Positions 1-64,000 of a stretch of DNA of 64,000 bases are shown piece after piece. Source of the DNA: Synechococcus sp. CCY 9618 (lineage in GTDB: Bacteria > Cyanobacteriota > Cyanobacteriia > PCC-6307 > Cyanobiaceae); contig NZ_JAFKRG010000048.1 in NCBI RefSeq assembly GCF_019038415.1, positions 124,001 through 188,000 of the forward strand. The letters are read 5' to 3'. The notes under the pieces were generated by a model. It saw nothing but the letters and a program-made list of their open reading frames with translations, did no database searches and was not told where the DNA came from. The position numbers and the translations under genes are program-made. How positions within the stretch are numbered: position 1 is the stretch's first letter; each line of letters begins with the position of its first letter.

Positions 1-643
1 CTTCGGGCGGGATCCCGGACGCAGCCTCAGCGTGGCCCCCATGACCCCCGGCGCCGGGACCATCGGGGCCGGGCAGGGCACCGGCCATGGTGGGCTCGAG
101 AAACAGCATCAGACTCGTCTCGGCCAGGCCGGCGTGGAGCCCCTCACTGCGTTCCGGTTCGGGGATCAGGGCTCCGAGGTCGTCGGCGCCGCGCCAGAGG
201 AAGCAGGGCAGCACGGCCAGGCGGGGTTCGAACAGCCGCAGTTCCCGCGCCGCGGCCTCCAGCAGGCCGATCTGGCCGCCGTGGGCGTTGAGAAGCACCA
301 GTCGTTGGAACCCCGCCGCCGCGATCCCCCTGCCGACGGAACGCACCAGGTCGATCAGCAGGTCGGCGGGCAGGCTGAGCGTGCCGGGGAAGCCCAGATG
401 CTCGGGGGAGAAGCCGATGCTCTGCACCGGCAGGCGCCAGATCGGCAGGTCGGGGTCGAGCTGCGCCAGCACGGCGTCCGCCACCCGGTCGGCGAACAGG
501 GCATCGGTCTCCAGGGGCAGCAGGGGGCCGTGCTGCTCGATGGCGCCCAGGGGCCACAGCACCGTGCTCCCCGGCCGGGAGGCCTGATCACGCAGCTCGG
601 GCCAGCTGAGGCTGGCGAGGTGGCGGTCGCGGCGGAGGGCCAT
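1..643 (-). CDS. Creatininase (creatinine amidohydrolase) family protein, 3' end outside window
   Basis: The minus strand reads an open frame from an ATG at 643 to the window edge, about 214 codons with no stop, so the C-terminus is missing. Near residue 30 it has GAIEQHGPLLPLETDALFAD, the Glu-His...Asp metal-ligand block of the creatininase family, and further on NAHGGQ, the second conserved block. The family contains metal-dependent amidohydrolases such as creatininase and FAPy deformylase (ArfB); the substrate here cannot be told from sequence. It is transcribed divergently from the S1-like gene across a gap of about 70 bases. The family call is firm; the specific reaction is unknown. Confidence 0.85.
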   Translation of the reverse strand, partial: MALRRDRHLASLSWPELRDQASRPGSTVLWPLGAIEQHGPLLPLETDALFADRVADAVLAQLDPDLPIWRLPVQSIGFSPEHLGFPGTLSLPADLLIDLVRSVGRGIAAAGFQRLVLLNAHGGQIGLLEAAARELRLFEPRLAVLPCFLWRGADDLGALIPEPERSEGLHAGLAETSLMLFLEPTMAGALPGPDGPGAGGHGGHAEAASGIPPE

Positions 644-714
644 CGGCTGGGGGAGGCCGGGCCTCCGGGGGGGATTCGTACAGTGTGGAGCCCCGTGCTT
701 CGCTGAGGACCTCG

Positions 715-1980
715 ATGGCAGGAACCGGCAACTCCGCGCCGCGCCAGCCCAGGAACCCCGCCCAGCGCCCGGTGTCGCCGGCGACGGGTTCCGGGACGGC
801 CCCTGCGCCCCTGCGCAAGCCCCCCCAGGTGCTGATGATCAAGAAGGAGGAGGAGGTGGCTGCCGAGACACTCCCCGCTCCCGCCGCTTCGAGCTCCGCT
901 GGTGCTGCCGCCCCCCCCGAGCGCCCCGCGCCTGTTCCAGCGGACGGGGACCGCTTCGATCCGGATGGGCTGGAGGGCCTCACCATGGCCGACCTGCTCG
1001 GCCCTGCTCCAGGGCGGGGCGGCCGCACGTCAGGCGCCCCGTCCGCCGCCGCCGGAACGGCCTCGGCCGCTGCCTCCGCCCGCACCGTCGACGACTTCGA
1101 TTTCGATGAGGAGGCCTTCCTCGCCGCCCTCGACGAGAACGCCCCGGTCGGCACCACCGGAGAGGTGGTGCAGGGGGTGGTGATCGGTCTGGAGAGCGAC
1201 GGCGTCTACGTGGACATCGGCGGCAAGGCCCCCGGTTTCATGCCCAAGAGCGAATGCGGCCTGGGGGTCATCACCAACCTCAAGGAGCGTTTCCCCAAGG
1301 GGCTGCCCATTGAGGTGCTCGTCACCCGGGAGCAGAACGCCGACGGCATGGTCACCATCAGCGCCCGGGCCCTGGCTCTGCGCCAGAGCTGGGAGAAGGT
1401 GCGCCAGCTGGAGAAGGACGGCAAGGCGGTGCAGGTCAGGGTGAACGGGTTCAACCGTGGCGGTGTCACCTGCGATCTGGAGGGACTGCGGGGGTTCATC
1501 CCCCGTTCCCAGCTCAACGAGGGCGAGAACCATGAGGCCCTGGTCGGCCAGACCCTGGGGGTCGCCTTCCTGGAGGTGAATCCCGAAACCCGCAAACTGG
1601 TGCTCTCCGAGAAACGGGCCGCCACCGCCGCCCGCTTCGCCACCCTGGAGGTGGGCCAGCTGGTGGAGGGCCAGGTGGTGTCGATCAAGCCCTATGGCTT
1701 CTTCGTCGACCTGGGCGGCGTCAGCGGTCTGCTGCATCACTCCTGCATCACCGGCGGCGCCCTGCGCGATCTGCGCGAGGCCTTCCAGCAGGGCGAGCAC
1801 CTCAAGGCCCTGATCACCTCCATCGATCCCGCCCGCGGGCGCATCGCCCTCAACACCGCCCTGCTGGAGGGGCCTCCCGGTGAACTGCTGATCGCCAAGG
1901 AGACCGTGATGGCCGAAGCCGCCGACCGGGCCCACCGGGCCCGCGCGCTCCTGCGTCAGCAGGAACAGGACGCGGGATGA
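715..1980 (+). CDS. rps1b: Ribosomal protein S1 homologue with three S1 RNA-binding domains
   Basis: A 421-residue protein. The first 140 or so residues are low-complexity (Pro/Ala-rich, then acidic). Three S1/OB domains follow, each recognisable by its start: GEVVQGVVIGLESDGVYVDI, then GKAVQVRVNGFNRGGVTCDL, then GQLVEGQVVSIKPYGFFVDL. Cyanobacteria commonly have a short S1 (Rps1a) and a second S1-like RNA-binding protein (Rps1b/Nbp1); the three-domain form fits this group, so the symbol is tentative. I chose the ATG at 715 because GAGGA lies 5 bases upstream; an in-frame GTG at 685 would add ten residues. The stop overlaps the next start by 4 bases, so translation is probably coupled to the Tab2-like gene. 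Confidence 0.85.
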   Translation: MAGTGNSAPRQPRNPAQRPVSPATGSGTAPAPLRKPPQVLMIKKEEEVAAETLPAPAASSSAGAAAPPERPAPVPADGDRFDPDGLEGLTMADLLGPAPGRGGRTSGAPSAAAGTASAAASARTVDDFDFDEEAFLAALDENAPVGTTGEVVQGVVIGLESDGVYVDIGGKAPGFMPKSECGLGVITNLKERFPKGLPIEVLVTREQNADGMVTISARALALRQSWEKVRQLEKDGKAVQVRVNGFNRGGVTCDLEGLRGFIPRSQLNEGENHEALVGQTLGVAFLEVNPETRKLVLSEKRAATAARFATLEVGQLVEGQVVSIKPYGFFVDLGGVSGLLHHSCITGGALRDLREAFQQGEHLKALITSIDPARGRIALNTALLEGPPGELLIAKETVMAEAADRAHRARALLRQQEQDAG

Positions 1981-2861
1981 GCGCAGCGATGCAGGTGGCG
2001 GGCCCCGACTGGGAGCTCGACTACTACTCCAGGCCGATCCTGGAGGCTGATGGTAAAAAACGCTGGGAACTGCTGATCTGCTCCACCGCCACGTCCCAGG
2101 CCCCGGCGGTCCCGTTCCGCTGGGTCAGGGACTGTCCGGCGTCCAGCGTCAATTCCCAGTGGCTGCGGGGGGCCATCGAAGCGGCCCTGGAAGCCAGCGC
2201 CGAACAGGGCTACGGACCGCCGCGGCGGCTGCGCTGCTGGCGGGGCTCGATGCGGACCATGGTGCAGCGGGCGGCGGAGGGCCTGGGGCTCGAGCTGGTG
2301 CCGAGCCGTCGCTGCTACGGACTGGTGGAGTGGCTGCAGGAACGGCAGATGAACGTCTACCCCCTGGAGCCCGGCTACATGGCCGGACCCCTGGCCCCCG
2401 CCCCCCAGCCGATCCCGCCGGTGGCGGTGCCCCTGCCGGAGGCGGCCCGGGGCGACAGCTGGAGCTGGGCCACCCTCAGCGCGGAGGCGTTGTCGGAAGC
2501 CGCCGGCTGGGAGATCGCCTTCCCCGGCCTGGTGGCCCTGCCTGCTCAGTTGGATCCCACCACCCCGGTGCCCGGCATCCGTCTGTTCAGCCGCCGGCGG
2601 GCCCTGGCCATCGCCGGCTGGCTGTCCGGCCTGGAGCCCGTGAGGCTCGAGGTCTGCTCCGGCCAGCTGGTGCTCGAGGCTGGCCTGGAGGATCGCTGGA
2701 TCCTGGCGCGCCTGCCGGAGCAGGAAGCGCAGGCGGCAGCGGCGGCCCTGGCCCAGGCCCGGGAGCGGGCCGGCGGGCTGCAGTTCATCGCCATCCAGGC
2801 GAGCGAGGAGGCCCCGGCTCTCGACGGCTTCTGGCTGCTGCGGGACCTGCCGGATGGCTGA
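1977..2861 (+). CDS. Tab2/Atab2-family RNA-binding protein (DUF1092)
   Basis: A 294-residue protein beginning close to the family signature DWELDYYSRPILEADGKKRW, followed by WELLICS, a conserved RRLRCWRGSM segment, and VEWLQERQMNVYPLEPGY. These are hallmarks of the cyanobacterial/plastid Tab2 (Atab2) family. The Chlamydomonas and Arabidopsis members bind mRNA and are needed for translation of photosystem I reaction-centre transcripts. A similar role here is inference. The ATG overlaps the S1-like gene stop (ATGA), and the end overlaps the start of pgeF by 8 bases, so the three genes look like one operon. Pairing an S1 protein with Tab2 suggests a joint role in translation initiation. Confidence 0.9.
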   Translation: MSAAMQVAGPDWELDYYSRPILEADGKKRWELLICSTATSQAPAVPFRWVRDCPASSVNSQWLRGAIEAALEASAEQGYGPPRRLRCWRGSMRTMVQRAAEGLGLELVPSRRCYGLVEWLQERQMNVYPLEPGYMAGPLAPAPQPIPPVAVPLPEAARGDSWSWATLSAEALSEAAGWEIAFPGLVALPAQLDPTTPVPGIRLFSRRRALAIAGWLSGLEPVRLEVCSGQLVLEAGLEDRWILARLPEQEAQAAAAALAQARERAGGLQFIAIQASEEAPALDGFWLLRDLPDG

Positions 2862-3660
2862 GGGTCTCGACCCGCCCTTCGACCGCACCGATGCGGGTTT
2901 CAACGACCTGCCCGGCTGGACCTGGGTAGGGACCTATGGCGGTCATTACCTGCAGTGCGATCTGCTGGCCGGCTTCGAGCACGGCTTCTTCACCCGCCGG
3001 TGGCAGGGCAGGGAACCGGATGAACTCGCCGGGGCGATCAGCGCCGGCATCAGCGTCCATCGCACCCGCCAGGTGCATGGAGCGACGGTGCTCGCCGCTG
3101 CCGCCGCAGCGACTCCCCCCTGGCCGGAGGCCGACGGCCTGCGCAGCGATGGGGGTGGCCAGAGTCTCTGGGTGTGCGGCGCTGACTGCACCCCGGTGCT
3201 GATCGCCGACCCTGCCACGGGTCGGGTGGCCGCCTGCCATGCCGGATGGCGGGGGGTGGCCGCCCGGATCGTGCCGGCGGCGATCGACGCCCTCGTGGCG
3301 GAGGGCGCCCGTCGTGATCGGTTGCTGGTGGCCCTCGGTCCGGCGGTGGATGGCTCCCGCTACCAGGTGCAGCGGTCGGTGACCCTGCAGGTGGCGGCCT
3401 CCCTGGGCTCCCTTGGGGACATCGAGGCCGCCCTGGCGGATCTGGAGGCCTGCGGAAGCCTGCTGCCGGATCCGCAGCCGGGCCGGGACCGGCTGGACAT
3501 CCGCCGGGCCACGGTGTGGCAGCTGCGTCGGGAAGGCATCACGGTGGATCGGATGGCCCTCTGCCCGCTCTGCACGGTGGCCGAGCCGCTGCTGTTCCAC
3601 TCGTGGCGCCGCGATGGGGTCAGGGCGGTGCAGTGGAGCGGGGTGGTTTCCCAGGCTTGA
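2854..3660 (+). CDS. pgeF: Purine nucleoside phosphorylase YfiH/LACC1 family (formerly polyphenol oxidase family)
   Basis: A 268-residue protein. The middle carries the family motifs HRTRQVHG, GADCTPVLIAD and CHAGWRG, which supply the Cys and His residues of the active site, and a late CPLC segment. YfiH-type proteins act on purine nucleosides, and E. coli PgeF is also linked to peptidoglycan fidelity. The N-terminus, up to GFFTRR, contains the typical start-of-fold segment. It is the last gene of the rps1-tab2 operon, with its start inside the end of tab2. An 18-base tandem repeat begins at its stop codon. Family assignment is strong; the preferred substrate cannot be read from the sequence. 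Confidence 0.88.
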   Translation: MAEGLDPPFDRTDAGFNDLPGWTWVGTYGGHYLQCDLLAGFEHGFFTRRWQGREPDELAGAISAGISVHRTRQVHGATVLAAAAAATPPWPEADGLRSDGGGQSLWVCGADCTPVLIADPATGRVAACHAGWRGVAARIVPAAIDALVAEGARRDRLLVALGPAVDGSRYQVQRSVTLQVAASLGSLGDIEAALADLEACGSLLPDPQPGRDRLDIRRATVWQLRREGITVDRMALCPLCTVAEPLLFHSWRRDGVRAVQWSGVVSQA

Positions 3661-3692
3661 TCAGTACGCAGCCCTTGATCAGTAGGCAGCCC
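3657..3692. repeat. Tandem duplication of an 18-bp unit at the pgeF stop codon
   Basis: Two adjacent 18-base copies, 3657-3674 and 3675-3692, both starting TTGATCAGTA and ending GCAGCCC. They differ at one base (C versus G at the eleventh position). The first copy contains the pgeF stop codon TGA. This is seen directly in the sequence. No function is evident. Confidence 0.85.
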
Positions 3693-3802
3693 AGAAATCG
3701 CTGGGGTTGGGATGAAGGTCGGATGAACTCCTTCTGTGAGAAAGGATTTAACGGGATAACCGACCAGCCGGAAGGTTGCCTGGGACACCACGGCGAGAGA
3801 AA

Positions 3803-4189
3803 ATGCATTGGATGCAATTTTCAGACATGCTCACCGGTGCGGAACTACTGGCAAAGGTCAAAGAGATGGGAGAAGCGAGCAAATCCGATCTCGTCAGGGC
3901 CTGCGGCTACGTGACGTCCCGCAAGGATGGCGCTGAACGACTCAACTTCACCGCCTTCTACGAGGCACTTCTTCATGCCAAGGGCATGGATTTCTCTTCC
4001 GCTCCCCGCAGCGGCAAGGCCGGCCGCAAGCTCAGCTTCAGCACCAAGGTGCAGTTCAACGGCAACCTGATGGTGGGCCGGGCCTACACCGCCATGCTGG
4101 ATCTCAAACCCGGCGATGAGTTCGAGATCAAGCTGGGGCGCAAGCAGATCCGTCTGACGCCGCTGGGTGCGGAGGACGAGGAAGGCTGA
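3803..4189 (+). CDS. cyAbrB-family transcriptional regulator
   Basis: About 128 residues matching cyanobacterial AbrB-like regulators. The N-terminal half contains LTGAELLAKVKEMG and SDLVRACGYVTSRKDG; the C-terminal half contains GKAGRKLSFSTKVQFNGNLM and a swapped-hairpin-like end (LKPGDEFEIKLGRKQIRL). cyAbrB proteins are abundant DNA-binding regulators of nitrogen and carbon balance in cyanobacteria. In-frame ATGs at 3803, 3812 and 3827 are all possible; conservation begins just after the 3827 ATG. The upstream 140 bases are less GC-rich than the surroundings and probably hold its promoter. The 3' end overlaps the convergent FAD gene by 62 bases. Confidence 0.88.
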   Translation: MHWMQFSDMLTGAELLAKVKEMGEASKSDLVRACGYVTSRKDGAERLNFTAFYEALLHAKGMDFSSAPRSGKAGRKLSFSTKVQFNGNLMVGRAYTAMLDLKPGDEFEIKLGRKQIRLTPLGAEDEEG

Positions 4190-5831
4190 GCGCCACCGCT
4201 TCAGCCACCTTGATGCCATCGATCGCGGCTGAGAGGATCCCACCCGCATGGCCGGCCCCCTCCCCCGCCGGGAACAGGCCGGCGATGTTGGTGCTCTCGA
4301 ACGTCACCGGGTTCCGCTGCAGCCGTAACGGCGAAGAGGTACGGGTCTCCACACCGGTCAGCAGGGCCCCCGCCATGGCGTAGCCCGGGATTCGCTGGGA
4401 GAACACCGGCAGCGCTTCCCGGATCGCCTCCAGGACGAAGTCCGGCAGACAGCCTTCAAGGCTGCCGAAGTGCAGGCCGGGCTGGTAGGAGCCAGCCACG
4501 GCGCCAGCAGGTGGCTCCTGGCTCGGTCGTCCGGCCAGGAAATCCTGCAGCCACTGGGCCGGAGCCCGGTAGTCGCCACCGCCGGCCAGGAAGGCCTGCC
4601 GTTCCCAGTGGCGCTGGAAGGCCATGCCGGCCAGGGGATCCCCCGGTTCCCGGCCGAAGGGTGCCAGGTCCTCTTCGCTCACGGGCACCACCAGTCCGCT
4701 GTTGGCATTGCGTTCCCGGCGGGAGTGCTGGCTCATGCCGTTGGTGACCACACAGCCTTCTTCGGAGGTGGCTCCCACGACCAGCCCCCCGGGACACATG
4801 CAGAAGCTGTAGACGCTGCGTCCCGTGGTGGCTTTTCCCGTGCAGTGGTGCACGAGTTTGTATTCCGCAGGGCCGAGCCGGGGGTGGCCGGCGGCCTCCC
4901 CCCAGCGGGCCCGGTCGACCAGGGCCTGGGGGTGCTCGATCCTCACACCCACCGCGAAGGGCTTCGGCGCCATCGCCACCCCCAGCTCCCGCAGCATGAC
5001 GAAGCTGTCGCGGGCACTGTGGCCCGGCGCCAGCACCAGATGGCGGGTGGCGATGGTGCTGCCGTCGGCCAGCCGCACGCCGCGCACCTGTCGGTCAGGG
5101 TTTTCCTCCAGCAGCAGACCGACCACGTGCCGGCCGAAGCGCACCTCTCCTCCAAGGGCCTCGATCCGGGCCCGCAGGCCCCGCACCACCGTGGCCAGCT
5201 TGAAGGTGCCGATGTGGGGGTGGTGCAGGGTGAGGATCTCCGGATCGGCACCGGCTGCCACCAGTTCCTCAAGCACCTTGCGGATGTAGGTGGGGCTTTC
5301 GCTCACCTGGCTGTAGAGCTTGCCATCGGAGAACGTGCCGGCGCCCCCCTCGCCGAACTGGGCATTGGAGCCGGGATCGAAGCGGCGGCGGCCCTGCCAG
5401 AACCCGAAGGTGTCGGCCGTGCGTTCCTTCACGGCCTTGCCCCGCTCCAGCAACAGGGGCCGCCATCCCATCTGGGCGAGCAACAGGGCCGCGAAGTAAC
5501 CGCAGGGGCCGGCGCCCACCACCACCGGCCGCTGCGCCTGTGCCGCCGGATCGGCCTGGGCCACGGGCCGGTAACGGGTGTCCGGGGTCGGCCGCAGATG
5601 GGGGTCGGTGCCGAAGCGCCGCAGCAGCCGGCGCCTCACGCCGGCATCCAGATCCAGGTCAAGGCAGTACACCAGGGCGATGGACCCCCGCCGTCGGGCG
5701 TCCACGCTGCGTTTCACCAGACGGTGGCCCCGCAGTTCCCCCGGGACCAGCCCCAACCGGCGCTGGATGGCCGCCTCCAGGTCGGCGGCGCTGTGATCGA
5801 GCGGCAGCTTCAGCTCGCTGAGGCGCAGCAC
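4128..5831 (-). CDS. FAD-dependent dehydrogenase-like protein (COG2509 type)
   Basis: A 567-residue flavoprotein. The first 90 residues form a small N-terminal domain typical of this family (MLRLSELKLPLDHSAADL start). A dinucleotide-binding fold follows, with VVVGAGPCGYFAALLLAQMG. Then comes FGEGGAGTFSDGKLYS, a block typical of the uncharacterised COG2509 group, and a late FAD segment AGLFPAGEGAGHAGGILSA. The substrate is unknown. The gene is convergent with cyAbrB and overlaps its 3' end. On the minus strand upstream, around 5858-5870, the sequence CCCTAGAACG could serve as a -10 region. Family call secure; function not. Confidence 0.82.
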   Translation of the reverse strand: MLRLSELKLPLDHSAADLEAAIQRRLGLVPGELRGHRLVKRSVDARRRGSIALVYCLDLDLDAGVRRRLLRRFGTDPHLRPTPDTRYRPVAQADPAAQAQRPVVVGAGPCGYFAALLLAQMGWRPLLLERGKAVKERTADTFGFWQGRRRFDPGSNAQFGEGGAGTFSDGKLYSQVSESPTYIRKVLEELVAAGADPEILTLHHPHIGTFKLATVVRGLRARIEALGGEVRFGRHVVGLLLEENPDRQVRGVRLADGSTIATRHLVLAPGHSARDSFVMLRELGVAMAPKPFAVGVRIEHPQALVDRARWGEAAGHPRLGPAEYKLVHHCTGKATTGRSVYSFCMCPGGLVVGATSEEGCVVTNGMSQHSRRERNANSGLVVPVSEEDLAPFGREPGDPLAGMAFQRHWERQAFLAGGGDYRAPAQWLQDFLAGRPSQEPPAGAVAGSYQPGLHFGSLEGCLPDFVLEAIREALPVFSQRIPGYAMAGALLTGVETRTSSPLRLQRNPVTFESTNIAGLFPAGEGAGHAGGILSAAIDGIKVAEAVALSLPRPPHPAASDGSACAPA

Positions 5832-6063
5832 GGCCGGGGCAGGCGGAGGTCTGATGGCGTTCTAGGGCACGGCGACGCGACGGGCGCCACGAATGTCCCC
5901 ATCGGCAGGCCGTGTCCCACAGGAAGGATCCAGGTGGACGATGATGCAGGTTGCCGGGAAATGTTCCGATGGGTCTGGGTCACTGCCCCCTCTGCATGGG
6001 ACTCGCTCTGCTCTGTGTCGTCCGCTGCAGCGCCCACGCCATGATGCTCCTGCGCCTGGCCTG
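5832..6063. other. Divergent intergenic region between the FAD gene and the MBL-fold gene
   Basis: 232 bases without a convincing gene. Frames reading through it on the plus strand are upstream extensions of the MBL-fold gene and lack family similarity. It should hold the promoters of both flanking genes. I see no hairpin of note. Confidence 0.5.
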
Positions 6064-6794
6064 ATGATGCTTCGCACCACGTACCTGGGCGCCAACGGCT
6101 GGTGGTTGGCTTTCGGTGATCTGACGGTGCTGGTGGATCCCTGGTTGACCGGGGATCTGGTGTTTCCCCCCGGTCCCTGGCTGCTGCGGGGCCGACTCCT
6201 GGAGCCCTGCCCCCTTCCTGGGCCCCCCGACCTGCTGCTGCTCACCCAGGGTCTGCCGGATCACTGCCATCCCCCCAGCCTGCAGCTGCTCGACCGACGA
6301 CTGCCGGTGGTGGGCTCCACCAGCGCGGTCACCCAGGTCCGGCGTCTGGGCTTCACGGCTGTCACGGCCCTGCGCCCCGGAGAGGTGCACCGGCACCGGG
6401 ACCTGGAGATCACTGCCACCGCCGGCGCCGCAGTCCCCGTTGTGGAGAACGGCTACCTGCTCGATCACCCTTGCGGCCACCTCTACCTGGAACCCCACGG
6501 GTTCCTGGCCGAGGATCTGCCCGCCCGTCGCCTGGATGCGGTGATCACTCCGGTGGTCGATCTGGGCCTGCCCCTGGCGGGGGCGTTCGTGAAGGGCCGG
6601 CAGGTGCTGCCCAGGCTCCTGGAGCGCTTCGATCCGCTCACGGTGCTGGCGAGCACGGCGGGGGGGGAGGTGCAGTTCGACGGTCTGCTGAGCCGCGTGT
6701 TCCGCCAGGAGGGAAGTGTGCAGGAGGCGGCCGCCACCGTGGCCGCCTGCCGATCCGGGGAGTGCCGTCTGCTCGATCCGGTGCCCGGCACCGC

Positions 6795-6816
<22 letters not shown>
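6064..6816 (+). CDS. MBL-fold (metallo-beta-lactamase-like) protein with degenerate metal motif
   Basis: A 250-residue protein. The N-terminal strand pattern with VLVDPWLTGD fits the UlaG-like branch of the MBL fold. The canonical HxHxDH metal motif is replaced by QGLPDHCH (within LLLTQGLPDHCHPP), so the two leading His residues are Gln and Leu while Asp-His remain. Related cyanobacterial and plant proteins probably share this form, so it may be a conserved non-canonical clade and not decay. Two ATGs, 6064 and 6067, are possible starts. The 3' end overlaps convergent ppsA by 22 bases. Reaction unknown; it may be non-catalytic. Confidence 0.8.
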
Positions 6817-9239
<2,423 letters not shown>

Positions 9240-9333
9240 CCCTTCACCGTGACTGCTCCAACTGTGAAGCGGCCATCCGGCCGTCGCCGCAGGCTGTGAT
9301 GTTCGCCCACCCGGTGGGGCGGGTCGAAGCGGC

Positions 9334-9579
9334 TCAGGCTCCGGGGTCGGCAGGGGGAGGGGATGGGGCGTCGGACGCCGAGGGGCCGGGCGGGCGCTCG
9401 GGCTCGGGCAGCAGCTGGGCGAGCAGGCCGGCCCCCATCAGGATGCCCCCCAGGGTCAGGGCCAGGCCGCGGTTGGCGGCGGCGGGGCCGTCGATCCAGG
9501 CTCCTGTGGCCAGGAAGGCGCCCCCCAGCAGCAGGCTGGGCACCAGCACGATCCCCTTGGCGGTGCGGTTGAGGCTCAT
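9334..9579 (-). CDS. Small two-helix membrane protein, unknown function
   Basis: 81 residues with two hydrophobic segments (roughly residues 9-28, GIVLVPSLLLGGAFLATGAW, and 36-57) and a Pro-rich tail rich in Ser and Asp. I do not recognise a named family. Its ATG overlaps the stop of the secreted nuclease-like gene by 4 bases, so it is probably the last gene of the ilvB transcription unit. Confidence 0.6.
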   Translation of the reverse strand: MSLNRTAKGIVLVPSLLLGGAFLATGAWIDGPAAANRGLALTLGGILMGAGLLAQLLPEPERPPGPSASDAPSPPPADPGA

Positions 9580-9983
9580 GGACAGGCTTCGGCCAGAGCC
9601 AGGCCCGCGTCGATCAGGCCCGTGGCCATGTCGTCGCCGTCGGACAGCCGGCTGACGCGGGCCAGCAGGGTGCCCCCGCTCTCCCCCATGGGACGCAGAT
9701 TGACCCGGGTGCGGCGCGGCAGGGCCTGGCGCAGCCAGGCGATCGCCTGTTCCTCCTGATCGGGATCCACCTCCATGCAGGCCAGCTGCACCGGGTAGCT
9801 GCGGTTGCCATCCCCCACCTGCAGCAAGCGGCCGCTGCGCACCTGGTACACCTCCGCCGCCGCCGCCGCCCCGGGCCAGGCGATCAGCAGCGCGAGCAGC
9901 ACACCGAACAGCGTCAGAGCTTGGCGCCGCAACTGGGACAGAACAGATGGGCGCTGGCAGTGGTGCTGCCGCAGGCGTTGCAT
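9576..9983 (-). CDS. Exported small protein, possibly staphylococcal-nuclease-like
   Basis: Up to 135 residues. A hydrophobic stretch ([19 protein letters not shown]) looks like a signal peptide, followed by a mature part starting [16 protein letters not shown] with conserved-looking [10 protein letters not shown] and TRVNLRP segments. The beta-rich pattern resembles SNase-like/thermonuclease domains, but I do not see the full catalytic Arg/Glu set, so that is tentative. The ATG at 9983 overlaps the ilvB end by 70 bases; an in-frame TTG at 9932 gives a more usual signal-peptide length and a 19-base overlap. Confidence 0.6.
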
Positions 9984-11800
9984 TGGCGGATGGTGTCGAT
10001 GGCCAGTTCGGGATGGCTGGGCAGCCCCACCATCTGGGCGTTGCTGGCTCCTGGCGGAACCATCGGGTAGCAGTTCTCGTTGCGCCTCACGCGCACGTCG
10101 ACGAAGACCGGACCCGGATGGGCCAGGGCCTCGGCCAGGCCGGGGAGCAGCCGGGCCCGGTCGGAGATGCCGATGCCCTTCACCCCGAAGGCCTCGGCGA
10201 GGGCGGGGAAGTCAGGCATGCCGCCGGTCATCTCGGAGCTGGAGTAGCGCTCCTCGTAGAAGCTCTCCTGCCACTGCCGCACCATGCCCTGCCAGCCGTT
10301 GTTGAGCACGACCACCTTCACCGGCAGGCCGTACTGGCTGAGGGTGCCCAGCTCCTGGATGTTCATCAGGATGCTGGCGTCACCGGCGACGCAGATCACC
10401 GTCTCGTCGGGGAAGGCGGTCTGGACGCCCATGGCGGCGGGCATGCCGAACCCCATGGTGCCCAGGCCGGCACTGCTGATCCAGCGGCGCGGCCCGTTGC
10501 GCAGGAACTGGGCCGCCCACATCTGATGCTGGCCCACGTCGGTGGTGTAGAAGGCCTCCGGTGCCAGTTCCCGCAGGGCGATCACCACCTCCTGGGGAGC
10601 GATCTCACCGGTGGGATCGGGGATCACCAGGGGGTAGTGATGCTTCCAGGTGTCGATGCGCTCCAGCCACGCGTCGGTGCGCCCCTTGGAACCCTCCCCG
10701 GAGGAGGCCTCCAGCATGGCCTGGAGCGCCTGCTTCACATCGGAGACGACCGGCACTTCGGGAACCCGGTTCTTGCCCACCTCGGCCGCGTCGATGTCGA
10801 TGTGGATCACCTGGGCCCGGGGGGCGAAGCTGTCGAGCCGGCCGGTGACGCGGTCATCGAAGCGGGCGCCGACGGCGATCAGCAGATCGCACTCGGTGAC
10901 CGCGAAGTTGGCGTAGGCCGTGCCGTGCATGCCGAGCATGCCCACCGCCAGGGGGTGGTTCTCGTTGAAGGCGCCCTTGCCCATCAAGGTGGTGGTGACC
11001 GGCAGTCGGAACCGCTCGGCCAGCTGGTGCACCACCCCGTGGGCATCGGAAGCGATGGCCCCTCCCCCCACGTAGAGGAGGGGGCGACGGGCCTGGCGGA
11101 TCAGGGCGAGGGCCGCCTGGATGGCTTCGGGCCGGGGGGATGGGGACCGCTTGAAGCCCGAGGGAACGGCCGTGCCCGGGGCGACGGGCAGGTAGTCGAA
11201 CTCCTCGGCGCCCACGTCCTTGGGCACGTCGATCAGCACCGGTCCCGGCCGGCCGCTGGCGGCGATCAGGAAGGCTTCCGCCACGATGCGGCCGATGTCG
11301 GCGGGGTCGCGCACCACCCAGGAATGCTTCACGATCGGCAGGGTGATGCCGAAGATGTCCGTTTCCTGGAAGGCGTCGGTGCCGATGGCGGCCCGGGGCA
11401 CCTGGCCCGTGATCACCACCATCGGCACCGAATCCATCTGGGCCGTGGCGATGCCCGTCACCAGGTTGGTGGCGCCGGGCCCGGAGGTGCCGAAGCAGAC
11501 TCCGACCCGACCGGTGGCCCTGGCGTAGGCATCAGCCGCATGGGTGCCGCCCTGCTCGTGGCGCACCAGGATGTGCTTGACCCAGCCACGGGCTTCGGCC
11601 TTGTGGACCTCGTCGTAGATGGGCAGGATGGCGCCGCCGGGGTAGCCGAAGATGTGCCCGACCCCATGCCGGTGCAGGGCATCCATCAGGGCGTAGGCCC
11701 CGCTCACGCGCTGAGGGGCGACGGACGCGCCGCTGTCGGCGACCGATGGTTGGGAGGTGCTGGTGCCGGCGGCCGGGGAGGGGAGGGGCGTGAGCGTCAC
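9914..11800 (-). CDS. ilvB: Acetolactate synthase large subunit with C-terminal zinc ribbon
   Basis: A 628-residue ThDP enzyme for the first common step of branched-chain amino acid synthesis. After a 30-residue Ala/Ser-rich leader come [15 protein letters not shown] and the catalytic-Glu segment [19 protein letters not shown]. The ThDP/Mg motif is [15 protein letters not shown]. The end is unusual: the last 24 residues hold two CxxC pairs ten residues apart (CNAC and CPSC), a zinc-ribbon pattern. A possible minus-strand -10 (TAACCT, 11869-11874) lies within the end of the M23 gene. Two small genes overlap downstream. The small subunit IlvN is not in this window. Confidence 0.95.
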
Positions 11801-11852
11801 GGCTGCTGCTTGGGACAGGCGAACGGGAGACCGGTCGATGGGGGCGGGGCCA

Positions 11853-12491
11853 TCAGCGGAACACGCCCAGGTTAGGTCTCTGGATGGGGTTTGGGTTGCG
11901 TCGGCGCCGGCTTTCGGCCATGGCTCGCAACACGCGGGCGGGGTCCATCCAGGATCCCCGATAGCGCATGCCCCAGTGCAGATGGGGACCGGTGGTGCTG
12001 CCCGTGAGGCCGACGTGGCCGATCACCTGGCCGGTGGCGACCCGCTGGCCCACCTGCAGCCGGACGCCGCCGCTGCGGTAGACACCGCTGCCGGCCTGGC
12101 CCCCCAGGTGGCAGTAGATGTGCTCGTAGCTGCCGGAGCGGATCACCAGCCCGTTGCCGCAGCCCCCATCGACGATCACCTCGCTCACCGTCCCTGCCCA
12201 CCAGCTGCGGATCGGCGAACCCAGGGGGGCGGCGATGTCGATGCCGTAATGGGGACGCACATCACCGCTGAGGGGATGGGAGCGCATGCCGAAACCGCTG
12301 GTGTAGCCGGCGAAGCTGGCCACCGGGAAAGCGCCCCGGGCCCAGAGGCTGACGTTGCTGGCGCGGGCGGGATCCGCCGGGCCGATCAGGCCCAGGGCAC
12401 CGACCATCGCCAGGGTCCACGGCCGCAGTCCCAGCTGCCGCCCCGCCGGGAGCCCCGGGCGCGGCGGAGGATCAGAGCAGTCCGAGGGCAT
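11853..12491 (-). CDS. M23-family metallopeptidase (peptidoglycan endopeptidase)
   Basis: A 212-residue protein with a hydrophobic segment near residues 27-43 ([20 protein letters not shown]) that looks like a signal peptide, so it probably acts in the periplasm. The LytM/M23 domain follows: [20 protein letters not shown] carries the first His and Asp zinc ligands, and GPHLHWGMR the HxH motif. These enzymes cleave peptide bridges in the cell wall. The start overlaps the hemH stop by 20 bases and the stop lies 52 bases before the ilvB start, all on the minus strand. Confidence 0.88.
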
Positions 12492-13647
12492 GCAGGGGGC
12501 CGTGACCGGTGAGCAATTCCAGCAGAAAAGCGGAAAATCCCACCATCGCCAGTCGGCCGTTCCAGACCTCGGAGCTGTTGTTCCAGCCCCAGGCCCATTT
12601 GTCCTGGGGGTAGAGCTTCACCTTCTTGGGCAGCTGGGCCGCCTGATCCAGGTTCACCTCAGGCCCCGCCATGGCTTCCTGCACCAGATCGGCGAGGCCC
12701 TGGATGAAGGTGGGATCGGTGTCGAGGGCCGGCACCCGACGGAAGTGGGTGATCCCGGCCTCGGTGGCGATCTCCCTGTATTCGATGTCGATCTCCTCGA
12801 GGGTCTCGATGTGCTCGCTGACGAAACTGATCGGCACCACCACCAGCTCCTTGACCCCCTGCTCGCCCAGTTCGCGCAGGGCGTCCTCGGTGTAGGGCTT
12901 GAGCCACTCCACCGGCCCGACCCGGCTCTGGTAGGCGAGGGTGAACGGGTTGGTGTGGCCGAGCATCGCCTCGAGGCGCTTGATCACCAGGTCGGCGCAG
13001 GCCTCGATCTCCCGCTGGTAGGGGTCGCCGGCCTCCTCGACGTAGCTCTTGGGCACCCCGTGGGCGCTGAAGAAGATGTGGGCCTCCTCCGGGGTGACGC
13101 AGGCCCGGACCTCCCGGGCGATCAGGCCGGCCATCGCATCGATGTATCCCGGGTGGTCGTACCAGCTGCGGATGCAGCGGATCGGCAGCCGGCGGAAGGC
13201 CGGGTCGGCCTGGCGCAGGCGCTGCAGCTCCCGGAAACTGGAGCCGCTGGTGCTGATCGAGAAGTGGGGATAGAGGGGCAGCACCACCACCTCCTCGACG
13301 CCGTCGGCCTTGATGTCGCCCACGGCCGATTCGGTGAAGGGATGCCAGTAGCGCATCGCCACGTAGCTGGTGGCCTCCACCCCCTGCTGGCGCAGGCGGC
13401 TCTGCAGTTCCCTCGCCTGCTGCTCCGTGATGCGCCGCAGGGGGGAGCCGCCGCCGATGGAGCGGTAGGCCTCCTTTGACTTGCCGCTGCGCAGGGTGCT
13501 GATCAGCCAGGCCAGGGGCTTCTGGAGCGCCGGTGTGGGCAGGCGGATGATCTCCGGGTCGGAGAAGAGGTTGTAGAGAAACGGCCCCACATCCTCGATC
13601 CGTTCAGGACCGCCGAGGTTCAGCAGCAGCACGCCGACCCTGGCCAT
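12472..13647 (-). CDS. hemH: Ferrochelatase with C-terminal chlorophyll-binding-like (HLIP/CAB) segment
   Basis: A 391-residue enzyme inserting iron into protoporphyrin IX. It starts [20 protein letters not shown] and contains [24 protein letters not shown] with the active-site His, and [19 protein letters not shown] with the key acidic residue. The last 40 residues form a linker and one helix, [18 protein letters not shown], matching the CAB/HLIP motif found in cyanobacterial and plastid ferrochelatase II, which links heme synthesis to chlorophyll. I placed the start at the ATG at 13647; the frame stays open upstream, antisense to the integrase, but that extension has no family similarity. 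Confidence 0.96.
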
Positions 13648-13785
13648 GCCTTCGATCAGAAAGGCTGAGCGTAACGCCGCCCTGGCGCCACGGGGGCGGG
13701 CCGGGTAACGTCCGCCCCAGGCTCGTGCCCGCTGACCATCCCTCCGGCCGCCCTCCCACTGCCCGACGCCGACACCATTGCCCTG

Positions 13786-14949
13786 GTGCGTCGGGAGAAC
13801 GGTCGCCTGGCGATGTCCGGTACCGGCCTGAGACTGGAGATCCGCCAGGGCCGGCTGGGCCTGCGCGGCCCCCTGCCCTGTGCCAGGGGCAGCTCGGCCC
13901 GGCCGGTGCAGCGCATCAGCCTGGGCCTGCCCGCCACGGCGGCGGGGGTGGCGGCGGCCCTGGAGCAGCTCGCGGCGGTGCGCGATGGGCTCGATCGGGG
14001 CACCTTCCGCTGGGAGCTGTGGCGCCGCCGCTCCCCCGGCACCACGGCCGCGCCGCCTGCCCCGCCGCTCGATGGGGGCCCCTGGATCGCCCCGGTGCTG
14101 GCGGGATTCGAGGCCGCCTTCTTCGCCGAACCCCGCCGCCGCCGCCGGCCCGCGGGCAGCCGCAGCACCTGGAGCGGCGCCTACCGCCCCTATCTGCGGC
14201 GTCTGGCCGCGCTGGCCGGTGCGGCGCAGGGCAGTGTCGACGCTCCCCTGCTGGAGCGCGTTCTGGAGAGCTACCCCCTCGCCAGCCGCAGCCGCCAGCA
14301 GTGCGGCATCGCCCTGGCGGCCCTGGCCCGGCACCTGGGAATGACGCTCCCGGAGGACTGGAGCGAACGCAGCGGTGGCTACGGCCTCCATGCGGCCCGG
14401 TTCCGGGGCCTGCCCACCGATGCGCGCATCCTGGAGCTGGTGGAGGCCATCCCCAACCCCCGCTGGCGGCTCGCCTACGGCCTCATGGCCACTTATGGCC
14501 TGCGCAACCACGAGGTGTTCTTCTGCGATGTCTCGGCCCTGGCCCCGGGGGGAGACCGGGTGCTGCGGGTGCTGCCCACCAGCAAGACCGGAGAGCATCA
14601 GGTGTGGCCGTTCCAGCCCGACTGGGTGGAGCGGTTCGAGCTGGATCGGCTCGGCCACGGCGCCACGGGCCTGCCGGAGGTGACCACCGATCTGCGGCGC
14701 ACCACCCTGCAGCAGGTCGGACGGCGGGTGGCGGAACAGTTCCGTCGCTACGACCTGCCGATCACCCCCTACGACCTGCGACATGCCTGGGCTGTGCGCA
14801 CCATCCACATCGGCCTGCCGGACACGGTGGCGGCCCGGATGATGGGCCACTCCGTGGCGATCCACACCCGCACCTACCACCACTGGATCACCCGCCGGGA
14901 TCAGCAGCAGGCGGTCGACACCGCCCTGGCCCGCCTGCGGGCCTCCTGA
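13786..14949 (+). CDS. Tyrosine recombinase (phage-type integrase family)
   Basis: About 387 residues from a GTG start. The C-terminal catalytic domain is recognisable: YGLRNHE supplies the first Arg (about residue 240), SKTGEH the Lys, [12 protein letters not shown] the second Arg, and [16 protein letters not shown] the late His and nucleophilic Tyr. The first His of the usual HxxR box is Tyr here (YDLR). The N-terminal 200 residues are Arg/Pro/Ala-rich and divergent. No tRNA, direct repeat or other mobile genes flank it, and its GC content matches its neighbours, so it looks long resident. It could be a domesticated recombinase. The GTG start is not certain; an ATG at 13813 is possible. Confidence 0.8.
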
Positions 14950-14963
14950 GTGCGGTGGCGGTG

Positions 14964-14988
14964 ACTCTGGCTGGGGTTCCGCCAGAGT
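14964..14988 (+). terminator. Hairpin between the integrase and cobO, possible terminator
   Basis: A perfect 8-base inverted repeat, ACTCTGGC and GCCAGAGT, with a 9-base loop, 15 bases after the integrase stop and 23 bases before the cobO start. There is no T-run after it, so termination is uncertain. The gap is too short to hold a cobalamin riboswitch. Confidence 0.4.
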
Positions 14989-15011
14989 GAGGGGAAAGCC
15001 ACCCCCATCCC

Positions 15012-15710
15012 ATGACGGCGAACGCCTCCACCAGCGCGTCAGCGCCGGCCACGGATCCGCTGGATCGCCAGGCCGAGGAACTGGGTCCGGGGGGCGATCT
15101 GGCCCCGGAGGTGGATCAGGACTCCTACCGGCGCCGCATGGCCCGGCGCAAGGAGGTGCAGCAGCAGCGGGTGGGAGAGCGGAACCTGGAGAAGGGCCTG
15201 GTGCTGGTCTTCACCGGCGAGGGCAAGGGCAAGACCACCGCCGCCCTGGGGCTGGTGCTGCGCACCTTGGGCCACGGCGGTCAGGTGGCGGTGGTGCAGT
15301 TCATCAAGGGCGGTTGGCAGCCGGGGGAAGCCCGGGCCCTGGAGATCTTCGGTGAGGCCCTCCACTGGCATGCCCTCGGGGAGGGCTTCACCTGGGAAAC
15401 CCAGGACAGGGAGAGGGACCGCCAGCTGGTCCAGGCCGCCTGGGAGCGCTCCTGCACCTACCTGGCCGACGGCTCCCGCAAGCTGGTGGTGCTCGATGAG
15501 ATCAACGTGGCTCTCAAGCTGGGCTACCTCGATCCCGCCCAGGTGCTGGAGGGCCTCGCCCTGCGGCCGCCCCTCACCCACGTGGCCCTCACCGGCCGGG
15601 GAGCCCCGGCGGCCCTGCTGGAGCGGGCCGACCTGGTTACGGAGATGAAGGCCATCCGCCATCCCTTCCGGGAGCAGGGGGTGAAGGCCCAGGCGGGCAT
15701 CGAGTTCTGA
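15012..15710 (+). CDS. cobO: Cob(I)yrinic acid a,c-diamide adenosyltransferase
   Basis: A 232-residue protein. After a 60-residue polar leader it has [20 protein letters not shown], the P-loop of the CobO/BtuR family, then VVQFIKGGW, a [17 protein letters not shown] Walker-B-like segment, and LTGRGAP near the end. It transfers the adenosyl group to reduced corrinoid in cobalamin (pseudocobalamin) synthesis. Length is slightly above typical (about 200) because of the N-terminal leader. The ATG at 15012 is the natural start. cobK, from the same pathway, lies about 21 kb away. Confidence 0.93.
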
Positions 15711-15735
15711 AGGCGCCGGCTCCCCAGGGGCCGGT

Positions 15736-15882
15736 TCAGCCCAGATCCGTCCGCAGCCGGGCCAGGCCGCAGACCAGCACCGACAGCCCGCTGACAAGCA
15801 GGGCCCGGTGCACCTCAGGCTCGCTCCAGAAGCCGGGCTGGGAGCTGGCCCGATCCAGGGCCGAGAGGGTGAGCCGGGCCAT
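15736..15882 (-). CDS. Small hypothetical protein with one membrane segment
   Basis: About 48 residues starting [19 protein letters not shown] and ending with a hydrophobic helix ([18 protein letters not shown]). An in-frame ATG at 15936 would extend it by 18 residues. It sits alone between cobO and pyrH, convergent with cobO. The composition looks protein-like, but I do not recognise a family, and reality depends on conservation. Confidence 0.45.
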
Positions 15883-16036
15883 CACATCACTGCTGCGGGG
15901 GCCATGCGGGGGGCAACCGGACGCGGGAAAGGTCATGGCACCGCTGCTTTGGGGCAGTGAAGCGGCAGAGGGCGGCGCCCGCAACCTGGTGGGGCCGCGG
16001 GAGGGGTTGCTACTGTTCGGCCGATCGCATGAGCCG

Positions 16037-16756
16037 ATGGCCTACAGGCGCGTTCTTCTCAAGCTCAGCGGTGAAGCCCTGATGGGCGACCAGGGCTACG
16101 GCATCGACCCCGCCATCGTGCAGTCGATCGCCAAGGACGTGGTCGAGGTGGTCTCCGGGGGCACCCAGCTGGCGATCGTGGTGGGCGGGGGCAACATCTT
16201 CCGGGGCCTGAAGGGATCCGCCGCCGGCATGGACCGGGCCACCGCCGACTACGTGGGCATGCTGGCCACGGTGATGAACGCCATCACCCTCCAGGACGGT
16301 CTGGAGCGGGCCGGGGTGCCGACCCGGGTCCAGAGCGCCATCTCCATGCAGGAGGTGGCGGAGCCCTACATCCGCCGGCGGGCCATCCGGCACCTGGAGA
16401 AGGGGCGTGTGGTGATCTTCGGGGCCGGCTGCGGCAATCCCTTCTTCACCACCGACACCACCGCCGCCCTGCGGGCCGCCGAGATCAATGCCGACGTGAT
16501 CTTCAAGGCCACCAAGGTGGATGGGGTCTACGACAAGGACCCCGCCAAGCACCCCGATGCGGTCCGCTACGAGAGCCTCACCTTCCTCGACGTGCTCAGC
16601 GGCGAACTGGAGGTGATGGACAGCACCGCCATCGCCCTCTGCAAGGACAATGCCATTCCGATCGTGGTCTTCGACCTGTTCGGCTCGGGCAACATCGGCC
16701 GGGCGGTGGCCGGAGAGCCCATCGGCACCAGCATCGTGCCGGCGCCCCCCCGCTGA
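16037..16756 (+). CDS. pyrH: UMP kinase
   Basis: A 239-residue enzyme phosphorylating UMP to UDP. It begins [20 protein letters not shown], followed by [30 protein letters not shown] and [13 protein letters not shown], all standard for the bacterial hexameric amino-acid-kinase-fold UMP kinase. The ATG at 16037 gives the normal N-terminus, though the frame is open further upstream. The ribosome recycling factor gene follows after 31 bases, the usual bacterial pyrH-frr order. Confidence 0.96.
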
Positions 16757-16787
16757 CCCCCCTTCCCCTCCGCCCTTTCCCCCTGCC

Positions 16788-17327
16788 ATGGATCTCGAAG
16801 CCAGCATGCGCAAGTCGGTGGAAGCCACCCAGCGCACCTTCAACACCATCCGCACCGGCCGGGCCAACCCTTCCCTGCTCGACAAGCTGAGCGTCGAGTA
16901 CTACGGGGCCGACACACCCCTCAAGTCGCTCGCGACGATCTCCACCCCGGACGCCCAGACGATCCAGATCCAGCCCTTCGACAAGGGGTCCATGGCCCTG
17001 ATCGAGAAGGCGATCGCCATGAGCGACCTGGGCCTGACCCCTAACAACGACGGCCGCCTGATCCGCATCAACATCCCCCCCCTCACCGAGGAGCGCCGCA
17101 AGGAGTTCTGCAAGCTCGCTGCGAAATATGCGGAAGAAGGCAAGGTGGGTCTGCGCAACATCCGGCGCGAGGGCATCGATCGGATCAAGAAGCAGGAGAA
17201 GGATGGTGAGCTCTCCGAGGACCAGAGCCACGACGAGCAGGACAGGATCCAGAAGCTGACCGATCGCTACATCGCCGAACTGGAGAAGCATCTGGCCGAC
17301 AAGGAAGCCGACATCCTCAAGGTGTGA
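16788..17327 (+). CDS. frr: Ribosome recycling factor
   Basis: 179 residues, slightly short of the usual 182-185. It contains the hallmark [19 protein letters not shown], then [20 protein letters not shown] and [16 protein letters not shown]. It releases ribosomes from mRNA after termination, together with EF-G. The frame is open upstream inside pyrH, but the ATG at 16788 yields the conserved start MDLEASMRK. The stop overlaps the next gene by 4 bases (GTGTGA). Confidence 0.96.
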
Positions 17328-18463
17328 GCGGCTCCGGCGATGCCGATGTGATCGTGGTGGGTGCCGGTCCCGCCGGGTCGGCAGCGGCGTTCCATCTGGC
17401 GGCACGGGGTCGGCGGGTGATCCTGCTGGAGGCCCAGGACAAGGGCCGATCCAAGCCCTGTGGCGGCGGCATGGCCGCCTCGGTGCAGAGCTTGTTCCCC
17501 TTCGACCTGGCCCCCGCCGTCGACCAGGTGATCCGCCGCGTCCGCTTCACCTGGTGCCTGGAGGATCCGGTGACCGCCGAGCTCCCCGGTGATGCCCCCT
17601 TCTGGATCGTGCGCCGCAGCGTGCTCGATGCCTACCTGGGGGAGCAGGCTGTCCAGGCGGGCTGCGATCTGCGCCACGGCTGCCGGGCCGAGCGGATCGA
17701 GCGAGGTGCGGACGGGCTCTGGCAGGTGGCCGCGGCGGGGGGAGAGGTGCTGCGGGCGGCGGCAGTGGTGATCGCCGACGGATCCTCGTCCCGCTTTGCC
17801 GCTCCCCTTGGCCTGGGTCCCCCCCGGCCCCGCTTCGCCGCCACCGTCTCGGTGGAGGTGGCGGCCGAGCCCGAACCCGCCGACATGGTCCGGTTCGAAT
17901 TCGGTCTGGTGCACCACGGCTTCTGCTGGGTGTTTCCCCGTCGGGGCGGCTACAGCATCGGGGTGGGCACCTTCATCGGCCAGCAGGAGGCGGACAGCCA
18001 GGCGGTGCTCCGCTCCCTGTTGCCGAGCCTTGGCCTGCCGGAGGCAGCGGGAGAGCGGCGCCAGGGGCGGCTGCGCATCTGGAACGGCCACCATCCCCTC
18101 CACGGGCAGGGCCTGGTGGTGGTGGGCGATGCGGCTTCGCTCTGCGATCCCTTTCTGGCCGAGGGGCTGCGGCCCTCCCTGCTGAGCGGTCGCGAGGCCG
18201 CCGGCGCGCTTGACCGCTGGCTCTGCGGCGATCCGGCGGCCCTGGAGTCCTACAGCCTGCGCATGCGCCAGGAGTGGGGCGATTCGATGGCCTGGGGCAA
18301 GCGCATCGCCCAGGTGTTCTACCGGGTGCCCCGGGTGGGCTATCAGCTCGGGATCAAACGCCCCACCGCCCCCCAGCGCATCGCCCAGATCCTCTCCGGG
18401 GAGATGGGCTACGGCGAGATCGCCCAGCGGGTGATCCGGCGGCTCCTGTTCCAGAGGGGCTGA
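17324..18463 (+). CDS. Geranylgeranyl reductase family FAD-dependent oxidoreductase
   Basis: A 379-residue flavoprotein starting at a GTG that overlaps the frr stop. It has the Rossmann motif [19 protein letters not shown], then KPCGGGM, and a second FAD segment [20 protein letters not shown]. This layout matches the ChlP-like/geranylgeranyl reductase family, which reduces isoprenoid double bonds. Cyanobacterial ChlP is about 400 residues and has more typical sequence, so this is likely a ChlP paralogue of unknown substrate. Coupling to frr is probably just operon packing. Confidence 0.85.
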
Positions 18464-18469
18464 TCGGCC

Positions 18470-18859
18470 TCAGCAGCGGGTGGCGGCCTTGAGGTCGCGC
18501 AGCCGCTGGTCGATGGAGCCGAGTAGCTCGATCGCGAACATGGGCGCCTCCTGGACGGCGAACAGGAACTTCTCCCGGTTCATCACCAGCAGCTTGCAGG
18601 GGGTGACGGCCCTGGCGTCTCCGTAGCGGCGGTGGTCAAGGGTGACCAGGGCGCCGGCTCCGAAGACGTCCCCTGCCCGGATGTCCTCGTGGCCCGCATC
18701 GGCGTTCCAGCTGAGCCGCACCGTGCCCTCCAGCAGCCCGAACATGCAGTCCCCGGGTTCACCGGAACGGAAGATGGTGGCTCCGGCCTCCACGTCCTTC
18801 ACCTCGCCCCTGTCGGCGAGGGCACGCATGGTGTCGAGGGCATGGACGGTGCGGGCCAT
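18470..18859 (-). CDS. Stand-alone cyclic-nucleotide-binding-domain protein
   Basis: About 129 residues from the ATG at 18859 (MARTVHALDTMRALADRG). An alternative in-frame ATG at 18892 adds 11 residues. The Crp-like beta-barrel is visible: AGATIFRSGEPGDCMFGLLE, GTVRLSW, then DVFGAGALVTLD in the phosphate-binding-cassette position, and a final helix. No helix-turn-helix follows, so it is not a DNA-binding Crp. The cassette lacks a clear Arg-Ala pair, so nucleotide binding is doubtful. It lies downstream of the transaldolase gene on the same strand, 70 bases away. Confidence 0.75.
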   Translation of the reverse strand: MARTVHALDTMRALADRGEVKDVEAGATIFRSGEPGDCMFGLLEGTVRLSWNADAGHEDIRAGDVFGAGALVTLDHRRYGDARAVTPCKLLVMNREKFLFAVQEAPMFAIELLGSIDQRLRDLKAATRC

Positions 18860-18929
18860 TCGTCTGGGAAACGGTGCTCCATCCTTGCCCATCGAGGTGA
18901 AGGTGGGGTCAAGGCCCCGGGCCTGAGGA

Positions 18930-20099
18930 TCAGCGGCTGATCGCCAGGGGAGCGCCGAGGCCGCCGCGCACGTCCTCGGGGGCCAGACGACCGTCGTTGT
19001 CGGTGTCGAGGGCATCGAAGACCGCATCGCTGCCCAGCCACTCCTCCCGGGTGATGCAGCCGTCGCCGTCGAGATCGTTGAGCAGAAAGATCTCGTGCAC
19101 GGCGTGGGTGAAGGCGGCTCCGCCCTCGACCACCGCCAGCCGGTGGGCCAGCTGGCCCTCCAGGGTTTCGATGGCCTTGGAGAAGCCCCGGATCCCCTCG
19201 TCGAGCTTGTCGCTCGCCATGGTGTCCTCGGCCATCATGGTCCGGAACAGGGTCTCATCCACGTGGATCCGGGGTTCGCCGGCGGCCGGGTTGGCGGCGT
19301 CGAGGCGCCGCTCCAGCACGTCCTCGCTCTGGCGCAGCTGGTCCATCAGAGCCGGGGAGATGGTGAGCAGGTCGCAGCCCGCCAGCTCCACGATCTCGTC
19401 GATGTTGCGGAAGCTGGCACCCATCACCTCGGTGGCGTAGCCATGGGTCTTGAAGTAGTTGAAGATCCGGGTGACCGACAGCACCCCGGGATCCTCCGGG
19501 CCTGGATAGCTGTCGCGACCGGTGGATTTCTTGTACCAGTCGAGGATGCGCCCCACGAACGGGGAGATCAATGTGGCCCCGGCCTCGGCACAGGCCACGG
19601 CCTGGGCGAAGCCGAACAGCAGCGTCAGGTTGCAGTGGATGCCTTCCCGCTCGAGGATCTCTGCGGCCTTGATGCCCTCCCAGGTGGAAGCGATCTTGAT
19701 CAGCACCCGGTCCTTGCCGATGCCGGCCTGGTCGTAGAGGCTGATGAGCTTGCGGGCCTTGGCGATGGTCGCGTCGGTGTCGTAGCTCAGGCGGGCATCC
19801 ACCTCGGTGGAGACCCGGCCCGGCACGATCTTGAGAATTTCCTTGCCGAAGGTGACGCTGATCTCGTCGATCGCTTCGCGCACCACCTCCTCGGCCGGGG
19901 CGTCAGCGCCGATCACCTCCCGGGATTCGCGCAGGGAACGGTCGATCAGCTCCTGGTAGGTGGGGATCTGGGCGGCGGCCAGGATCAGGGAAGGGTTGGT
20001 GGTGGCATCCCGCGGCGTGAACTGACGGATGGCGTCGATGTCGCCGGTGTCGGCCACCACCACGGTCATGGCGGCCAGTTGTTCGAGAAGATTGGCCAT
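18930..20099 (-). CDS. tal: Transaldolase with C-terminal EF-hand pair
   Basis: A 389-residue pentose-phosphate enzyme. [10 protein letters not shown] and [18 protein letters not shown] (Schiff-base Lys) mark the TalB-type catalytic domain, about 330 residues. The last 55 residues add two EF-hand loops, [12 protein letters not shown] and [12 protein letters not shown], both with the Asp pattern and final acidic residue for calcium. EF-hand-tailed transaldolase also occurs in other marine cyanobacteria to my knowledge. Calcium control of the enzyme is inference. The ATG at 20099 opens [13 protein letters not shown] minus-strand TAGCGT (20138-20143) may be the -10. Confidence 0.95.
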
Positions 20100-20207
20100 C
20101 GTTGAACGGCGTCGTGCAAGGGGTCCTCAGGCTCCGACGCTAGCCATGGTCCCCGGGACGACAGCCAGGGGGTTGTGGGAATGAGGACAGGGAGCGCAGG
20201 CGGCTGA

Positions 20208-22064
20208 TCAGGTGGCGGCGGGTTTTCCGGCCGGCCTGGGGACCGGCCGGGTGGGGGGCACCTTCTCGATCACCAGCAGGGCTTCGGCGATCTGGCGGGC
20301 CGCCGGCAGGGCCACGGTGGAACCGTAGGCGTTGCCCCCCTGGGGCTCGTCGACCACCACCAGCACCACGTAGCTGGGGTCCTCCGACGGCAGGATCGCC
20401 ACGAAGCTGCAGATCCTGGCTCCGGGGATGTAGACCCCATTGCGGGCCTTCTGAGCGGTGCCGGTCTTGCCGGCGATCCGGTAGCCGGGGATCTTCATGC
20501 CCTTGCCCGAGCCGTTCTCCACCACCGACTCCATCCAGTCGACGACGGTGCGTGTCACCTTCGGATCCAGCAGTTGCACCCCCGTGGGGGAGCTGGAACT
20601 GGCCAGGGCTTCGCCTGAGCGCAGGCCCCGGGTGATGTGGGGGCTCACCAGCCGGCCGCCGTTGGCGAGCATTGCATGCAGCTGCAGCAGCTTCAGAGGG
20701 GTGAGGGAGAACCCCTGACCGAAGGCGGCCACCGCGGGCTCGATCGGGGCCGAGGTGAATTCGCTGCGGCTCTTCAGCTGACCGGCCACGGCTCCGGGCA
20801 GGTCCGTGTCCGGCATGTCGTCGATGCCCATGGCATGCAACCAGTGCCAGAAGCGATCCCGTTTCACATTGGCCATCGCCCTGACCATGCCGACGTTGCT
20901 GGAGACCTGCAGCACGGTGGGGAAATCGATCAGGCCGTTGGCGCGGCGATCGTGGTTGAAGATCGGCCAGCCGCCGATTTCCAGCTGACCCACGTCGTTG
21001 ACCTTGTCGCCGGGGCGGATCGCCTTCTCCTGCAGGGCCAGGGCCAGGTTGATGGGCTTGAAGGTGGAGCCGGGTTCGTAGAGGTCCTGCACCGACCATT
21101 CCCGGAACAGTCCGGGGTTGTAGCTCCAGAAGCGGTTGGGGTCGTAGCTGGGCGTGGAGGCCAGTGCCAGGATCTCGCCGTTGCGGGCGTTCATCACCAG
21201 GGCGGCCCCGCGTTTGGCTTTCCATTGCTTCACCTGCTTGCCGAGCGCCTGCTGGGCCACCTGCTGCAGGCGGGCATCCAGGGTGAGCTGCAGCCGCAGG
21301 TCGTCGCCGTACAGCGCTCCGGCCTGGAGCCCTTCCGGCAGAGGGGTGCCGTCGGCCCCGCGGCGCATGCTCAGGGTCACCTCCTGGCGCCGCAGGTCCC
21401 GATCCCGGCTCTGTTCCAGGCCGGCCTGGGCCACCCGTTCCAGGTTGAGGAAGCCCACCACGTTGGCGAACAGCTGGCCCTGCGGGTAAACCCGCTGGGG
21501 ATAGGCCTCCAGGTCGAGGCCGCTGATGCCCAGCGCCCTCACCCGGTGGGCCGTTTCCGGATCCAGGCCGGTGGCGAGCTTGACGCCGCTGCGGCGGCTG
21601 CCGATGGTCCTGACCAGATCCTCCGTGGGGCGGGCCAGCACCACGGAGAGCTTTCGGGCCACGTCGGAGGCAGGGCGGATCTGCTGGGGTTCGTCGCCGG
21701 GCAGGTTGAAATAACGGGGATGGGCCCAGAGCGTGTAGCGCTCCTCGTCGAGGGCCACCAGCCGACCCATGCGATCCACGATGGTGCGGCGCTTGCCGAT
21801 GGGGGCGATCGACTGGGTCTGGATGGCCAGGGCCCGGGCCTGAAGCCGGGGGGCCTGCACCACCTGCAGCCAGGCCAGCCGGCCGGCCAGGCCGAGCAGC
21901 GCGGCGCAGAGCAGCAGGTACACCGCCAGCATCCTGCCGGGCGGGATCGGCTGGATCTCCACCACCCGACGTCCCTTCGATCCCGGCGACCGGCGGGGGG
22001 GCGGGCTGCCCGCAGTCGGTGGGGGACCGGAACCGCCGGCCCTCGGGCGGAAGGCGGCAGGCAT
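20208..22064 (-). CDS. ftsI: Penicillin-binding protein 2 / FtsI-type peptidoglycan transpeptidase
   Basis: 618 residues. A Pro/Gly/Arg-rich cytoplasmic leader is followed by one membrane helix (MLAVYLLLCAALLGLAGRL) and a non-penicillin-binding module. The transpeptidase domain carries the Ser motif EPGSTFKPIN (STFK), SSNVG, and KTGTAQ. It makes septal peptidoglycan cross-links. The ATG at 22064 overlaps the stop of the FtsL-like gene (TGATG). The frame stays open upstream, but only the part from 22064 looks like FtsI. Gene order ftsL-like then ftsI matches the dcw arrangement of other bacteria. Confidence 0.93.
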   Translation of the reverse strand: MPAAFRPRAGGSGPPPTAGSPPPRRSPGSKGRRVVEIQPIPPGRMLAVYLLLCAALLGLAGRLAWLQVVQAPRLQARALAIQTQSIAPIGKRRTIVDRMGRLVALDEERYTLWAHPRYFNLPGDEPQQIRPASDVARKLSVVLARPTEDLVRTIGSRRSGVKLATGLDPETAHRVRALGISGLDLEAYPQRVYPQGQLFANVVGFLNLERVAQAGLEQSRDRDLRRQEVTLSMRRGADGTPLPEGLQAGALYGDDLRLQLTLDARLQQVAQQALGKQVKQWKAKRGAALVMNARNGEILALASTPSYDPNRFWSYNPGLFREWSVQDLYEPGSTFKPINLALALQEKAIRPGDKVNDVGQLEIGGWPIFNHDRRANGLIDFPTVLQVSSNVGMVRAMANVKRDRFWHWLHAMGIDDMPDTDLPGAVAGQLKSRSEFTSAPIEPAVAAFGQGFSLTPLKLLQLHAMLANGGRLVSPHITRGLRSGEALASSSSPTGVQLLDPKVTRTVVDWMESVVENGSGKGMKIPGYRIAGKTGTAQKARNGVYIPGARICSFVAILPSEDPSYVVLVVVDEPQGGNAYGSTVALPAARQIAEALLVIEKVPPTRPVPRPAGKPAAT

Positions 22065-22537
22065 CAGTAGCCGGCCGGGATGGCCCGCAACTGGAAGCCG
22101 GCGAGCAGGGGCAGGGGTGAGCGGGGACGGGGGGCCTTCGGTTCGGGCAGATGGATGAGCTTCTCGCTGCTGGTGGGCTCCAGCAGCCCGGGCCGCCGCA
22201 CCACACTGAGGTGATGCTGCTCGAGGACAGCGGAGGCCTCCTGCATCCGGTGCTCCAGGGTCTTGGAGGCCTCCAGCTGGGTGAAGCTGTGGGCCCACTG
22301 GTTCTGCCAGTGAAGGGTCAGGGCACTGAGGCCGAGCATGGAGAGACCCAGTCCCACCAGGGCACCGGTGCTGATCCGATGCAGGCTGGCGAGCCAGGGG
22401 GCCTGGCGTTCGATGCGGCGGGCCGACAGCGACCCCTCGATCAGCCGCAGGGAACGCAGTTCCGGCAGGCGCTTCTGGCTGCGTGGGAGGGGGGAGGCGG
22501 CCAAGGGACCTGACGGGACTCTGCGCAAGTGAACCAC
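22064..22537 (-). CDS. FtsL-like single-pass membrane protein upstream of ftsI
   Basis: 157 residues. A basic cytoplasmic N-terminus of about 55 residues is followed by one membrane helix (about 56-77), then a heptad-like stretch (QLEASKTLEHRMQEASAVLE) and a Pro-rich tail. Size, topology and position (stop overlapping the ftsI start) are those of FtsL, the divisome bitopic protein. There is no strong sequence signature, since FtsL is poorly conserved, so the assignment is inference from context. Confidence 0.65.
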   Translation of the reverse strand: MVHLRRVPSGPLAASPLPRSQKRLPELRSLRLIEGSLSARRIERQAPWLASLHRISTGALVGLGLSMLGLSALTLHWQNQWAHSFTQLEASKTLEHRMQEASAVLEQHHLSVVRRPGLLEPTSSEKLIHLPEPKAPRPRSPLPLLAGFQLRAIPAGY

Positions 22538-22562
22538 CCCTGGGGGACGGCAGCAAGCGCTG

Positions 22563-24035
22563 TCAGTCGGCGAGAAAGAGGAGATTCATGAAGGTCAGGC
22601 CGTTCCAGAGGGCATGCATCAGCACGGCACTGGCCAGACGGCCGCTGCGCCAGCGCAGCCAGCCCAGCCCCAGACCCAGCACGAACAGGGGGGCCAGTTC
22701 CCCCAGGCTGAGGTGGGCCACGGCGAACACCGCCGCACTCAGCACCACCGCCGCCGGCCCCCCCAGCCTCTGACCCGCCACCGGCAGCAGCACGCCGCGG
22801 AAGAGGGTCTCCTCGAACAGGGGCGCCACCAGCAGGGCGGTGAAGGCGAAGCAGGCGAGAGCCAGGGGATCGGCACTGGTGAGCACCAGTTCCAGCAGGG
22901 GATTGCTGCCGCCCGGATCGGCCCAGATCCGGTCGATGGCCCAGCTCGAAGCCGTCACCACCGGCAGCACCATCAGCAGGGTGACCACGGCGCCGGCGAA
23001 GGCCGTGGCGATCGGTCGCCAGTGCCACTGCAGCCAGCCAGCCGCCGGCCTGGCACTGGGGCCCGGCAGCAGCAGGGCGAGCAGCAGCAGGGGAACGGCC
23101 ATCAGGGCCAGGTAGAGCACCAGCACCTCGATGCCCTGGCTCAGGGCCCTGGGGGTGGCCAGACGCTGCACCAAGGCCTGGAGAGCTGGTTGCACCAGCA
23201 GGGGCACCACCACCTCGCCGAGCACCACGAAGCCGCCGGCGATCAGCAGGATCACGTCGACGGGGGCCAGGGGTGGGCCCTGCAGCGGAGCCGCGGCCGG
23301 CAGTCTGCGGCGCCAGGCCAGCCAGAGCTGCCTGAGCAGCAGCACGACCCCCACGAGCAGGAAGAGAAGGGGCAGGAGGGTCACCGCCAGAAGCTTCAGC
23401 ACCAGCCCCAGCGAGCGCTGTTCCGCCGGGCACTCCCCCGGGTCTCCGGGAAGCTGCTCACAGACCAGCTGTTGCACGATCACGGGCGCCGACCAGGGGG
23501 CCAGCAGCTGCTGCCGCTGACCGGCGTCGATGCTGCGACCGGCCAGCAGGGCCTGGATCAGGGGGCGCCGGGGGGCATCCACCTGGTTCAGCAGCAGCCC
23601 GAGATCGGCGTCGCCGGTCGTGGTGGTGGCGGTCTCTCCGGAGCGCTCCAGCAGGGCGAGCTCCAGACGCCGCAGGGCCCTCGCCGGTTCCTCCGAGGCC
23701 TCCATCTGGCGCCGGAGCTCCTCCGTGAGGGTGCGGCGCGGCGTCTCCCCGGCCAGGGCCGGCTGCAGTCCCTCCGGCAGGGACCCGGCCGCCAGGGCCG
23801 ACAGTTCCAGCTGCCGCAGGCTGAGGGAATCCACCACCGACGGCCGGTCCAGGCTGTCGATCAGCCCTCCGACCCAGAGCAGGCCACTGAGGGCAAGGCT
23901 GAGCAAAGCCAGCGGCACCTTCCAGCCCGCAGGCGCAGAGGGTGGTCCGGATCGGGAAGGGGGACCGCTCAACCGGAGCACCTGGAGGGCATGGGGCCAT
24001 CGATTCTCCCCTGCGCCGGTGCCGGGCGGTCCCAT
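22563..24035 (-). CDS. CPBP-family intramembrane glutamic protease
   Basis: About 490 residues. One N-terminal membrane segment (KVPLALLSLALSGLLWVGG) is followed by a 200-residue extramembrane region, then several helices. The CPBP/Abi motif is in the C-terminal third: FEETLFRGVLLP (EExxxR) and, later, VAHLSLG and MHALWNGLTF (HxxxN). Such enzymes process membrane proteins; in cyanobacteria and plants the family is broad. I chose the ATG at 24035; the frame is open above it. The start is divergent from the next gene, 29 bases away. Substrate unknown. Confidence 0.85.
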   Translation of the reverse strand: MGPPGTGAGENRWPHALQVLRLSGPPSRSGPPSAPAGWKVPLALLSLALSGLLWVGGLIDSLDRPSVVDSLSLRQLELSALAAGSLPEGLQPALAGETPRRTLTEELRRQMEASEEPARALRRLELALLERSGETATTTTGDADLGLLLNQVDAPRRPLIQALLAGRSIDAGQRQQLLAPWSAPVIVQQLVCEQLPGDPGECPAEQRSLGLVLKLLAVTLLPLLFLLVGVVLLLRQLWLAWRRRLPAAAPLQGPPLAPVDVILLIAGGFVVLGEVVVPLLVQPALQALVQRLATPRALSQGIEVLVLYLALMAVPLLLLALLLPGPSARPAAGWLQWHWRPIATAFAGAVVTLLMVLPVVTASSWAIDRIWADPGGSNPLLELVLTSADPLALACFAFTALLVAPLFEETLFRGVLLPVAGQRLGGPAAVVLSAAVFAVAHLSLGELAPLFVLGLGLGWLRWRSGRLASAVLMHALWNGLTFMNLLFLAD

Positions 24036-24063
24036 ACGATGGCCCCCCCGCGCCACAGGCACC

Positions 24064-25389
24064 TTGCCCCTTCGCATCGTGCTGGTCCGCCATGGCCTCA
24101 GCAGCTTCAACCTGGAGCAACGCATCCAGGGCCGGGACGACCTCTCCAGCCTCACCGAAGCGGGCCAGCTCCAGGCCCGTCGCACGGGAGAGGCCCTGAG
24201 GGAGCTTGGCTTCCAGGCGGCCTACAGCTCACCCCTGCAGCGGGCCAGGGCCACGGCGGAGCTTCTGCTGGCCAGTCAGGGAGCGGATCTGGCGCCCGCC
24301 TTCCACGACGATCTGCTGGAGATCGATCTGGGCCCCTGGAGCGGGCTCCTGCGCAGCGAGCTGCGGGCCCTGGATCCGGAGCAGGAGCGCCGCTGGCGCG
24401 AAGCCCCGGAAACCATGGAGCTGCGGCGGGCCGACGGCAGCGTCTACCGACCGGTGCCGGAGCTGCTGGAGCAGGCGGCCCGCTTCGCCGACGGGCTGCT
24501 GGCCCGCCACGGCGACGGCGACACGGTGCTCGTGGTGGCCCACAACGCCATCCTGCGCTGTCTGGTGCTGCACCTGCTCGGGCTCCCGGCCAGCGGCTTC
24601 CTGCGCCTGCGGCTCGACAACGCCGCCATCTCGGTGCTCAATCTGACCCGCGCCGGGGGTGGTCGCCCCCAGGTGCAGCTGGAGTCGCTCAACGGCACCG
24701 CCCACCTGGGGACGGCCCTTCCCCCCGCCGGCCCCGGCTGCCGCCTGCTGCTGGTGCGCCACGGCGAAACCGACTGGAACCGGGAAGGGCGTTTCCAGGG
24801 CCAGATCGACATCCCCCTCAACGCCCATGGACTGGCCCAGGCGGAGGCGGCACGGGCCTTCCTCGCCCCGGTACCCATGCAGCGGGCCTACAGCAGCGAC
24901 ATGGCCCGCCCCCTGCGCACGGCGGAGGTCATCCTCTGCTCCCATCCCGGCGTGCCGCTCACCACCACCCGGGGCCTGCGCGAGATCGGCCACGGCCTCT
25001 GGGAGGGCCGGCTGGAGAGCGAGATCGCCGCCGGCTGGCCCGATCTCCTGGCCGACTGGAAGCGCACCCCCCAGACCGTGCAGATGCCCGAAGGGGAAAC
25101 CATCGCTGAGGTCTGGGACCGGTCCCTGGCGGCCTGGAACCGGATCGTCGCCGGCCTGGGGGCCCGGGAGACGGCCCTGGTGGTCGCCCACGACGCCGTC
25201 AACAAGACCATCCTCTGCGCCCTGCTGGGCCTCAGCCCCGCCGACATCTGGATGGTGAAACAGGGCAACGGCGGCGTCACCGTGGTGGACTATCCCCGCG
25301 GGATTGCTGCTCCTCCGGTGGTGGCCAGCCTCAACCTCACCGCCCATCTTGGGGGTGTGCTCGACCGCACCGCCGCCGGCGCCCTCTAG
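24064..25389 (+). CDS. Histidine phosphatase family protein with two phosphoglycerate-mutase domains
   Basis: About 441 residues from a TTG at 24064 (MPLRIVLVRHGLSSF); no ATG or GTG lies closer to the first domain. Two tandem domains each begin with an RHG motif: VLVRHGLSSFNLEQRIQGRD and, after a linker, LLVRHGETDWNREGRFQGQ. Each also has the second His segment (VVAHNAILRCL and VVAHDAVNKTI). Cyanobacterial relatives include metal-independent phosphoserine phosphatases, so serine synthesis is one plausible role. The first domain keeps its catalytic residues too. Function remains a family-level inference. Confidence 0.85.
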   Translation: MPLRIVLVRHGLSSFNLEQRIQGRDDLSSLTEAGQLQARRTGEALRELGFQAAYSSPLQRARATAELLLASQGADLAPAFHDDLLEIDLGPWSGLLRSELRALDPEQERRWREAPETMELRRADGSVYRPVPELLEQAARFADGLLARHGDGDTVLVVAHNAILRCLVLHLLGLPASGFLRLRLDNAAISVLNLTRAGGGRPQVQLESLNGTAHLGTALPPAGPGCRLLLVRHGETDWNREGRFQGQIDIPLNAHGLAQAEAARAFLAPVPMQRAYSSDMARPLRTAEVILCSHPGVPLTTTRGLREIGHGLWEGRLESEIAAGWPDLLADWKRTPQTVQMPEGETIAEVWDRSLAAWNRIVAGLGARETALVVAHDAVNKTILCALLGLSPADIWMVKQGNGGVTVVDYPRGIAAPPVVASLNLTAHLGGVLDRTAAGAL

Positions 25390-25421
25390 CCCGTCCCTGT
25401 CTGCCCCCGAGGTGCTCCGCC

Positions 25422-26702
25422 ATGGACCGTCGCCTGCTGATCCGAGGGGTGCAGCTGCTGGAAGGCCCCGACCGGCCGGCGCGGCAGGCGGATGTGCTGC
25501 TCGAGGCTGGCGTGCTCCGGGCGATCGATCCGGTCCTGAGCGGGGAGATCGCCGGGAACCTGGAGAGTGTCGATGGCCGCGGCTGGTGGCTGGGGCCGGC
25601 CCTGGTGGATCCCCACAGCGTGCTGGAGGACCCGCTCCAGGGCCGGGCCGAGACCCTTGCCAGCCTGGCGGCGGCGGCCGCCGCCGGTGGCTATGGAACC
25701 GTGGCCCTGCTGCCCTGGGCCTCCACCTGGCGGGACCGGCCCGAGCGGCTGGGCCTCGACTGGCCCGAACCCCTGCGGCTGCTGTGCTGGGGAAGCTTCA
25801 GCCTCGATGGCCTCGACCGGGAACTGGCTCCCCACGGCGACCAGCTCGAGGCCGGAGCCTGCGGTCTGGCGGGTGGCGCTGCCCTGCCGCCGATCGACCT
25901 GCTGGAGCGGGGGCTCAGCCTGGGTGAGACGGCGGATCGGCCGGTGCTGCTGCCGCCGCGGGATGGCTCCCTGGCGGAGCGCGGCTTCGTGCGGGAGCGG
26001 GTGGAGGCCCTGCGAGCCGGCTGGCCCCTTGATCCCCCCGCCAGCGAAACCATTCCCCTCGAGACCCTGCTGTCCCTGGCCGACGACCTTCCCGCCCCGG
26101 CCCTGCGGCTGATGAACCTGTCCACCGCCGAGGCGGTGGAGAGGTTGCGGCGCCAGCCCCGGCCGCCGATGGCCTCGGTGGGCTGGTGGCATCTGGTGGC
26201 GGACAGCGGAGGTCTCGATCCGGCCGAGGAAGGCTGGCGGCTGGTGCCCTCGCTGGGGGGACCCGAGGATCGCCGGTCCCTGATCAGGGGCCTGGCCGAT
26301 GGCCTGATCACCGCGGTCGCGGTCCATCACGTGGCCCTGGATCCGGAGGAGCAGCTGCTGCCCCTCGACCAGCGCCGGCCCGGAGTGGCGGGCCACGGGC
26401 TGGTGCTGCCCCTGCTGTGGGAGGAACTGGTGGGCCGCCAGGGCTGGCGGCCGGAGCAGCTCTGGCAGGTGCTCTGCTGGGGCCCCTCCCGGTTTCTGGA
26501 CCTGCCGGAAGCCGTTCTGGAGCCCGGCAGCCGCCACTGGCTGCTGTTCGATCCCGGGCGGACCTGGCGCTGGCCCGAAGAGGGCACGGGCTCCCTGGCC
26601 GCCAACCGGCCCTGTAGGGAGCGCCTGCTGCAGGGTCGGGTGATCGCCTCCGGCCTCAGCGATCCGGCGAGCTGGGCGCTGGCAGCGGACCCGCCGACGT
26701 GA
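25422..26702 (+). CDS. Dihydroorotase-like amidohydrolase-fold protein lacking metal ligands
   Basis: A 426-residue protein. The start RLLIRGVQLLEGP and GPALVDPHSVLEDP parallel dihydroorotase (usual DxHxH then REP), but the second His of HxH is Val and the REP Arg is lost (LEDP). The end, LLFDPGRTWRWPEEG, resembles the C-terminal beta-sandwich of the family. The carbamylated Lys and later His ligands are not apparent. It is therefore probably a non-catalytic homologue, as known for non-catalytic DHOase partners of aspartate transcarbamylase. It overlaps lepB tail to tail by 47 bases. Confidence 0.75.
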   Translation: MDRRLLIRGVQLLEGPDRPARQADVLLEAGVLRAIDPVLSGEIAGNLESVDGRGWWLGPALVDPHSVLEDPLQGRAETLASLAAAAAAGGYGTVALLPWASTWRDRPERLGLDWPEPLRLLCWGSFSLDGLDRELAPHGDQLEAGACGLAGGAALPPIDLLERGLSLGETADRPVLLPPRDGSLAERGFVRERVEALRAGWPLDPPASETIPLETLLSLADDLPAPALRLMNLSTAEAVERLRRQPRPPMASVGWWHLVADSGGLDPAEEGWRLVPSLGGPEDRRSLIRGLADGLITAVAVHHVALDPEEQLLPLDQRRPGVAGHGLVLPLLWEELVGRQGWRPEQLWQVLCWGPSRFLDLPEAVLEPGSRHWLLFDPGRTWRWPEEGTGSLAANRPCRERLLQGRVIASGLSDPASWALAADPPT

Positions 26703-27402
26703 ACGGGAAGAAACGCCAGAAGGCGCGGCCGATCAGCTCGCTCTCCGGGAGCAGCGGGCCGCCGGGCCAGAAGCGGGCATCCCAGCTGTTGGCCCGGTTG
26801 TCCCCCATCACCACCAGATGGCCGGGGGGCACCACCACGTCGATGGTGCGGCAGGGACCGACCCCCTGTCGATCGACGGGGCAGTAGTTCCGGACGTAGG
26901 GCTCGTCGAGGGGGCGACCGTTGATGCTGACCCGACCGCGGGGGTCGGCCGTCACCCGCTCCCCCGGCAGCCCGATGACGCGCTTGATGTAGGCGTCGCA
27001 GGCCGGCTGCTGGATACCCGGCAGGGAGCCGATCAGGGGCAGGTTGACCAGGAGGCAGCGCAGGGGACCCGGCTTGGTGGGACCGGTGAGGATCGGATCG
27101 AAGTGATAGGGCGAGCGGAACACCACCACTTCCCCACGCCTGGGCCCCCGGTTGCGGAAGCTGATCTTTTCCACCAGCAGCCGGTCCTGGAGCTGGAGCC
27201 CCGGCAGCATCGAACCGGAGGGGATGTAGCGGGCCTCCAGCAGGAACTGGCGGATACCGAGGGCCACCGCCAGGGTGATGAGCACGCTGCGCCAGAAGGC
27301 CCAGGGGTTTTCCTCCCCTTCCTGGCGGCCTCCCGGCTGACCCTCTGGAGCGGGGGGCCGGGAACGGTCGCCGTCGTCGGCCAGGGGATCCGAGGGGGTC
27401 AA
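26656..27402 (-). CDS. lepB: Signal peptidase I
   Basis: About 248 residues. A polar Pro/Asp/Gly-rich leader precedes the membrane anchor (SVLITLAVALGIRQFLLEA). The catalytic Ser is in YIPSGSMLPGLQ, the general-base Lys in YIKRVIGLPGERV, and the late box is GDNRANSWDARFWPGG. It removes signal peptides at the periplasmic face. The start is uncertain. A TTG at 27402 lies downstream of a plausible minus-strand -10 (TAATCT, 27437-27442); an ATG at 27471 would overlap the divergent gene start at 27470. Confidence 0.9.
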   Translation of the reverse strand: MTPSDPLADDGDRSRPPAPEGQPGGRQEGEENPWAFWRSVLITLAVALGIRQFLLEARYIPSGSMLPGLQLQDRLLVEKISFRNRGPRRGEVVVFRSPYHFDPILTGPTKPGPLRCLLVNLPLIGSLPGIQQPACDAYIKRVIGLPGERVTADPRGRVSINGRPLDEPYVRNYCPVDRQGVGPCRTIDVVVPPGHLVVMGDNRANSWDARFWPGGPLLPESELIGRAFWRFFPFTSAGPLPAPSSPDR

Positions 27403-27436
27403 GGGGCTCGTGCGACAGGTTCCGTGGACGGGAGGC

Positions 27437-27442
27437 AGATTA
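27437..27442 (-). promoter_or_regulatory. Possible -10 element for lepB
   Basis: TAATCT on the minus strand, 35 bases upstream of the TTG proposed as the lepB start. No good -35 hexamer is visible. It is the main reason to prefer the downstream start. Confidence 0.35.
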
Positions 27443-27469
27443 GGCACGCATCCGCCCGCCGCGTCCCCC

Positions 27470-28987
27470 ATGGCACGCCCACGCTGGCACCAGACCCTGG
27501 CCTTTCCCACAAGTGGCCCGGGCCGGCGCTGGGACCGGTTCGTGGCGCTCTGGGCCGCCGTCAATCTGGTGTGGGTGGCCTTCGACATCACCTACATCCC
27601 GCTGCGCACCTTCTGGCTGCAGCGCAATCTCTATCCGCTGCCCTCGGTGCCCCTGGCGGTGCCGCTCACCTTCATCCCCGACATCACTCCCTGGGTGGAC
27701 CCGGTGAAGGGGATCGAACCCCACCGGGAGACCCAGGCCTACCTGCGCCAGTTCGACAGGCTCGACACCGCCATGCGCCAGGGGCCGCGCGGGTCCCTGA
27801 CCGCCTCCCAGCGCCAGCTGCTGGAGGAGCAGGTGCGGCTCACCGAGGAGATGATCGACTCCAACCCGATGCTGGCGTCCGGCACCTCCGGCACCCTGGA
27901 GAAGATCAAGAACCGCCTGCGCCAGCGGGCCGACCAGGATTCGGCCAAGCAGGCCGCCGCCGCCCTGCTCACCCCCACCTGGCTCGCCACCCACCCCTGG
28001 GAGCAGGAACGGCTGTTCTGGCGCCAGCAGGTGCTCCCGCTGGTGGCCACCACCTACTGGCGGTCGATCGACGAGAACGGGCGCCCCACCGACCATTTCT
28101 GGCGCTACGACCTGATCCTCTTCCAGAGCGTCTTCGCCCTGGACATCCTGCTGCGGGCCCTGCGCCTGCGCCGCCGCCTGCCGGGCCTCAGCTGGGGCCG
28201 GGCCCTGCTGCGGCGCTGGATCGATCTGCCCCTGCTGCTGCCCTTCTGGCGCTGGCTGCGGGTGGTGCCCGTGCTGGAGCGCCTCCACACCAGCGGGCTG
28301 ATCACCATCGAACCGATCCGCGCCGTGATCAGCCGGGGCGTGGTCGCCCTGCTGGCGGTGGAGCTGTTCGAGGTGCTGGCCCTGCAGCTGATCGACGGCC
28401 TGCAGCAACTGATCCGCTCCCGCCGCTGGCCGATGCGGATCCGGGCCCTGCGCAGCCACCAGACAGTGGTGAACAACGAGGAACGGGAGCTGGTGGAACT
28501 GGTGCGGATCTGGGGTCCGCTGCTGCTGGTGCGGGTGGCTCCGCGGCTGGCCCCTGAACTCCAAGGGGTGCTCAGCCATGCCCTGCAGCAGAGCGTGCAG
28601 AACGCGATCGTGCCGCCGGGCCTGCGCCAGCTGCAGCCGCTGCTGCAGGTGGAGAAGGGGCTCAGCCGTCAGCTGGCCGTGGGCATGGTGGAGAGCCTGC
28701 TCGATCTCACCCGCAGCACCGGGGAGCGACTCAGCCGGCGCGACGACCAGCAGCTCGAACTGCTGCAGCGGTTCATCGACCGCTTCTGGGAGGAGCTGGC
28801 CGAGGCCCTGGAGAGCGGGCCGGTGCTGGAACGCTCCCAGCAGTTGCTGTGCACCTTCCTCGAGGAGTTCAAGGGCACCTACCTGAGCCAGATCAGCCGG
28901 GCCGGAATCGAAGGCCTGATCGAGGAGCTGGACCAGCTGATGGTGAAGGGCGCCCGGGAGTCGGAGCAACGGGAGGATGCCGGCTAG
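27470..28987 (+). CDS. Uncharacterised membrane protein with ion-channel-like helical segment
   Basis: 505 residues, starting MARPRWHQTLAFPTSGPG. One hydrophobic segment lies near residues 22-45 (FVALWAAVNLVWVAFDITYI). A charged, helical soluble part follows. A middle block at about 205-310 reads YDLILFQSVFALDILLRALR, then an Arg-rich stretch, then WIDLPLLLPFWRWLRVVPVL, which resembles the S3-S4 pattern of voltage-sensor-like channels. The C-terminal 200 residues are amphipathic helices. I do not recognise a named family; the channel idea is inference from pattern only. Its ATG abuts the divergent lepB region. Confidence 0.65.
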   Translation: MARPRWHQTLAFPTSGPGRRWDRFVALWAAVNLVWVAFDITYIPLRTFWLQRNLYPLPSVPLAVPLTFIPDITPWVDPVKGIEPHRETQAYLRQFDRLDTAMRQGPRGSLTASQRQLLEEQVRLTEEMIDSNPMLASGTSGTLEKIKNRLRQRADQDSAKQAAAALLTPTWLATHPWEQERLFWRQQVLPLVATTYWRSIDENGRPTDHFWRYDLILFQSVFALDILLRALRLRRRLPGLSWGRALLRRWIDLPLLLPFWRWLRVVPVLERLHTSGLITIEPIRAVISRGVVALLAVELFEVLALQLIDGLQQLIRSRRWPMRIRALRSHQTVVNNEERELVELVRIWGPLLLVRVAPRLAPELQGVLSHALQQSVQNAIVPPGLRQLQPLLQVEKGLSRQLAVGMVESLLDLTRSTGERLSRRDDQQLELLQRFIDRFWEELAEALESGPVLERSQQLLCTFLEEFKGTYLSQISRAGIEGLIEELDQLMVKGARESEQREDAG

Positions 28988-29349
28988 GCGAACAGCTCCT
29001 CCCACTCCCGGGGCTGGAAGCCCGTCACGATGCGCCCGGACGCCGTGACCAGGAAGGGGCGTTTGATCAGCCGTCCGTCGGCCGCCAGGGCGGCCAGGGC
29101 CGTGGCGTCGTCCATGGCTTTCACCGTGGCCGGGCCCAGGGCCCGGTAGCTCTGGCCACTGGTGTTGAACAACCTGCCGCGGTGGCCGAACTGGTCGAGA
29201 GCCTGACCCAGCAGCGCCAGGGACGGCGGGGTGGTGGTGATGTCGATGGATTCGAAGGGAAGGGCCCGCTCCCGGAGCCAGGCCACGGCCTTGCGGCAAG
29301 TGGAGCAACCCGCGTACAGGTAGACGCGGTGCCCGGCCGGCTCAGCCAT
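28984..29349 (-). CDS. ArsC/Spx-family protein
   Basis: 121 residues with a thioredoxin-like start VYLYAGCSTCRKAVAWLRER (CxxC) and later SGQSYRALG and DGRLIKRPFLV, the ArsC/Spx-family pattern (conserved Lys-Arg-Pro near the end). It could be a glutaredoxin-linked arsenate reductase or an Spx-like regulator; a CxxC in place of a single Cys leans to the Spx-like branch. Its end overlaps the previous gene tail to tail by 4 bases, and the ferredoxin gene lies 6 bases upstream on the same strand. Confidence 0.85.
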   Translation of the reverse strand: MAEPAGHRVYLYAGCSTCRKAVAWLRERALPFESIDITTTPPSLALLGQALDQFGHRGRLFNTSGQSYRALGPATVKAMDDATALAALAADGRLIKRPFLVTASGRIVTGFQPREWEELFA

Positions 29350-29355
29350 TGCGGA

Positions 29356-29718
29356 CTATTTCCGGCCGACCAGCGCCTTGAGGGCACCGACCAGGCTGTT
29401 GGAACCCTTGCCCACGCCCGCATCGGGGCGGGTGCGGATGGTGACATCGCCGTTCACGGTGGTGCGGCAGCTGAGGCGGTAGCTGGCGGGCCGATCCGAC
29501 AGGTAGACCTCCTCGACGTCGCTACGGGGGGAGAGGTTGCGGGCCCCTTCCACCACTTCCACCACGCAGGTGCCGCACTGGCCGAGGCCGCCGCAGTTGT
29601 TGAGGTTGTTGAGGCCTGTGTAGGGGTTCACCCCGGCGTCGAGGGCCGCCTTGCGCAGATTCGCCCCTTCGATGCAACCAACCTGCTGGCCTTCCTTTTC
29701 GAAACGGATGGTGGGCAC
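29356..29718 (-). CDS. 2Fe-2S ferredoxin
   Basis: About 120 residues from a GTG at 29718 (MPTIRFEKEGQQVGC). The cluster Cys residues are in NNCGGLGQCGTCVV plus a late LSCRT, the CX5CX2CXnC pattern of adrenodoxin-like/plant-type proteins. A basic tail (GSNSLVGALKALVGRK) follows, not typical of photosynthetic PetF. A TTG at 29748 in the same frame lies inside a likely -10 (TAAGTT, 29747-29752), so the GTG start is better. It probably shares a transcript with the ArsC/Spx gene. Confidence 0.9.
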   Translation of the reverse strand: MPTIRFEKEGQQVGCIEGANLRKAALDAGVNPYTGLNNLNNCGGLGQCGTCVVEVVEGARNLSPRSDVEEVYLSDRPASYRLSCRTTVNGDVTIRTRPDAGVGKGSNSLVGALKALVGRK

Positions 29719-29746
29719 GGTCGATCGGGGGTGACGGGCGCCGCCC

Positions 29747-29752
29747 AACTTA
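29747..29752 (-). promoter_or_regulatory. Possible -10 element for the ferredoxin gene
   Basis: TAAGTT on the minus strand, 29 bases upstream of the GTG start of the ferredoxin gene. No convincing -35 is visible. Confidence 0.45.
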
Positions 29753-29851
29753 GGTCACACCCGGTCCCATCGATCCCACTTTCGTTGTCTTGAGAAAGGT
29801 TCAGGACGGCCGCGAAGGGCTGCTTACCATGGTCGGGTCGCCCGGTAGCCG

Positions 29852-30538
29852 TTGCTTTCCTCCGACCCCTCACCGGCCCGGCAGGCCACCTACGACCTGG
29901 TGGTGCAGCAGCTCATTCCCGGCTACGCCAGCCTGGCGCGACTGTCGGTTTCGCTGCTGTCCTCCTCCCCCCTGGCCTCCGGGGAAGGGGCCGCTGTTCT
30001 GGTGGCCGGCTGCGGCACGGGGGCCGAACTGCTCGAGGCCGACGCCCAGCGACCTGACTGGCGACTCACCGCCATCGATCCGTCCACGGAGATGCTGGCC
30101 GTGGCGCAGCAGCGACTCCGGGATCGGGGCACGATCGACTGGCATTGCACCACGGTGGAAGCCCTGGGGGCCGACGCCCGCTTCGACGGGGCCCTTTCGG
30201 TGCTGGTTCTCCAGTCACTCCCGGATGACGGCACCAAGCTGAGCTTCCTGACCGCCCTGGCCCGCAGCCTGCGTCCCGGCGGCCAGCTGGTGCTCGTTGA
30301 TCTGATGCGTCCCGAGCGCTCACCCCTTTCAGCCCAGGTGGCCGAAGCCTGGCAGGGCTTCCAGCGGGCCAGCGGGGTGGTCGGTGAAGGGGTGGATCTC
30401 ACCGGCCAGATCCAGGGGTTCCATCCCATCGGCATCGCCCGGCTGACGGCCCTGGTGGAGGCCGCCGGACTCAGCGATCCGGCGCCGTTCTTCCAGGCCC
30501 TGGACTTTCAGGGGTTTCTGCTGCAGCGACGGGCCTGA
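29852..30538 (+). CDS. Class I SAM-dependent methyltransferase
   Basis: 228 residues from a TTG. The SAM-binding motif I is AAVLVAGCGTGAELLEADAQ, motif II is TAIDPSTEMLAVAQQRL, and LRPGGQLVLVDLM is the late strand. This is the UbiE/Methyltransf_25-like fold. The substrate is unknown. The 3' end overlaps a minus-strand hypothetical gene by 68 bases. Confidence 0.82.
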   Translation: MLSSDPSPARQATYDLVVQQLIPGYASLARLSVSLLSSSPLASGEGAAVLVAGCGTGAELLEADAQRPDWRLTAIDPSTEMLAVAQQRLRDRGTIDWHCTTVEALGADARFDGALSVLVLQSLPDDGTKLSFLTALARSLRPGGQLVLVDLMRPERSPLSAQVAEAWQGFQRASGVVGEGVDLTGQIQGFHPIGIARLTALVEAAGLSDPAPFFQALDFQGFLLQRRA

Positions 30539-30932
30539 AGGGCAGCTCGCCTGATTCGACGCGGTTGGGGAGGAGGCGGCGGTCCATCACCACCCCGGAG
30601 ATGGGCACCACCAGGGTGAGCACTCCCAGCAGGAAACCGCCGACGAACCCCAGGGGTTGGTCGAAGACCAGGCCGGAGAGAGTGTCATCGCCTCCGGCGG
30701 GTCGCTGACCGCTGCGGGACGGCGGGGAAGACGCCTCGGGTTTGGAAGGGGGTCTGGGCCCCGGACTGTCGGGATCTCCGCTGGCTTCCGCTTCGGCGGT
30801 GGTCGCCGTCAGGACGGGAACCGGACCGGCGGTTGCGGAGGCGGAGGAACTGGCGGACAACGCCGGGGAAAGGTGGGCCCCGGAAGGGGGTGCGGAGCGG
30901 TGACCAGGATGGACGGGTCGGGAATGATCCAT
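30471..30932 (-). CDS. Hypothetical protein with Ser/Pro/Ala-rich region and one membrane helix
   Basis: About 153 residues from the ATG at 30932 (ATGs at 30992 and 31037 are also in frame). A long low-complexity Pro/Ser/Ala stretch precedes one helix, GFVGGFLLGVLTLVVPISGV, and a Pro-rich tail. I do not recognise it. The helix suggests a real membrane protein, but the low-complexity part could be a frame artefact in GC-rich DNA. Confidence 0.45.
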   Translation of the reverse strand: MDHSRPVHPGHRSAPPSGAHLSPALSASSSASATAGPVPVLTATTAEAEASGDPDSPGPRPPSKPEASSPPSRSGQRPAGGDDTLSGLVFDQPLGFVGGFLLGVLTLVVPISGVVMDRRLLPNRVESGELPFRPVAAAETPESPGPGRTAPDR

Positions 30933-31050
30933 GCATGCGTGCTCCGGTTGGACCGGCAGCACTGGGCGGAGAAAAGAGGAACTGCGCAGCATTCTGCCAC
31001 CGATCCTCTGCCCGGGCCCCTCGGAACGGAAGCCCACACCGCCCGGGGGA

Positions 31051-31605
31051 TCAGGCCGCAGGCCGTGAGTGGGAGTGCTGCTGGCGGTGGAGGTCCAGTT
31101 CGGTGGGGGGGATCTCGGTGCCCTCCAGCCGGGCCCGGATCGCCTGCAGTTCCTCGAGGATCGACACCAGCAGCTGCTGGGTGGCCGTGGAGGGGGAGTT
31201 GAGAACCTCCACCGTCACCTCCTTGATCCGCAGCACGTCGCGGGCGAAGCGGGCCACCTCGTGGGGGTGGAACACCAGCGGCTCCTTCTGATCGCTGCGG
31301 TATTCGGGATTGAGCTTGCGGGGATTGAAGGGGGGGTTGAGATGGCGGGGATCGGTGTTCGTGTAGCGATACACCGAAGCCCTGGATCGGTTCAGGGACC
31401 GCTGAACCTCATCGATGCCGATCAGGGCCTCGGCCTCGGCGGCGATCGGTCCGCCGTGCAGGCCGTTCGGGGAGTGCTGGGCGGAAGGTGCCTGTCCGTT
31501 CGGCTGTCCTGTCAGCCGTCCGGTCTGCTGTCCTGTCTGCGATGACGCCTGCGGTGCCAGCGGGCCGGTTGCTGAAGAGCCGGCCTGAGCGGGGTGAGCA
31601 AGCAT
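31051..31605 (-). CDS. AlpA-like helix-turn-helix DNA-binding protein (putative)
   Basis: 184 residues. The N-terminal 60 are rich in Gln, Gly, Ser, Thr and Ala. A segment reading EALIGIDEVQRSLNRSRASV, followed by YRYTNTDP, resembles the AlpA/MerR-type helix-turn-helix used for DNA recognition. A KEPLVFHPHEVARFARDVLR segment and a C-terminal helix follow. I do not recognise a named family; the HTH is pattern-based. It is divergent from proS across 170 bases. Confidence 0.6.
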   Translation of the reverse strand: MLAHPAQAGSSATGPLAPQASSQTGQQTGRLTGQPNGQAPSAQHSPNGLHGGPIAAEAEALIGIDEVQRSLNRSRASVYRYTNTDPRHLNPPFNPRKLNPEYRSDQKEPLVFHPHEVARFARDVLRIKEVTVEVLNSPSTATQQLLVSILEELQAIRARLEGTEIPPTELDLHRQQHSHSRPAA

Positions 31606-31775
31606 GAGACCGGGGTTGGACGGGCTGGACTAGCGGCTGACATTAGCAGGAATTCCCGTTTCCGGCGAAATCGAAGCGACCGGCAGGCCCATTGCGGTCA
31701 CTCGCTCCTCGCCGCTTCCTTGTGTGTGCCTTCACTTCGCGGTGATAACGTCCAGCGCCGATCCGGTCTTTCTCC
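31606..31775. promoter_or_regulatory. Divergent promoter region between the HTH gene and proS
   Basis: 170 bases, less GC-rich than the flanks, with no gene. A TAATGT on the minus strand near 31635 and a TGATAAC near 31742 on the plus strand could be -10 elements for the two genes. Neither has a clear -35. Confidence 0.35.
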
Positions 31776-33563
31776 ATGCGCGTCTCCCGCCTGATGCTGG
31801 TGACGCTTCGCGACGACCCGGCCGAAGCGGAGATCACCTCCCACAAGCTGCTGCTCCGGGCCGGCTACATGCGGCGCCTGGCGCCGGGAATCTTCGCCTA
31901 TCTGCCCCTGCTCTTCCGGGTGCTGCAGAAGATTTCCGCCATCGTCCGGGAGGAGATGGCATCCGTGGATGCGCTCGAAACCCTGCTGCCCCAGCTGCAG
32001 CCGGCCGATCTCTGGCGGCGCAGCGGCCGCTGGGACGGGTACACCGCCGGCGAGGGCATCATGTTTCACCTGATCGACCGCCAGGACCGGGCCCTGGGGC
32101 TGGGTCCGACCCACGAGGAGGTGGTGACGGAACTGGCCGCCGACCTGCTGCGTTCCTATCGCCAGCTGCCGGTCTGTCTGTATCAGATCCAGACCAAGTT
32201 CCGCGATGAGATCCGGCCCCGCTTCGGCCTGATGCGGGGCCGGGAATTCATCATGAAGGACGCCTATTCCTTCCATGCCGACGAAGCCTGTCTGCGCCGC
32301 ACCTACGCGGCCATGGACGGGGCCTACCGGCGCATCTTCGCGCGCTGCGGCCTGCGGGCGGTGGCCGTTGAAGCCGACAGCGGCGCCATCGGCGGGTCCG
32401 CCAGCCAGGAGTTCATGGTCACCGCCGAGGCCGGCGAGGACCTCATCCTTGCCAGTCCCGACGGCTGCTATGCCGCCAACCAGGAACGGGCGGTGTCCCT
32501 GCCGGCGCCGGCGCTGCCGCTGGAGGCGGATGCCGCCCGTTCCCTGGCCACCCCCGCTCAGAAGAGCATCGAGGAGCTCTGCGCCGCCCATGGTTTTCAC
32601 CCCACCCAGACCCTGAAGGTGCTGCTGCTGGTGGCCCGGTTCGCCGTTGCCGCGCCCCGGGCCGTGCTGGTGAGCCTGCGGGGTGATCAGCAGCTCAACG
32701 ACGTCAAGCTGGCCAACGCGGTGACGACCCTCTCTCCCGAGGCCGGGGCCCTGCTGGAGATCACTCCGCTGGGCGCCGAGCACCTGGCCGGCGACGGGCT
32801 TGCCGTGCCCTTCGGCTACCTCGGCCCCCACCTGGAGGATCCCCCTCTGGGGGGCGCTGAACGGCTGCCGATGCTGCGGCTGGCCGATTCCTCCGCCGCC
32901 GAACTGGGCGCGTTCGTGTGCGGGGCCAACCGCCCCGATGAGCACCTGGTGGGGGCGCGCTGGGGGGAGCTCTGCCCGCTCCCGCAGGTGGTGGACCTGC
33001 GGGCGGCCCAGCCCGGGGATCGCTGTCTGCACGACCCCACCCAGCGGCTGGAGGCGGCCCGTGGCATCGAGGTCGGCCACATCTTCCAGCTGGGTCGCAA
33101 GTATTCGGAGGCCCTGGAGGCCCGCTTCACCAACGAGGCCGGCAGCGAGGAGCCCCTCTGGATGGGCTGTTACGGGATCGGGGTGTCCCGCCTGGCCCAG
33201 GCGGCCGTGGAACAGCACCACGACGCTGATGGCATCCGCTGGCCGGTGGCCATCGCCCCGTACACGGTGATCATCGTGATTGCCAGCAGCCAGGATCCGG
33301 TGCAGGTGGGCCTGGCCGAACGGCTCTACGGGCAGTTGCTTCAGGCCGGGATCGACACCCTTCTCGACGACCGGCCCGAGCGGGCCGGTGTGAAGTTCAA
33401 GGATGCCGATCTGATCGGCATCCCCTGGCGGCTGGTGGTGGGTCGTGCCGCCGCTGAGGGCCGGGTGGAGCTGGTGGACCGCAGCGGCGACAGCGGCAAG
33501 CAGGAGCTGACGGTGGAGGCCGCCCTGGACGCCCTGCTCGGGCTCCAGGGGGAGGGCCCGTAG
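31776..33563 (+). CDS. proS: Prolyl-tRNA synthetase
   Basis: 595 residues, bacterial-type class II synthetase with the editing (INS) insertion. Motif 1 region is near AGYMRRLAPGIFAYLPLLFR, motif 2 is FRDEIRPRFGLMRGREFIMK, then DAYSFH, and motif 3 is GCYGIGVSRLAQAAVEQHHD. The anticodon-binding domain follows, ending near residue 590. It charges tRNA-Pro and edits mischarged alanine. The ATG at 31776 gives the conserved start MRVSRLMLVTLRDDP. Confidence 0.96.
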   Translation: MRVSRLMLVTLRDDPAEAEITSHKLLLRAGYMRRLAPGIFAYLPLLFRVLQKISAIVREEMASVDALETLLPQLQPADLWRRSGRWDGYTAGEGIMFHLIDRQDRALGLGPTHEEVVTELAADLLRSYRQLPVCLYQIQTKFRDEIRPRFGLMRGREFIMKDAYSFHADEACLRRTYAAMDGAYRRIFARCGLRAVAVEADSGAIGGSASQEFMVTAEAGEDLILASPDGCYAANQERAVSLPAPALPLEADAARSLATPAQKSIEELCAAHGFHPTQTLKVLLLVARFAVAAPRAVLVSLRGDQQLNDVKLANAVTTLSPEAGALLEITPLGAEHLAGDGLAVPFGYLGPHLEDPPLGGAERLPMLRLADSSAAELGAFVCGANRPDEHLVGARWGELCPLPQVVDLRAAQPGDRCLHDPTQRLEAARGIEVGHIFQLGRKYSEALEARFTNEAGSEEPLWMGCYGIGVSRLAQAAVEQHHDADGIRWPVAIAPYTVIIVIASSQDPVQVGLAERLYGQLLQAGIDTLLDDRPERAGVKFKDADLIGIPWRLVVGRAAAEGRVELVDRSGDSGKQELTVEAALDALLGLQGEGP

Positions 33564-33588
33564 GATTCCTCCAGACGCCTCCCCAGCC

Positions 33589-34002
33589 GTGCTCGCCTTC
33601 CTGCGCCGCAGCCTGCTCCGTCCCCTGCTGGCCCTGGGCCTGTGCCTCTGCCTGGGGCTGAGCGGCTGCACCCAGGCCGCGGCCGGACTCAGCGGCAACT
33701 ACGTCGACGACACGGTGAGCGTGGCCGAGACCCTGCTCACCACCATCGCCCTGCCCCAGGACGACCCATCACGGCAGGACGCCGAGGTGGAGGCCCGCCG
33801 GCTGATCAACGGCTACACCGCCCTTTATCGGCCCCGTCAGGACATCCACAGCCTGGCCTCCTTCACCACCATGCAGACCGCGGTCAACGCCCTGGCCGCC
33901 CACTACGCCGGCTACGCCAACCGTCCCCTGCCGGACACCCTGCGCACCCGCCTGGAGAAGGAGTTCAAGCAGGCCGAGGCGAGCGTGGTACGAGGCGCCT
34001 GA
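33589..34002 (+). CDS. psb27: Photosystem II assembly lipoprotein Psb27
   Basis: 137 residues from a GTG. A signal peptide ends in the lipobox LSGC (about residues 21-24), so the mature protein should be lipid-anchored on the lumenal side of the thylakoid. The mature part has GLSGNYVDDTVSVAETLLTT and a late SFTTMQTAVNALAAHYAGY, close to known Psb27. It binds CP43 during PSII assembly and repair and keeps the manganese cluster from forming too early. It follows proS by 25 bases and may be co-transcribed. Confidence 0.95.
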   Translation: MLAFLRRSLLRPLLALGLCLCLGLSGCTQAAAGLSGNYVDDTVSVAETLLTTIALPQDDPSRQDAEVEARRLINGYTALYRPRQDIHSLASFTTMQTAVNALAAHYAGYANRPLPDTLRTRLEKEFKQAEASVVRGA

Positions 34003-34053
34003 TCCTTTGACGTAGGGGCACCCGATCTGAGAAGCTCACCCCTTGTGCTCAGA

Positions 34054-34070
34054 AGCGGCTTCGGGCCGCT
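34054..34070 (+). terminator. GC hairpin just upstream of purA
   Basis: AGCGGC and GCCGCT pair around a TTCGG loop, followed by GTTTCCTT. It lies 51 bases after the psb27 stop and ends 6 bases before the purA TTG start. It could terminate psb27 transcription or, if transcribed with purA, cover its ribosome-binding region. Confidence 0.4.
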
Positions 34071-34076
34071 GTTTCC

Positions 34077-35390
34077 TTGGCCAACGTTGTCGTCATCGGT
34101 GCGCAGTGGGGTGACGAAGGGAAAGGCAAGATCACCGATCTGCTGAGTCGCTCCGCCGATGTCGTCGTCCGTTACCAGGGCGGAGTCAACGCCGGTCACA
34201 CCATCGTCGTCGAGGACCGGGTCCTCAAGCTGCACCTGATTCCCTCCGGAATCCTCTACCCAGACACCACCTGCCTGATTGGTTCGGGGACGGTGGTGGA
34301 TCCCAAGGTGATGCTCGGTGAGATCGACACCCTGCTCGATCTGGAGATTGACGTTTCGGGGCTGAAGCTCGCCTCCACGGCCCACGTCACCATGCCCTAC
34401 CACCGCCTGCTGGATCAGGCGATGGAGCAGCGGCGGGGCGATCGCCGCATCGGCACCACCGGCCGCGGCATCGGCCCCACCTACGCCGACAAGTCGGAGC
34501 GCAACGGCATCCGGGTGATCGACCTGCTCGATCCGGACTGCCTCCGGGATCGGCTGCTCGGCCCCCTGGCGGAGAAGAACGACCTGCTCGAAAAGGTCTA
34601 CGGCATCCCCGGTCTGGATCCCGACCGGGTGATCGAGGAATACGCCGGCTACGGGCGGCGCCTGGCCCCCCATGTGGTGGATTGCACCCGCACCATCCAC
34701 GAGGCGGCCCGGGCCCGCAAGAACATCCTTTTTGAAGGCGCCCAGGGCACCCTCCTGGATCTCGACCACGGCACCTATCCCTACGTCACCTCCTCCAACC
34801 CGGTGTCGGGGGGGGCGTGCATCGGCGCCGGGGTGGGCCCGACCCTGATCGACCGGGTGATCGGGGTGGCCAAGGCCTACACCACCCGGGTGGGAGAGGG
34901 GCCCTTCCCCACCGAGCTGGAGGGCAGCCTCAACGACCACCTCTGCGACCGCGGCGGCGAGTTCGGCACCACCACGGGCCGCCGGCGACGCTGCGGCTGG
35001 TTCGATGGCGTGATCGGACGCTACGCGGTCCAGGTCAACGGCCTCGACTGCCTGGCGATCACCAAGCTCGACGTGCTCGACGAGCTGGACGAGATCCAGG
35101 TGTGCGTCGCCTACGAGCTCGACGGTCGCCGCATCGAGTATTTCCCCAGCAGCTCCGACGAATTCGCCCGTTGCCGGCCTGTCTACGAGACCCTGCCCGG
35201 CTGGCAGTGCTCCACGGCCGACTGCCGCCGCCTGGAGGATCTGCCCCCCACCGCCATGGCCTACCTGCGCTTCCTGGCGGAGCTCATGGAGGTCCCCATC
35301 GCCATCGTCTCCCTCGGGGCCCAGCGGGATCAGACGATCGTGGTCGAGGATCCCATCCACGGGCCCAAGCGGGCCCTGCTCAGCGTCTGA
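34077..35390 (+). CDS. purA: Adenylosuccinate synthetase
   Basis: 437 residues. [16 protein letters not shown] is the GTP P-loop of PurA, followed by [10 protein letters not shown], and [14 protein letters not shown]. Near the end is [12 protein letters not shown]. It joins IMP and aspartate in AMP synthesis. The start is TTG at 34077 ([15 protein letters not shown]); there is no Shine-Dalgarno-like sequence and a hairpin ends 6 bases before it. Confidence 0.97.
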
Positions 35391-35454
35391 GCCTGCCCTC
35401 GCGCCTGAGCCCGCCCCCCGCTCCCCCGGGCCGTCCCCTCGCTCCCTTTCCCGT

Positions 35455-36453
35455 TTGACCCTCTCCGCCAAGACCTTCGACGTGGTCGGCATCGGCAACG
35501 CCATCGTCGATGTGCTCGTCCAGGCCGACGACGCGTTCCTCGAGAGCCATGGCCTCACCAAGGGCACCATGGCCCTGGTGGACGAGACCCGGGCCGAGAC
35601 GCTCTACGCCAGCGTCGGCGCCGGACTCGAAACCTCCGGCGGTTCGGCGGCCAACACCCTGGCGGGCATCGCCATGCTGGGGGGCCGGGCGGGCTTCATC
35701 GGCCGCGTGCGCGACGACCAGCTCGGGGCGATCTTCACCCACGACATCCGGGCCGTGGGGGCGCGCTTCGAGACGCCCCCTGCCGGCAGCGGCCCCTCCA
35801 CCGCCCGCTGCCTGATCCTGGTCACCCCCGATGCCCAGCGCACCATGTGCACCTACCTGGGGGCGTCGGTGGGGCTGGATCCCGCCGACCTCGACCTGGA
35901 GATGGTGCGCCAGGCGAAGGTGCTCTACCTGGAGGGCTACCTCTGGGACAGCGAGGAGGCCAAGCAGGCCTTCCTCGCCGCCGCCGAGGTGATGCGGGCC
36001 AGCGGTGGTGAGGTCGCCCTCTCCCTTTCCGATGCCTTCTGCGTCGAGCGTCACCGCCAGAGCTTCCAGGAACTCGTCGACGGCCACGTGGACATCCTGT
36101 TCGCCAACGAGATGGAGATCACCTCCCTCTACGAGACCGCCAGCTTCGAGGCGGCGGCCGACCGGGTGCGGGGCCGCTGCCGCATCGCCGCCCTCACCCG
36201 CAGCGAGCGGGGGTCCCTGCTGCTGAGCGGGGACACCACGGTGGCGATCGAGCCTGTCCTGCTCGGTCCGCTGGTGGACACCACCGGCGCCGGTGATCTC
36301 TATGCCGCCGGATTCCTCCACGGCCACACCCGGGGGGAGAGTCTGGAGCGCTGCGGCCGGCTCGGCTCCCTCTGCGCCGGTCAGGTGGTCACCCAGCTGG
36401 GGCCCCGCCCCCAGGCGTCCCTGCCGGAGCTGGTGGCCCGCCACCTGGGTTGA
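35455..36453 (+). CDS. PfkB-family sugar/adenosine kinase
   Basis: 332 residues from a TTG (MTLSAKTFDVVGIGNAIVD). It has the PfkB signature 1 region (ETSGGSAANTLAGIAMLGG), and the late signature DTTGAGDLYAAGFLHGHTRG with the catalytic Asp. Closest general type is the adenosine kinase-like group common in cyanobacteria and alphaproteobacteria, often annotated as ribokinase or adenosine kinase. The substrate is unproven. The 3' end overlaps convergent cutA by 65 bases. Confidence 0.88.
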   Translation: MTLSAKTFDVVGIGNAIVDVLVQADDAFLESHGLTKGTMALVDETRAETLYASVGAGLETSGGSAANTLAGIAMLGGRAGFIGRVRDDQLGAIFTHDIRAVGARFETPPAGSGPSTARCLILVTPDAQRTMCTYLGASVGLDPADLDLEMVRQAKVLYLEGYLWDSEEAKQAFLAAAEVMRASGGEVALSLSDAFCVERHRQSFQELVDGHVDILFANEMEITSLYETASFEAAADRVRGRCRIAALTRSERGSLLLSGDTTVAIEPVLLGPLVDTTGAGDLYAAGFLHGHTRGESLERCGRLGSLCAGQVVTQLGPRPQASLPELVARHLG

Positions 36454-36811
36454 GCGGCGACGGCGGCGGCGTCAGTGGCTCCAGCAGCCAGTGGCCGTAG
36501 GGCCCGTCGCTGGTCGCGTTCCAGTGGATCCATTCGGGGGTCTCGTAGCTGTGCAGCTCCCTGAGGGCGCTGCGGAGCTCCTGCAGCCGCTCCGGGCTGG
36601 TCTTGAGCAGCAGCTGCACCTCCTCCGAGCGCTCCAGGCGCCCCTGCCAGTAGTAGAGGGACACCACCGGGTGCAGGCTGGCGCAGGCCACCAGGCCCCG
36701 CTCCAGCAGGGCCCGGGCCAGGGCCTCGGCCCGCTCGCTGTCGGCTTCGGTGCTGAGCACCAGGCTCAGGCGACAGGGGTCGGTCGCCGGGGCTGCAGGG
36801 TCCTGGGGCAT
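36389..36811 (-). CDS. cutA: Divalent cation tolerance protein CutA
   Basis: 140 residues. After a 15-residue leader, the CutA1 fold has LVACASLHPVVSLYYWQGRL, EEVQLLLKTSPERLQELR and SYETPEWIHWNA. A 25-residue Pro/Gly-rich tail extends beyond the normal end and overlaps the PfkB gene on the other strand. CutA is a trimeric protein linked to copper tolerance in E. coli; the role in cyanobacteria is unclear. Confidence 0.92.
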   Translation of the reverse strand: MPQDPAAPATDPCRLSLVLSTEADSERAEALARALLERGLVACASLHPVVSLYYWQGRLERSEEVQLLLKTSPERLQELRSALRELHSYETPEWIHWNATSDGPYGHWLLEPLTPPPSPLNPGGGPPAPAGTPGGGAPAG

Positions 36812-36835
36812 GGGACGGGATCGGCGCTGCCGGGC

Positions 36836-37675
36836 TCAGCCGTGCTGATCACTCTGGCCCAGCCGCTCCAGCAGCTCCTGCAGCGCCAGGGCCTCCACCT
36901 CCCCGGGCTCCCGGGGACGTTCCAGCAGCAGCAGGCGCAGTCCCAGCTCGGAGCAGATGCGGTGCCAGTGGGCTTCATTGGGGCCGCCGGAGCGACGACA
37001 GAGCACCGCTTCGATCTCCCAGTGCAGGCAGAGGGCCCGCTCGATGCGGCCGTCGCCGGTGGGCCGCAGGGGGGCCAGCCTGCGGGGGGCGAGTCCCGCG
37101 GCCAGGGCCCTCCCCAGGGCCTCCCCGCTGGGCAGCAGCCGCGCGTGGTGAACGGCTCCGGGCGATGCCGCCACGGCATCGGCCAGGCGGCGGGCGCCGA
37201 TGGCCAGCAGCAGCCGGAGGCCGGGCCGGCAATGGGCTCCGAGGGCGTCCAGATCGGCCAGGGGCACGGCGCCTGCGAGGGCCAGATCGGGCCGCCGCAG
37301 CCGCAGCAGGGGCTGCGCCAGGGCCTGGCAGGTGCGGGCCAGGGCGGCACTGATGCGGGTGGCGAAGGGATGGGTCGCGTCGATCACCCAGCGGTAGGGA
37401 TCGCCCCGCTCCCGGGCACCTGCCAGCTCCTGGGCCACCCCTGCCTCCGGTCCGTCCGGGCCACCGATCGCCCCCACCGCCAGCTCCTGGCCGGGGTGGG
37501 GGCCATAGGCCAGGGCGGCGGCCCGGCTCACCAGGCTGACGCGCAGACGCCAGCCCCGGGCCAGCAGCGTCGACGCCAGCGGCGGACCTTCCCCCGTGCC
37601 GGCGATCAGCCAGATCCTGCCGCCGCAGCCGGCAGCCCCGGGTGGATCGCTCTGGTGTCTGCGGGGACCATGCAT
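36836..37675 (-). CDS. cobK: Precorrin-6A reductase (CobK/CbiJ)
   Basis: About 279 residues from the ATG at 37675. IWLIAGTGEGPPLASTLLARG is the start of the fold, and WVIDATHPFATRISA is the family hallmark. Late segments LLPSGEA and CRRSGGPNEAHWHRICSEL also fit. It reduces precorrin-6A with NADPH in corrin-ring synthesis, the same pathway as cobO at 15 kb. An in-frame ATG at 37693 is also possible. The upstream gene ssb is divergent, 32 bases away. Confidence 0.88.
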   Translation of the reverse strand: MHGPRRHQSDPPGAAGCGGRIWLIAGTGEGPPLASTLLARGWRLRVSLVSRAAALAYGPHPGQELAVGAIGGPDGPEAGVAQELAGARERGDPYRWVIDATHPFATRISAALARTCQALAQPLLRLRRPDLALAGAVPLADLDALGAHCRPGLRLLLAIGARRLADAVAASPGAVHHARLLPSGEALGRALAAGLAPRRLAPLRPTGDGRIERALCLHWEIEAVLCRRSGGPNEAHWHRICSELGLRLLLLERPREPGEVEALALQELLERLGQSDQHG

Positions 37676-37707
37676 CAGGATGGGGCCTGCCATGCGTTGA
37701 TCCGGGC

Positions 37708-38238
37708 GTGAATCACTGTTTGCTTGAGGTGGAGGTCCTGGAGGCACCCCAGGTGCGATACACCCAGGACAACCAGACCCCGGTGGCTGAAATGGCCGTC
37801 CAGATCGAGGGGCTCCGGCCCGATGACCCCCCGGGTCAGCTCAAGGTGGTGGGCTGGGGCAACCTCGCCCAGGACCTGCAGAACCGGGTGCAGGTGGGTC
37901 AGCGGCTGGTGATCGAGGGCCGGCTGCGGATGAACACCGTCTCCCGTCAGGACGGGATGAAGGAGAAGCGGGCGGAGTTCACCCTGGCCCGCCTCCATTC
38001 CCTCACCCCGGGACCGGTCGGTGCGGCGCCTCAGGAGCACACCCGCGCCGCCGCACCGGCCGCCGGCCCACGGCCCGGGGGCACCCCTCCTCCAGCCCGA
38101 CGGGCCCCGGCTCCGGCCCCGTCCCGCCCCTCCAGTCCCGCTCCCTCCAGTCCCGCTCCCACCGAGGCCGCCGCCCCCGTCTGGGACACCTCTCCGCTGG
38201 TGCCCCTGGGGGACGACGACGACGAGATCCCGTTCTGA
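37708..38238 (+). CDS. ssb: Single-stranded DNA-binding protein
   Basis: 176 residues from a GTG. The OB-fold part begins NHCLLEVEVLEAPQVRYTQD and has VVGWGNLAQDLQNRVQVGQR and VIEGRLRMNTVSRQDGMKE. A 60-residue Pro/Ala/Ser-rich linker, including a short DNA repeat (TCCAGTCCCGCTCCC twice, about 38131-38160), leads to an acidic tip DDDDEIPF, the typical SSB protein-interaction end. This is one of the divergent cyanobacterial SSB-like forms. The start is based on conservation. Confidence 0.85.
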   Translation: MNHCLLEVEVLEAPQVRYTQDNQTPVAEMAVQIEGLRPDDPPGQLKVVGWGNLAQDLQNRVQVGQRLVIEGRLRMNTVSRQDGMKEKRAEFTLARLHSLTPGPVGAAPQEHTRAAAPAAGPRPGGTPPPARRAPAPAPSRPSSPAPSSPAPTEAAAPVWDTSPLVPLGDDDDEIPF

Positions 38239-38242
38239 GCGC

Positions 38243-38512
38243 TCAGAGGCGCTCAGCAGCCTGCTCCAGCAGCTGGCCCAGTTCCCGCTCCAGGGCCGCC
38301 AGATCGAGCCGCCATGCGCTCCAGCGACCGCTGTCGAGCTGGCGCAGCAGCCACAGTCTGTCCTCGCCCAGCTGGGTGAGGAGCTCGGCGGTGGTGGGTG
38401 CTACGGCGGCGCTCCAGGGGGAGGCCTCCGGCCCGGGTCCCTGCCCGCTGCTGGAGCTGGAGGCGTCGTGGGAGCTGACCATGGACGGACGGGGCAGGGC
38501 CTGGGCCCCCAT
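38243..38512 (-). CDS. Small hypothetical protein
   Basis: 89 residues, Ser/Pro-rich at the N-terminus, then a helical part TAELLTQLGEDRLWLLRQLD and LAALERELGQLLEQAAERL. An ATG at 38482 is an alternative start. It is tail to tail with ssb, 4 bases apart. The helical pattern looks like a real protein, but I do not recognise it. Confidence 0.55.
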   Translation of the reverse strand: MGAQALPRPSMVSSHDASSSSSGQGPGPEASPWSAAVAPTTAELLTQLGEDRLWLLRQLDSGRWSAWRLDLAALERELGQLLEQAAERL

Positions 38513-38541
38513 CCTGCCCCCCGCTGCTGGAGGATGGGGAG

Positions 38542-39132
38542 ATGCAAGCGTTCCTTTCCCCCGGCAGTCTGGTCACGGTCGCCGGTGCCGTGCTCACAGT
38601 GATCGGTTCGATCGCCTACGCCACCGACAGCCCCAACATCAGCCTGGCGGGTGTCTTCTACGGGGTGCCGATCCTGCTGGGCGGCCTGGCCCTGAAGTCG
38701 TCCGAGCTGCCGCCGGCCGAACGTCTCACCCCCGCGGCCCAGCTGCGCGAGCTGCGCCAGCTGCCGGAGAGCGAGCCCCTGCGCAAGCTGCTGGGCGATG
38801 TCACCCGCTGGCGCTACGGCCAGAAGGCCCACCTGGAGAGCTCCCTGGAGGCCCTGAAACTGTGGGATGAGGATGCCCCTCCCCAGCTGGTGGCCATCGA
38901 GGAGCTCGACCACGGCGGCGGCTACGGGCTGCGCCTCAGCATCGACTGCCACGGGGTGGCCTTCGAGCGCTGGCAGGATCGCCTAGAGCGGCTGGGCCGT
39001 TTCTTCGGTCCGGGCCTGACGGCCGAGCTCCACCAGGCCGCCCCCGGCCGCCTGCAGCTGAGTCTGCTGCCCGCCCCCGCTCCCAGCGACCCGTCCGCCC
39101 CCGACCCGTCCCCCGCTGCCCCCGTCCCTTGA
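38542..39132 (+). CDS. DUF2854 membrane protein
   Basis: 196 residues. Two hydrophobic helices near the N-terminus ([19 protein letters not shown], and [15 protein letters not shown]) precede a soluble part with [20 protein letters not shown]. This matches DUF2854, known from cyanobacteria and plant plastids, function unestablished. A Pro/Ala-rich tail ends it. The stop overlaps the argB TTG by 4 bases. Confidence 0.8.
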
Positions 39133-40025
39133 GTCCCGATCGGCACATCAGTTCGGAAGACACCCTGCGGGTGTCCGTTCTCAGTGAGGCTCTGCCCTAC
39201 ATCCAGCGCTTCGCCGGCCGACGCATCGTGATCAAGTACGGCGGCGCGGCCATGGTGCAGGAGGACCTGCGCGATGCGGTGTTCCGGGATCTCGCCCTGC
39301 TGGCCTGTGTGGGCGTCCAGCCGGTGGTGGTGCACGGGGGTGGCCCGGAGATCAACCAGTGGCTGGGGAAACTGGCGATCGAGCCCCGCTTCCGGGACGG
39401 CCTGCGGGTCACCTGCCCGGACACCATGGACGTGGTGGAGATGGTGCTGGTGGGCCGGGTCAACAAGCAGATCGTCAACGGCCTCAACCGGGTGGGGGGC
39501 CGGGCGGTGGGACTCTCCGGCAGCGATGGCGCCCTGGTCCAGGCCCGCACCATGGGAGACGGCACCCTCGGGGTGGTGGGGGATGTGGCGCGGGTGAATC
39601 CGGCGGTGCTCTCCCCGCTGCTCGCCAGCGGCTACATCCCGGTGATCTCCAGCGTGGCCCCCAACGCCGAAGGCCTGGCCCACAACATCAATGCGGACAC
39701 GGTGGCCGGGGAGCTGGCGGCGGCCCTGCAGGCGGAGAAGCTGATCCTGCTCACCGACACCCCAGGCATCCTGCGCGACCGCAACGAACCCTCCAGCCTG
39801 ATCCGCCAGCTCAGCCTCTCCGAGGCCCGCGAGCTGATCGCCACCGGCGTGGTGGACGGGGGCATGACCCCCAAGACCGAATGCTGCATCCGGGCCCTTG
39901 CCCAGGGGGTGAAGGCGGCCCACATCATCGATGGCCGGGTGGCCCACTCCCTGCTGCTGGAGGTGTTCACCAACGCCGGCATCGGCACCATGGTGGTGGG
40001 CAGCCCCGGCCTTTTGCATGGCTGA
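39129..40025 (+). CDS. argB: Acetylglutamate kinase
   Basis: 298 residues from a TTG. After a leader it has [37 protein letters not shown], and LLTDTPGIL, then [14 protein letters not shown]. It phosphorylates N-acetylglutamate in arginine synthesis and is the target of PII feedback control in cyanobacteria. The N-terminal helix needed for arginine/PII regulation is present ([17 protein letters not shown]). A 17-base direct repeat spans its stop. Confidence 0.96.
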
Positions 40026-40050
40026 GGATCCCCTGCATGGCTGAGGATCC
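40015..40050. repeat. 17-bp direct repeat spanning the argB stop and the next start
   Basis: TGCATGGCTGAGGATCC occurs at 40015-40031 and again at 40034-40050, a spacing of 19 bases. The first copy holds the argB stop; the second holds the ATG of the next gene (40037). The first copy also has an ATG (40018) in another frame that reads 8 codons to a stop. Confidence 0.85.
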
Positions 40051-41170
40051 ACTGGCAGACGCGCGGCGGGCCCTCGATCGCGGTGAGTACGGCCAGGTGC
40101 TGCGGCTGCTGGAGCCCCTCCAGCAGGAGCGCTCCCCGCTCACCCCCGCCGGAGCCGAGCTGCGGCTGCTGATGGCCACCGCCCTGATGGGCCAGGGTCA
40201 GACGGACCGGGCGGCCGCCTGCTGCCGCAGTCTGGTGCGCTGCCGCGACACCACTCTGCGGGCCCAGGCCAAGGCCCTTCTGATGGTGCTCGAGGCCCCG
40301 GAGCTGCGCCGCCCCCGCGACTGGTCGCTCACCCTGCCGGACCTCGGCGGCACCACGCCGATCGAGGGGATCGGCGGCGCCAGCTCCCGTCGCCCCCGTC
40401 GCCGGCCGGACCCGCCGCCGCCCCCGCCGGTGGGGCCCACCCGGGCGCCGGTGGGATTCGCGGTGGTGGTGGTGCTGCTGCTCCTGCTGGCCACCCTGCT
40501 GGGGGGCTGCATGGAGGTGCACACCGAGCTCCGTTTCGAGGGGCCCGGACGGCTGCAGCTGAGCCACCACCTGCGCAGCGACACCGGCCAGGAGAGTCCC
40601 TGGCAGCGGCGGTTCACAGCGGCACTCGAAGCGGGCTCGCCCCCGTTGATTCCCGACGCCGGGCTGTTCCGCTCGCAGGCAGCCAGGGGCGAACGGGTCC
40701 TCTCCACCCCCGTGCTGCCGGCCGCCCAGGCCCTCGACGCCCTGGCCGCCAGCCTGCAGGTGGCCGGCGAGCTCAGTGGCGTCGCCCTGGCGGCTCCGGT
40801 GCTGCGCTGGGAGGAGCGCAACTGGCTGGTGGGTGTGCGCCAGCTGCTGGTTCTGGAGCTCGATCTGGGGCCCCTTGATGCCATCCCGGGCCTGGATCTC
40901 ACGGTCGGACTCGCCCCGGTGCGCCCGGCCGCCGTGCGGCGGGCGGCCCCCTCGGGGGTGGAGAAGGCGCCGCCTTCCGGCCAGGGCGACGGGCCCCGGC
41001 TGCTCTGGCCGCTCCAGCCCGGCCAGCGCAACGTGCTGGAGCTGCGCTGCTGGCGCTGGAGCGGCCTGGGACTGGGGGCGGCGGCGGTGGGCCTGGCCCT
41101 GCCGCTGGTGCTCACCCTGCAGGGCATCCGTCGCCGGCTGGGTTTCGGTCTGCCGGAACTGCCGGCCTGA
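40037..41170 (+). CDS. TPR-like N-terminus fused to DUF3153-like membrane protein
   Basis: 377 residues. The first 90 form a helical repeat-like part (DARRALDRGEYGQVLRLLEP). A Pro/Arg-rich linker leads to a membrane helix, GFAVVVVLLLLLATLLGGC, which resembles a lipobox but is internal. The next part, MEVHTELRFEGPGRLQLSHH, is DUF3153-like. A second helix near the C-terminus (LGAAAVGLALPLVLTLQGI) closes it. Relatives occur in marine picocyanobacteria. Function unknown. The frame is open through argB, so 40037 is the practical start. Confidence 0.75.
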   Translation: MAEDPLADARRALDRGEYGQVLRLLEPLQQERSPLTPAGAELRLLMATALMGQGQTDRAAACCRSLVRCRDTTLRAQAKALLMVLEAPELRRPRDWSLTLPDLGGTTPIEGIGGASSRRPRRRPDPPPPPPVGPTRAPVGFAVVVVLLLLLATLLGGCMEVHTELRFEGPGRLQLSHHLRSDTGQESPWQRRFTAALEAGSPPLIPDAGLFRSQAARGERVLSTPVLPAAQALDALAASLQVAGELSGVALAAPVLRWEERNWLVGVRQLLVLELDLGPLDAIPGLDLTVGLAPVRPAAVRRAAPSGVEKAPPSGQGDGPRLLWPLQPGQRNVLELRCWRWSGLGLGAAAVGLALPLVLTLQGIRRRLGFGLPELPA

Positions 41171-41196
41171 TCGTCCCGCAGGGATCCGGTTCCGGT

Positions 41197-43521
41197 TCAG
41201 AGCTCGAGCGGGTCGGGATCGATCGTCAGGCTCACCCCCGGGGGCAGGGCCCGGCGCAGTTCGCTCTCCGCCGGCAGGGGCAGCCCGCCTGCACCAGGCT
41301 CGGATCCGGCCGGCGTGGCCGCAGCGCCGTGGAGCAACAGCTGCCAGCGGCTGCGGCCCGCCACCCGGGCCACCGGCGCCGGCGCCGGTCCGATCAGCAT
41401 CCAGCCGGCCGCCTCCAGGCCGGGCCGGATCCTTTCGGCCAGGGCGGCGGCGGCGGTGGCGGTGCCGCTGGCGGTGAGTCCCGCCAGCCGCAGCAGGCAG
41501 GCGCGGCCGAAGGGCACCATGCCGCTCTGGCGGCGCAGCTCCAGTTCCTCGGCCAGGAACGCCTCGTAGCGTCCGTCCACCAGATGGCGGATCACGGGGT
41601 GCTCCGGGCTGTAGGTCTGGACCAGCACCTCCCCCGGCCGCTCCCCCCGGCCGGCGCGGCCGGCGAGCTGCAGCAGCAGCTGCAGGCATTGCTCCGAGGC
41701 GCGTAGATCCGGCCGGTGCAGCAGACCGTCGGCCGCCAGCACCGCCGCCAGGGTCACCCTGGGCAGATCCATGCCCTTGGCGAGCATCTGGGTCCCCACC
41801 AGCACGTCCGCCTCGCCGGCGGCAAAGCGTTCCAGCAGCCGGCGGTGGCCGTCCCTGCCCCTGGTGCTGTCCCGGTCGAAGCGGAGCAGCCGCAGGTCCT
41901 CCAGTTCGGCGGCCAGCTGTTCCATCACCCGCTGGGTGCCGGCCCCGAACGGCTTGAAGGCGCTGGAGCCACAGTGGCCGCAGCGATCGCCCAGCTCCTG
42001 GCGGTGGTCGCACCAGTGGCAGCGCAGCCACTCCCGGCCATCACCGCCGGCCCGGGGGGCGTGATGCACCGTCAGGGCCACGTCGCAGTGGGGACAGAGC
42101 ACCACCTCGCCGCAGCTGCGGCAGCTCAGGAACGCCCGGTAGCCCCGGCGTGGCACCAGCACGACCGCCTGCTCGCCCTTCTCCCGCAGTCCTTCCAGCC
42201 GGGCCATCAGGGGGCGGCTGATCAGGCGCCGGTGGCCGTCGACCAGTTCCTGGCGCATGTCCACCAACCGCACCGGCGGCAGGGGCCGCTGGCCGATCCG
42301 CTCGGGAAGCGCCAGCAGGAGGGTGTCGGCGGGCTCGCCCCGGCGAGCGGGCTGGCAGCGGCACCAGCTCTCGAGCGAGGGGGTGGCGCTGCCGAGGAGC
42401 AGGCGGGCCCCCGTCAGCCGGGCGCGCAGCCGGGCCACCTCGCGGGCGTGATAGCAGGGCATGGGACTCTCCTGCTTGTAGGACCCGTCGTGCTCTTCAT
42501 CGAGCACGATCAGACCCAGCTGGCCCAGGGGGAGGAACACCGCCGATCGGGTGCCGACGGCCAGACACGGCTGGCGGCGCAGGCCGGCGTCGAGGCAGCG
42601 TCGCCAGGCCACGACCCGTTCCCCATCCCCCATGCCGCTGTGGTACTCGATCACGTCCTGACCGAAGCGCCTGCGGCAACGATCCAGCAACTGGGGGATG
42701 AGGCCGATCTCCGGCGCCAGGATCAGCACGCTGCGGCCCGCCTCCAGCTCCTGCGCCGCGGCCTGCAGGTAGACCTCGGTCTTGCCGGATCCGGTCACCC
42801 CCCAGAGCAGCAGGGACTGGCCGGCGGGGGCCGCGGCGATCGCCCGGATCGCCGCGGCCTGGGCCGGGTTGGGCGGACGGGGAGGTTCCTGCCGGAGGCA
42901 GCCCGGCTCCCCACCGGGGCCCCCAGGGCCGCCCGGTGCGGGGGTCCGGATCGACTCCCGCAGCAGCAGCCCCCGGCGCTCCATCGTGGCGATCAGGGAG
43001 CGTCCGAATCCGTCCGCTGCCACCAGGTCCCGCAGCAGGCGCTGGCCGCCATGGCGGGCCAGATGGTCCAGCAGGGCCTGCTGGCGGGCGCTGGGAGGCA
43101 CCTCGGAGCCGGCGGGGTCGGGGCGCAGCTGCCACTGGAGCCGGCCCAGCCCGGCCGCCCGACGGCTCTGTCCCAGCCAGCCCGGGGGGAGGGCGCTCTT
43201 GAGGGTGCGGAAGAGTCCGGCATGGCACTGGCCGGCGACGCCTTCCAGCAAGGCCTGCCAGAGGGGATCGATCGCCGCACTCTGCAGCACCTCATCCACG
43301 GGCAGGATCCCCTTGCCCTCCAGCGCAGCAGGGCGCTCGGCGCTGGTCGCGACCACCAGGCCGGTGTGGGGTCTGCCCTGGAGCCGTACCCGCACCAGAT
43401 CCCCGACGCCGATGCCGAGGTGCCCGGGGTTGGCGTAGGTGAAGGTTCGCCCCTCCCGGCCGGCTTCCAGCCAGACCTCGAGCCAGCCTGGGGCGGCGGG
43501 CCGAGGGGAGGAGGGCAGCAT
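41197..43521 (-). CDS. priA: Primosomal protein N' (PriA helicase)
   Basis: 774 residues. The N-terminal DNA-binding domain has HTGLVVATS, and the helicase core has LLLWGVTGSGKTEVY (Walker A), VLDEEHDGSYKQ (DEEH box) and LLGSATPSLESW. Zinc-binding Cys pairs lie in FLSCRSCGEVVLCPHC and CHWCDHRQELGDRCGHCG. Late VGTQMLAKGMDLP and QLAGRAGRGERPGEV complete the core. It restarts stalled replication forks. It is divergent from rpoD over the long leader region. Confidence 0.95.
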   Translation of the reverse strand: MLPSSPRPAAPGWLEVWLEAGREGRTFTYANPGHLGIGVGDLVRVRLQGRPHTGLVVATSAERPAALEGKGILPVDEVLQSAAIDPLWQALLEGVAGQCHAGLFRTLKSALPPGWLGQSRRAAGLGRLQWQLRPDPAGSEVPPSARQQALLDHLARHGGQRLLRDLVAADGFGRSLIATMERRGLLLRESIRTPAPGGPGGPGGEPGCLRQEPPRPPNPAQAAAIRAIAAAPAGQSLLLWGVTGSGKTEVYLQAAAQELEAGRSVLILAPEIGLIPQLLDRCRRRFGQDVIEYHSGMGDGERVVAWRRCLDAGLRRQPCLAVGTRSAVFLPLGQLGLIVLDEEHDGSYKQESPMPCYHAREVARLRARLTGARLLLGSATPSLESWCRCQPARRGEPADTLLLALPERIGQRPLPPVRLVDMRQELVDGHRRLISRPLMARLEGLREKGEQAVVLVPRRGYRAFLSCRSCGEVVLCPHCDVALTVHHAPRAGGDGREWLRCHWCDHRQELGDRCGHCGSSAFKPFGAGTQRVMEQLAAELEDLRLLRFDRDSTRGRDGHRRLLERFAAGEADVLVGTQMLAKGMDLPRVTLAAVLAADGLLHRPDLRASEQCLQLLLQLAGRAGRGERPGEVLVQTYSPEHPVIRHLVDGRYEAFLAEELELRRQSGMVPFGRACLLRLAGLTASGTATAAAALAERIRPGLEAAGWMLIGPAPAPVARVAGRSRWQLLLHGAAATPAGSEPGAGGLPLPAESELRRALPPGVSLTIDPDPLEL

Positions 43522-43534
43522 CAGGCCATCAATC

Positions 43535-43563
43535 TTGCAAAGATCTCACCCCATTCCTAGGAT
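43535..43563 (+). promoter_or_regulatory. Candidate rpoD promoter
   Basis: TTGCAA at 43535-43540, a 17-base spacer, and TAGGAT at 43558-43563, the best sigma-70-like match seen in this window. Transcription would start near 43570, giving a leader of about 390 bases. On the minus strand the same region lies just upstream of priA. Confidence 0.6.
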
Positions 43564-43569
43564 GTCAGG

Positions 43570-43958
43570 GTTGGGCAGTTCGAAAGGCTGCCGTCGGAAC
43601 CAAGCAGAGTTCCGTCCACAGGGAAGACATGCTGAGGTTGCCAAGGGACTCCGCTCCCACCCGGCCCTCCGGTCTGAGACCACCCGTGACAGCCCTGCAC
43701 CGGCTCTGGCCGCCGCTTCATCCAATCCGCCATCGTCCCGGAGTGCTCCATCACTGATCCAGAACCAGGCATCGCCTGAGAGGCCCAGACCTCTCCACGG
43801 TCACCTGCTTCTCCCTCCGTTCCTCTCCCCTGGTCCAGTGCCGGGTCGGTAGAGGGAGGGTTCATGTTTCTGATCAGCTCCGGAGCCGGCGGGTTGCCAC
43901 CCGCCCCAGCGTTTCCGTTTCGATCTCCCCCGTTTCCTTCTCCTTTCGCGTCGTTTCC
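43570..43958 (+). other. Long presumed 5' leader of rpoD
   Basis: About 390 bases without a convincing gene, the longest gap of the window. It contains a perfect 7-bp hairpin, GGCGGGT-TGCC-ACCCGCC (43888-43905), followed by a pyrimidine-rich stretch that runs to the ATG. A looser pairing joins CTCCCTC (43811-43817) and GAGGGAG (43852-43858). A plus-strand frame at 43439-43852 exists but begins inside priA and has no family similarity. Confidence 0.5.
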
Positions 43959-45227
43959 ATGAGCCCAGTCGCCGCCAAGGCCAAAGCCGCCGCTCCCGAA
44001 ATCCTGGCCACCGTCTCCACCGGCGGCGACGTGGTGCCCATCGAGCCGACGGCCGCCGCTGCCCCTGCGACGACCCGGAAGCGTGCCCCCCGCTCCAAGG
44101 CCGCCAAGATCCCGGCCAAGGCCACCGCCAAGTCGGCCGTGAAGGCCACGGCGGCCCCATCTCCCGCTGCCCAGCTTGACGCCGAGGACGACCTGGCCGG
44201 GGCCGATGAGAGCGCGGCAGCGCGCAAGGACGCCAAGAGCGCCAAGGCGCTCGCCAGCATCAAGGTGGGTCCGAAGGGGGTGTACACCGAGGATTCGATC
44301 CGGGTCTACCTCCAGGAGATCGGTCGCATCCGGCTGCTGCGACCCGATGAGGAGATCGAACTGGCCCGCAAGATCGCCGATCTGCTGGAACTGGAGGAGA
44401 AAGCGGCTGAGTTCGAGGCTGACAAGGGCCATTTCCCCGACACCAAGGAATGGGCGGCCATCTTCGACATGCCGCTGATCAAGTTCCGCCGCCGGCTGAT
44501 GCTCGGCCGGCGGGCCAAGGAAAAGATGGTGCAGTCCAACCTGCGCCTGGTGGTCTCGATCGCCAAGAAATACATGAATCGGGGCCTGTCGTTCCAGGAT
44601 CTGATCCAGGAAGGCAGCCTGGGCCTGATTCGCGCCGCCGAGAAGTTCGACCACGAAAAGGGGTACAAGTTCTCCACCTACGCCACCTGGTGGATCCGGC
44701 AGGCGATCACCCGCGCCATTGCCGACCAGAGCCGCACGATCCGGCTGCCGGTTCACCTCTACGAAACCATCTCCCGGATCAAGAAAACCACCAAGACCCT
44801 CTCCCAGGAATTCGGCCGTAAGCCCACGGAGGAGGAGATCGCCGAGAGCATGGAGATGACCATCGAGAAGCTGCGCTTCATCGCCAAGTCCGCCCAGCTG
44901 CCGATTTCCCTGGAAACCCCCATCGGCAAGGAGGAAGACTCCCGCCTGGGTGATTTCATCGAAGCCGACATCGAGAATCCTGAGCAGGATGTGGCCAAGA
45001 ATCTCCTGCGTGAAGACCTGGAAGGCGTTCTGGCCACGCTCAGCCCCCGGGAAAGGGATGTGCTTCGCCTCCGTTACGGCCTCGACGATGGTCGGATGAA
45101 AACCCTCGAGGAAATCGGCCAGATTTTCGATGTGACCCGTGAACGCATCCGTCAGATCGAGGCCAAGGCCCTGCGCAAACTTCGGCATCCCAATCGCAAT
45201 GGCGTCCTGAAGGAATACATCAAGTAG
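43959..45227 (+). CDS. rpoD: Principal RNA polymerase sigma factor (group 1, RpoD/SigA)
   Basis: 422 residues. An Ala/Lys/Pro-rich N-terminal region of about 95 residues is followed by region 1.2 ([20 protein letters not shown]), region 2 ([40 protein letters not shown]), region 3, and region 4 ([31 protein letters not shown]). The end is GVLKEYIK. Length and extension fit cyanobacterial SigA (group 1), the housekeeping factor. The ATG at 43959 has no strong Shine-Dalgarno sequence. Confidence 0.95.
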
Positions 45228-45237
45228 CCCCCTTCAA

Positions 45238-46329
45238 GTGTTGCGCCTGACGGTGGTATTGCCCACTTATAATGAGTGCGCCAATGTGGAGCCCATTGTT
45301 GCGGAACTGCTGCCTCTCCAGCAGAACTTCGACCTGGAACTTCTCTTTGTCGACGATGATTCCAGCGACGGAACATCAGAGAAAGTCCGTCTTCTCGCCC
45401 ATCAGCATGGCTGTGTCCGGTTGATTCGGCGCGTCGGTCGCTTCGGCCTGTCCAGTGCCATCAAGGAGGGCATTCTCGATGCCACCGGGGATGTGGTGGT
45501 GGTCATGGACAGCGACGGGCAGCATGAGCCCGCTGCCGTGGCCCGGACGGTCGCCACCCTGCTGGAGAGCGGCGCCGACCTGGTGATCGGCAGCCGCTTT
45601 CACCCCAGTGCCAGCATCCAGGGACTCAGTGAGCGGCGGGAGCGCAATTCCACCTGGGCGAACGCGGTGGCCCGTTTCAGCCTGCCCCGCTATCGCCATC
45701 TGAGCGACTACATGAGTGGCTTCTTCGCCCTGCGCCCGGAGCGCTGTCTCCCCTATGTGCGCCAGGTGGATGTGAACGGGTTCAAGTTTCTCTATGAACT
45801 GCTGGCCCTCAGCCATGGTCACCTGGCGGTGGTCGAGGTGCCGCTCAGTTTTCAGCCCCGCAGCACCGGAGAATCCAAGCTCAACCTGGCGGTGGTCTGG
45901 GATCTCGGCGTCTCGATCCTGCATACCCTGCTGCTGCGGATGGTGCCCCGGCGAGCGGTCAGTTTCGCCCTGGTCGGCGCCACGGGGATCGGGATCCACC
46001 TGACGGTGTTCGGCCTGGCCCAGGAGCTGCTGGGTTTCAGTTTTGAGCAGGCCCAGGTGCTGGCGGTGGTGAGCGCGGGATGTTCCAACTACCTGATCAA
46101 TAACGTGCTGACCTTCCGCTCCCAGCAGCTCAGCGGGATCGCCCTGCTGTTCGGCCTGATCCGCTTTCTGCTCGTCACCTCCCTGGGCATGGCGGCGAAT
46201 GTGGGCGTCTCCTCCGCGTTCTACCGCCAGGTCACCCCCCAGCCGTTGCTGGCCCTGCTGGCCGGTATCGCCGTCGATTTCGTCTGGAAGTATGCGGCGT
46301 CCTCACGCTTCGTCTGGAACACCCCCTAG
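45238..46329 (+). CDS. Polyprenyl-phosphate-hexose synthase-like GT2 fused to GtrA domain
   Basis: 363 residues from a GTG, 10 bases after rpoD. The GT2 domain starts LTVVLPTYNECANVEPIV and has FVDDDSSDGT and VVVMDSDGQHEP (DxD-like). From about residue 235 a GtrA domain with four helices follows (AVSFALVGATGIGIHLTVFG). Such fusions make polyprenyl-phosphate-linked sugar and are proposed to flip it across the membrane. The ArnT-like gene nearby would be a natural acceptor enzyme. It is probably co-transcribed with rpoD only by proximity. Confidence 0.88.
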   Translation: MLRLTVVLPTYNECANVEPIVAELLPLQQNFDLELLFVDDDSSDGTSEKVRLLAHQHGCVRLIRRVGRFGLSSAIKEGILDATGDVVVVMDSDGQHEPAAVARTVATLLESGADLVIGSRFHPSASIQGLSERRERNSTWANAVARFSLPRYRHLSDYMSGFFALRPERCLPYVRQVDVNGFKFLYELLALSHGHLAVVEVPLSFQPRSTGESKLNLAVVWDLGVSILHTLLLRMVPRRAVSFALVGATGIGIHLTVFGLAQELLGFSFEQAQVLAVVSAGCSNYLINNVLTFRSQQLSGIALLFGLIRFLLVTSLGMAANVGVSSAFYRQVTPQPLLALLAGIAVDFVWKYAASSRFVWNTP

Positions 46330-46347
46330 GAGCGGGATCCGAGGTGG

Positions 46348-47601
46348 CTAGAGGTGGTGCGACAGACTCACCATGGTGGGGAGATTCAGCCCTTGCCACA
46401 GCAGGGTGATCAGTCCCGCGGCGAGGATCACCGTACGCCCTGCCGGCCGCAGCATCGACTGGAGTTCCAGCACACCAGCCAGGGTGAGGCCGATGAAGAC
46501 GGGATAGAACTTCGCCAGATAACGGATATGGACGAAGGCGAACAGCCAGCCGGGCACCAGGGTGCAGACCATGGCCAAGGCGAGGAGCAGGACGGGGAAA
46601 CGAAGCACACCCAGATGCCTGAAGTGATAGAGCGTGAAGCCGGCGGGGATCAGCATCAGCTTCAGAGAAAACACGATGTTCCTGATGCTCTCGATGGCCG
46701 ACAGGGCCAGAAAATCGATGTAGGCCCGGGGATGGCCTGAGACCACATCCAAGACGCTGGCCGCCCCTGGGAACACCTGTTTCATGATCGACGATGCCGT
46801 CATCCAGGGATCGAACGGATAGGCCTGGTACTGGTGGGCCAGGAACAGCGTGGAATAGTGCACCGCGAAGGCATCGAAACTGCGGTTGCCTGCGATCACC
46901 CCCCATCCATAGACGGCAAATCCAGGGGCCAGGAAGAGCAGAATCCACAGCCCCACCAGGCAGGGAATGCGCCAGGAATTCTTGATGGTTCCCTGCTCCC
47001 GCCACCACCAGAGCAGGGCCAGGAAGGGGGCCGCGAGCAGGAATTCCACCTTGCAGAGGGCAAAACCTCCCAGGAGCAGCGAGCTGAGCAGCAGCGGCCA
47101 TCGGCAAGTGGCGGCCACCACGAAGAGCGTGAACAGGCTGCCGGCCAGGATCTCGCTGGAGGGTTGAACCAGGGCGAAACCGGATGTGGCCACCAGAAGC
47201 AGTCCCGCGATCCTCACGGCGACAGGCTTCACGAAGGTTTTCAGCAGCAGGTCGGTGGAGAGCAGATACCCGAGCATCGCCAGGGTTCGGATGTGCCAGT
47301 TGAGGGAAGCGGGGCTGGTGGGAATGATCAGCTTGTACAGACCCACCAGCAGGCTCGAGCTGATGCCTCCGGAGTTCTGGAGTTGCGGATACTGGAAGAT
47401 CCAGTGACCGGATTCTCTATAGATCCGCAGATCCACGGTGCTGATGAAGGATTGATCCATCGGCCACGCGGGCGGCGATCCGCTGTCGTTGAGGATCAGC
47501 AGGAAGGAGGCCGCGATCAGGACCGCCAGCACCAGGAAATAGAGAATCGACCAGCGTTTCCGCGCCTGAATGCCCCCATCGCTCAGCCCGTCACCAGCCA
47601 T
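46348..47601 (-). CDS. Multi-pass membrane protein, GT-C glycosyltransferase-like (putative)
   Basis: 417 residues from the ATG at 47601. About ten hydrophobic helices are visible, beginning ILYFLVLAVLIAASFLLIL, with an early loop containing STVDLRIYRESGHWIFQYPQ. This topology fits GT-C/GT39/GT87-type membrane glycosyltransferases, but I do not see a decisive catalytic DxD/E pair. Base composition is a little less GC-rich and codon use differs slightly from neighbours, so horizontal acquisition is possible. It is convergent with the GT2-GtrA gene. Confidence 0.65.
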   Translation of the reverse strand: MAGDGLSDGGIQARKRWSILYFLVLAVLIAASFLLILNDSGSPPAWPMDQSFISTVDLRIYRESGHWIFQYPQLQNSGGISSSLLVGLYKLIIPTSPASLNWHIRTLAMLGYLLSTDLLLKTFVKPVAVRIAGLLLVATSGFALVQPSSEILAGSLFTLFVVAATCRWPLLLSSLLLGGFALCKVEFLLAAPFLALLWWWREQGTIKNSWRIPCLVGLWILLFLAPGFAVYGWGVIAGNRSFDAFAVHYSTLFLAHQYQAYPFDPWMTASSIMKQVFPGAASVLDVVSGHPRAYIDFLALSAIESIRNIVFSLKLMLIPAGFTLYHFRHLGVLRFPVLLLALAMVCTLVPGWLFAFVHIRYLAKFYPVFIGLTLAGVLELQSMLRPAGRTVILAAGLITLLWQGLNLPTMVSLSHHL

Positions 47602-47769
47602 GCCGACCCCCCGTATGCCTTGCCCGTTGCGCGCATCCTGGCTGCGCCATGGGCCTGCTGACCACATCTGATTGGCGACGGCAGCCCCTGCCACCGGCGT
47701 CCCAGGGGCCTGCCGGGATGGGGGGGCCCGGGCCTTAACTTCTCCTTGACTTTCTTGACCGGGTTCTGA
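47602..47769. promoter_or_regulatory. Divergent intergenic region between two envelope genes
   Basis: 168 bases between the ATG at 47601 (minus) and 47770 (plus). It should hold both promoters. No clear -35/-10 pair or repeat stands out. Confidence 0.3.
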
Positions 47770-49563
47770 ATGGTGGTCGCTCCTCCAGGGGCATGGGCGG
47801 CAGGCCGCCGCAGCCGGGCCCACGGGCGTCTGATCTGGGTGCTGAGCGGGCTCTGGTTGCTCCTGATCTGCTGGCTGGCCTTCTTCCAGGGTCTGGGCAG
47901 CCTCGGTCTGATGGACAAGACCGAGGCCCTGTTCGTGGAGGTGGGCCACCAGATGCTGGAGCGGGGTGACTGGGTCACCCCCTGGTGGAACGGCGAGCGC
48001 TTCTTCGATTACCCCGTCTGGGGGTACTGGATGGTGGGGCTGAGTTTCCGTCTGTTCGGCGTTTCCGAATGGGCTGCCCGACTGCCGGTGGCCCTGGCGG
48101 CCAGTGCGGTGGTTGTGGCGGCCTTTGGGCTGATGCTGGCCTGGTCTCCGGCGGGGGAGGCGGGCCGGCCCCGGATCCTGCGGGCTGCCCTGGCGGCGGG
48201 GGTGCTGGCGACGACCCCGGGCTGGGTCGGCTGGGGCCGCACCTCCACCACCGACATGTTCCTCTCCAGCGCCATCACCCTGGCGCTGTTCGGCTTCCTG
48301 CTCGCCCATCGCCATCCCCACCATCGGTGGCTGGCGCCCCTGGGCCGGGCGGCCCTGGCCATGTTCGCCGGGATCGCCGTTCTCGCCAAGGGACCGGTGG
48401 GGCTGCTGCTGCCCGGCCTGGTGGTGGTGCTGTTCCTGCTGCTCACGGCCGGCTGGCGGGCCTGGCTGCGCTGGCGGCCGCTGCTGGCGATGGCGGCCCT
48501 GTTCCTGGGTGTGACCATGCCCTGGTACGGGGCGGCGGCGGCGGTCAACGGCGCCGATTTCCTGGGCGGCTTCCTCGGTTTCAGCAACCTGCAGCGGTTC
48601 ACCACGGTCCTCTACGACCACCCCGGGCCCCCCTGGTTCTATCTGCCCTGGGTGGTGGTTCTCCTGCTGCCCTGGTCCCTGTTCCTGCCCGCTGCCATGG
48701 CGGAGCAACGGTTCTGGAGGCTCCGGAGCTGGCGCGCTGAGGCAGGGCCTGGGGGAGGGCTGGGTCTGTTTCTGGTGCTCTGGCTGGGGCTGATGGTGGC
48801 CTTCTTCTCCGCCGCCGCCACCAAGCTGCCGGGATACATCCTGCCGGCCCTGCCGGCGGGAAGCCTGCTGGTGGCTCTGTTCTGGCGCCCCCTGCCGGCC
48901 GTCGCCGATGGCCGGCCCGCGGGCCGGGGCCCCACCGGCGCCAGGATCGCCGCCGGCGTGGAGGTGGTGTTGCTGGCCGCCATGGCGGTGGCGGCCGCCC
49001 TCGCTCCGGGCTGGGTGGCCCGTGATCCGGCCTATCCGGCCTTCGCAGCGGCCCTGCAGGACTCGGGCCTGCCGCTCGTGCTCTGCCTCTGCCTGGGGCT
49101 GAGCGCCCTGGCCCTGCTGGTGATGGTGTTGGGGCCGGTGTGGGCGGCCTGGCTCTGGGTTCCCAGCCTGGCCGGGTTTCTGGCCGTCCTGGCCCTGGTG
49201 ATCGCCCCCCTCGCTCCGCTGCTCGACCGCGAACGCCAGCTGCCTCTGCGTGAGCTGGCCCGGGTGGCCCAGGCCGAGGGCCGGCCAGCCGAGCCCCTGT
49301 TCATCGTCGGCACCAAGCGCTACAGCATCCTTTTCTACGGAGAGCCCGAGGCGTTCTTCATCTCCGACCGGCGCCGCATCGCCCGGCTGGCGCTCCGCCA
49401 GCAGGCCGGTTCCGACGGCACACCGGCCAGCCCGACCGTGCGTCTGCTGGGGGATCGCCGGGACCTCGAGGAGCTGGACCTGCCGGAGGCCGGCGTCGAA
49501 CGGCTGGCCCAGCGGGGGGAACTGGCCCTCTGGCGGGTGCAGGCTCGCTTGCTTCAACCGTGA
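47770..49563 (+). CDS. ArnT-like glycosyltransferase (GT39/PMT superfamily)
   Basis: 597 residues with about 12 membrane helices. The first loop has LMDKTEALFVEVGHQMLERG, matching the position of the acidic residue of ArnT/PMT enzymes, then GDWVTPWWNGERFFDYPVWG and WAARLPVAL. Later come ATTPGWVGWGRTSTTDMFL and LAKGPVG. These enzymes transfer sugar from a polyprenyl-phosphate donor to lipid A, protein or other acceptors; the acceptor here is unknown. It is tightly followed by a PAP2 phosphatase (TGATG overlap). Confidence 0.85.
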   Translation: MVVAPPGAWAAGRRSRAHGRLIWVLSGLWLLLICWLAFFQGLGSLGLMDKTEALFVEVGHQMLERGDWVTPWWNGERFFDYPVWGYWMVGLSFRLFGVSEWAARLPVALAASAVVVAAFGLMLAWSPAGEAGRPRILRAALAAGVLATTPGWVGWGRTSTTDMFLSSAITLALFGFLLAHRHPHHRWLAPLGRAALAMFAGIAVLAKGPVGLLLPGLVVVLFLLLTAGWRAWLRWRPLLAMAALFLGVTMPWYGAAAAVNGADFLGGFLGFSNLQRFTTVLYDHPGPPWFYLPWVVVLLLPWSLFLPAAMAEQRFWRLRSWRAEAGPGGGLGLFLVLWLGLMVAFFSAAATKLPGYILPALPAGSLLVALFWRPLPAVADGRPAGRGPTGARIAAGVEVVLLAAMAVAAALAPGWVARDPAYPAFAAALQDSGLPLVLCLCLGLSALALLVMVLGPVWAAWLWVPSLAGFLAVLALVIAPLAPLLDRERQLPLRELARVAQAEGRPAEPLFIVGTKRYSILFYGEPEAFFISDRRRIARLALRQQAGSDGTPASPTVRLLGDRRDLEELDLPEAGVERLAQRGELALWRVQARLLQP

Positions 49564-50225
49564 TGCGCTTCGTTCCGCTGCCGAGGGACAAGGTTCTGAT
49601 TCCCCTCTGTCTGGCCCTCCTGGTGGGTCTCAGCCTTGCGGTGGGCCCGGACCGTCCGCTGCAGCCGCTGGACACCAGGGTCCTTGCCTGGCTCGGTGAT
49701 CAGCTCCGCGGTCCGGTGGGCGATGGCCTGGCTCAGGTGTACCGGCTGAGTGGCGTCGGCTTCACGGCCGTCCTAGTGGTGATGGCCCTGATCCATGTGG
49801 TGCGGCGCCGCTGGTGGCGGGATCTGCGCCTGCTGGTGATGGCCAGCGGCGGCATCCTGATCCTGGTGGATCTGGTCTTCAAACCCCTGTTTAGCCGCAG
49901 TCGCCCCCCCGGCAAGCTCCTGCCGGTGGATGGACACAGCTTTCCCAGTGGCCATGCGGCCGGGGCGGTGGCCTTCTATTTCGCCATGGTGGTGATCCTG
50001 GCGTCCCACCATCCCCGCTTGCGGCGCCCCCTGGCGCTCGGCGCCTGCCTCTGGGTGGGGCTGGTCTGGCTGAGCACCCTCTACGTCCGTGCCCACTGGC
50101 CCACGGACCTGCTGGCGGGGGGAGCTGTCGGTCTGGCCTGGCTGAGCGTGTGCCTGGGCTTCTGGCGTGAGCCCCCGCCGTCCGACCTCCAGAGTGGGTC
50201 CACCCCTGCGCCCCCCTCCCCTTGA
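49563..50225 (+). CDS. PAP2-superfamily membrane phosphatase
   Basis: 220 residues with about six helices. The three PAP2 motifs are KPLFSRSRPPG (KxxxxxxRP), SFPSGHAAG (PSGH), and STLYVRAHWPTD (SRxxxxxHxxxD-like). It dephosphorylates lipid phosphates. Directly coupled to the ArnT-like gene, it could recycle polyprenyl pyrophosphate carriers; that role is inference. A GTG at 49560 is an alternative start. The end overlaps the next gene by 4 bases. Confidence 0.88.
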   Translation: MRFVPLPRDKVLIPLCLALLVGLSLAVGPDRPLQPLDTRVLAWLGDQLRGPVGDGLAQVYRLSGVGFTAVLVVMALIHVVRRRWWRDLRLLVMASGGILILVDLVFKPLFSRSRPPGKLLPVDGHSFPSGHAAGAVAFYFAMVVILASHHPRLRRPLALGACLWVGLVWLSTLYVRAHWPTDLLAGGAVGLAWLSVCLGFWREPPPSDLQSGSTPAPPSP

Positions 50226-50644
50226 CCGCCCCCCATCCCTTCACCGGTCTGGCCGGCCTGCGCGGGCTCCGCACCGCCCCGGCGCTGGAGGACGAGCAGC
50301 GACGCCAGCTGCGCCAGGAGCTCCTGCCCCTGCTGGCGGCCTGCGGCTGGTGCACGGTGGGCATCATGGCCCCGTCCTCTGCGGCGGCGCTGGACGCCCT
50401 GCGGGCGTACGAGTCAGCCCTGGGCTGGCCGGCCCTGGGGCCGGCGGAGGAGGCAGAAGGGGCCGGGAGCACGGCCGACGACGCTGTGGGGCCCGTGTTC
50501 CTGAAGGGCAACCAGCGCAACGGCCTCTTCCGCCTGCGCCGGGAGGACGGCCTGGGCGAGGGGGTGCTGATCACCGGGCATGAGGCGACCGATCCTGCCG
50601 CCGAGGACACCTGGGGCCCCCTGCCCCTGGACCTGTTCGCCTGA
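50222..50644 (+). CDS. DUF1824 family protein
   Basis: 140 residues from a TTG overlapping the PAP2 stop. CGWCTVGIMAPSSAAALDAL, FLKGNQRNGLFRLR and GVLITGHEATDP are conserved segments of this cyanobacterial family. Function unknown. It is the last gene of the apparent unit with the ArnT-like and PAP2 genes. Confidence 0.8.
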   Translation: MTAPHPFTGLAGLRGLRTAPALEDEQRRQLRQELLPLLAACGWCTVGIMAPSSAAALDALRAYESALGWPALGPAEEAEGAGSTADDAVGPVFLKGNQRNGLFRLRREDGLGEGVLITGHEATDPAAEDTWGPLPLDLFA

Positions 50645-50701
50645 TCCCATCAGCTGATCACGTTCCCGCCGCCGCCAGGGGAGCGCCGGACGGCCAGTCC
50701 C

Positions 50702-50707
50702 TAGGCT
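50702..50707 (+). promoter_or_regulatory. Possible -10 element of hemC
   Basis: TAGGCT, 45 bases upstream of the hemC ATG. The same kind of -10-like element (CTAGGNT) stands before several other genes in the window. No clear -35. Confidence 0.4.
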
Positions 50708-50752
50708 GGGCGGCTGTTGCCTGGCAGCCGTCGCTGCCGCCCGAAGCGCCCG

Positions 50753-51706
50753 ATGACCAGCTCCACCCTGCGCATCGCCTCCCGCCGCAGCCAGCTGGCC
50801 ATGGTCCAGACCCACTGGGTGCGGGATGAACTGGCCGCTGCCCATCCCGGCCTGGCGATCTCGATCGAGGCCATGGCCACCCAGGGCGACAAGATCCTCG
50901 ACGTGGCCCTGGCCAAGATCGGCGACAAGGGTCTGTTCACCAAGGAACTGGAGGCCCAGATGCTGGTGGACCGGGCTGACATCGCCGTGCACAGCCTCAA
51001 GGATCTGCCCACTAACCTGCCCGAGGGACTGGTGCTGGGCTGCATCACCGAGCGGGAGGACCCCGCCGATGCCGTGGTGGTGCACCAGAAGCACCGGGAG
51101 AAGAGCCTGGCCACCCTGCCGGAGGGCAGCGTGGTGGGCACCAGCTCCCTGCGGCGTCTGGCCCAGCTGCGCCACCACTACCCCCACCTGGTGTTCAAGG
51201 ATGTGCGGGGCAACGTGATCACCCGGCTCGAGAAGCTCGACGCCGGCGTCTACGACTGCCTGATCCTGGCGGCGGCGGGCCTCAGCCGGCTGGGGCTGGG
51301 GGACCGCATCCACGAGCTGATCGATCCCTCGATCTCCCTCCACGCCGTGGGACAGGGGGCCCTGGGGATCGAGTGCCGCGAGGGCGACACCGCCGTGCTG
51401 GCCACCATCGGCGTGCTGGAGCATCAGCCCACCGCCCGCCGCTGCCTGGCGGAACGGGCCTTCCTGCGCAGCCTGGAAGGCGGCTGCCAGGTGCCCATCG
51501 GCGTCAACACCCGCTTCGAGGGCGATGAGCTCGTGCTGACCGGCATGGTGGCGAGCATCGATGGCCAGCGGCTGCTGCGCGACAGCCAGCGCGGGCCGGC
51601 AAGTGATCCGGAGGCGATCGGTGTGGCCCTGGCGGGCATCCTGCGCTCCCAGGGCGCCGGGGAGATCCTGGAGGAGATCTTTGCCAGCGTCCGCCCCGAG
51701 CGCTGA
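50753..51706 (+). CDS. hemC: Hydroxymethylbilane synthase (porphobilinogen deaminase)
   Basis: 317 residues. It begins [20 protein letters not shown], followed by [38 protein letters not shown] and the cofactor-Cys segment [12 protein letters not shown]. It condenses four porphobilinogen molecules for heme and chlorophyll. hemH of the same pathway lies at 12.5 kb. The frame is open upstream; the ATG at 50753 is the conserved start. The end overlaps the ClC gene by 26 bases. Confidence 0.96.
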
Positions 51707-53729
51707 GGCCGGCGGCAGGGCGGTCCCCGGGGAGCCTTCCGGTGCACCCGATGCCGATCTGAGGGGCCTGCCCTTCCAGTGGAATCTGCTGGCCTGGGCG
51801 GCCCTGGTGGGCACCATGACCGGACTGGCGGTGGTGGCCTTCCATGAGCTCTACGGGTTCATCAACAATTTCCTGTTCGGCCCGTTCGTGGAGGGCCTGC
51901 TGGTCATCGGCCGCTCCACCCCTGCGGCCTCCGCTCCGCTGCCGATCGACCTGCCGCCCCTGGCGGCCGACGGCGGCACCCCCCTGAAGGCCCTGCTGCA
52001 GCTCGGTCTCGATGGCATCGGCCTGATGGCGGCGGCCCCGGCGGCGCCCGAACCCCCGCCGATCAGCCTGCCCGCCACCCCCGACTGGCTGGCCCTCTGG
52101 CCGGTGGTGGTGGTGCCCACCCTCGGTGGCCTGGCGGTGGGCCTGCTGCGCCACCTGGCCGGCAGCATCGGCCCGGGCCTCTCCAGCCTGATGGCCATCG
52201 CCGACGGCAGCCAGGGGGGCGAGCCGCGGCTGCCCCTGCTGCGCCTGGTGGCCGCCTCCCTCAGCCTGGGCAGCGGCGCGTCCCTGGGACCGGAGGGCCC
52301 GAGTGTGGAAGGGGGCGGCAACATCGGCCTCTGGGTGGCCCTGCGGGGCCGCCTCTCCCCCCAGGCCCAGAAGGCCCTGGTGGCCGCGGGCGTGGCGGCG
52401 GGTCTGGCCGCGGGCTTCAAGGCCCCGATCGCCGGGGTGTTCTTCGCCTTCGAGGGCAGCTACAGCACCATCCCGGGGCGACCCAGCCTGCGGGCGGTGC
52501 TGGTGGCGGCGGTGGCCTCCACCCTGGTCACCCAGCTCTGCCTCGGCGACACGCCCATCCTGCGGCTGCCCGCCTACGAGGTGCGCTCACCCCTGGAACT
52601 GCCCCTGTATCTGGGCCTGGGGCTGGTGGCCAGCCTGATGTCCTGGCTGCTGATCCGTCTGCTGGCGGCCGGTCGGCAGGAGCGCGTCCAGAGCTGGATC
52701 GGGCGCCTGCCGCCGGGACTGCCCACGGCCCTGGGCGGGGCGGCCCTGGGGGGCATGGCCCTGGTGTTTCCCCAGGTGCTGGGGGTGGGCTACGACACGA
52801 TCGAGGCCCTGCTGGGCCGTGACGGGGGCATCCCCCTGCTCACCCTGGTGGCGCTGATCGGCGTGAAGCTGGTTGCCACCACCGTGAGCAATGCCACCGG
52901 ATTCGTGGGCGGTGGCTTTGCCCCGTCCCTGTTCCTGGGGGCCGTGCTCGGCAACTGCTACGGCCAGGTGCTGGGCAGCGGCGGCCTGAATCTGCCGGTG
53001 GCCGAACCGCCCGCCTACGCCATGGTGGGCATGGCGGCGGTGCTGGCGGGCAGCGCCCGGGCCCCGCTCACGGCGCTGCTGCTGCTGTTCGAGCTCACCC
53101 GAGACATCCGCATCGTGCTGCCGCTGATGGCGGCCGCCGGGCTGAGCGCCGCCCTGGTGGAGCGCTGGCAGGGCATCCATGACCCCGGCCTGATGGGACC
53201 CGATCCGGTCGAGGAACGCCGCCGGAGCCAGCTGGCGGCCATCGCCGTGGAGGAGGCCTTCGAGCCGGAGGCGCCGCTGGTGCTGCCGGCGGCCATGGGG
53301 GCCCCGATGGCCCTGGCCCGGCTGATCGACAGCCACGGCCACTGCCTGCTGGTGGAGGAGGCCGGGACCACCCTGGGGCTGGTCACCCTGGCCGACCTGC
53401 AGCGGGCCCTCTCATCGGAGCTGAACCGCGGCGAGCCCCGGATCCTGAGGGATTGTCTGCGGACCGAACTGGTCTGGCTGCCGAGCGGAGCCCATCTCGA
53501 CCGGCTGGAGGATCAGCTGGGCCCGAACGGTCTGCGCCAGGTGCCCGTCTTCGCGGTGCCGGAGGGCACTGGCGGCCATCTGCCCCATGGTCTGCCGACG
53601 GGGGGCCTTTCCGTCGGTCTGCTGCGGGGCCTGGCCAGCCGCGACGGCATGGCCAGGGCCCTGGCCCGGAGGCTTCAGGCCGCTTCGGAGCGGCCCTCCA
53701 TCAGGGCCTCGGCCACAGGATCGACCTGA
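51681..53729 (+). CDS. ClC-family chloride channel/antiporter with CBS domains
   Basis: About 682 residues. I chose a TTG at 51681 because GAGGAG lies 4 bases upstream and no other in-frame start precedes the first helix; it overlaps hemC by 26 bases. ClC motifs: [16 protein letters not shown] (gating Glu), [11 protein letters not shown], and [18 protein letters not shown]. The position of the proton-pathway Glu of E. coli ClcA (second Glu of FIIEE) is Gly here. Two CBS-like regions occupy the last 180 residues. It moves chloride or another anion; direction and coupling are uncertain. Confidence 0.9.
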
Positions 53730-53845
53730 GAGAGGAGGCCGAGGATCCGCTGGAGATCCAGTTCGGACAGCTCACCGTCGTTGCCCCACTTCAGCGACGT
53801 GCTGTTCAGCTGATCGGTGGTGGGTTGGGTGCCGGAGTCGACCAT
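53675..53845 (-). CDS. 56-residue small protein of unknown function
   Basis: An ATG at 53845 opens 56 codons ending at 53675, overlapping the ClC 3' end by 55 bases. The protein reads as a coherent small acidic helix-rich polypeptide: SLKWGNDGELSELDLQRIL, then [16 protein letters not shown] good minus-strand promoter (53892-53919) stands about 50 bases upstream of the start. I do not recognise a family. The promoter and composition support expression; conservation would settle it. Confidence 0.55.
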   Translation of the reverse strand: MVDSGTQPTTDQLNSTSLKWGNDGELSELDLQRILGLLSQVDPVAEALMEGRSEAA

Positions 53846-53891
53846 GGGTGTTGGTTCGCGGAACAGGGTGCCGCAAGAAGGCTGATGCGTG

Positions 53892-53919
53892 AGATTAGGT
53901 GTTCTAACCCATACCTCAA
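53892..53919 (-). promoter_or_regulatory. Candidate promoter for the 56-residue ORF
   Basis: On the minus strand, TTGAGG (53914-53919), a 16-base spacer and TAATCT (53892-53897). Transcription would start near 53885, about 40 bases before the ATG at 53845. Confidence 0.5.
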
Positions 53920-53988
53920 AGCCTTCCTGGTCGATCTCCAGAATCTCTTCGGTCTGCTGCCCCGTTGCCCGGAAACGCTTCCGGTGGC

Positions 53989-54579
53989 TCAGGGTTTGAC
54001 CACCACCGGCGTGCCCACCTCCACCTGATCGAACAAGGCCCGCACATGGGGTGTGAGCATCCGGACACAGCCGTTGGTCACGGCAGAGCGGGAGGTGACG
54101 GTCCAGGCCCAGGCGCTGGGGGTGCCGTGGATGCCGTACTGATTGAGGCCGCTCTGCTTGAAGCCGATCCAGCGGTCGCCGAGGGGCCCGTTGGGCCCTT
54201 TGGTGGGGTTGATCCTGCCGCTCTTGGTGCTCTGGTACTGGGGATTGACCACCTTCACCTCCACCTGGAAGCGTCCCTTGGGGGTGGGGGTGGCGGCGTC
54301 GCCGATGGCCACGGGCCAGCTGCCCAGCACCCTGCCGTTGTCGCGCAGGCTGATGGTGCGCTTGCCCAGCTCGAGCACGATCTCCCGGGTGATCACTGCG
54401 GCGGCCGGGGTGGGAGCGGCGGCCTCCGGCGCTGGCTGAGCCGCCGGCTGCAGCACGGGACGGGGATCAGGCTGGGGCGCAGGCTGGAGATCAGGCTGGT
54501 TGGCGGCCAGGGCGCCGGTTCCGGCGGTCGCCCCCCAGGCGGCGGCCAGAAGCAGAAACAGGGCCGGGGGGCGCGACAT
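53989..54579 (-). CDS. L,D-transpeptidase (YkuD family)
   Basis: 196 residues. An N-terminal signal peptide (ALFLLLAAAWGATAGTGALA) is followed by a Pro/Gln/Ala-rich linker repeating QPxPQPDP-like units, then the YkuD domain. Active-site elements: YGIHGTPSAW and SAVTNGCVRM, with catalytic Cys and His. It forms 3-3 peptidoglycan cross-links or anchors envelope proteins, in the periplasm. Family is clear. Confidence 0.9.
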   Translation of the reverse strand: MSRPPALFLLLAAAWGATAGTGALAANQPDLQPAPQPDPRPVLQPAAQPAPEAAAPTPAAAVITREIVLELGKRTISLRDNGRVLGSWPVAIGDAATPTPKGRFQVEVKVVNPQYQSTKSGRINPTKGPNGPLGDRWIGFKQSGLNQYGIHGTPSAWAWTVTSRSAVTNGCVRMLTPHVRALFDQVEVGTPVVVKP

Positions 54580-54624
54580 GGGAGGCGGATCAACAGCAGA
54601 GATGCCGCACCGCCGGGGTGGACG

Positions 54625-55212
54625 TCAGCCGACCAGACGGGGCGCAATCACTGAAACATAGCGATCTTCGCACTCCTTGATGATGCGAACCGCCTCGCCG
54701 ACGTCGTGGAATCCGTTGACCTTGCAGGTGCCGGGTTTCTTGAGATCCTTGTAGTGCTCCCAGTAGTACTGGGTCTCGGTGAGCCAGTGGTCGCCGAGTT
54801 GGGTGTAGCTGGCGATGTGATCCATGCGCTTGTCGTCGGCCAGCACGGCGATCACCTTGTCGTCCACCTCACCGCCGTCGTCGAAGCACATGATGCCGAT
54901 GATGCGGGCCTCCACCAGGCTGCCCGGCACCAGGGGTTCGGTGACGCCGACGATCTCGATGTCGAGGGGATCGCCGTCCTCGTCCCAGGTGCGGGGGATG
55001 CAGCCGTAGGCGAAGGGATAGGCGAGGGAGGAATAGCCGACCCGGTCCAGCTTCAGGTGGCCGGTCTCGGTGATCAGCTCGTATTTGTTGATCGTGCTGG
55101 AGTTGAGCTCCACGATGGCGTTCAGCCGCAGTTCGGCCTCATCGGCGAAGGCCGGCAGCACATGCAGCAGATTCAACATGGTGCGGCTGGGGGCGTGGTC
55201 GATGTTCGCCAT
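54625..55212 (-). CDS. ppa: Inorganic pyrophosphatase
   Basis: 195 residues, family I soluble pyrophosphatase. It has ELNSSTINKYELITETGHLK, YPFAYGCIPRTWDEDGDPLD (signature with the three Asp), and DDKVIAVLADDKR. It cleaves pyrophosphate to drive biosynthesis. A minus-strand TAAGAT (55237-55242) 25 bases upstream of the ATG may be its -10. Confidence 0.95.
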   Translation of the reverse strand: MANIDHAPSRTMLNLLHVLPAFADEAELRLNAIVELNSSTINKYELITETGHLKLDRVGYSSLAYPFAYGCIPRTWDEDGDPLDIEIVGVTEPLVPGSLVEARIIGIMCFDDGGEVDDKVIAVLADDKRMDHIASYTQLGDHWLTETQYYWEHYKDLKKPGTCKVNGFHDVGEAVRIIKECEDRYVSVIAPRLVG

Positions 55213-55236
55213 GGGGGCCTGATTTTCTGCGGCGGC

Positions 55237-55242
55237 ATCTTA
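55237..55242 (-). promoter_or_regulatory. Possible -10 element of ppa
   Basis: TAAGAT on the minus strand, between the M32 carboxypeptidase stop (55263) and the ppa ATG (55212). Confidence 0.4.
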
Positions 55243-55262
55243 CGCAGCCAGGCCCGGCCGGC

Positions 55263-56777
55263 TCAGCGGGCGGCGGCCAGGCCGCTGAGCTTGGTGCGCA
55301 GATAGGCCAGGAAGGGCTCGGCGCCCAGGGGCCGCCCCGTCACCCGCTCCACCAGCTCTTCGGCGTTCACCATCCGGCCCAGGGGCCAGACCTGCTCCGC
55401 CAGCCAGGCCTGCAGGGCAGCCTCCTGGCCTGCCCCCACCAGCGTCTCGATCGGACCGATCTGCGCCTCCAGGGCCTCGGCGATCTGGGCGCTGATCAGA
55501 TGGCCCAGGGCATAGGAGGGGAAGTAGCCGAACAGCCCCTCCGCCCAGTGGATGTCCTGCAGGCAGCCCTCGGCGTCGGTGCGGGGCTGGAGGCCAAGCA
55601 GTTCGCCCATGCGCCGGTTCCAGCGCTCCGGCAGCTCCTCCACCGGCATCTCCTGCTCCAGCAGGGCCAGCTCCAGCTCGAAGCGCAGCACGATGTGGAG
55701 GGTGTAGCTGAGCTCGTCGGCCTCCACCCGGATCAGGCCGGGCCGCAGCGGGTTGAGGGCGCGCCAGAAGCCGGCGGCACCGCGCCAGGGGTCGGCGCCG
55801 AGCCCCCGGCAGAAGCGGGGCTGCCAGCGTTCGGCGAAGGCCCGGCCGCGGGCCACCCGGCATTCCCAGAACAGGCTCTGGCTTTCGTGCACCCCCATCG
55901 AGGTGGCCTCCCCCAGGGGCCAGGGGAAGTAATGGTCGTCGCTGCGGGGCAGGCCCTGCTCGTAGAGGGAGTGGCCCCATTCGTGGGCGGTGGCCAGGAA
56001 GGCCGAGAACGGCTGACCGGCCACCACCCGGGTGGTGATGCGGAAGTCGTCGGGGCCGACGGTGCAGGAGAAGGGATGGGGCGAGCGGGAACGCTGGCAG
56101 CGGCGGCTGTCGTAGCCCCAGCTGTCGAGCAGCTCGCTGCAGAGGCGCTCCTGCAGGGCCTCCGGCAGATCGACGCCGGCCGGGCCGGTGCTGGCGACCT
56201 GCTCCAGCAGCGGCGGGATGCCGGCCTCGAGGGGGGCGAACAGCTGGGCCAGCCGCGCCTTGCTGATGTCGGGCTCGAAGGGCTGGGCGAGGATCTCCCA
56301 GGGGCTGCGGGCCACCGGCTCGGCTGCCGCCAGCTGGCCGGCCTGCTCACGGCGCAGGCGGATCAGCTCCCGCAGCGCCGGTGCGAAGGCGCCGAAATCC
56401 TTGGCCGCCCGGGCCTGCTGCCAGATGGCATTGCCCTTCGACTGGGCCCGGGCGATGGCGCCCACCAGGGCCGGATCGAGGCAGCGCTGGCGGTTCAGCT
56501 CCAGCTGCAGCAGCTCCAGGTTGCGGCGCTGCTGGGGCGGGGATGCGGGCTGGAGATCGGCTTCGGCGGCGGCCACCAGGTCGGCGTAGGCGTCGCTGCT
56601 CTGGCGTTCGTGCAGCTGGCCGGCCAGCAGGGCCAGCTGCTCGCCGCGCCAGGCGGCGCCGGCGGCGGGCATCACCGTGTTCTGGTCGTAATAGAGGGTG
56701 CTGCTGATCGAGCCCAGCAGGCGGGTCGTGTGCAGGTGCCGGTGGAGCGCTTCGAGGGCCGGGGCCGCGGAACCCAT
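55263..56777 (-). CDS. M32-family carboxypeptidase
   Basis: 504 residues. The zinc motif HEWGH is in FLATAHEWGHSLYEQGLP; GVHESQSLFWE and the late YTLHIVLRFELE are the other family blocks. N-terminus: LGSISSTLYYDQNTVMP. This thermostable-carboxypeptidase family removes C-terminal residues from peptides in the cytoplasm. The ATG at 56777 gives the usual start. Confidence 0.92.
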   Translation of the reverse strand: MGSAAPALEALHRHLHTTRLLGSISSTLYYDQNTVMPAAGAAWRGEQLALLAGQLHERQSSDAYADLVAAAEADLQPASPPQQRRNLELLQLELNRQRCLDPALVGAIARAQSKGNAIWQQARAAKDFGAFAPALRELIRLRREQAGQLAAAEPVARSPWEILAQPFEPDISKARLAQLFAPLEAGIPPLLEQVASTGPAGVDLPEALQERLCSELLDSWGYDSRRCQRSRSPHPFSCTVGPDDFRITTRVVAGQPFSAFLATAHEWGHSLYEQGLPRSDDHYFPWPLGEATSMGVHESQSLFWECRVARGRAFAERWQPRFCRGLGADPWRGAAGFWRALNPLRPGLIRVEADELSYTLHIVLRFELELALLEQEMPVEELPERWNRRMGELLGLQPRTDAEGCLQDIHWAEGLFGYFPSYALGHLISAQIAEALEAQIGPIETLVGAGQEAALQAWLAEQVWPLGRMVNAEELVERVTGRPLGAEPFLAYLRTKLSGLAAAR

Positions 56778-56858
56778 GGGAACGGTGGAGCCAATGGGGC
56801 CAGCATGGCGCCCGTGGAAAGCCGGGGGGCGAGCGCAGGCATGGACTCAGATCTGGAC

Positions 56859-56864
56859 TAGGCT
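56859..56864 (+). promoter_or_regulatory. Possible -10 element of the toxin-antitoxin pair
   Basis: TAGGCT, 37 bases upstream of the antitoxin ATG, within 124 bases between the M32 gene start and the antitoxin. No repeat or operator was obvious. Confidence 0.4.
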
Positions 56865-56901
56865 CGCTCCATCGCTGGGGCTGCTGGGTCAGGCATCGAT
56901 C

Positions 56902-57153
56902 ATGCGCACCGTGAACGTTCATCAGGCCAAGACCCAGTTCTCTCGGCTGATCGACGCCGCCCATGCGGGCGAAACCATCCTTGTGGCCAAGGACGGCAAG
57001 CCCTGGGCGCGGTTGGTGCCGCTGGAACCCGAGCGGCCCCGTCGCCAGCCAGGAGTGCTGCGAGGGCAGTTGCAGCTTCCCAGCACCGAGGAGTTGCTCG
57101 CCCCGCTGCCTGCCGAGGAGCTCGAAGCTCTGGACGCTCCTCTGCCGTCTTGA
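56902..57153 (+). CDS. Phd/YefM-family antitoxin
   Basis: 83 residues starting MRTVNVHQAKTQFSRLIDAA, the Phd/YefM DNA-binding N-terminus, then GETILVAKDGKPWARLVPL. The C-terminal tail (LPSTEELLAPLPAEEL) is the toxin-binding part. It should repress its own operon and neutralise the PIN toxin, whose start overlaps its stop by 4 bases. Confidence 0.9.
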   Translation: MRTVNVHQAKTQFSRLIDAAHAGETILVAKDGKPWARLVPLEPERPRRQPGVLRGQLQLPSTEELLAPLPAEELEALDAPLPS

Positions 57154-57545
57154 CGAGCCCGTCCCTGCTCCTGGATACCCACGCCCTGCTCTGGTGGCTG
57201 GTGGAACCCGAAAGGCTCTCTTCACCCGCCCAGAAGGCCATCGGCAATCCAGCGGCGGCCGTTTTCGTGAGCGCCGCCTCCGGCTGGGAAATCGCCACCA
57301 AAGCTCGCCTGGGCAAACTCCCCGGCGCCGAAGGGCTTTTGGAGGATTTACCGTCCCTCCTGCAACAGCAGGGGTTTCAGCCGCTGGCCGTGCTGTTGCA
57401 TCACGGCGTTCGCGCCGGCTCTTACCAACAGACCCATCGTGATCCGTTCGACCGACTGCTGGCCGCCCAGGCCGAGCTGGAGGGCCTGCAACTGGTGAGC
57501 ATCGACCCTGCGCTGGCCTCCTTTCCCTGCCGCCTGCTCTGGTGA
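57150..57545 (+). CDS. vapC: PIN-domain toxin (VapC-like ribonuclease)
   Basis: 131 residues from a TTG. LLLDTHALLWWLVEP gives the first Asp, SAASGWEIATKARLGKL the Glu, and HRDPFDRLLAAQA plus LVSID the late Asp residues of the PIN active site. PIN toxins cleave RNA. It is translationally coupled to the antitoxin. Target unknown. Confidence 0.9.
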   Translation: MTSPSLLLDTHALLWWLVEPERLSSPAQKAIGNPAAAVFVSAASGWEIATKARLGKLPGAEGLLEDLPSLLQQQGFQPLAVLLHHGVRAGSYQQTHRDPFDRLLAAQAELEGLQLVSIDPALASFPCRLLW

Positions 57546-57602
57546 TGGCTGGATCCCCGGCCGATCGCTTCTGGCAGGCACCACCCCGCCGCCACCGGCG
57601 CC

Positions 57603-58298
57603 ATGGTGGAGATCTCCTCTCCCGCCCCCGGATCGATGCATCCCCCCTCACCGGAGCAGGCCCTGGTGCTCGCGGCCATCGAACGGTTCATGGCCGACCC
57701 CGATCTGGCCCTGGAGGGGCAGGGCGAGGAGTCGGGCGCTGACGCCGACGCCGCCGAATCCGGCGATGTGCTCGGCGCGATCCTGCGCGCCCTCACCATG
57801 GTGCTGCCGATCGAGGAGATCGAGCTGGCGGTGACCGGGCTGCTCGCGACCCACTGCGATCGCCTCGACGACGACACCCAGCTGGTGCTGGAGGCCCTGC
57901 TCACCGCCATCGAGCGGGACGACGACGAGATGGCCCTCGACAGCCTGCTGGCCAGCGAGGCCAGCCTGCTGGAGGCCAATGCCCTCGACGGCAACTACCT
58001 GCTGGTGTGGGATCCGGCCGACGCCTCCCCGCTGCGGGAGATGGAGATCCTCGATGTGCTGGAGCGTTACCCCTGCCGCGGCGAGGCGGCCCGCTGGAAC
58101 TGCGACGACTTCGTGGCCCTGCTGGAGGGCAAGATCCTGCAGTGGCGCAAGACCATGGTGGCGCTGGAGATCCTCCAGGAGCAGCCCGGCACCCGCCCCA
58201 CCGCCAGCACCATGGTGCTGCTGGTGCCCGAGGACCCCGAAGCTCCGCTGGAGCAGCTCGAGGTGGGTGTCACCCTCAGCCCGGGGGCCGGCACCTGA
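57603..58298 (+). CDS. Acidic hypothetical protein
   Basis: 231 residues, strongly acidic, with helical segments such as EEIELAVTGLLATHCDRLDD and a later EMEILDVLERYPCRGEAARW. A strand-like end closes it (TMVLLVPEDPEAPLEQLEVG). I do not recognise a family. It follows the toxin by 57 bases and is convergent with the OsmC gene. No signal peptide or membrane helix. Confidence 0.6.
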   Translation: MVEISSPAPGSMHPPSPEQALVLAAIERFMADPDLALEGQGEESGADADAAESGDVLGAILRALTMVLPIEEIELAVTGLLATHCDRLDDDTQLVLEALLTAIERDDDEMALDSLLASEASLLEANALDGNYLLVWDPADASPLREMEILDVLERYPCRGEAARWNCDDFVALLEGKILQWRKTMVALEILQEQPGTRPTASTMVLLVPEDPEAPLEQLEVGVTLSPGAGT

Positions 58299-58305
58299 AC
58301 GGCGC

Positions 58306-58719
58306 TCAACCCTGCGGGCTCCAGTGCAGCTGCATCGGCACGTTGCCCTCCAGGCTCACCTTCACCGGGCAGGTCTCGCCGGCGCGCACCAGCAGCTGGT
58401 GCTGATCGGGCGCCAGCCCCGCCGGCAGCTCGATCCAGGCCTCCAGCAGGGCGATGCGGCGCAGGCCGCCGCTGGTCATGGTCTTCTCCACCCGCACTGT
58501 GGTTCCCTCCAGGGCGATGCCGTGGCGTTCGGCCACGATGCCCATCACCGTCAGCACGCAGGTGGCCAGGGCCGTTCCCACCAGATCGGTGGGGGAGAAG
58601 GACTCCCCCTTGCCCTGGTTGTCGAGCGGGGCGTCAGTGATCAGCGCCGCGCCGGAGGCGGCATGGGTGGCCGTGCAGCGCAGGGCGCCCTCGTAGCGGC
58701 AGGTGATGGTGGTGGGCAT
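58306..58719 (-). CDS. OsmC/Ohr family protein
   Basis: 137 residues. SFSPTDLVGTALATCVLTVM holds the first Cys, and ETCPVKVSLEGNVPM the second. The two-Cys OsmC fold reduces organic hydroperoxides using lipoyl partners. The OsmC branch is favoured by the LEGN-type end, but subfamily is uncertain. It is divergent from the DUF2721 gene. Confidence 0.88.
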   Translation of the reverse strand: MPTTITCRYEGALRCTATHAASGAALITDAPLDNQGKGESFSPTDLVGTALATCVLTVMGIVAERHGIALEGTTVRVEKTMTSGGLRRIALLEAWIELPAGLAPDQHQLLVRAGETCPVKVSLEGNVPMQLHWSPQG

Positions 58720-58768
58720 GGCAGGCGGGGCGTCGGACGCGGGCCCAGGCTGGCAGGGGCCATCGACC

Positions 58769-58774
58769 TAGGTT
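58769..58774 (+). promoter_or_regulatory. Possible -10 element of the DUF2721 gene
   Basis: TAGGTT, 22 bases upstream of the TTG at 58797 and followed by TGGGCG. It overlaps the 58773 position where a longer reading frame would start, which argues for the TTG. Confidence 0.45.
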
Positions 58775-58796
58775 GGGCGCTCCCTGTGCCGGGGCC

Positions 58797-59246
58797 TTGA
58801 CGCCGATCCTGCTCGTGGCCAGCCCGCCGGTGCAGTCCCTGGCCGAGACGATCCGGCTGGCGGTGACGCCGGTGTTCCTGCTGGCGGGCATCAGCGGGCT
58901 GCTGGGGGTGATCACCACCCGCCTCTCCCGCATCGTCGACCGGGCCCGGGTGATCAAGACCCGGGAGGCCGCCGCCAGCCTGCTGCAGGAGCGGGAGCTG
59001 GCGGGGGAACTGGCGACGCACCGGCGGCGCATGGCCCTGGCCTCCGGGGCCTTCACCTGTGCCGCCACCAGCTTCCTGCTGGTGGCGACGGTGGTGATGG
59101 TGCTGTTCCTCAGCACCCTGGCCGCGATCGATCTCACCCCCCTGGTGGCCTCGCTGTTCGTGCTGGCCATGGGCTCGCTGATGGCGGCGGTGACCCTGCT
59201 GCTGCGGGAGGTGCGGCTCGGCAACCAGGCCCTCAGGCGCTTCTGA
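58797..59246 (+). CDS. DUF2721 membrane protein
   Basis: 149 residues from a TTG (MTPILLVASPPVQSLAETI). Helix one (LAVTPVFLLAGISGLLGVI) is followed by TTRLSRIVDRARVIK, the family hallmark, then two helices in the second half. DUF2721 proteins are small and uncharacterised. The end overlaps the convergent CrtISO-like gene by 14 bases. Confidence 0.85.
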   Translation: MTPILLVASPPVQSLAETIRLAVTPVFLLAGISGLLGVITTRLSRIVDRARVIKTREAAASLLQERELAGELATHRRRMALASGAFTCAATSFLLVATVVMVLFLSTLAAIDLTPLVASLFVLAMGSLMAAVTLLLREVRLGNQALRRF

Positions 59247-60777
59247 GGCCGATCTCCTCCAGCAGATGCTTCTGCTGGCGGGCGCCCACGAAGCGATGGG
59301 CGGCCATGGCGCCGCTCACGGCCACCGGCGGCACGCCGATGCCGGGGAACACGCCGGCGCCGCAGAGCACCAGGCCCTCGATCGGGGTGGCGCCGCCCGG
59401 GAAGGGGCCCCTGTCGGCGGGCCAGGCCGGCCCGTAGCTGCCCCGGTGGGTGCGCAGGTAGTGGCGGTGGCTGAGGGGGGTGCCCTGCAGCTCGAGCACC
59501 AGCCGCTCGCGCCAGTCGGGCAGCACCCGCTCCAGGGCGTCGCCGAAGACGCTGCAGCGCTCCGCCTTCAGGGCCTCGTAGGCGGCGCTGCCCCGCTCCA
59601 GCCCCTGCCACAGCGCCCAGGGTTCATTGGCCGGGGTGTAGCCGTGCAGCACCTGATGGCCCTCCGGCGCGAGGGAGGAATCGAGCAGGGACGGCATCGA
59701 CAGCACCACCATGTTGCGCTCCGCCCCGATCCCCCGCTGCCAGTCGCCCACCCAGACGTGGTGGATCGGCAGGTGTTCCAGATCCGCCCCGCGCAGGGCC
59801 AGGTGCCAGTGCAGGAAGCTGGCGCAGGCCGGGGTGGCCGCCTGACGCCGCCGCCAGCGGGCCGGCACGGCAGCGTCGGGCAGCAGGGCCAGCAGATCCC
59901 AGGGACTGGTGTTGGCGATCACCCCCCGCCGGGCCGTCAGGGCCTCGCCGCCGGCCAGGCGCACCCCGGCGGCCCGGCCCTGCTCCACAAGGATCTCCGC
60001 CACCGGCGCGCCGGTGCGCAGCCGACCGCCATGGCGCTCCAGACCGCGCACCAGGGCTTCGGCCACCGCGGCGCTGCCGCCGATGGGGTAGTCGAGGCAG
60101 GCGTCGGGCTCGAACCATTCGCCGAACAGGGTCGCCATGGCGGCGGCACTGGTCTGGTCCATGGCCAGGCCGGAGATCAGGAAGCAGAGCAGGTCGACCC
60201 AGTGGAGCAGGAAGGGATCGCGCAGGTGGCGGCGGGCGATCGGACCGAAGGCGCCGCCCAGGCCGGCCAGCCGGCCCGCCTGGCCGAGCAGGCGCAGGGC
60301 CTGGCCGCCGCCCAGGGTGGTGGCCATCCCCGCCCCGGGGCGCAGGGCCAGCAGGGGCAGGCAGCGGGCCGCCTCGCAGCTGGGCCGCAGCGCCTCCAGG
60401 AAGCGGCTCCATTCCAGGGCGGCGGCCGGTCCGCGCAGGTCGCGCACCAGGGCCAGGAAGGGCCCGGTGCCCACCTCCACCCGCAGGTTGCCCTCGGGGA
60501 GCAGCAGCCCCCAGTCGCGGTACTGGGCCACCGGCACGGTCTCACCCACGGCCCGCAGCACCTGGGCCAGGGGGTTGGTGCTCGGCCAGCGGCCCAGGCC
60601 GCTCCAGAGCGACGGACCGGATTCGAAGTGGTAGGGGCCGCGCCGGAAGCCGTGGGCGGCGCCACCGGGGGCCGTGTGGGCCTCGAGCACCAGCACCTGC
60701 AGCCCGTGGCGGGCGGCGATGGCTGCGGCGCAGAGGCCGCCGAGCCCGCTGCCCACGACGATCAGATCCGCGTCCAC
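59233..60777 (-). CDS. CrtISO/phytoene-dehydrogenase-like flavoprotein
   Basis: About 514 residues from a GTG at 60777 that has GGAGG 5 bases upstream; an ATG at 60834 is also in frame. The N-terminus has DADLIVVGSGLGGLCAAAIA, then EAHTAPGGAAHGFRRG. The end has LVLCGAGVFPGIGVPPVAVS, the second FAD block of carotenoid isomerase/desaturase-type enzymes. It could be a CrtISO (CrtH) paralogue or a related carotenoid or retinol-type oxidoreductase. The desaturase gene is divergent from it. Confidence 0.85.
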   Translation of the reverse strand: MDADLIVVGSGLGGLCAAAIAARHGLQVLVLEAHTAPGGAAHGFRRGPYHFESGPSLWSGLGRWPSTNPLAQVLRAVGETVPVAQYRDWGLLLPEGNLRVEVGTGPFLALVRDLRGPAAALEWSRFLEALRPSCEAARCLPLLALRPGAGMATTLGGGQALRLLGQAGRLAGLGGAFGPIARRHLRDPFLLHWVDLLCFLISGLAMDQTSAAAMATLFGEWFEPDACLDYPIGGSAAVAEALVRGLERHGGRLRTGAPVAEILVEQGRAAGVRLAGGEALTARRGVIANTSPWDLLALLPDAAVPARWRRRQAATPACASFLHWHLALRGADLEHLPIHHVWVGDWQRGIGAERNMVVLSMPSLLDSSLAPEGHQVLHGYTPANEPWALWQGLERGSAAYEALKAERCSVFGDALERVLPDWRERLVLELQGTPLSHRHYLRTHRGSYGPAWPADRGPFPGGATPIEGLVLCGAGVFPGIGVPPVAVSGAMAAHRFVGARQQKHLLEEIGLRSA

Positions 60778-60877
60778 GCTTGCCTCCGCCGCAGCGATGC
60801 TATGCAGATTTGCTTCGGATTGCCGTCCGTTCATTGCTGCTGCGGATGGCTATGGTTCAAACCTCGTTGAAGGAAAT
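60778..60877. promoter_or_regulatory. AT-richer divergent promoter region
   Basis: 100 bases between the CrtISO-like GTG (60777) and the desaturase GTG (60878), lower in GC than the flanks. TATGGT at 60851-60856 is a possible plus-strand -10, and TAGCAT near 60797-60802 a possible minus-strand -10. AAGGA lies just before the desaturase start. Confidence 0.4.
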
Positions 60878-62056
60878 GTGTTGTCGCAGGGCTTCTCTTC
60901 CGCCACCCTGCACGATTCCTGGCCGGCCGCAGTTCCAGCCCAGCCGTCCGGACTTCGTGGTCTCTCGCGCAACGATTTCGAGCTGACCTCCTTCATGGAC
61001 AGCTCCAATCTGCGGGCGTCCTGGCAGATCGCCAACACGGTGATTCCCTATGGGGCGCTGTGGCTGGTGGTGGCCTGGAGCCGGTTGCATGCGCCGCTGC
61101 TGCTGGTGCCAGCCATGGCCCTGATGGTGCTGCTGCTGGCCCGCTGCTTCTCGCTGATGCACGACTGCGGCCACTATTCCCTGTTCCGCCAGCGGCGCCT
61201 GAACCGACTGTTCGGCTTCCTGCTCGGGGTGCTCAGCGCCATCCCCCAGTACCCCTGGTCGCGGGGCCACGCCTACCACCACCGCCACAATGGCGACTGG
61301 GAGAAGTACCAGGGACCTTCGGCCCTTGTCACCACCAGCGCCTTCGCCGCCCTCAGCCCGGGTGGCCAGAGGTTCTACCGCTGGCTGCGCCACCCGGCCA
61401 TGCTGTTCCCTGGCGGCTTCTTCTACCTGGTGATCAAGCCCCGCCTGGCCCTGCTGCTGGGTGCGGCCGGGTTCTTCCCCCACCTGGTGCGCTGCCTGCG
61501 CAGCACCGACGAGCCCATGGGGCTGCGCCAGATCCTGGCCAGCTATCGCTCGAAGGGCTGGTATACACCCACGGAATTCTGGGATCTGCTCGGCAACAAC
61601 ATCGCCGTGATCAGCTCCTGGTGGCTGATGTCCCGCTGGCTCGGGGCCGGCGTGTTCTGGTCGATCTATGCCCCGGTGATGGCCTGCGCGGCGGCGATCT
61701 TCATCTGCATCTTCTTTGTGCAGCACAACTTTCCGGGCTCCTATGCCCACCGCACCGAGGGCTGGAGCGAGATGGCCGGGGTGCTGGAGGGCACCAGCGA
61801 CCTGGATCTGCCGCCGCTGCTGAACTGGTTCTCCGCCGACATCGGCTGCCATGCCATCCACCACCTCTCGTCCCGGATTCCCAACTACCGGCTGCGGGCC
61901 GCCCAGGAGCGCAATGCTCACCTGCTCGGAGGCGTGCGCCGGCTGTCGTTGGCCGACATTCCCACCTGCTTCAGCTACATCCTCTGGGATCCCCTGGCCT
62001 GCCGGCTGACCACCATCGACGCCGGCGGGGTTGCGGCGGATCCGGCGGCGGCCTGA
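60878..62056 (+). CDS. Membrane fatty acid desaturase (DesA/FAD2-like)
   Basis: About 392 residues from a GTG (TTG at 60881 is equally placed). The three His boxes are HDCGHYSLF, HAYHHRHNGDW and CHAIHHLSSRIPNYRL, the di-iron set of membrane desaturases. Four to six helices flank them (VLLLARCFSLMH, MACAAAIFICIFFV). The third box resembles delta-12/omega-3 acyl-lipid desaturases. Substrate position is not provable. It sits head to head with the CrtISO-like gene. Confidence 0.88.
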   Translation: MLSQGFSSATLHDSWPAAVPAQPSGLRGLSRNDFELTSFMDSSNLRASWQIANTVIPYGALWLVVAWSRLHAPLLLVPAMALMVLLLARCFSLMHDCGHYSLFRQRRLNRLFGFLLGVLSAIPQYPWSRGHAYHHRHNGDWEKYQGPSALVTTSAFAALSPGGQRFYRWLRHPAMLFPGGFFYLVIKPRLALLLGAAGFFPHLVRCLRSTDEPMGLRQILASYRSKGWYTPTEFWDLLGNNIAVISSWWLMSRWLGAGVFWSIYAPVMACAAAIFICIFFVQHNFPGSYAHRTEGWSEMAGVLEGTSDLDLPPLLNWFSADIGCHAIHHLSSRIPNYRLRAAQERNAHLLGGVRRLSLADIPTCFSYILWDPLACRLTTIDAGGVAADPAAA

Positions 62057-62064
62057 GTCCGGCG

Positions 62065-62517
62065 ATGCTGCGCCAGAGCCTGCTGCAGCTGAGCGTGTCC
62101 ACGGCGGGGGAGGGCTTCGACGACATCACCGAGGCGCTGAACCGGCAGATCGCCGCCAGCGGCCTGCAGCTCGGCACGGCCACCATCGCCTGCCTGCACA
62201 CCAGCTGCAGCCTGACGGTGAACGAGAACGCCGACCCCCGGGTGCTGGTGGATCTGGCCGCCTATCTGCGGGCGCTCGTGCCCCAGGACGGTGTGCGCTC
62301 CCTGAGCGGGCTTGGAGAGCGGCGTGCCTGGGTGCACGATGAGGAAGGGCCGGACGACATGCCCGCCCACATCCGCACCGCCCTGACCTGCACCAGCCTC
62401 TCCCTGCCCTTCCAGTCCGGCCGGCTTCTGCTCGGCACCTGGCAGGCCGTCTATCTCTGGGAACACCGCACCCTTCCCCATCAGCGCCGGCTCAGCCTGC
62501 ATCTGGTGGGGGAATGA
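62065..62517 (+). CDS. YjbQ family (UPF0047) protein
   Basis: 150 residues, 8 bases after the desaturase. CLHTSCSLTVNENADPRVLV and WEHRTLPHQRRLSLHLVGE are the family hallmarks, with His, Glu and Arg residues. Some members have secondary thiamine-phosphate synthase activity. The frame is open upstream within the desaturase; the ATG at 62065 is the conserved start. Confidence 0.88.
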   Translation: MLRQSLLQLSVSTAGEGFDDITEALNRQIAASGLQLGTATIACLHTSCSLTVNENADPRVLVDLAAYLRALVPQDGVRSLSGLGERRAWVHDEEGPDDMPAHIRTALTCTSLSLPFQSGRLLLGTWQAVYLWEHRTLPHQRRLSLHLVGE

Positions 62518-62533
62518 CCCCCGCTTCCCCGCC

Positions 62534-62806
62534 ATGGCCATCTCCGTCACCTCCCCCTGTCCGGACGCCACCATCGAGCGGCTGGAGATCCACTCCTGGC
62601 CCATCTGGACCTGTGAGCCCAGCAGCTTCACCTGGACCTACGACGCCGAGGAGACCTGCCTGCTGCTGGAGGGGGAGGTGACGGTGACGCCGGAGGGGGG
62701 AGAGCCGGTGCGCTTCGGGGCCGGCGATCTGGTGGTGTTCCCCGAGGGGCTCCGCTGCCGCTGGCAGGTGCACGCGCCGGTGCGCAAGCACTACCGGTTC
62801 GCCTGA
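62534..62806 (+). CDS. Cupin-fold protein
   Basis: 90 residues. TYDAEETCLLLEGEVTVTPE and FGAGDLVVFPEGLRCRWQV match small single-domain cupins (EutQ/DUF861 type). The metal-binding His residues are mostly absent. It follows YjbQ by 16 bases. Confidence 0.82.
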   Translation: MAISVTSPCPDATIERLEIHSWPIWTCEPSSFTWTYDAEETCLLLEGEVTVTPEGGEPVRFGAGDLVVFPEGLRCRWQVHAPVRKHYRFA

Positions 62807-62851
62807 CCGGTAGCCCCCGTCCGTCCCCACTGTTCTTCGCTCTGTTCCACC

Positions 62852-63139
62852 ATGGCCGCCCAACCCCTCACCCCCGCCCAGATCGATTCCCTGCCCCGGG
62901 AGCTGCCGGAGTGGACCGTGCGCGAGGGCAAGCTGCACCGCGAGCTGCGCTTCGCCGACTTCTCCGCCGCCTTCGGCTTCATGGCCCGGGTGGCCCTGGC
63001 CGCTGAGGCGATGGGCCACCATCCGGAATGGTGCAACGTCTGGAACCGGGTGACGATCAACCTCACCACCCACGACACCGGTGGGCTGTCGGACCTGGAT
63101 CTGGAGCTGGCCAAGCGGATCGATGGGCTGGTGAGCTGA
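62852..63139 (+). CDS. phhB: 4a-hydroxytetrahydrobiopterin dehydratase (PCD/DCoH)
   Basis: 95 residues. [20 protein letters not shown] and [20 protein letters not shown] carry the His-His-Pro active site. It recycles the pterin cofactor. A phenylalanine hydroxylase is not seen in this window. Length is typical. Confidence 0.92.
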
Positions 63140-63188
63140 GGCCGCCCCCACGGGATCGCGCTACCTCCGCAGGTGTGCCGCACGCCGC

Positions 63189-63821
63189 ATGACCCCGGCA
63201 CCTCCCCACCGTCCAGCCGCTCCGACGCTGGAGCCGTTGGCCTTGCCCTGGGATCTGCGCCTCAGCCCGGAGCAGTTTGAGCGGGTGTGTCAGGCGAACC
63301 CTGAGGCTGTGCTCGAACTCGCCGCCGATGGTCAGTTGATCGCCACGACGCCCACCGGCAGCGAAACCGGCGCCCGCAATCAGGCGCTGGGTGCGCTGAT
63401 CTGGCTGGCCGTCCGCCGCACGGGTCTTGCCCTGGAGGTGTTTGACAGCTCCACCGGTTTTCGCCTGCCCGATGGCTCTGTGCTGAGCCCCGACGTCTCC
63501 GTGGTGCGCCAGGAGCGCTGGACAGCCCTCACGGCCGAGCAACGCCGGGGTTTCGTCCCCCTCTGCCCCGATGTGGTGGTGGACCTGGCCAGCCCGTCGG
63601 AGGAAGGCCCCCGCGGGCTGACGGCCCTGCGACAGAAGATGAAGCGCTACCGCGCCAATGGCGCCCAACTCGGCTGGCTGTTGATTCCCGAGGAGCTGGC
63701 CGTGGAGATCTGGACCGCCGCCGAGGCCGCACCGCAACGCCTCGCCCCGGCCCAGGTCCTGGATGCCGCACAGCTGTTCCCCGGTTTGCAGATCGAGCTG
63801 GCCGAGGTGTGGGCGGGCTGA
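63189..63821 (+). CDS. Uma2-family (DUF820) nuclease-fold protein
   Basis: 210 residues. ELAADGQLIATTPTGSETGA, SPDVSVVRQERW and PDVVVDLASPSEEG are the PD-(D/E)XK-like blocks of the Uma2 family, which is numerous in cyanobacteria, often near mobile regions. Biological role unknown. Compatible with the nearby toxin-antitoxin pair and an unfinished gene at the window end. Confidence 0.88.
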   Translation: MTPAPPHRPAAPTLEPLALPWDLRLSPEQFERVCQANPEAVLELAADGQLIATTPTGSETGARNQALGALIWLAVRRTGLALEVFDSSTGFRLPDGSVLSPDVSVVRQERWTALTAEQRRGFVPLCPDVVVDLASPSEEGPRGLTALRQKMKRYRANGAQLGWLLIPEELAVEIWTAAEAAPQRLAPAQVLDAAQLFPGLQIELAEVWAG

Positions 63822-63823
63822 AC

Positions 63824-64000
63824 TCAACCCCTCTCGATCAGATACGTCCGCACATGGCTGACCAGGGGCCGGCCCAGCGCCGCTCCCGTAGTCAGCCAGT
63901 GGCTTGCCACCAGCTCGAGGCCGTCTAGGCGGATCGCGGGCTCCCGCGCCGCCTGCAGCGTGAAGATCGTCACGCTGTTCTTCCCCCGCGCTGAGGTTTC
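63824..64000 (-). CDS. 3' end of an unidentified gene
   Basis: A minus-strand frame runs from the window edge through 58 codons to a stop at 63824-63826. The residues end HVRTYLIERG after a segment with SVTIFTLQAAREPAIRLDG. It looks protein-like but is too short to assign, and the start lies outside. Confidence 0.45.
   Translation of the reverse strand, partial: ETSARGKNSVTIFTLQAAREPAIRLDGLELVASHWLTTGAALGRPLVSHVRTYLIERG

Follow-up and report, generated by a model that had tools for sequence, protein, structure and literature searches.

A probable, highly divergent FtsL encoded upstream of ftsI in Synechococcus sp. CCY 9618 and its cyanobacterial relatives

The ftsI locus and the protein encoded upstream

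The window, a stretch of 64,000 nucleotides from Synechococcus sp. CCY 9618, carries two overlapping genes on its minus strand. The downstream gene (20208..22064) encodes a class B penicillin-binding protein of 618 aa, the septal transpeptidase FtsI, which matches PF00905 (E 7.6e-66) and PF03717 (E 9.9e-9); ftsI matches at E 1e-60 or better were obtained in 241 of 242 genomes of the same class. The upstream gene (22064..22537), referred to here as the ftsL candidate, is a 157-codon ORF starting with GTG at 22537, and its stop codon overlaps the ftsI start within a TGATG (22062..22066) whose A is common to both ORFs. An in-frame TTG at 22504 provides an alternative start that would yield a protein of 146 aa. 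The latter may be the true start, since residue 12 corresponds to a near-invariant Met column in the 71-sequence alignment described below, a column whose Met has to be read together with the rule by which the start codons of the aligned sequences were picked.

With respect to the gene neighborhood, an Rce1-like (CPBP-type) membrane protease is encoded upstream of the ftsL candidate (22563-24185) and a transaldolase with EF-hands downstream of ftsI (18930-20099). Therefore, rsmH does not adjoin the ftsL candidate-ftsI pair in this genome, and the window keeps the ftsI side alone of the rsmH-ftsL-ftsI slot.

The predicted protein has a single hydropathy segment (residues 55-73, 22319..22375, peak 1.70), and the region that follows it (residues 74-114, 22196..22318) would form a coiled-coil-like periplasmic helix including Trp81 and Leu88, both present in at least 90% of the alignment rows. 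A post-coil segment (residues 117-133, 22139..22189) is aligned by hhalign with the region around the LGM-x-x-P of other FtsL proteins, and the chain ends in a motif conserved in the family, Pro-x-Gly-Tyr-COOH (residues 154-157, 22067..22078). Across the 71 aligned sequences, one membrane segment is predicted in 65, none in five and two in one, the net charge before the segment exceeds that after it in 55, and the chain continues for 75-97 residues beyond the 19-residue hydropathy peak. The family is thus bitopic, with a cytoplasmic N-terminus and a single membrane helix, as is FtsL.

In line with this topology, the AlphaFold2 model of the single chain consists of one unbroken helix (residues 47-114) which embraces the membrane segment, with pLDDT block means of 93-98 over residues 51-110 and low-confidence N- and C-terminal parts. 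In this model, the part of the helix that lies beyond the membrane may form a coiled coil. A Foldseek search of the one-helix model matched no PDB chain, so that structure comparison contributes nothing here. A previous sequence-only reading of this DNA had described a 157-residue bitopic protein, with a coiled-coil-like part, that stops inside the ftsI start. The ORF, its TGATG overlap and the bitopic topology are all borne out by our analysis, while the coiled-coil-like part gains an unbroken predicted helix and the coil itself stands as a candidate.

Conservation, gene position and the C-terminal tyrosine

A search with the single protein sequence found matches in 103 of the 242 class genomes. 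Two alignments of the family were built, one of 24 sequences (A1) and afterwards one of 71 (A3), and the profile of the latter matches 241 of the 242 genomes; as 57 of its 71 rows were drawn from these same sampled genomes, about 184 of the finds are independent. Four genomes (G069, G077, G081 and G208) have two matches each and the remaining matched genomes one. The sole class genome lacking a match has its ftsI near a contig end. Identity to the window protein ranges from 12 to 83% within A3. A search of 194 phylum genomes with the A1 profile (E up to 0.01) gave matches in 84, every one a member of the class.

Gene position is similarly well conserved. Both genes could be placed, among the matches listed, in 147 of the 242 genomes (34 had no listed place for ftsI and 61 none for the ftsL candidate), and in 118 of these 147 the ftsL candidate lies on the same strand no more than 1.5 kb upstream of ftsI. 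In this regard, 22 of the 29 exceptions fall in a single family (f22), in which the pair is together in none of the 22 placed genomes. Homologues do not, therefore, lie away from ftsI in most genomes, and the synteny beside ftsI that had been suggested as a check holds. The 19 named cyanobacterial ftsI loci give a comparable picture, with the ftsL candidate in the slot in 17, no family member being seen within 2 kb before ftsI in the other two (L196 and L206). In a further set of 60 loci (L093-L152), 51 yielded a family member; none occurs in the remaining nine, which are ftsI-upstream stretches.

The order rsmH-[ftsL candidate]-ftsI is found in four loci (L133, L135, L136 and L209), which we take to come from the deepest-branching cyanobacteria; L209 is Candidatus Cyanaurora vandensis, and L136 comes from the same organism. 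Pfam identifies the rsmH product of L133 and L209 as MraW in both cases (E 7.4e-96 and 2.1e-97, respectively). In E. coli we see the order mraZ-rsmH-ftsL-ftsI, and the arrangement of the four loci is the classical ftsL slot. In another locus (L128), rsmH precedes the ftsL candidate even though ftsI is located about 350 kb away.

A constant feature of the family is its last residue, which is Tyr in all 71 rows of A3. It is preceded by Gly in 54 rows, Ala in 14, Ser in two and Asn in one, and Pro occupies position -4 in 47; the entropy, 0 bits at position -1, rises to 3.7 bits at -5. The final Tyr is likewise present in all 80 distinct genomes covered by sets of 30 and 51 loci and in 17 named loci read to the end, a count that covers only the ends read; the 30-locus set was pre-filtered for Tyr-ending ORFs, and all 30 gave one, while no such filter was applied to the 51-locus and 17-locus sets. 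The nine A2 slot proteins (below), which come from the phylum's other classes, always have an aromatic last residue, Phe in seven and Tyr or Trp in the others, and this residue lies outside the columns aligned by hhalign. An aromatic last residue occurs in none of 40 slot proteins of other phyla. Two further loci labeled as other phyla and left out of these 40 (L211 and L212) encode proteins ending in Ser-Gly-Tyr.

We also considered the idea that the TGATG overlap forces the tyrosine. This was rejected, since Tyr is kept with TAA or TAG stops and in loci that have the gene at a distance from ftsI (L106 and L152), and it is hence not an effect of the overlap. The C-terminal Tyr is an unusual new feature of the family.

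Profile comparison with FtsL and competing interpretations

Established family models do not recognize the protein. The window protein has no family match in Pfam or NCBIfam, a Pfam scan of the 24 A1 sequences listed nine families, among them neither FtsL nor DivIC nor anything else meaningful, and no division protein was returned when the PDB was searched with the A1 and A2 profiles. The Pfam FtsL model (PF04999) itself scores above its curated cut-off in none of 117 genomes of the phylum and below it in three, all matches being in one other family and two of them coinciding with a DivIC match; among 14 control genomes it matches E. coli and Deinobacterium only. PF04999 is a narrow model, and the failure of the ftsL candidate to match it may account for FtsL having been called absent. 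Pfam DivIC, at E up to 0.01, matches 11 of the 14 control genomes, including S. elongatus and two archaea, and weak DivIC matches in large genomes were consequently left unused.

According to the available text of two publications, cyanobacteria lack FtsL and FtsB (a 2020 review, PMC7766704) or neither was detected in them (a 2016 paper, PMC4748335). The draft genome of Prochlorothrix hollandica has ftsL, together with ftsB, ftsA and ZipA, listed in its feature table (PMC5069947, available text). Alr0718 of Anabaena is identified as FtsI in the accessible parts of PMC7766704 and PMC8566892, and in those of three other papers FtsL is mentioned solely within a reference or as general E. coli and B. 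subtilis background (PMC9880817; PMC7381316; PMC8406250). Within this literature, whose coverage excludes most subscription papers, we did not find the gene upstream of cyanobacterial ftsI identified as FtsL.

The link to FtsL came from reading the rsmH-ftsI slot and from profile-profile comparison. For this purpose, 20 loci of the phylum's other classes were retrieved, of which nine had a readable slot protein and make up A2 (L073, L075-L078, L080, L081, L086 and L092); the remainder are two loci with an rsmH-like ORF in which no slot ORF was picked (L074 and L079) and nine loci of family f42, in which no slot protein was read. A gene recognized by eye as rsmH precedes the slot gene in eight of the nine, L073 being cut by the contig end. 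The 40-protein reference was taken from 80 named ftsI loci and comprises the slot ORFs of other phyla (L213-L270) that pass a hydropathy and length filter; L211, L212, L218 and L228 were left out, as were 19 of the 80 loci that have no such ORF (two of them cyanobacterial), and rsmH was identified in only part of the reference loci. FtsB/DivIC proteins from the same other classes as A2 (A4) and cyanobacterial AtpF, which also combines a membrane helix with a coil, served as controls.

By hhalign, A3 matches A2 with a probability of 95.1% (E 3.1e-8, score 52.2) over 85 columns that run from the membrane helix to the post-coil segment, and it matches the 40 slot proteins of other phyla with 88.6% (E 2.7e-6); A2 in turn matches these 40 with 98.4% (E 4.9e-15). 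The controls remain low, with 1.9% for A3 against A4, 3.0% for A3 against AtpF and 2.9% for AtpF against the 40 proteins. When the columns of A2 were shuffled 200 times within four segments, the score against A3 averaged 17.3 (s.d. 4.1, maximum 31.9), and one shuffle exceeded a probability of 50% (55.2%). Together with the 28.7% of AtpF against A4, this last value indicates that helices of this kind share some background similarity.

Searches of single ORFs with HMMs of these alignments gave modest E-values to other FtsL. Run against the 3737 ORFs obtained by six-frame translation of the 80 named ftsI loci, the A3 HMM gives 20 matches at E up to 1, every one of them on an ftsL-slot ORF: 17 are cyanobacterial, among them L209, the organism of a training row, and three belong to other phyla, namely Terracidiphilus (L269, 9.9e-6), Acidobacteriaceae (L257, 8.3e-5) and Massilia (L254, 1.8e-4). 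The A2 HMM gives 48 matches, 46 on slot ORFs, and reaches eight of the 17 cyanobacterial slot ORFs (E 2.3e-4 to 0.023); it also matches one ftsI ORF (L199, E 0.0083). The HMM of the 40 proteins reaches four of the 17, one of them strongly (L205, 4e-5). Matches of these two HMMs off the slot list are an ORF directly before ftsI that the filter had missed (L227, 8-272) and one long ORF of L268. Finally, the early cyanobacterial HMM (A1) detects four of the nine A2 proteins (E 1.1e-4 to 2.1e-3), missing five, and no other ORF of the 20 other-class loci at E up to 10. Each of these comparisons is weak by itself, yet the descent of the cyanobacterial family from FtsL is well supported. The candidacy for FtsL that had been proposed from position, size and topology accordingly finds support in profile homology with controls and in the rsmH-gene-ftsI loci, and we regard the window protein as very probably a highly divergent cyanobacterial FtsL, which would belong to an activator complex of the FtsQLB type.

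An FtsB/DivIC partner would have the same size and topology and would pair with another FtsL. FtsL and FtsB are related, as reflected by the 91% of A2 against A4 and the 97.5% of A4 against the 40 slot proteins; the latter profile does not tell FtsL from FtsB, and the match of A3 to it is undecisive when taken alone. The family, however, scores only 1.9% against FtsB/DivIC itself but 95.1% against the slot proteins, the window protein has no DivIC match, and in four loci the gene occupies the rsmH-ftsI slot, which makes its being an FtsB very improbable.

In addition, a separate lead concerns FtsB. The A4 profile, run on 116 class genomes, gave four weak matches (E 0.0013 to 0.042), two of which (L178 in G072, and one in G112) form one family; the L178 protein matches 190 of the 242 genomes. 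The profile of this family (A7) scores 81.7% against the 40 FtsL-slot proteins, 57.6% against A4 (27.6% against four A4 rows), 24.1% against A3, 5.6% against A2 and 4.9% against AtpF. Its HMM has three matches over the 3737 ORFs (E 5.4e-4 to 0.053), all of them ftsL-slot ORFs. The L178 family is a candidate FtsB, not an established one, with a weaker case than that for ftsL. No member was found in the window, and the L178 query matched three of the 31 genomes of the window's family, its own genome remaining unmatched.

Marginally less probable than an FtsB identity is that the ftsL candidate originated within the cyanobacteria, shares no ancestry with FtsL, and became placed ahead of ftsI as a regulator of FtsI. 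The very low sequence similarity, the lack of a Pfam match and the lineage-specific tail would suit such an origin, but they have to be set against the A3 HMM, whose matches among the 3737 ORFs all fall on ftsL-slot ORFs, against the rsmH-gene-ftsI order of four loci and against the aromatic end shared by the nine A2 slot proteins. Lastly, G+C-rich DNA yields many long overlapping ORFs and the ftsI frame is open throughout, so a spurious frame in an extended ftsI region could be imagined, but the profile matches in 241 of 242 class genomes show the ORF to be more than chance, and protein conservation across the class, with a constant last residue even far from ftsI, leaves this explanation a negligible probability.

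Proposed role and comparison with known division proteins

Our results allow us to propose a model in which the divergent FtsL would begin with a short N-terminus in the cytoplasm and cross the membrane with one helix; a periplasmic helix and the post-coil segment would follow, and a proline-rich tail of some 25 residues would end in Tyr-COOH. By analogy with FtsL of other bacteria, the periplasmic helix would pair with an FtsB-type partner and the post-coil segment would contact FtsQ and the FtsI pedestal, and the resulting complex would recruit and activate FtsW-FtsI for the synthesis of septal peptidoglycan. The conserved aromatic end may dock in a fixed pocket of a division partner shared by the phylum, FtsI or FtsQ being the likeliest.

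We further put forward, with slightly less than even confidence, that cyanobacteria retain a complete FtsQ-FtsL-FtsB core which sequence searches have missed, and in which the obligatory C-terminal aromatic (Pro-x-Gly/Ala-Tyr-COOH) on a flexible tail would give septal wall synthesis a lineage-specific handle for docking or licensing. To our knowledge, docking or licensing by an aromatic C-terminal tail has been described for no other FtsL. Should practically all cyanobacteria possess FtsL, the phylum would switch on septal synthesis by machinery that is ordinary in its core and open to testing in model strains, most of which would be expected to carry the gene beside ftsI; the constant C-terminal Tyr offers a single-residue target for such tests.

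With regard to other division proteins, CyDiv (All2320) of Anabaena has been proposed as a late divisome protein of the FtsB/DivIC type restricted to filamentous cyanobacteria, and its description, in the available text, places a coiled coil at the N-terminus and a membrane segment near the C-terminus (PMC4748335), which is the reverse of the ftsL candidate. FtsB and DivIC resemble the candidate in being short and bitopic, in having a periplasmic helix and in their relationship to FtsL, and differ from it in profile (A3 against A4, as above) and in gene position. The slot, the size and the order of N-terminal membrane helix and periplasmic helix are those of FtsL of E. coli and other bacteria; the candidate departs from the E. 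coli type in giving no Pfam FtsL match and in its eroded post-coil LGM signature, and from FtsL of other phyla in its proline-rich tail with Tyr-COOH, an aromatic end being absent from all 40 proteins there. The A2 slot proteins resemble it in that their genes precede ftsI, in their profile match to it and in their aromatic last residue. Unlike the ftsL candidate, most of them retain an A-x(2-3)-LGM/LGL-type signature and end mostly in Phe; four of the nine give sub-threshold matches to Pfam DivIC (E 3.8e-5 to 1e-3), as does E. coli FtsL (0.0045).

Order of the division genes around ftsI

In the window, the gene directly downstream of ftsI on the same strand encodes a transaldolase with two C-terminal EF-hand matches (18930-20099, minus strand). 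Two other loci of the same cyanobacterial class differ in the placement of the FtsL candidate gene, ftsL. In L128, rsmH and ftsL adjoin each other (654-2374, plus strand), while ftsI lies about 350 kb from the pair, an arrangement that looks like a halfway stage in the dispersal of a cluster of division genes. In L151, a genome of family f22, ftsL is located away from ftsI, which has a MurD-like ORF, as judged by eye, immediately upstream.

The place before ftsI in other lineages

Family f42 belongs to a different class of the phylum and has small genomes. In its loci L082-L085 and L087-L091, of which L083 comprises only 716 bases, the sequence adjoining ftsI was read as containing no FtsL-like ORF; many f42 genomes carry a DivIC match above the cut-off, away from ftsI. 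Two MAGs labelled Proteobacteria and Actinobacteria encode, just before ftsI, proteins ending in Ser-Gly-Tyr (L211, 1229-1822; L212, 1290-1850; both plus strand). Either the two MAGs are mislabelled, or an aromatic C-terminal residue also occurs outside the phylum. Searching both genomes with A3, the 71-sequence profile of the cyanobacterial FtsL candidate family, gave no match at E up to 0.1.

A candidate FtsB family

A second bitopic coiled-coil family, represented by L178 (1429-1992, minus strand) and also found in L303-L322, has matches in 190 of the 242 class genomes with one query. The FtsB/DivIC and FtsL profiles match it weakly. Visual comparison of the ORFs listed for eight of its loci showed no neighbouring gene in common. 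This family is a candidate for the FtsB that the literature lists as absent from, or undetected in, cyanobacteria.
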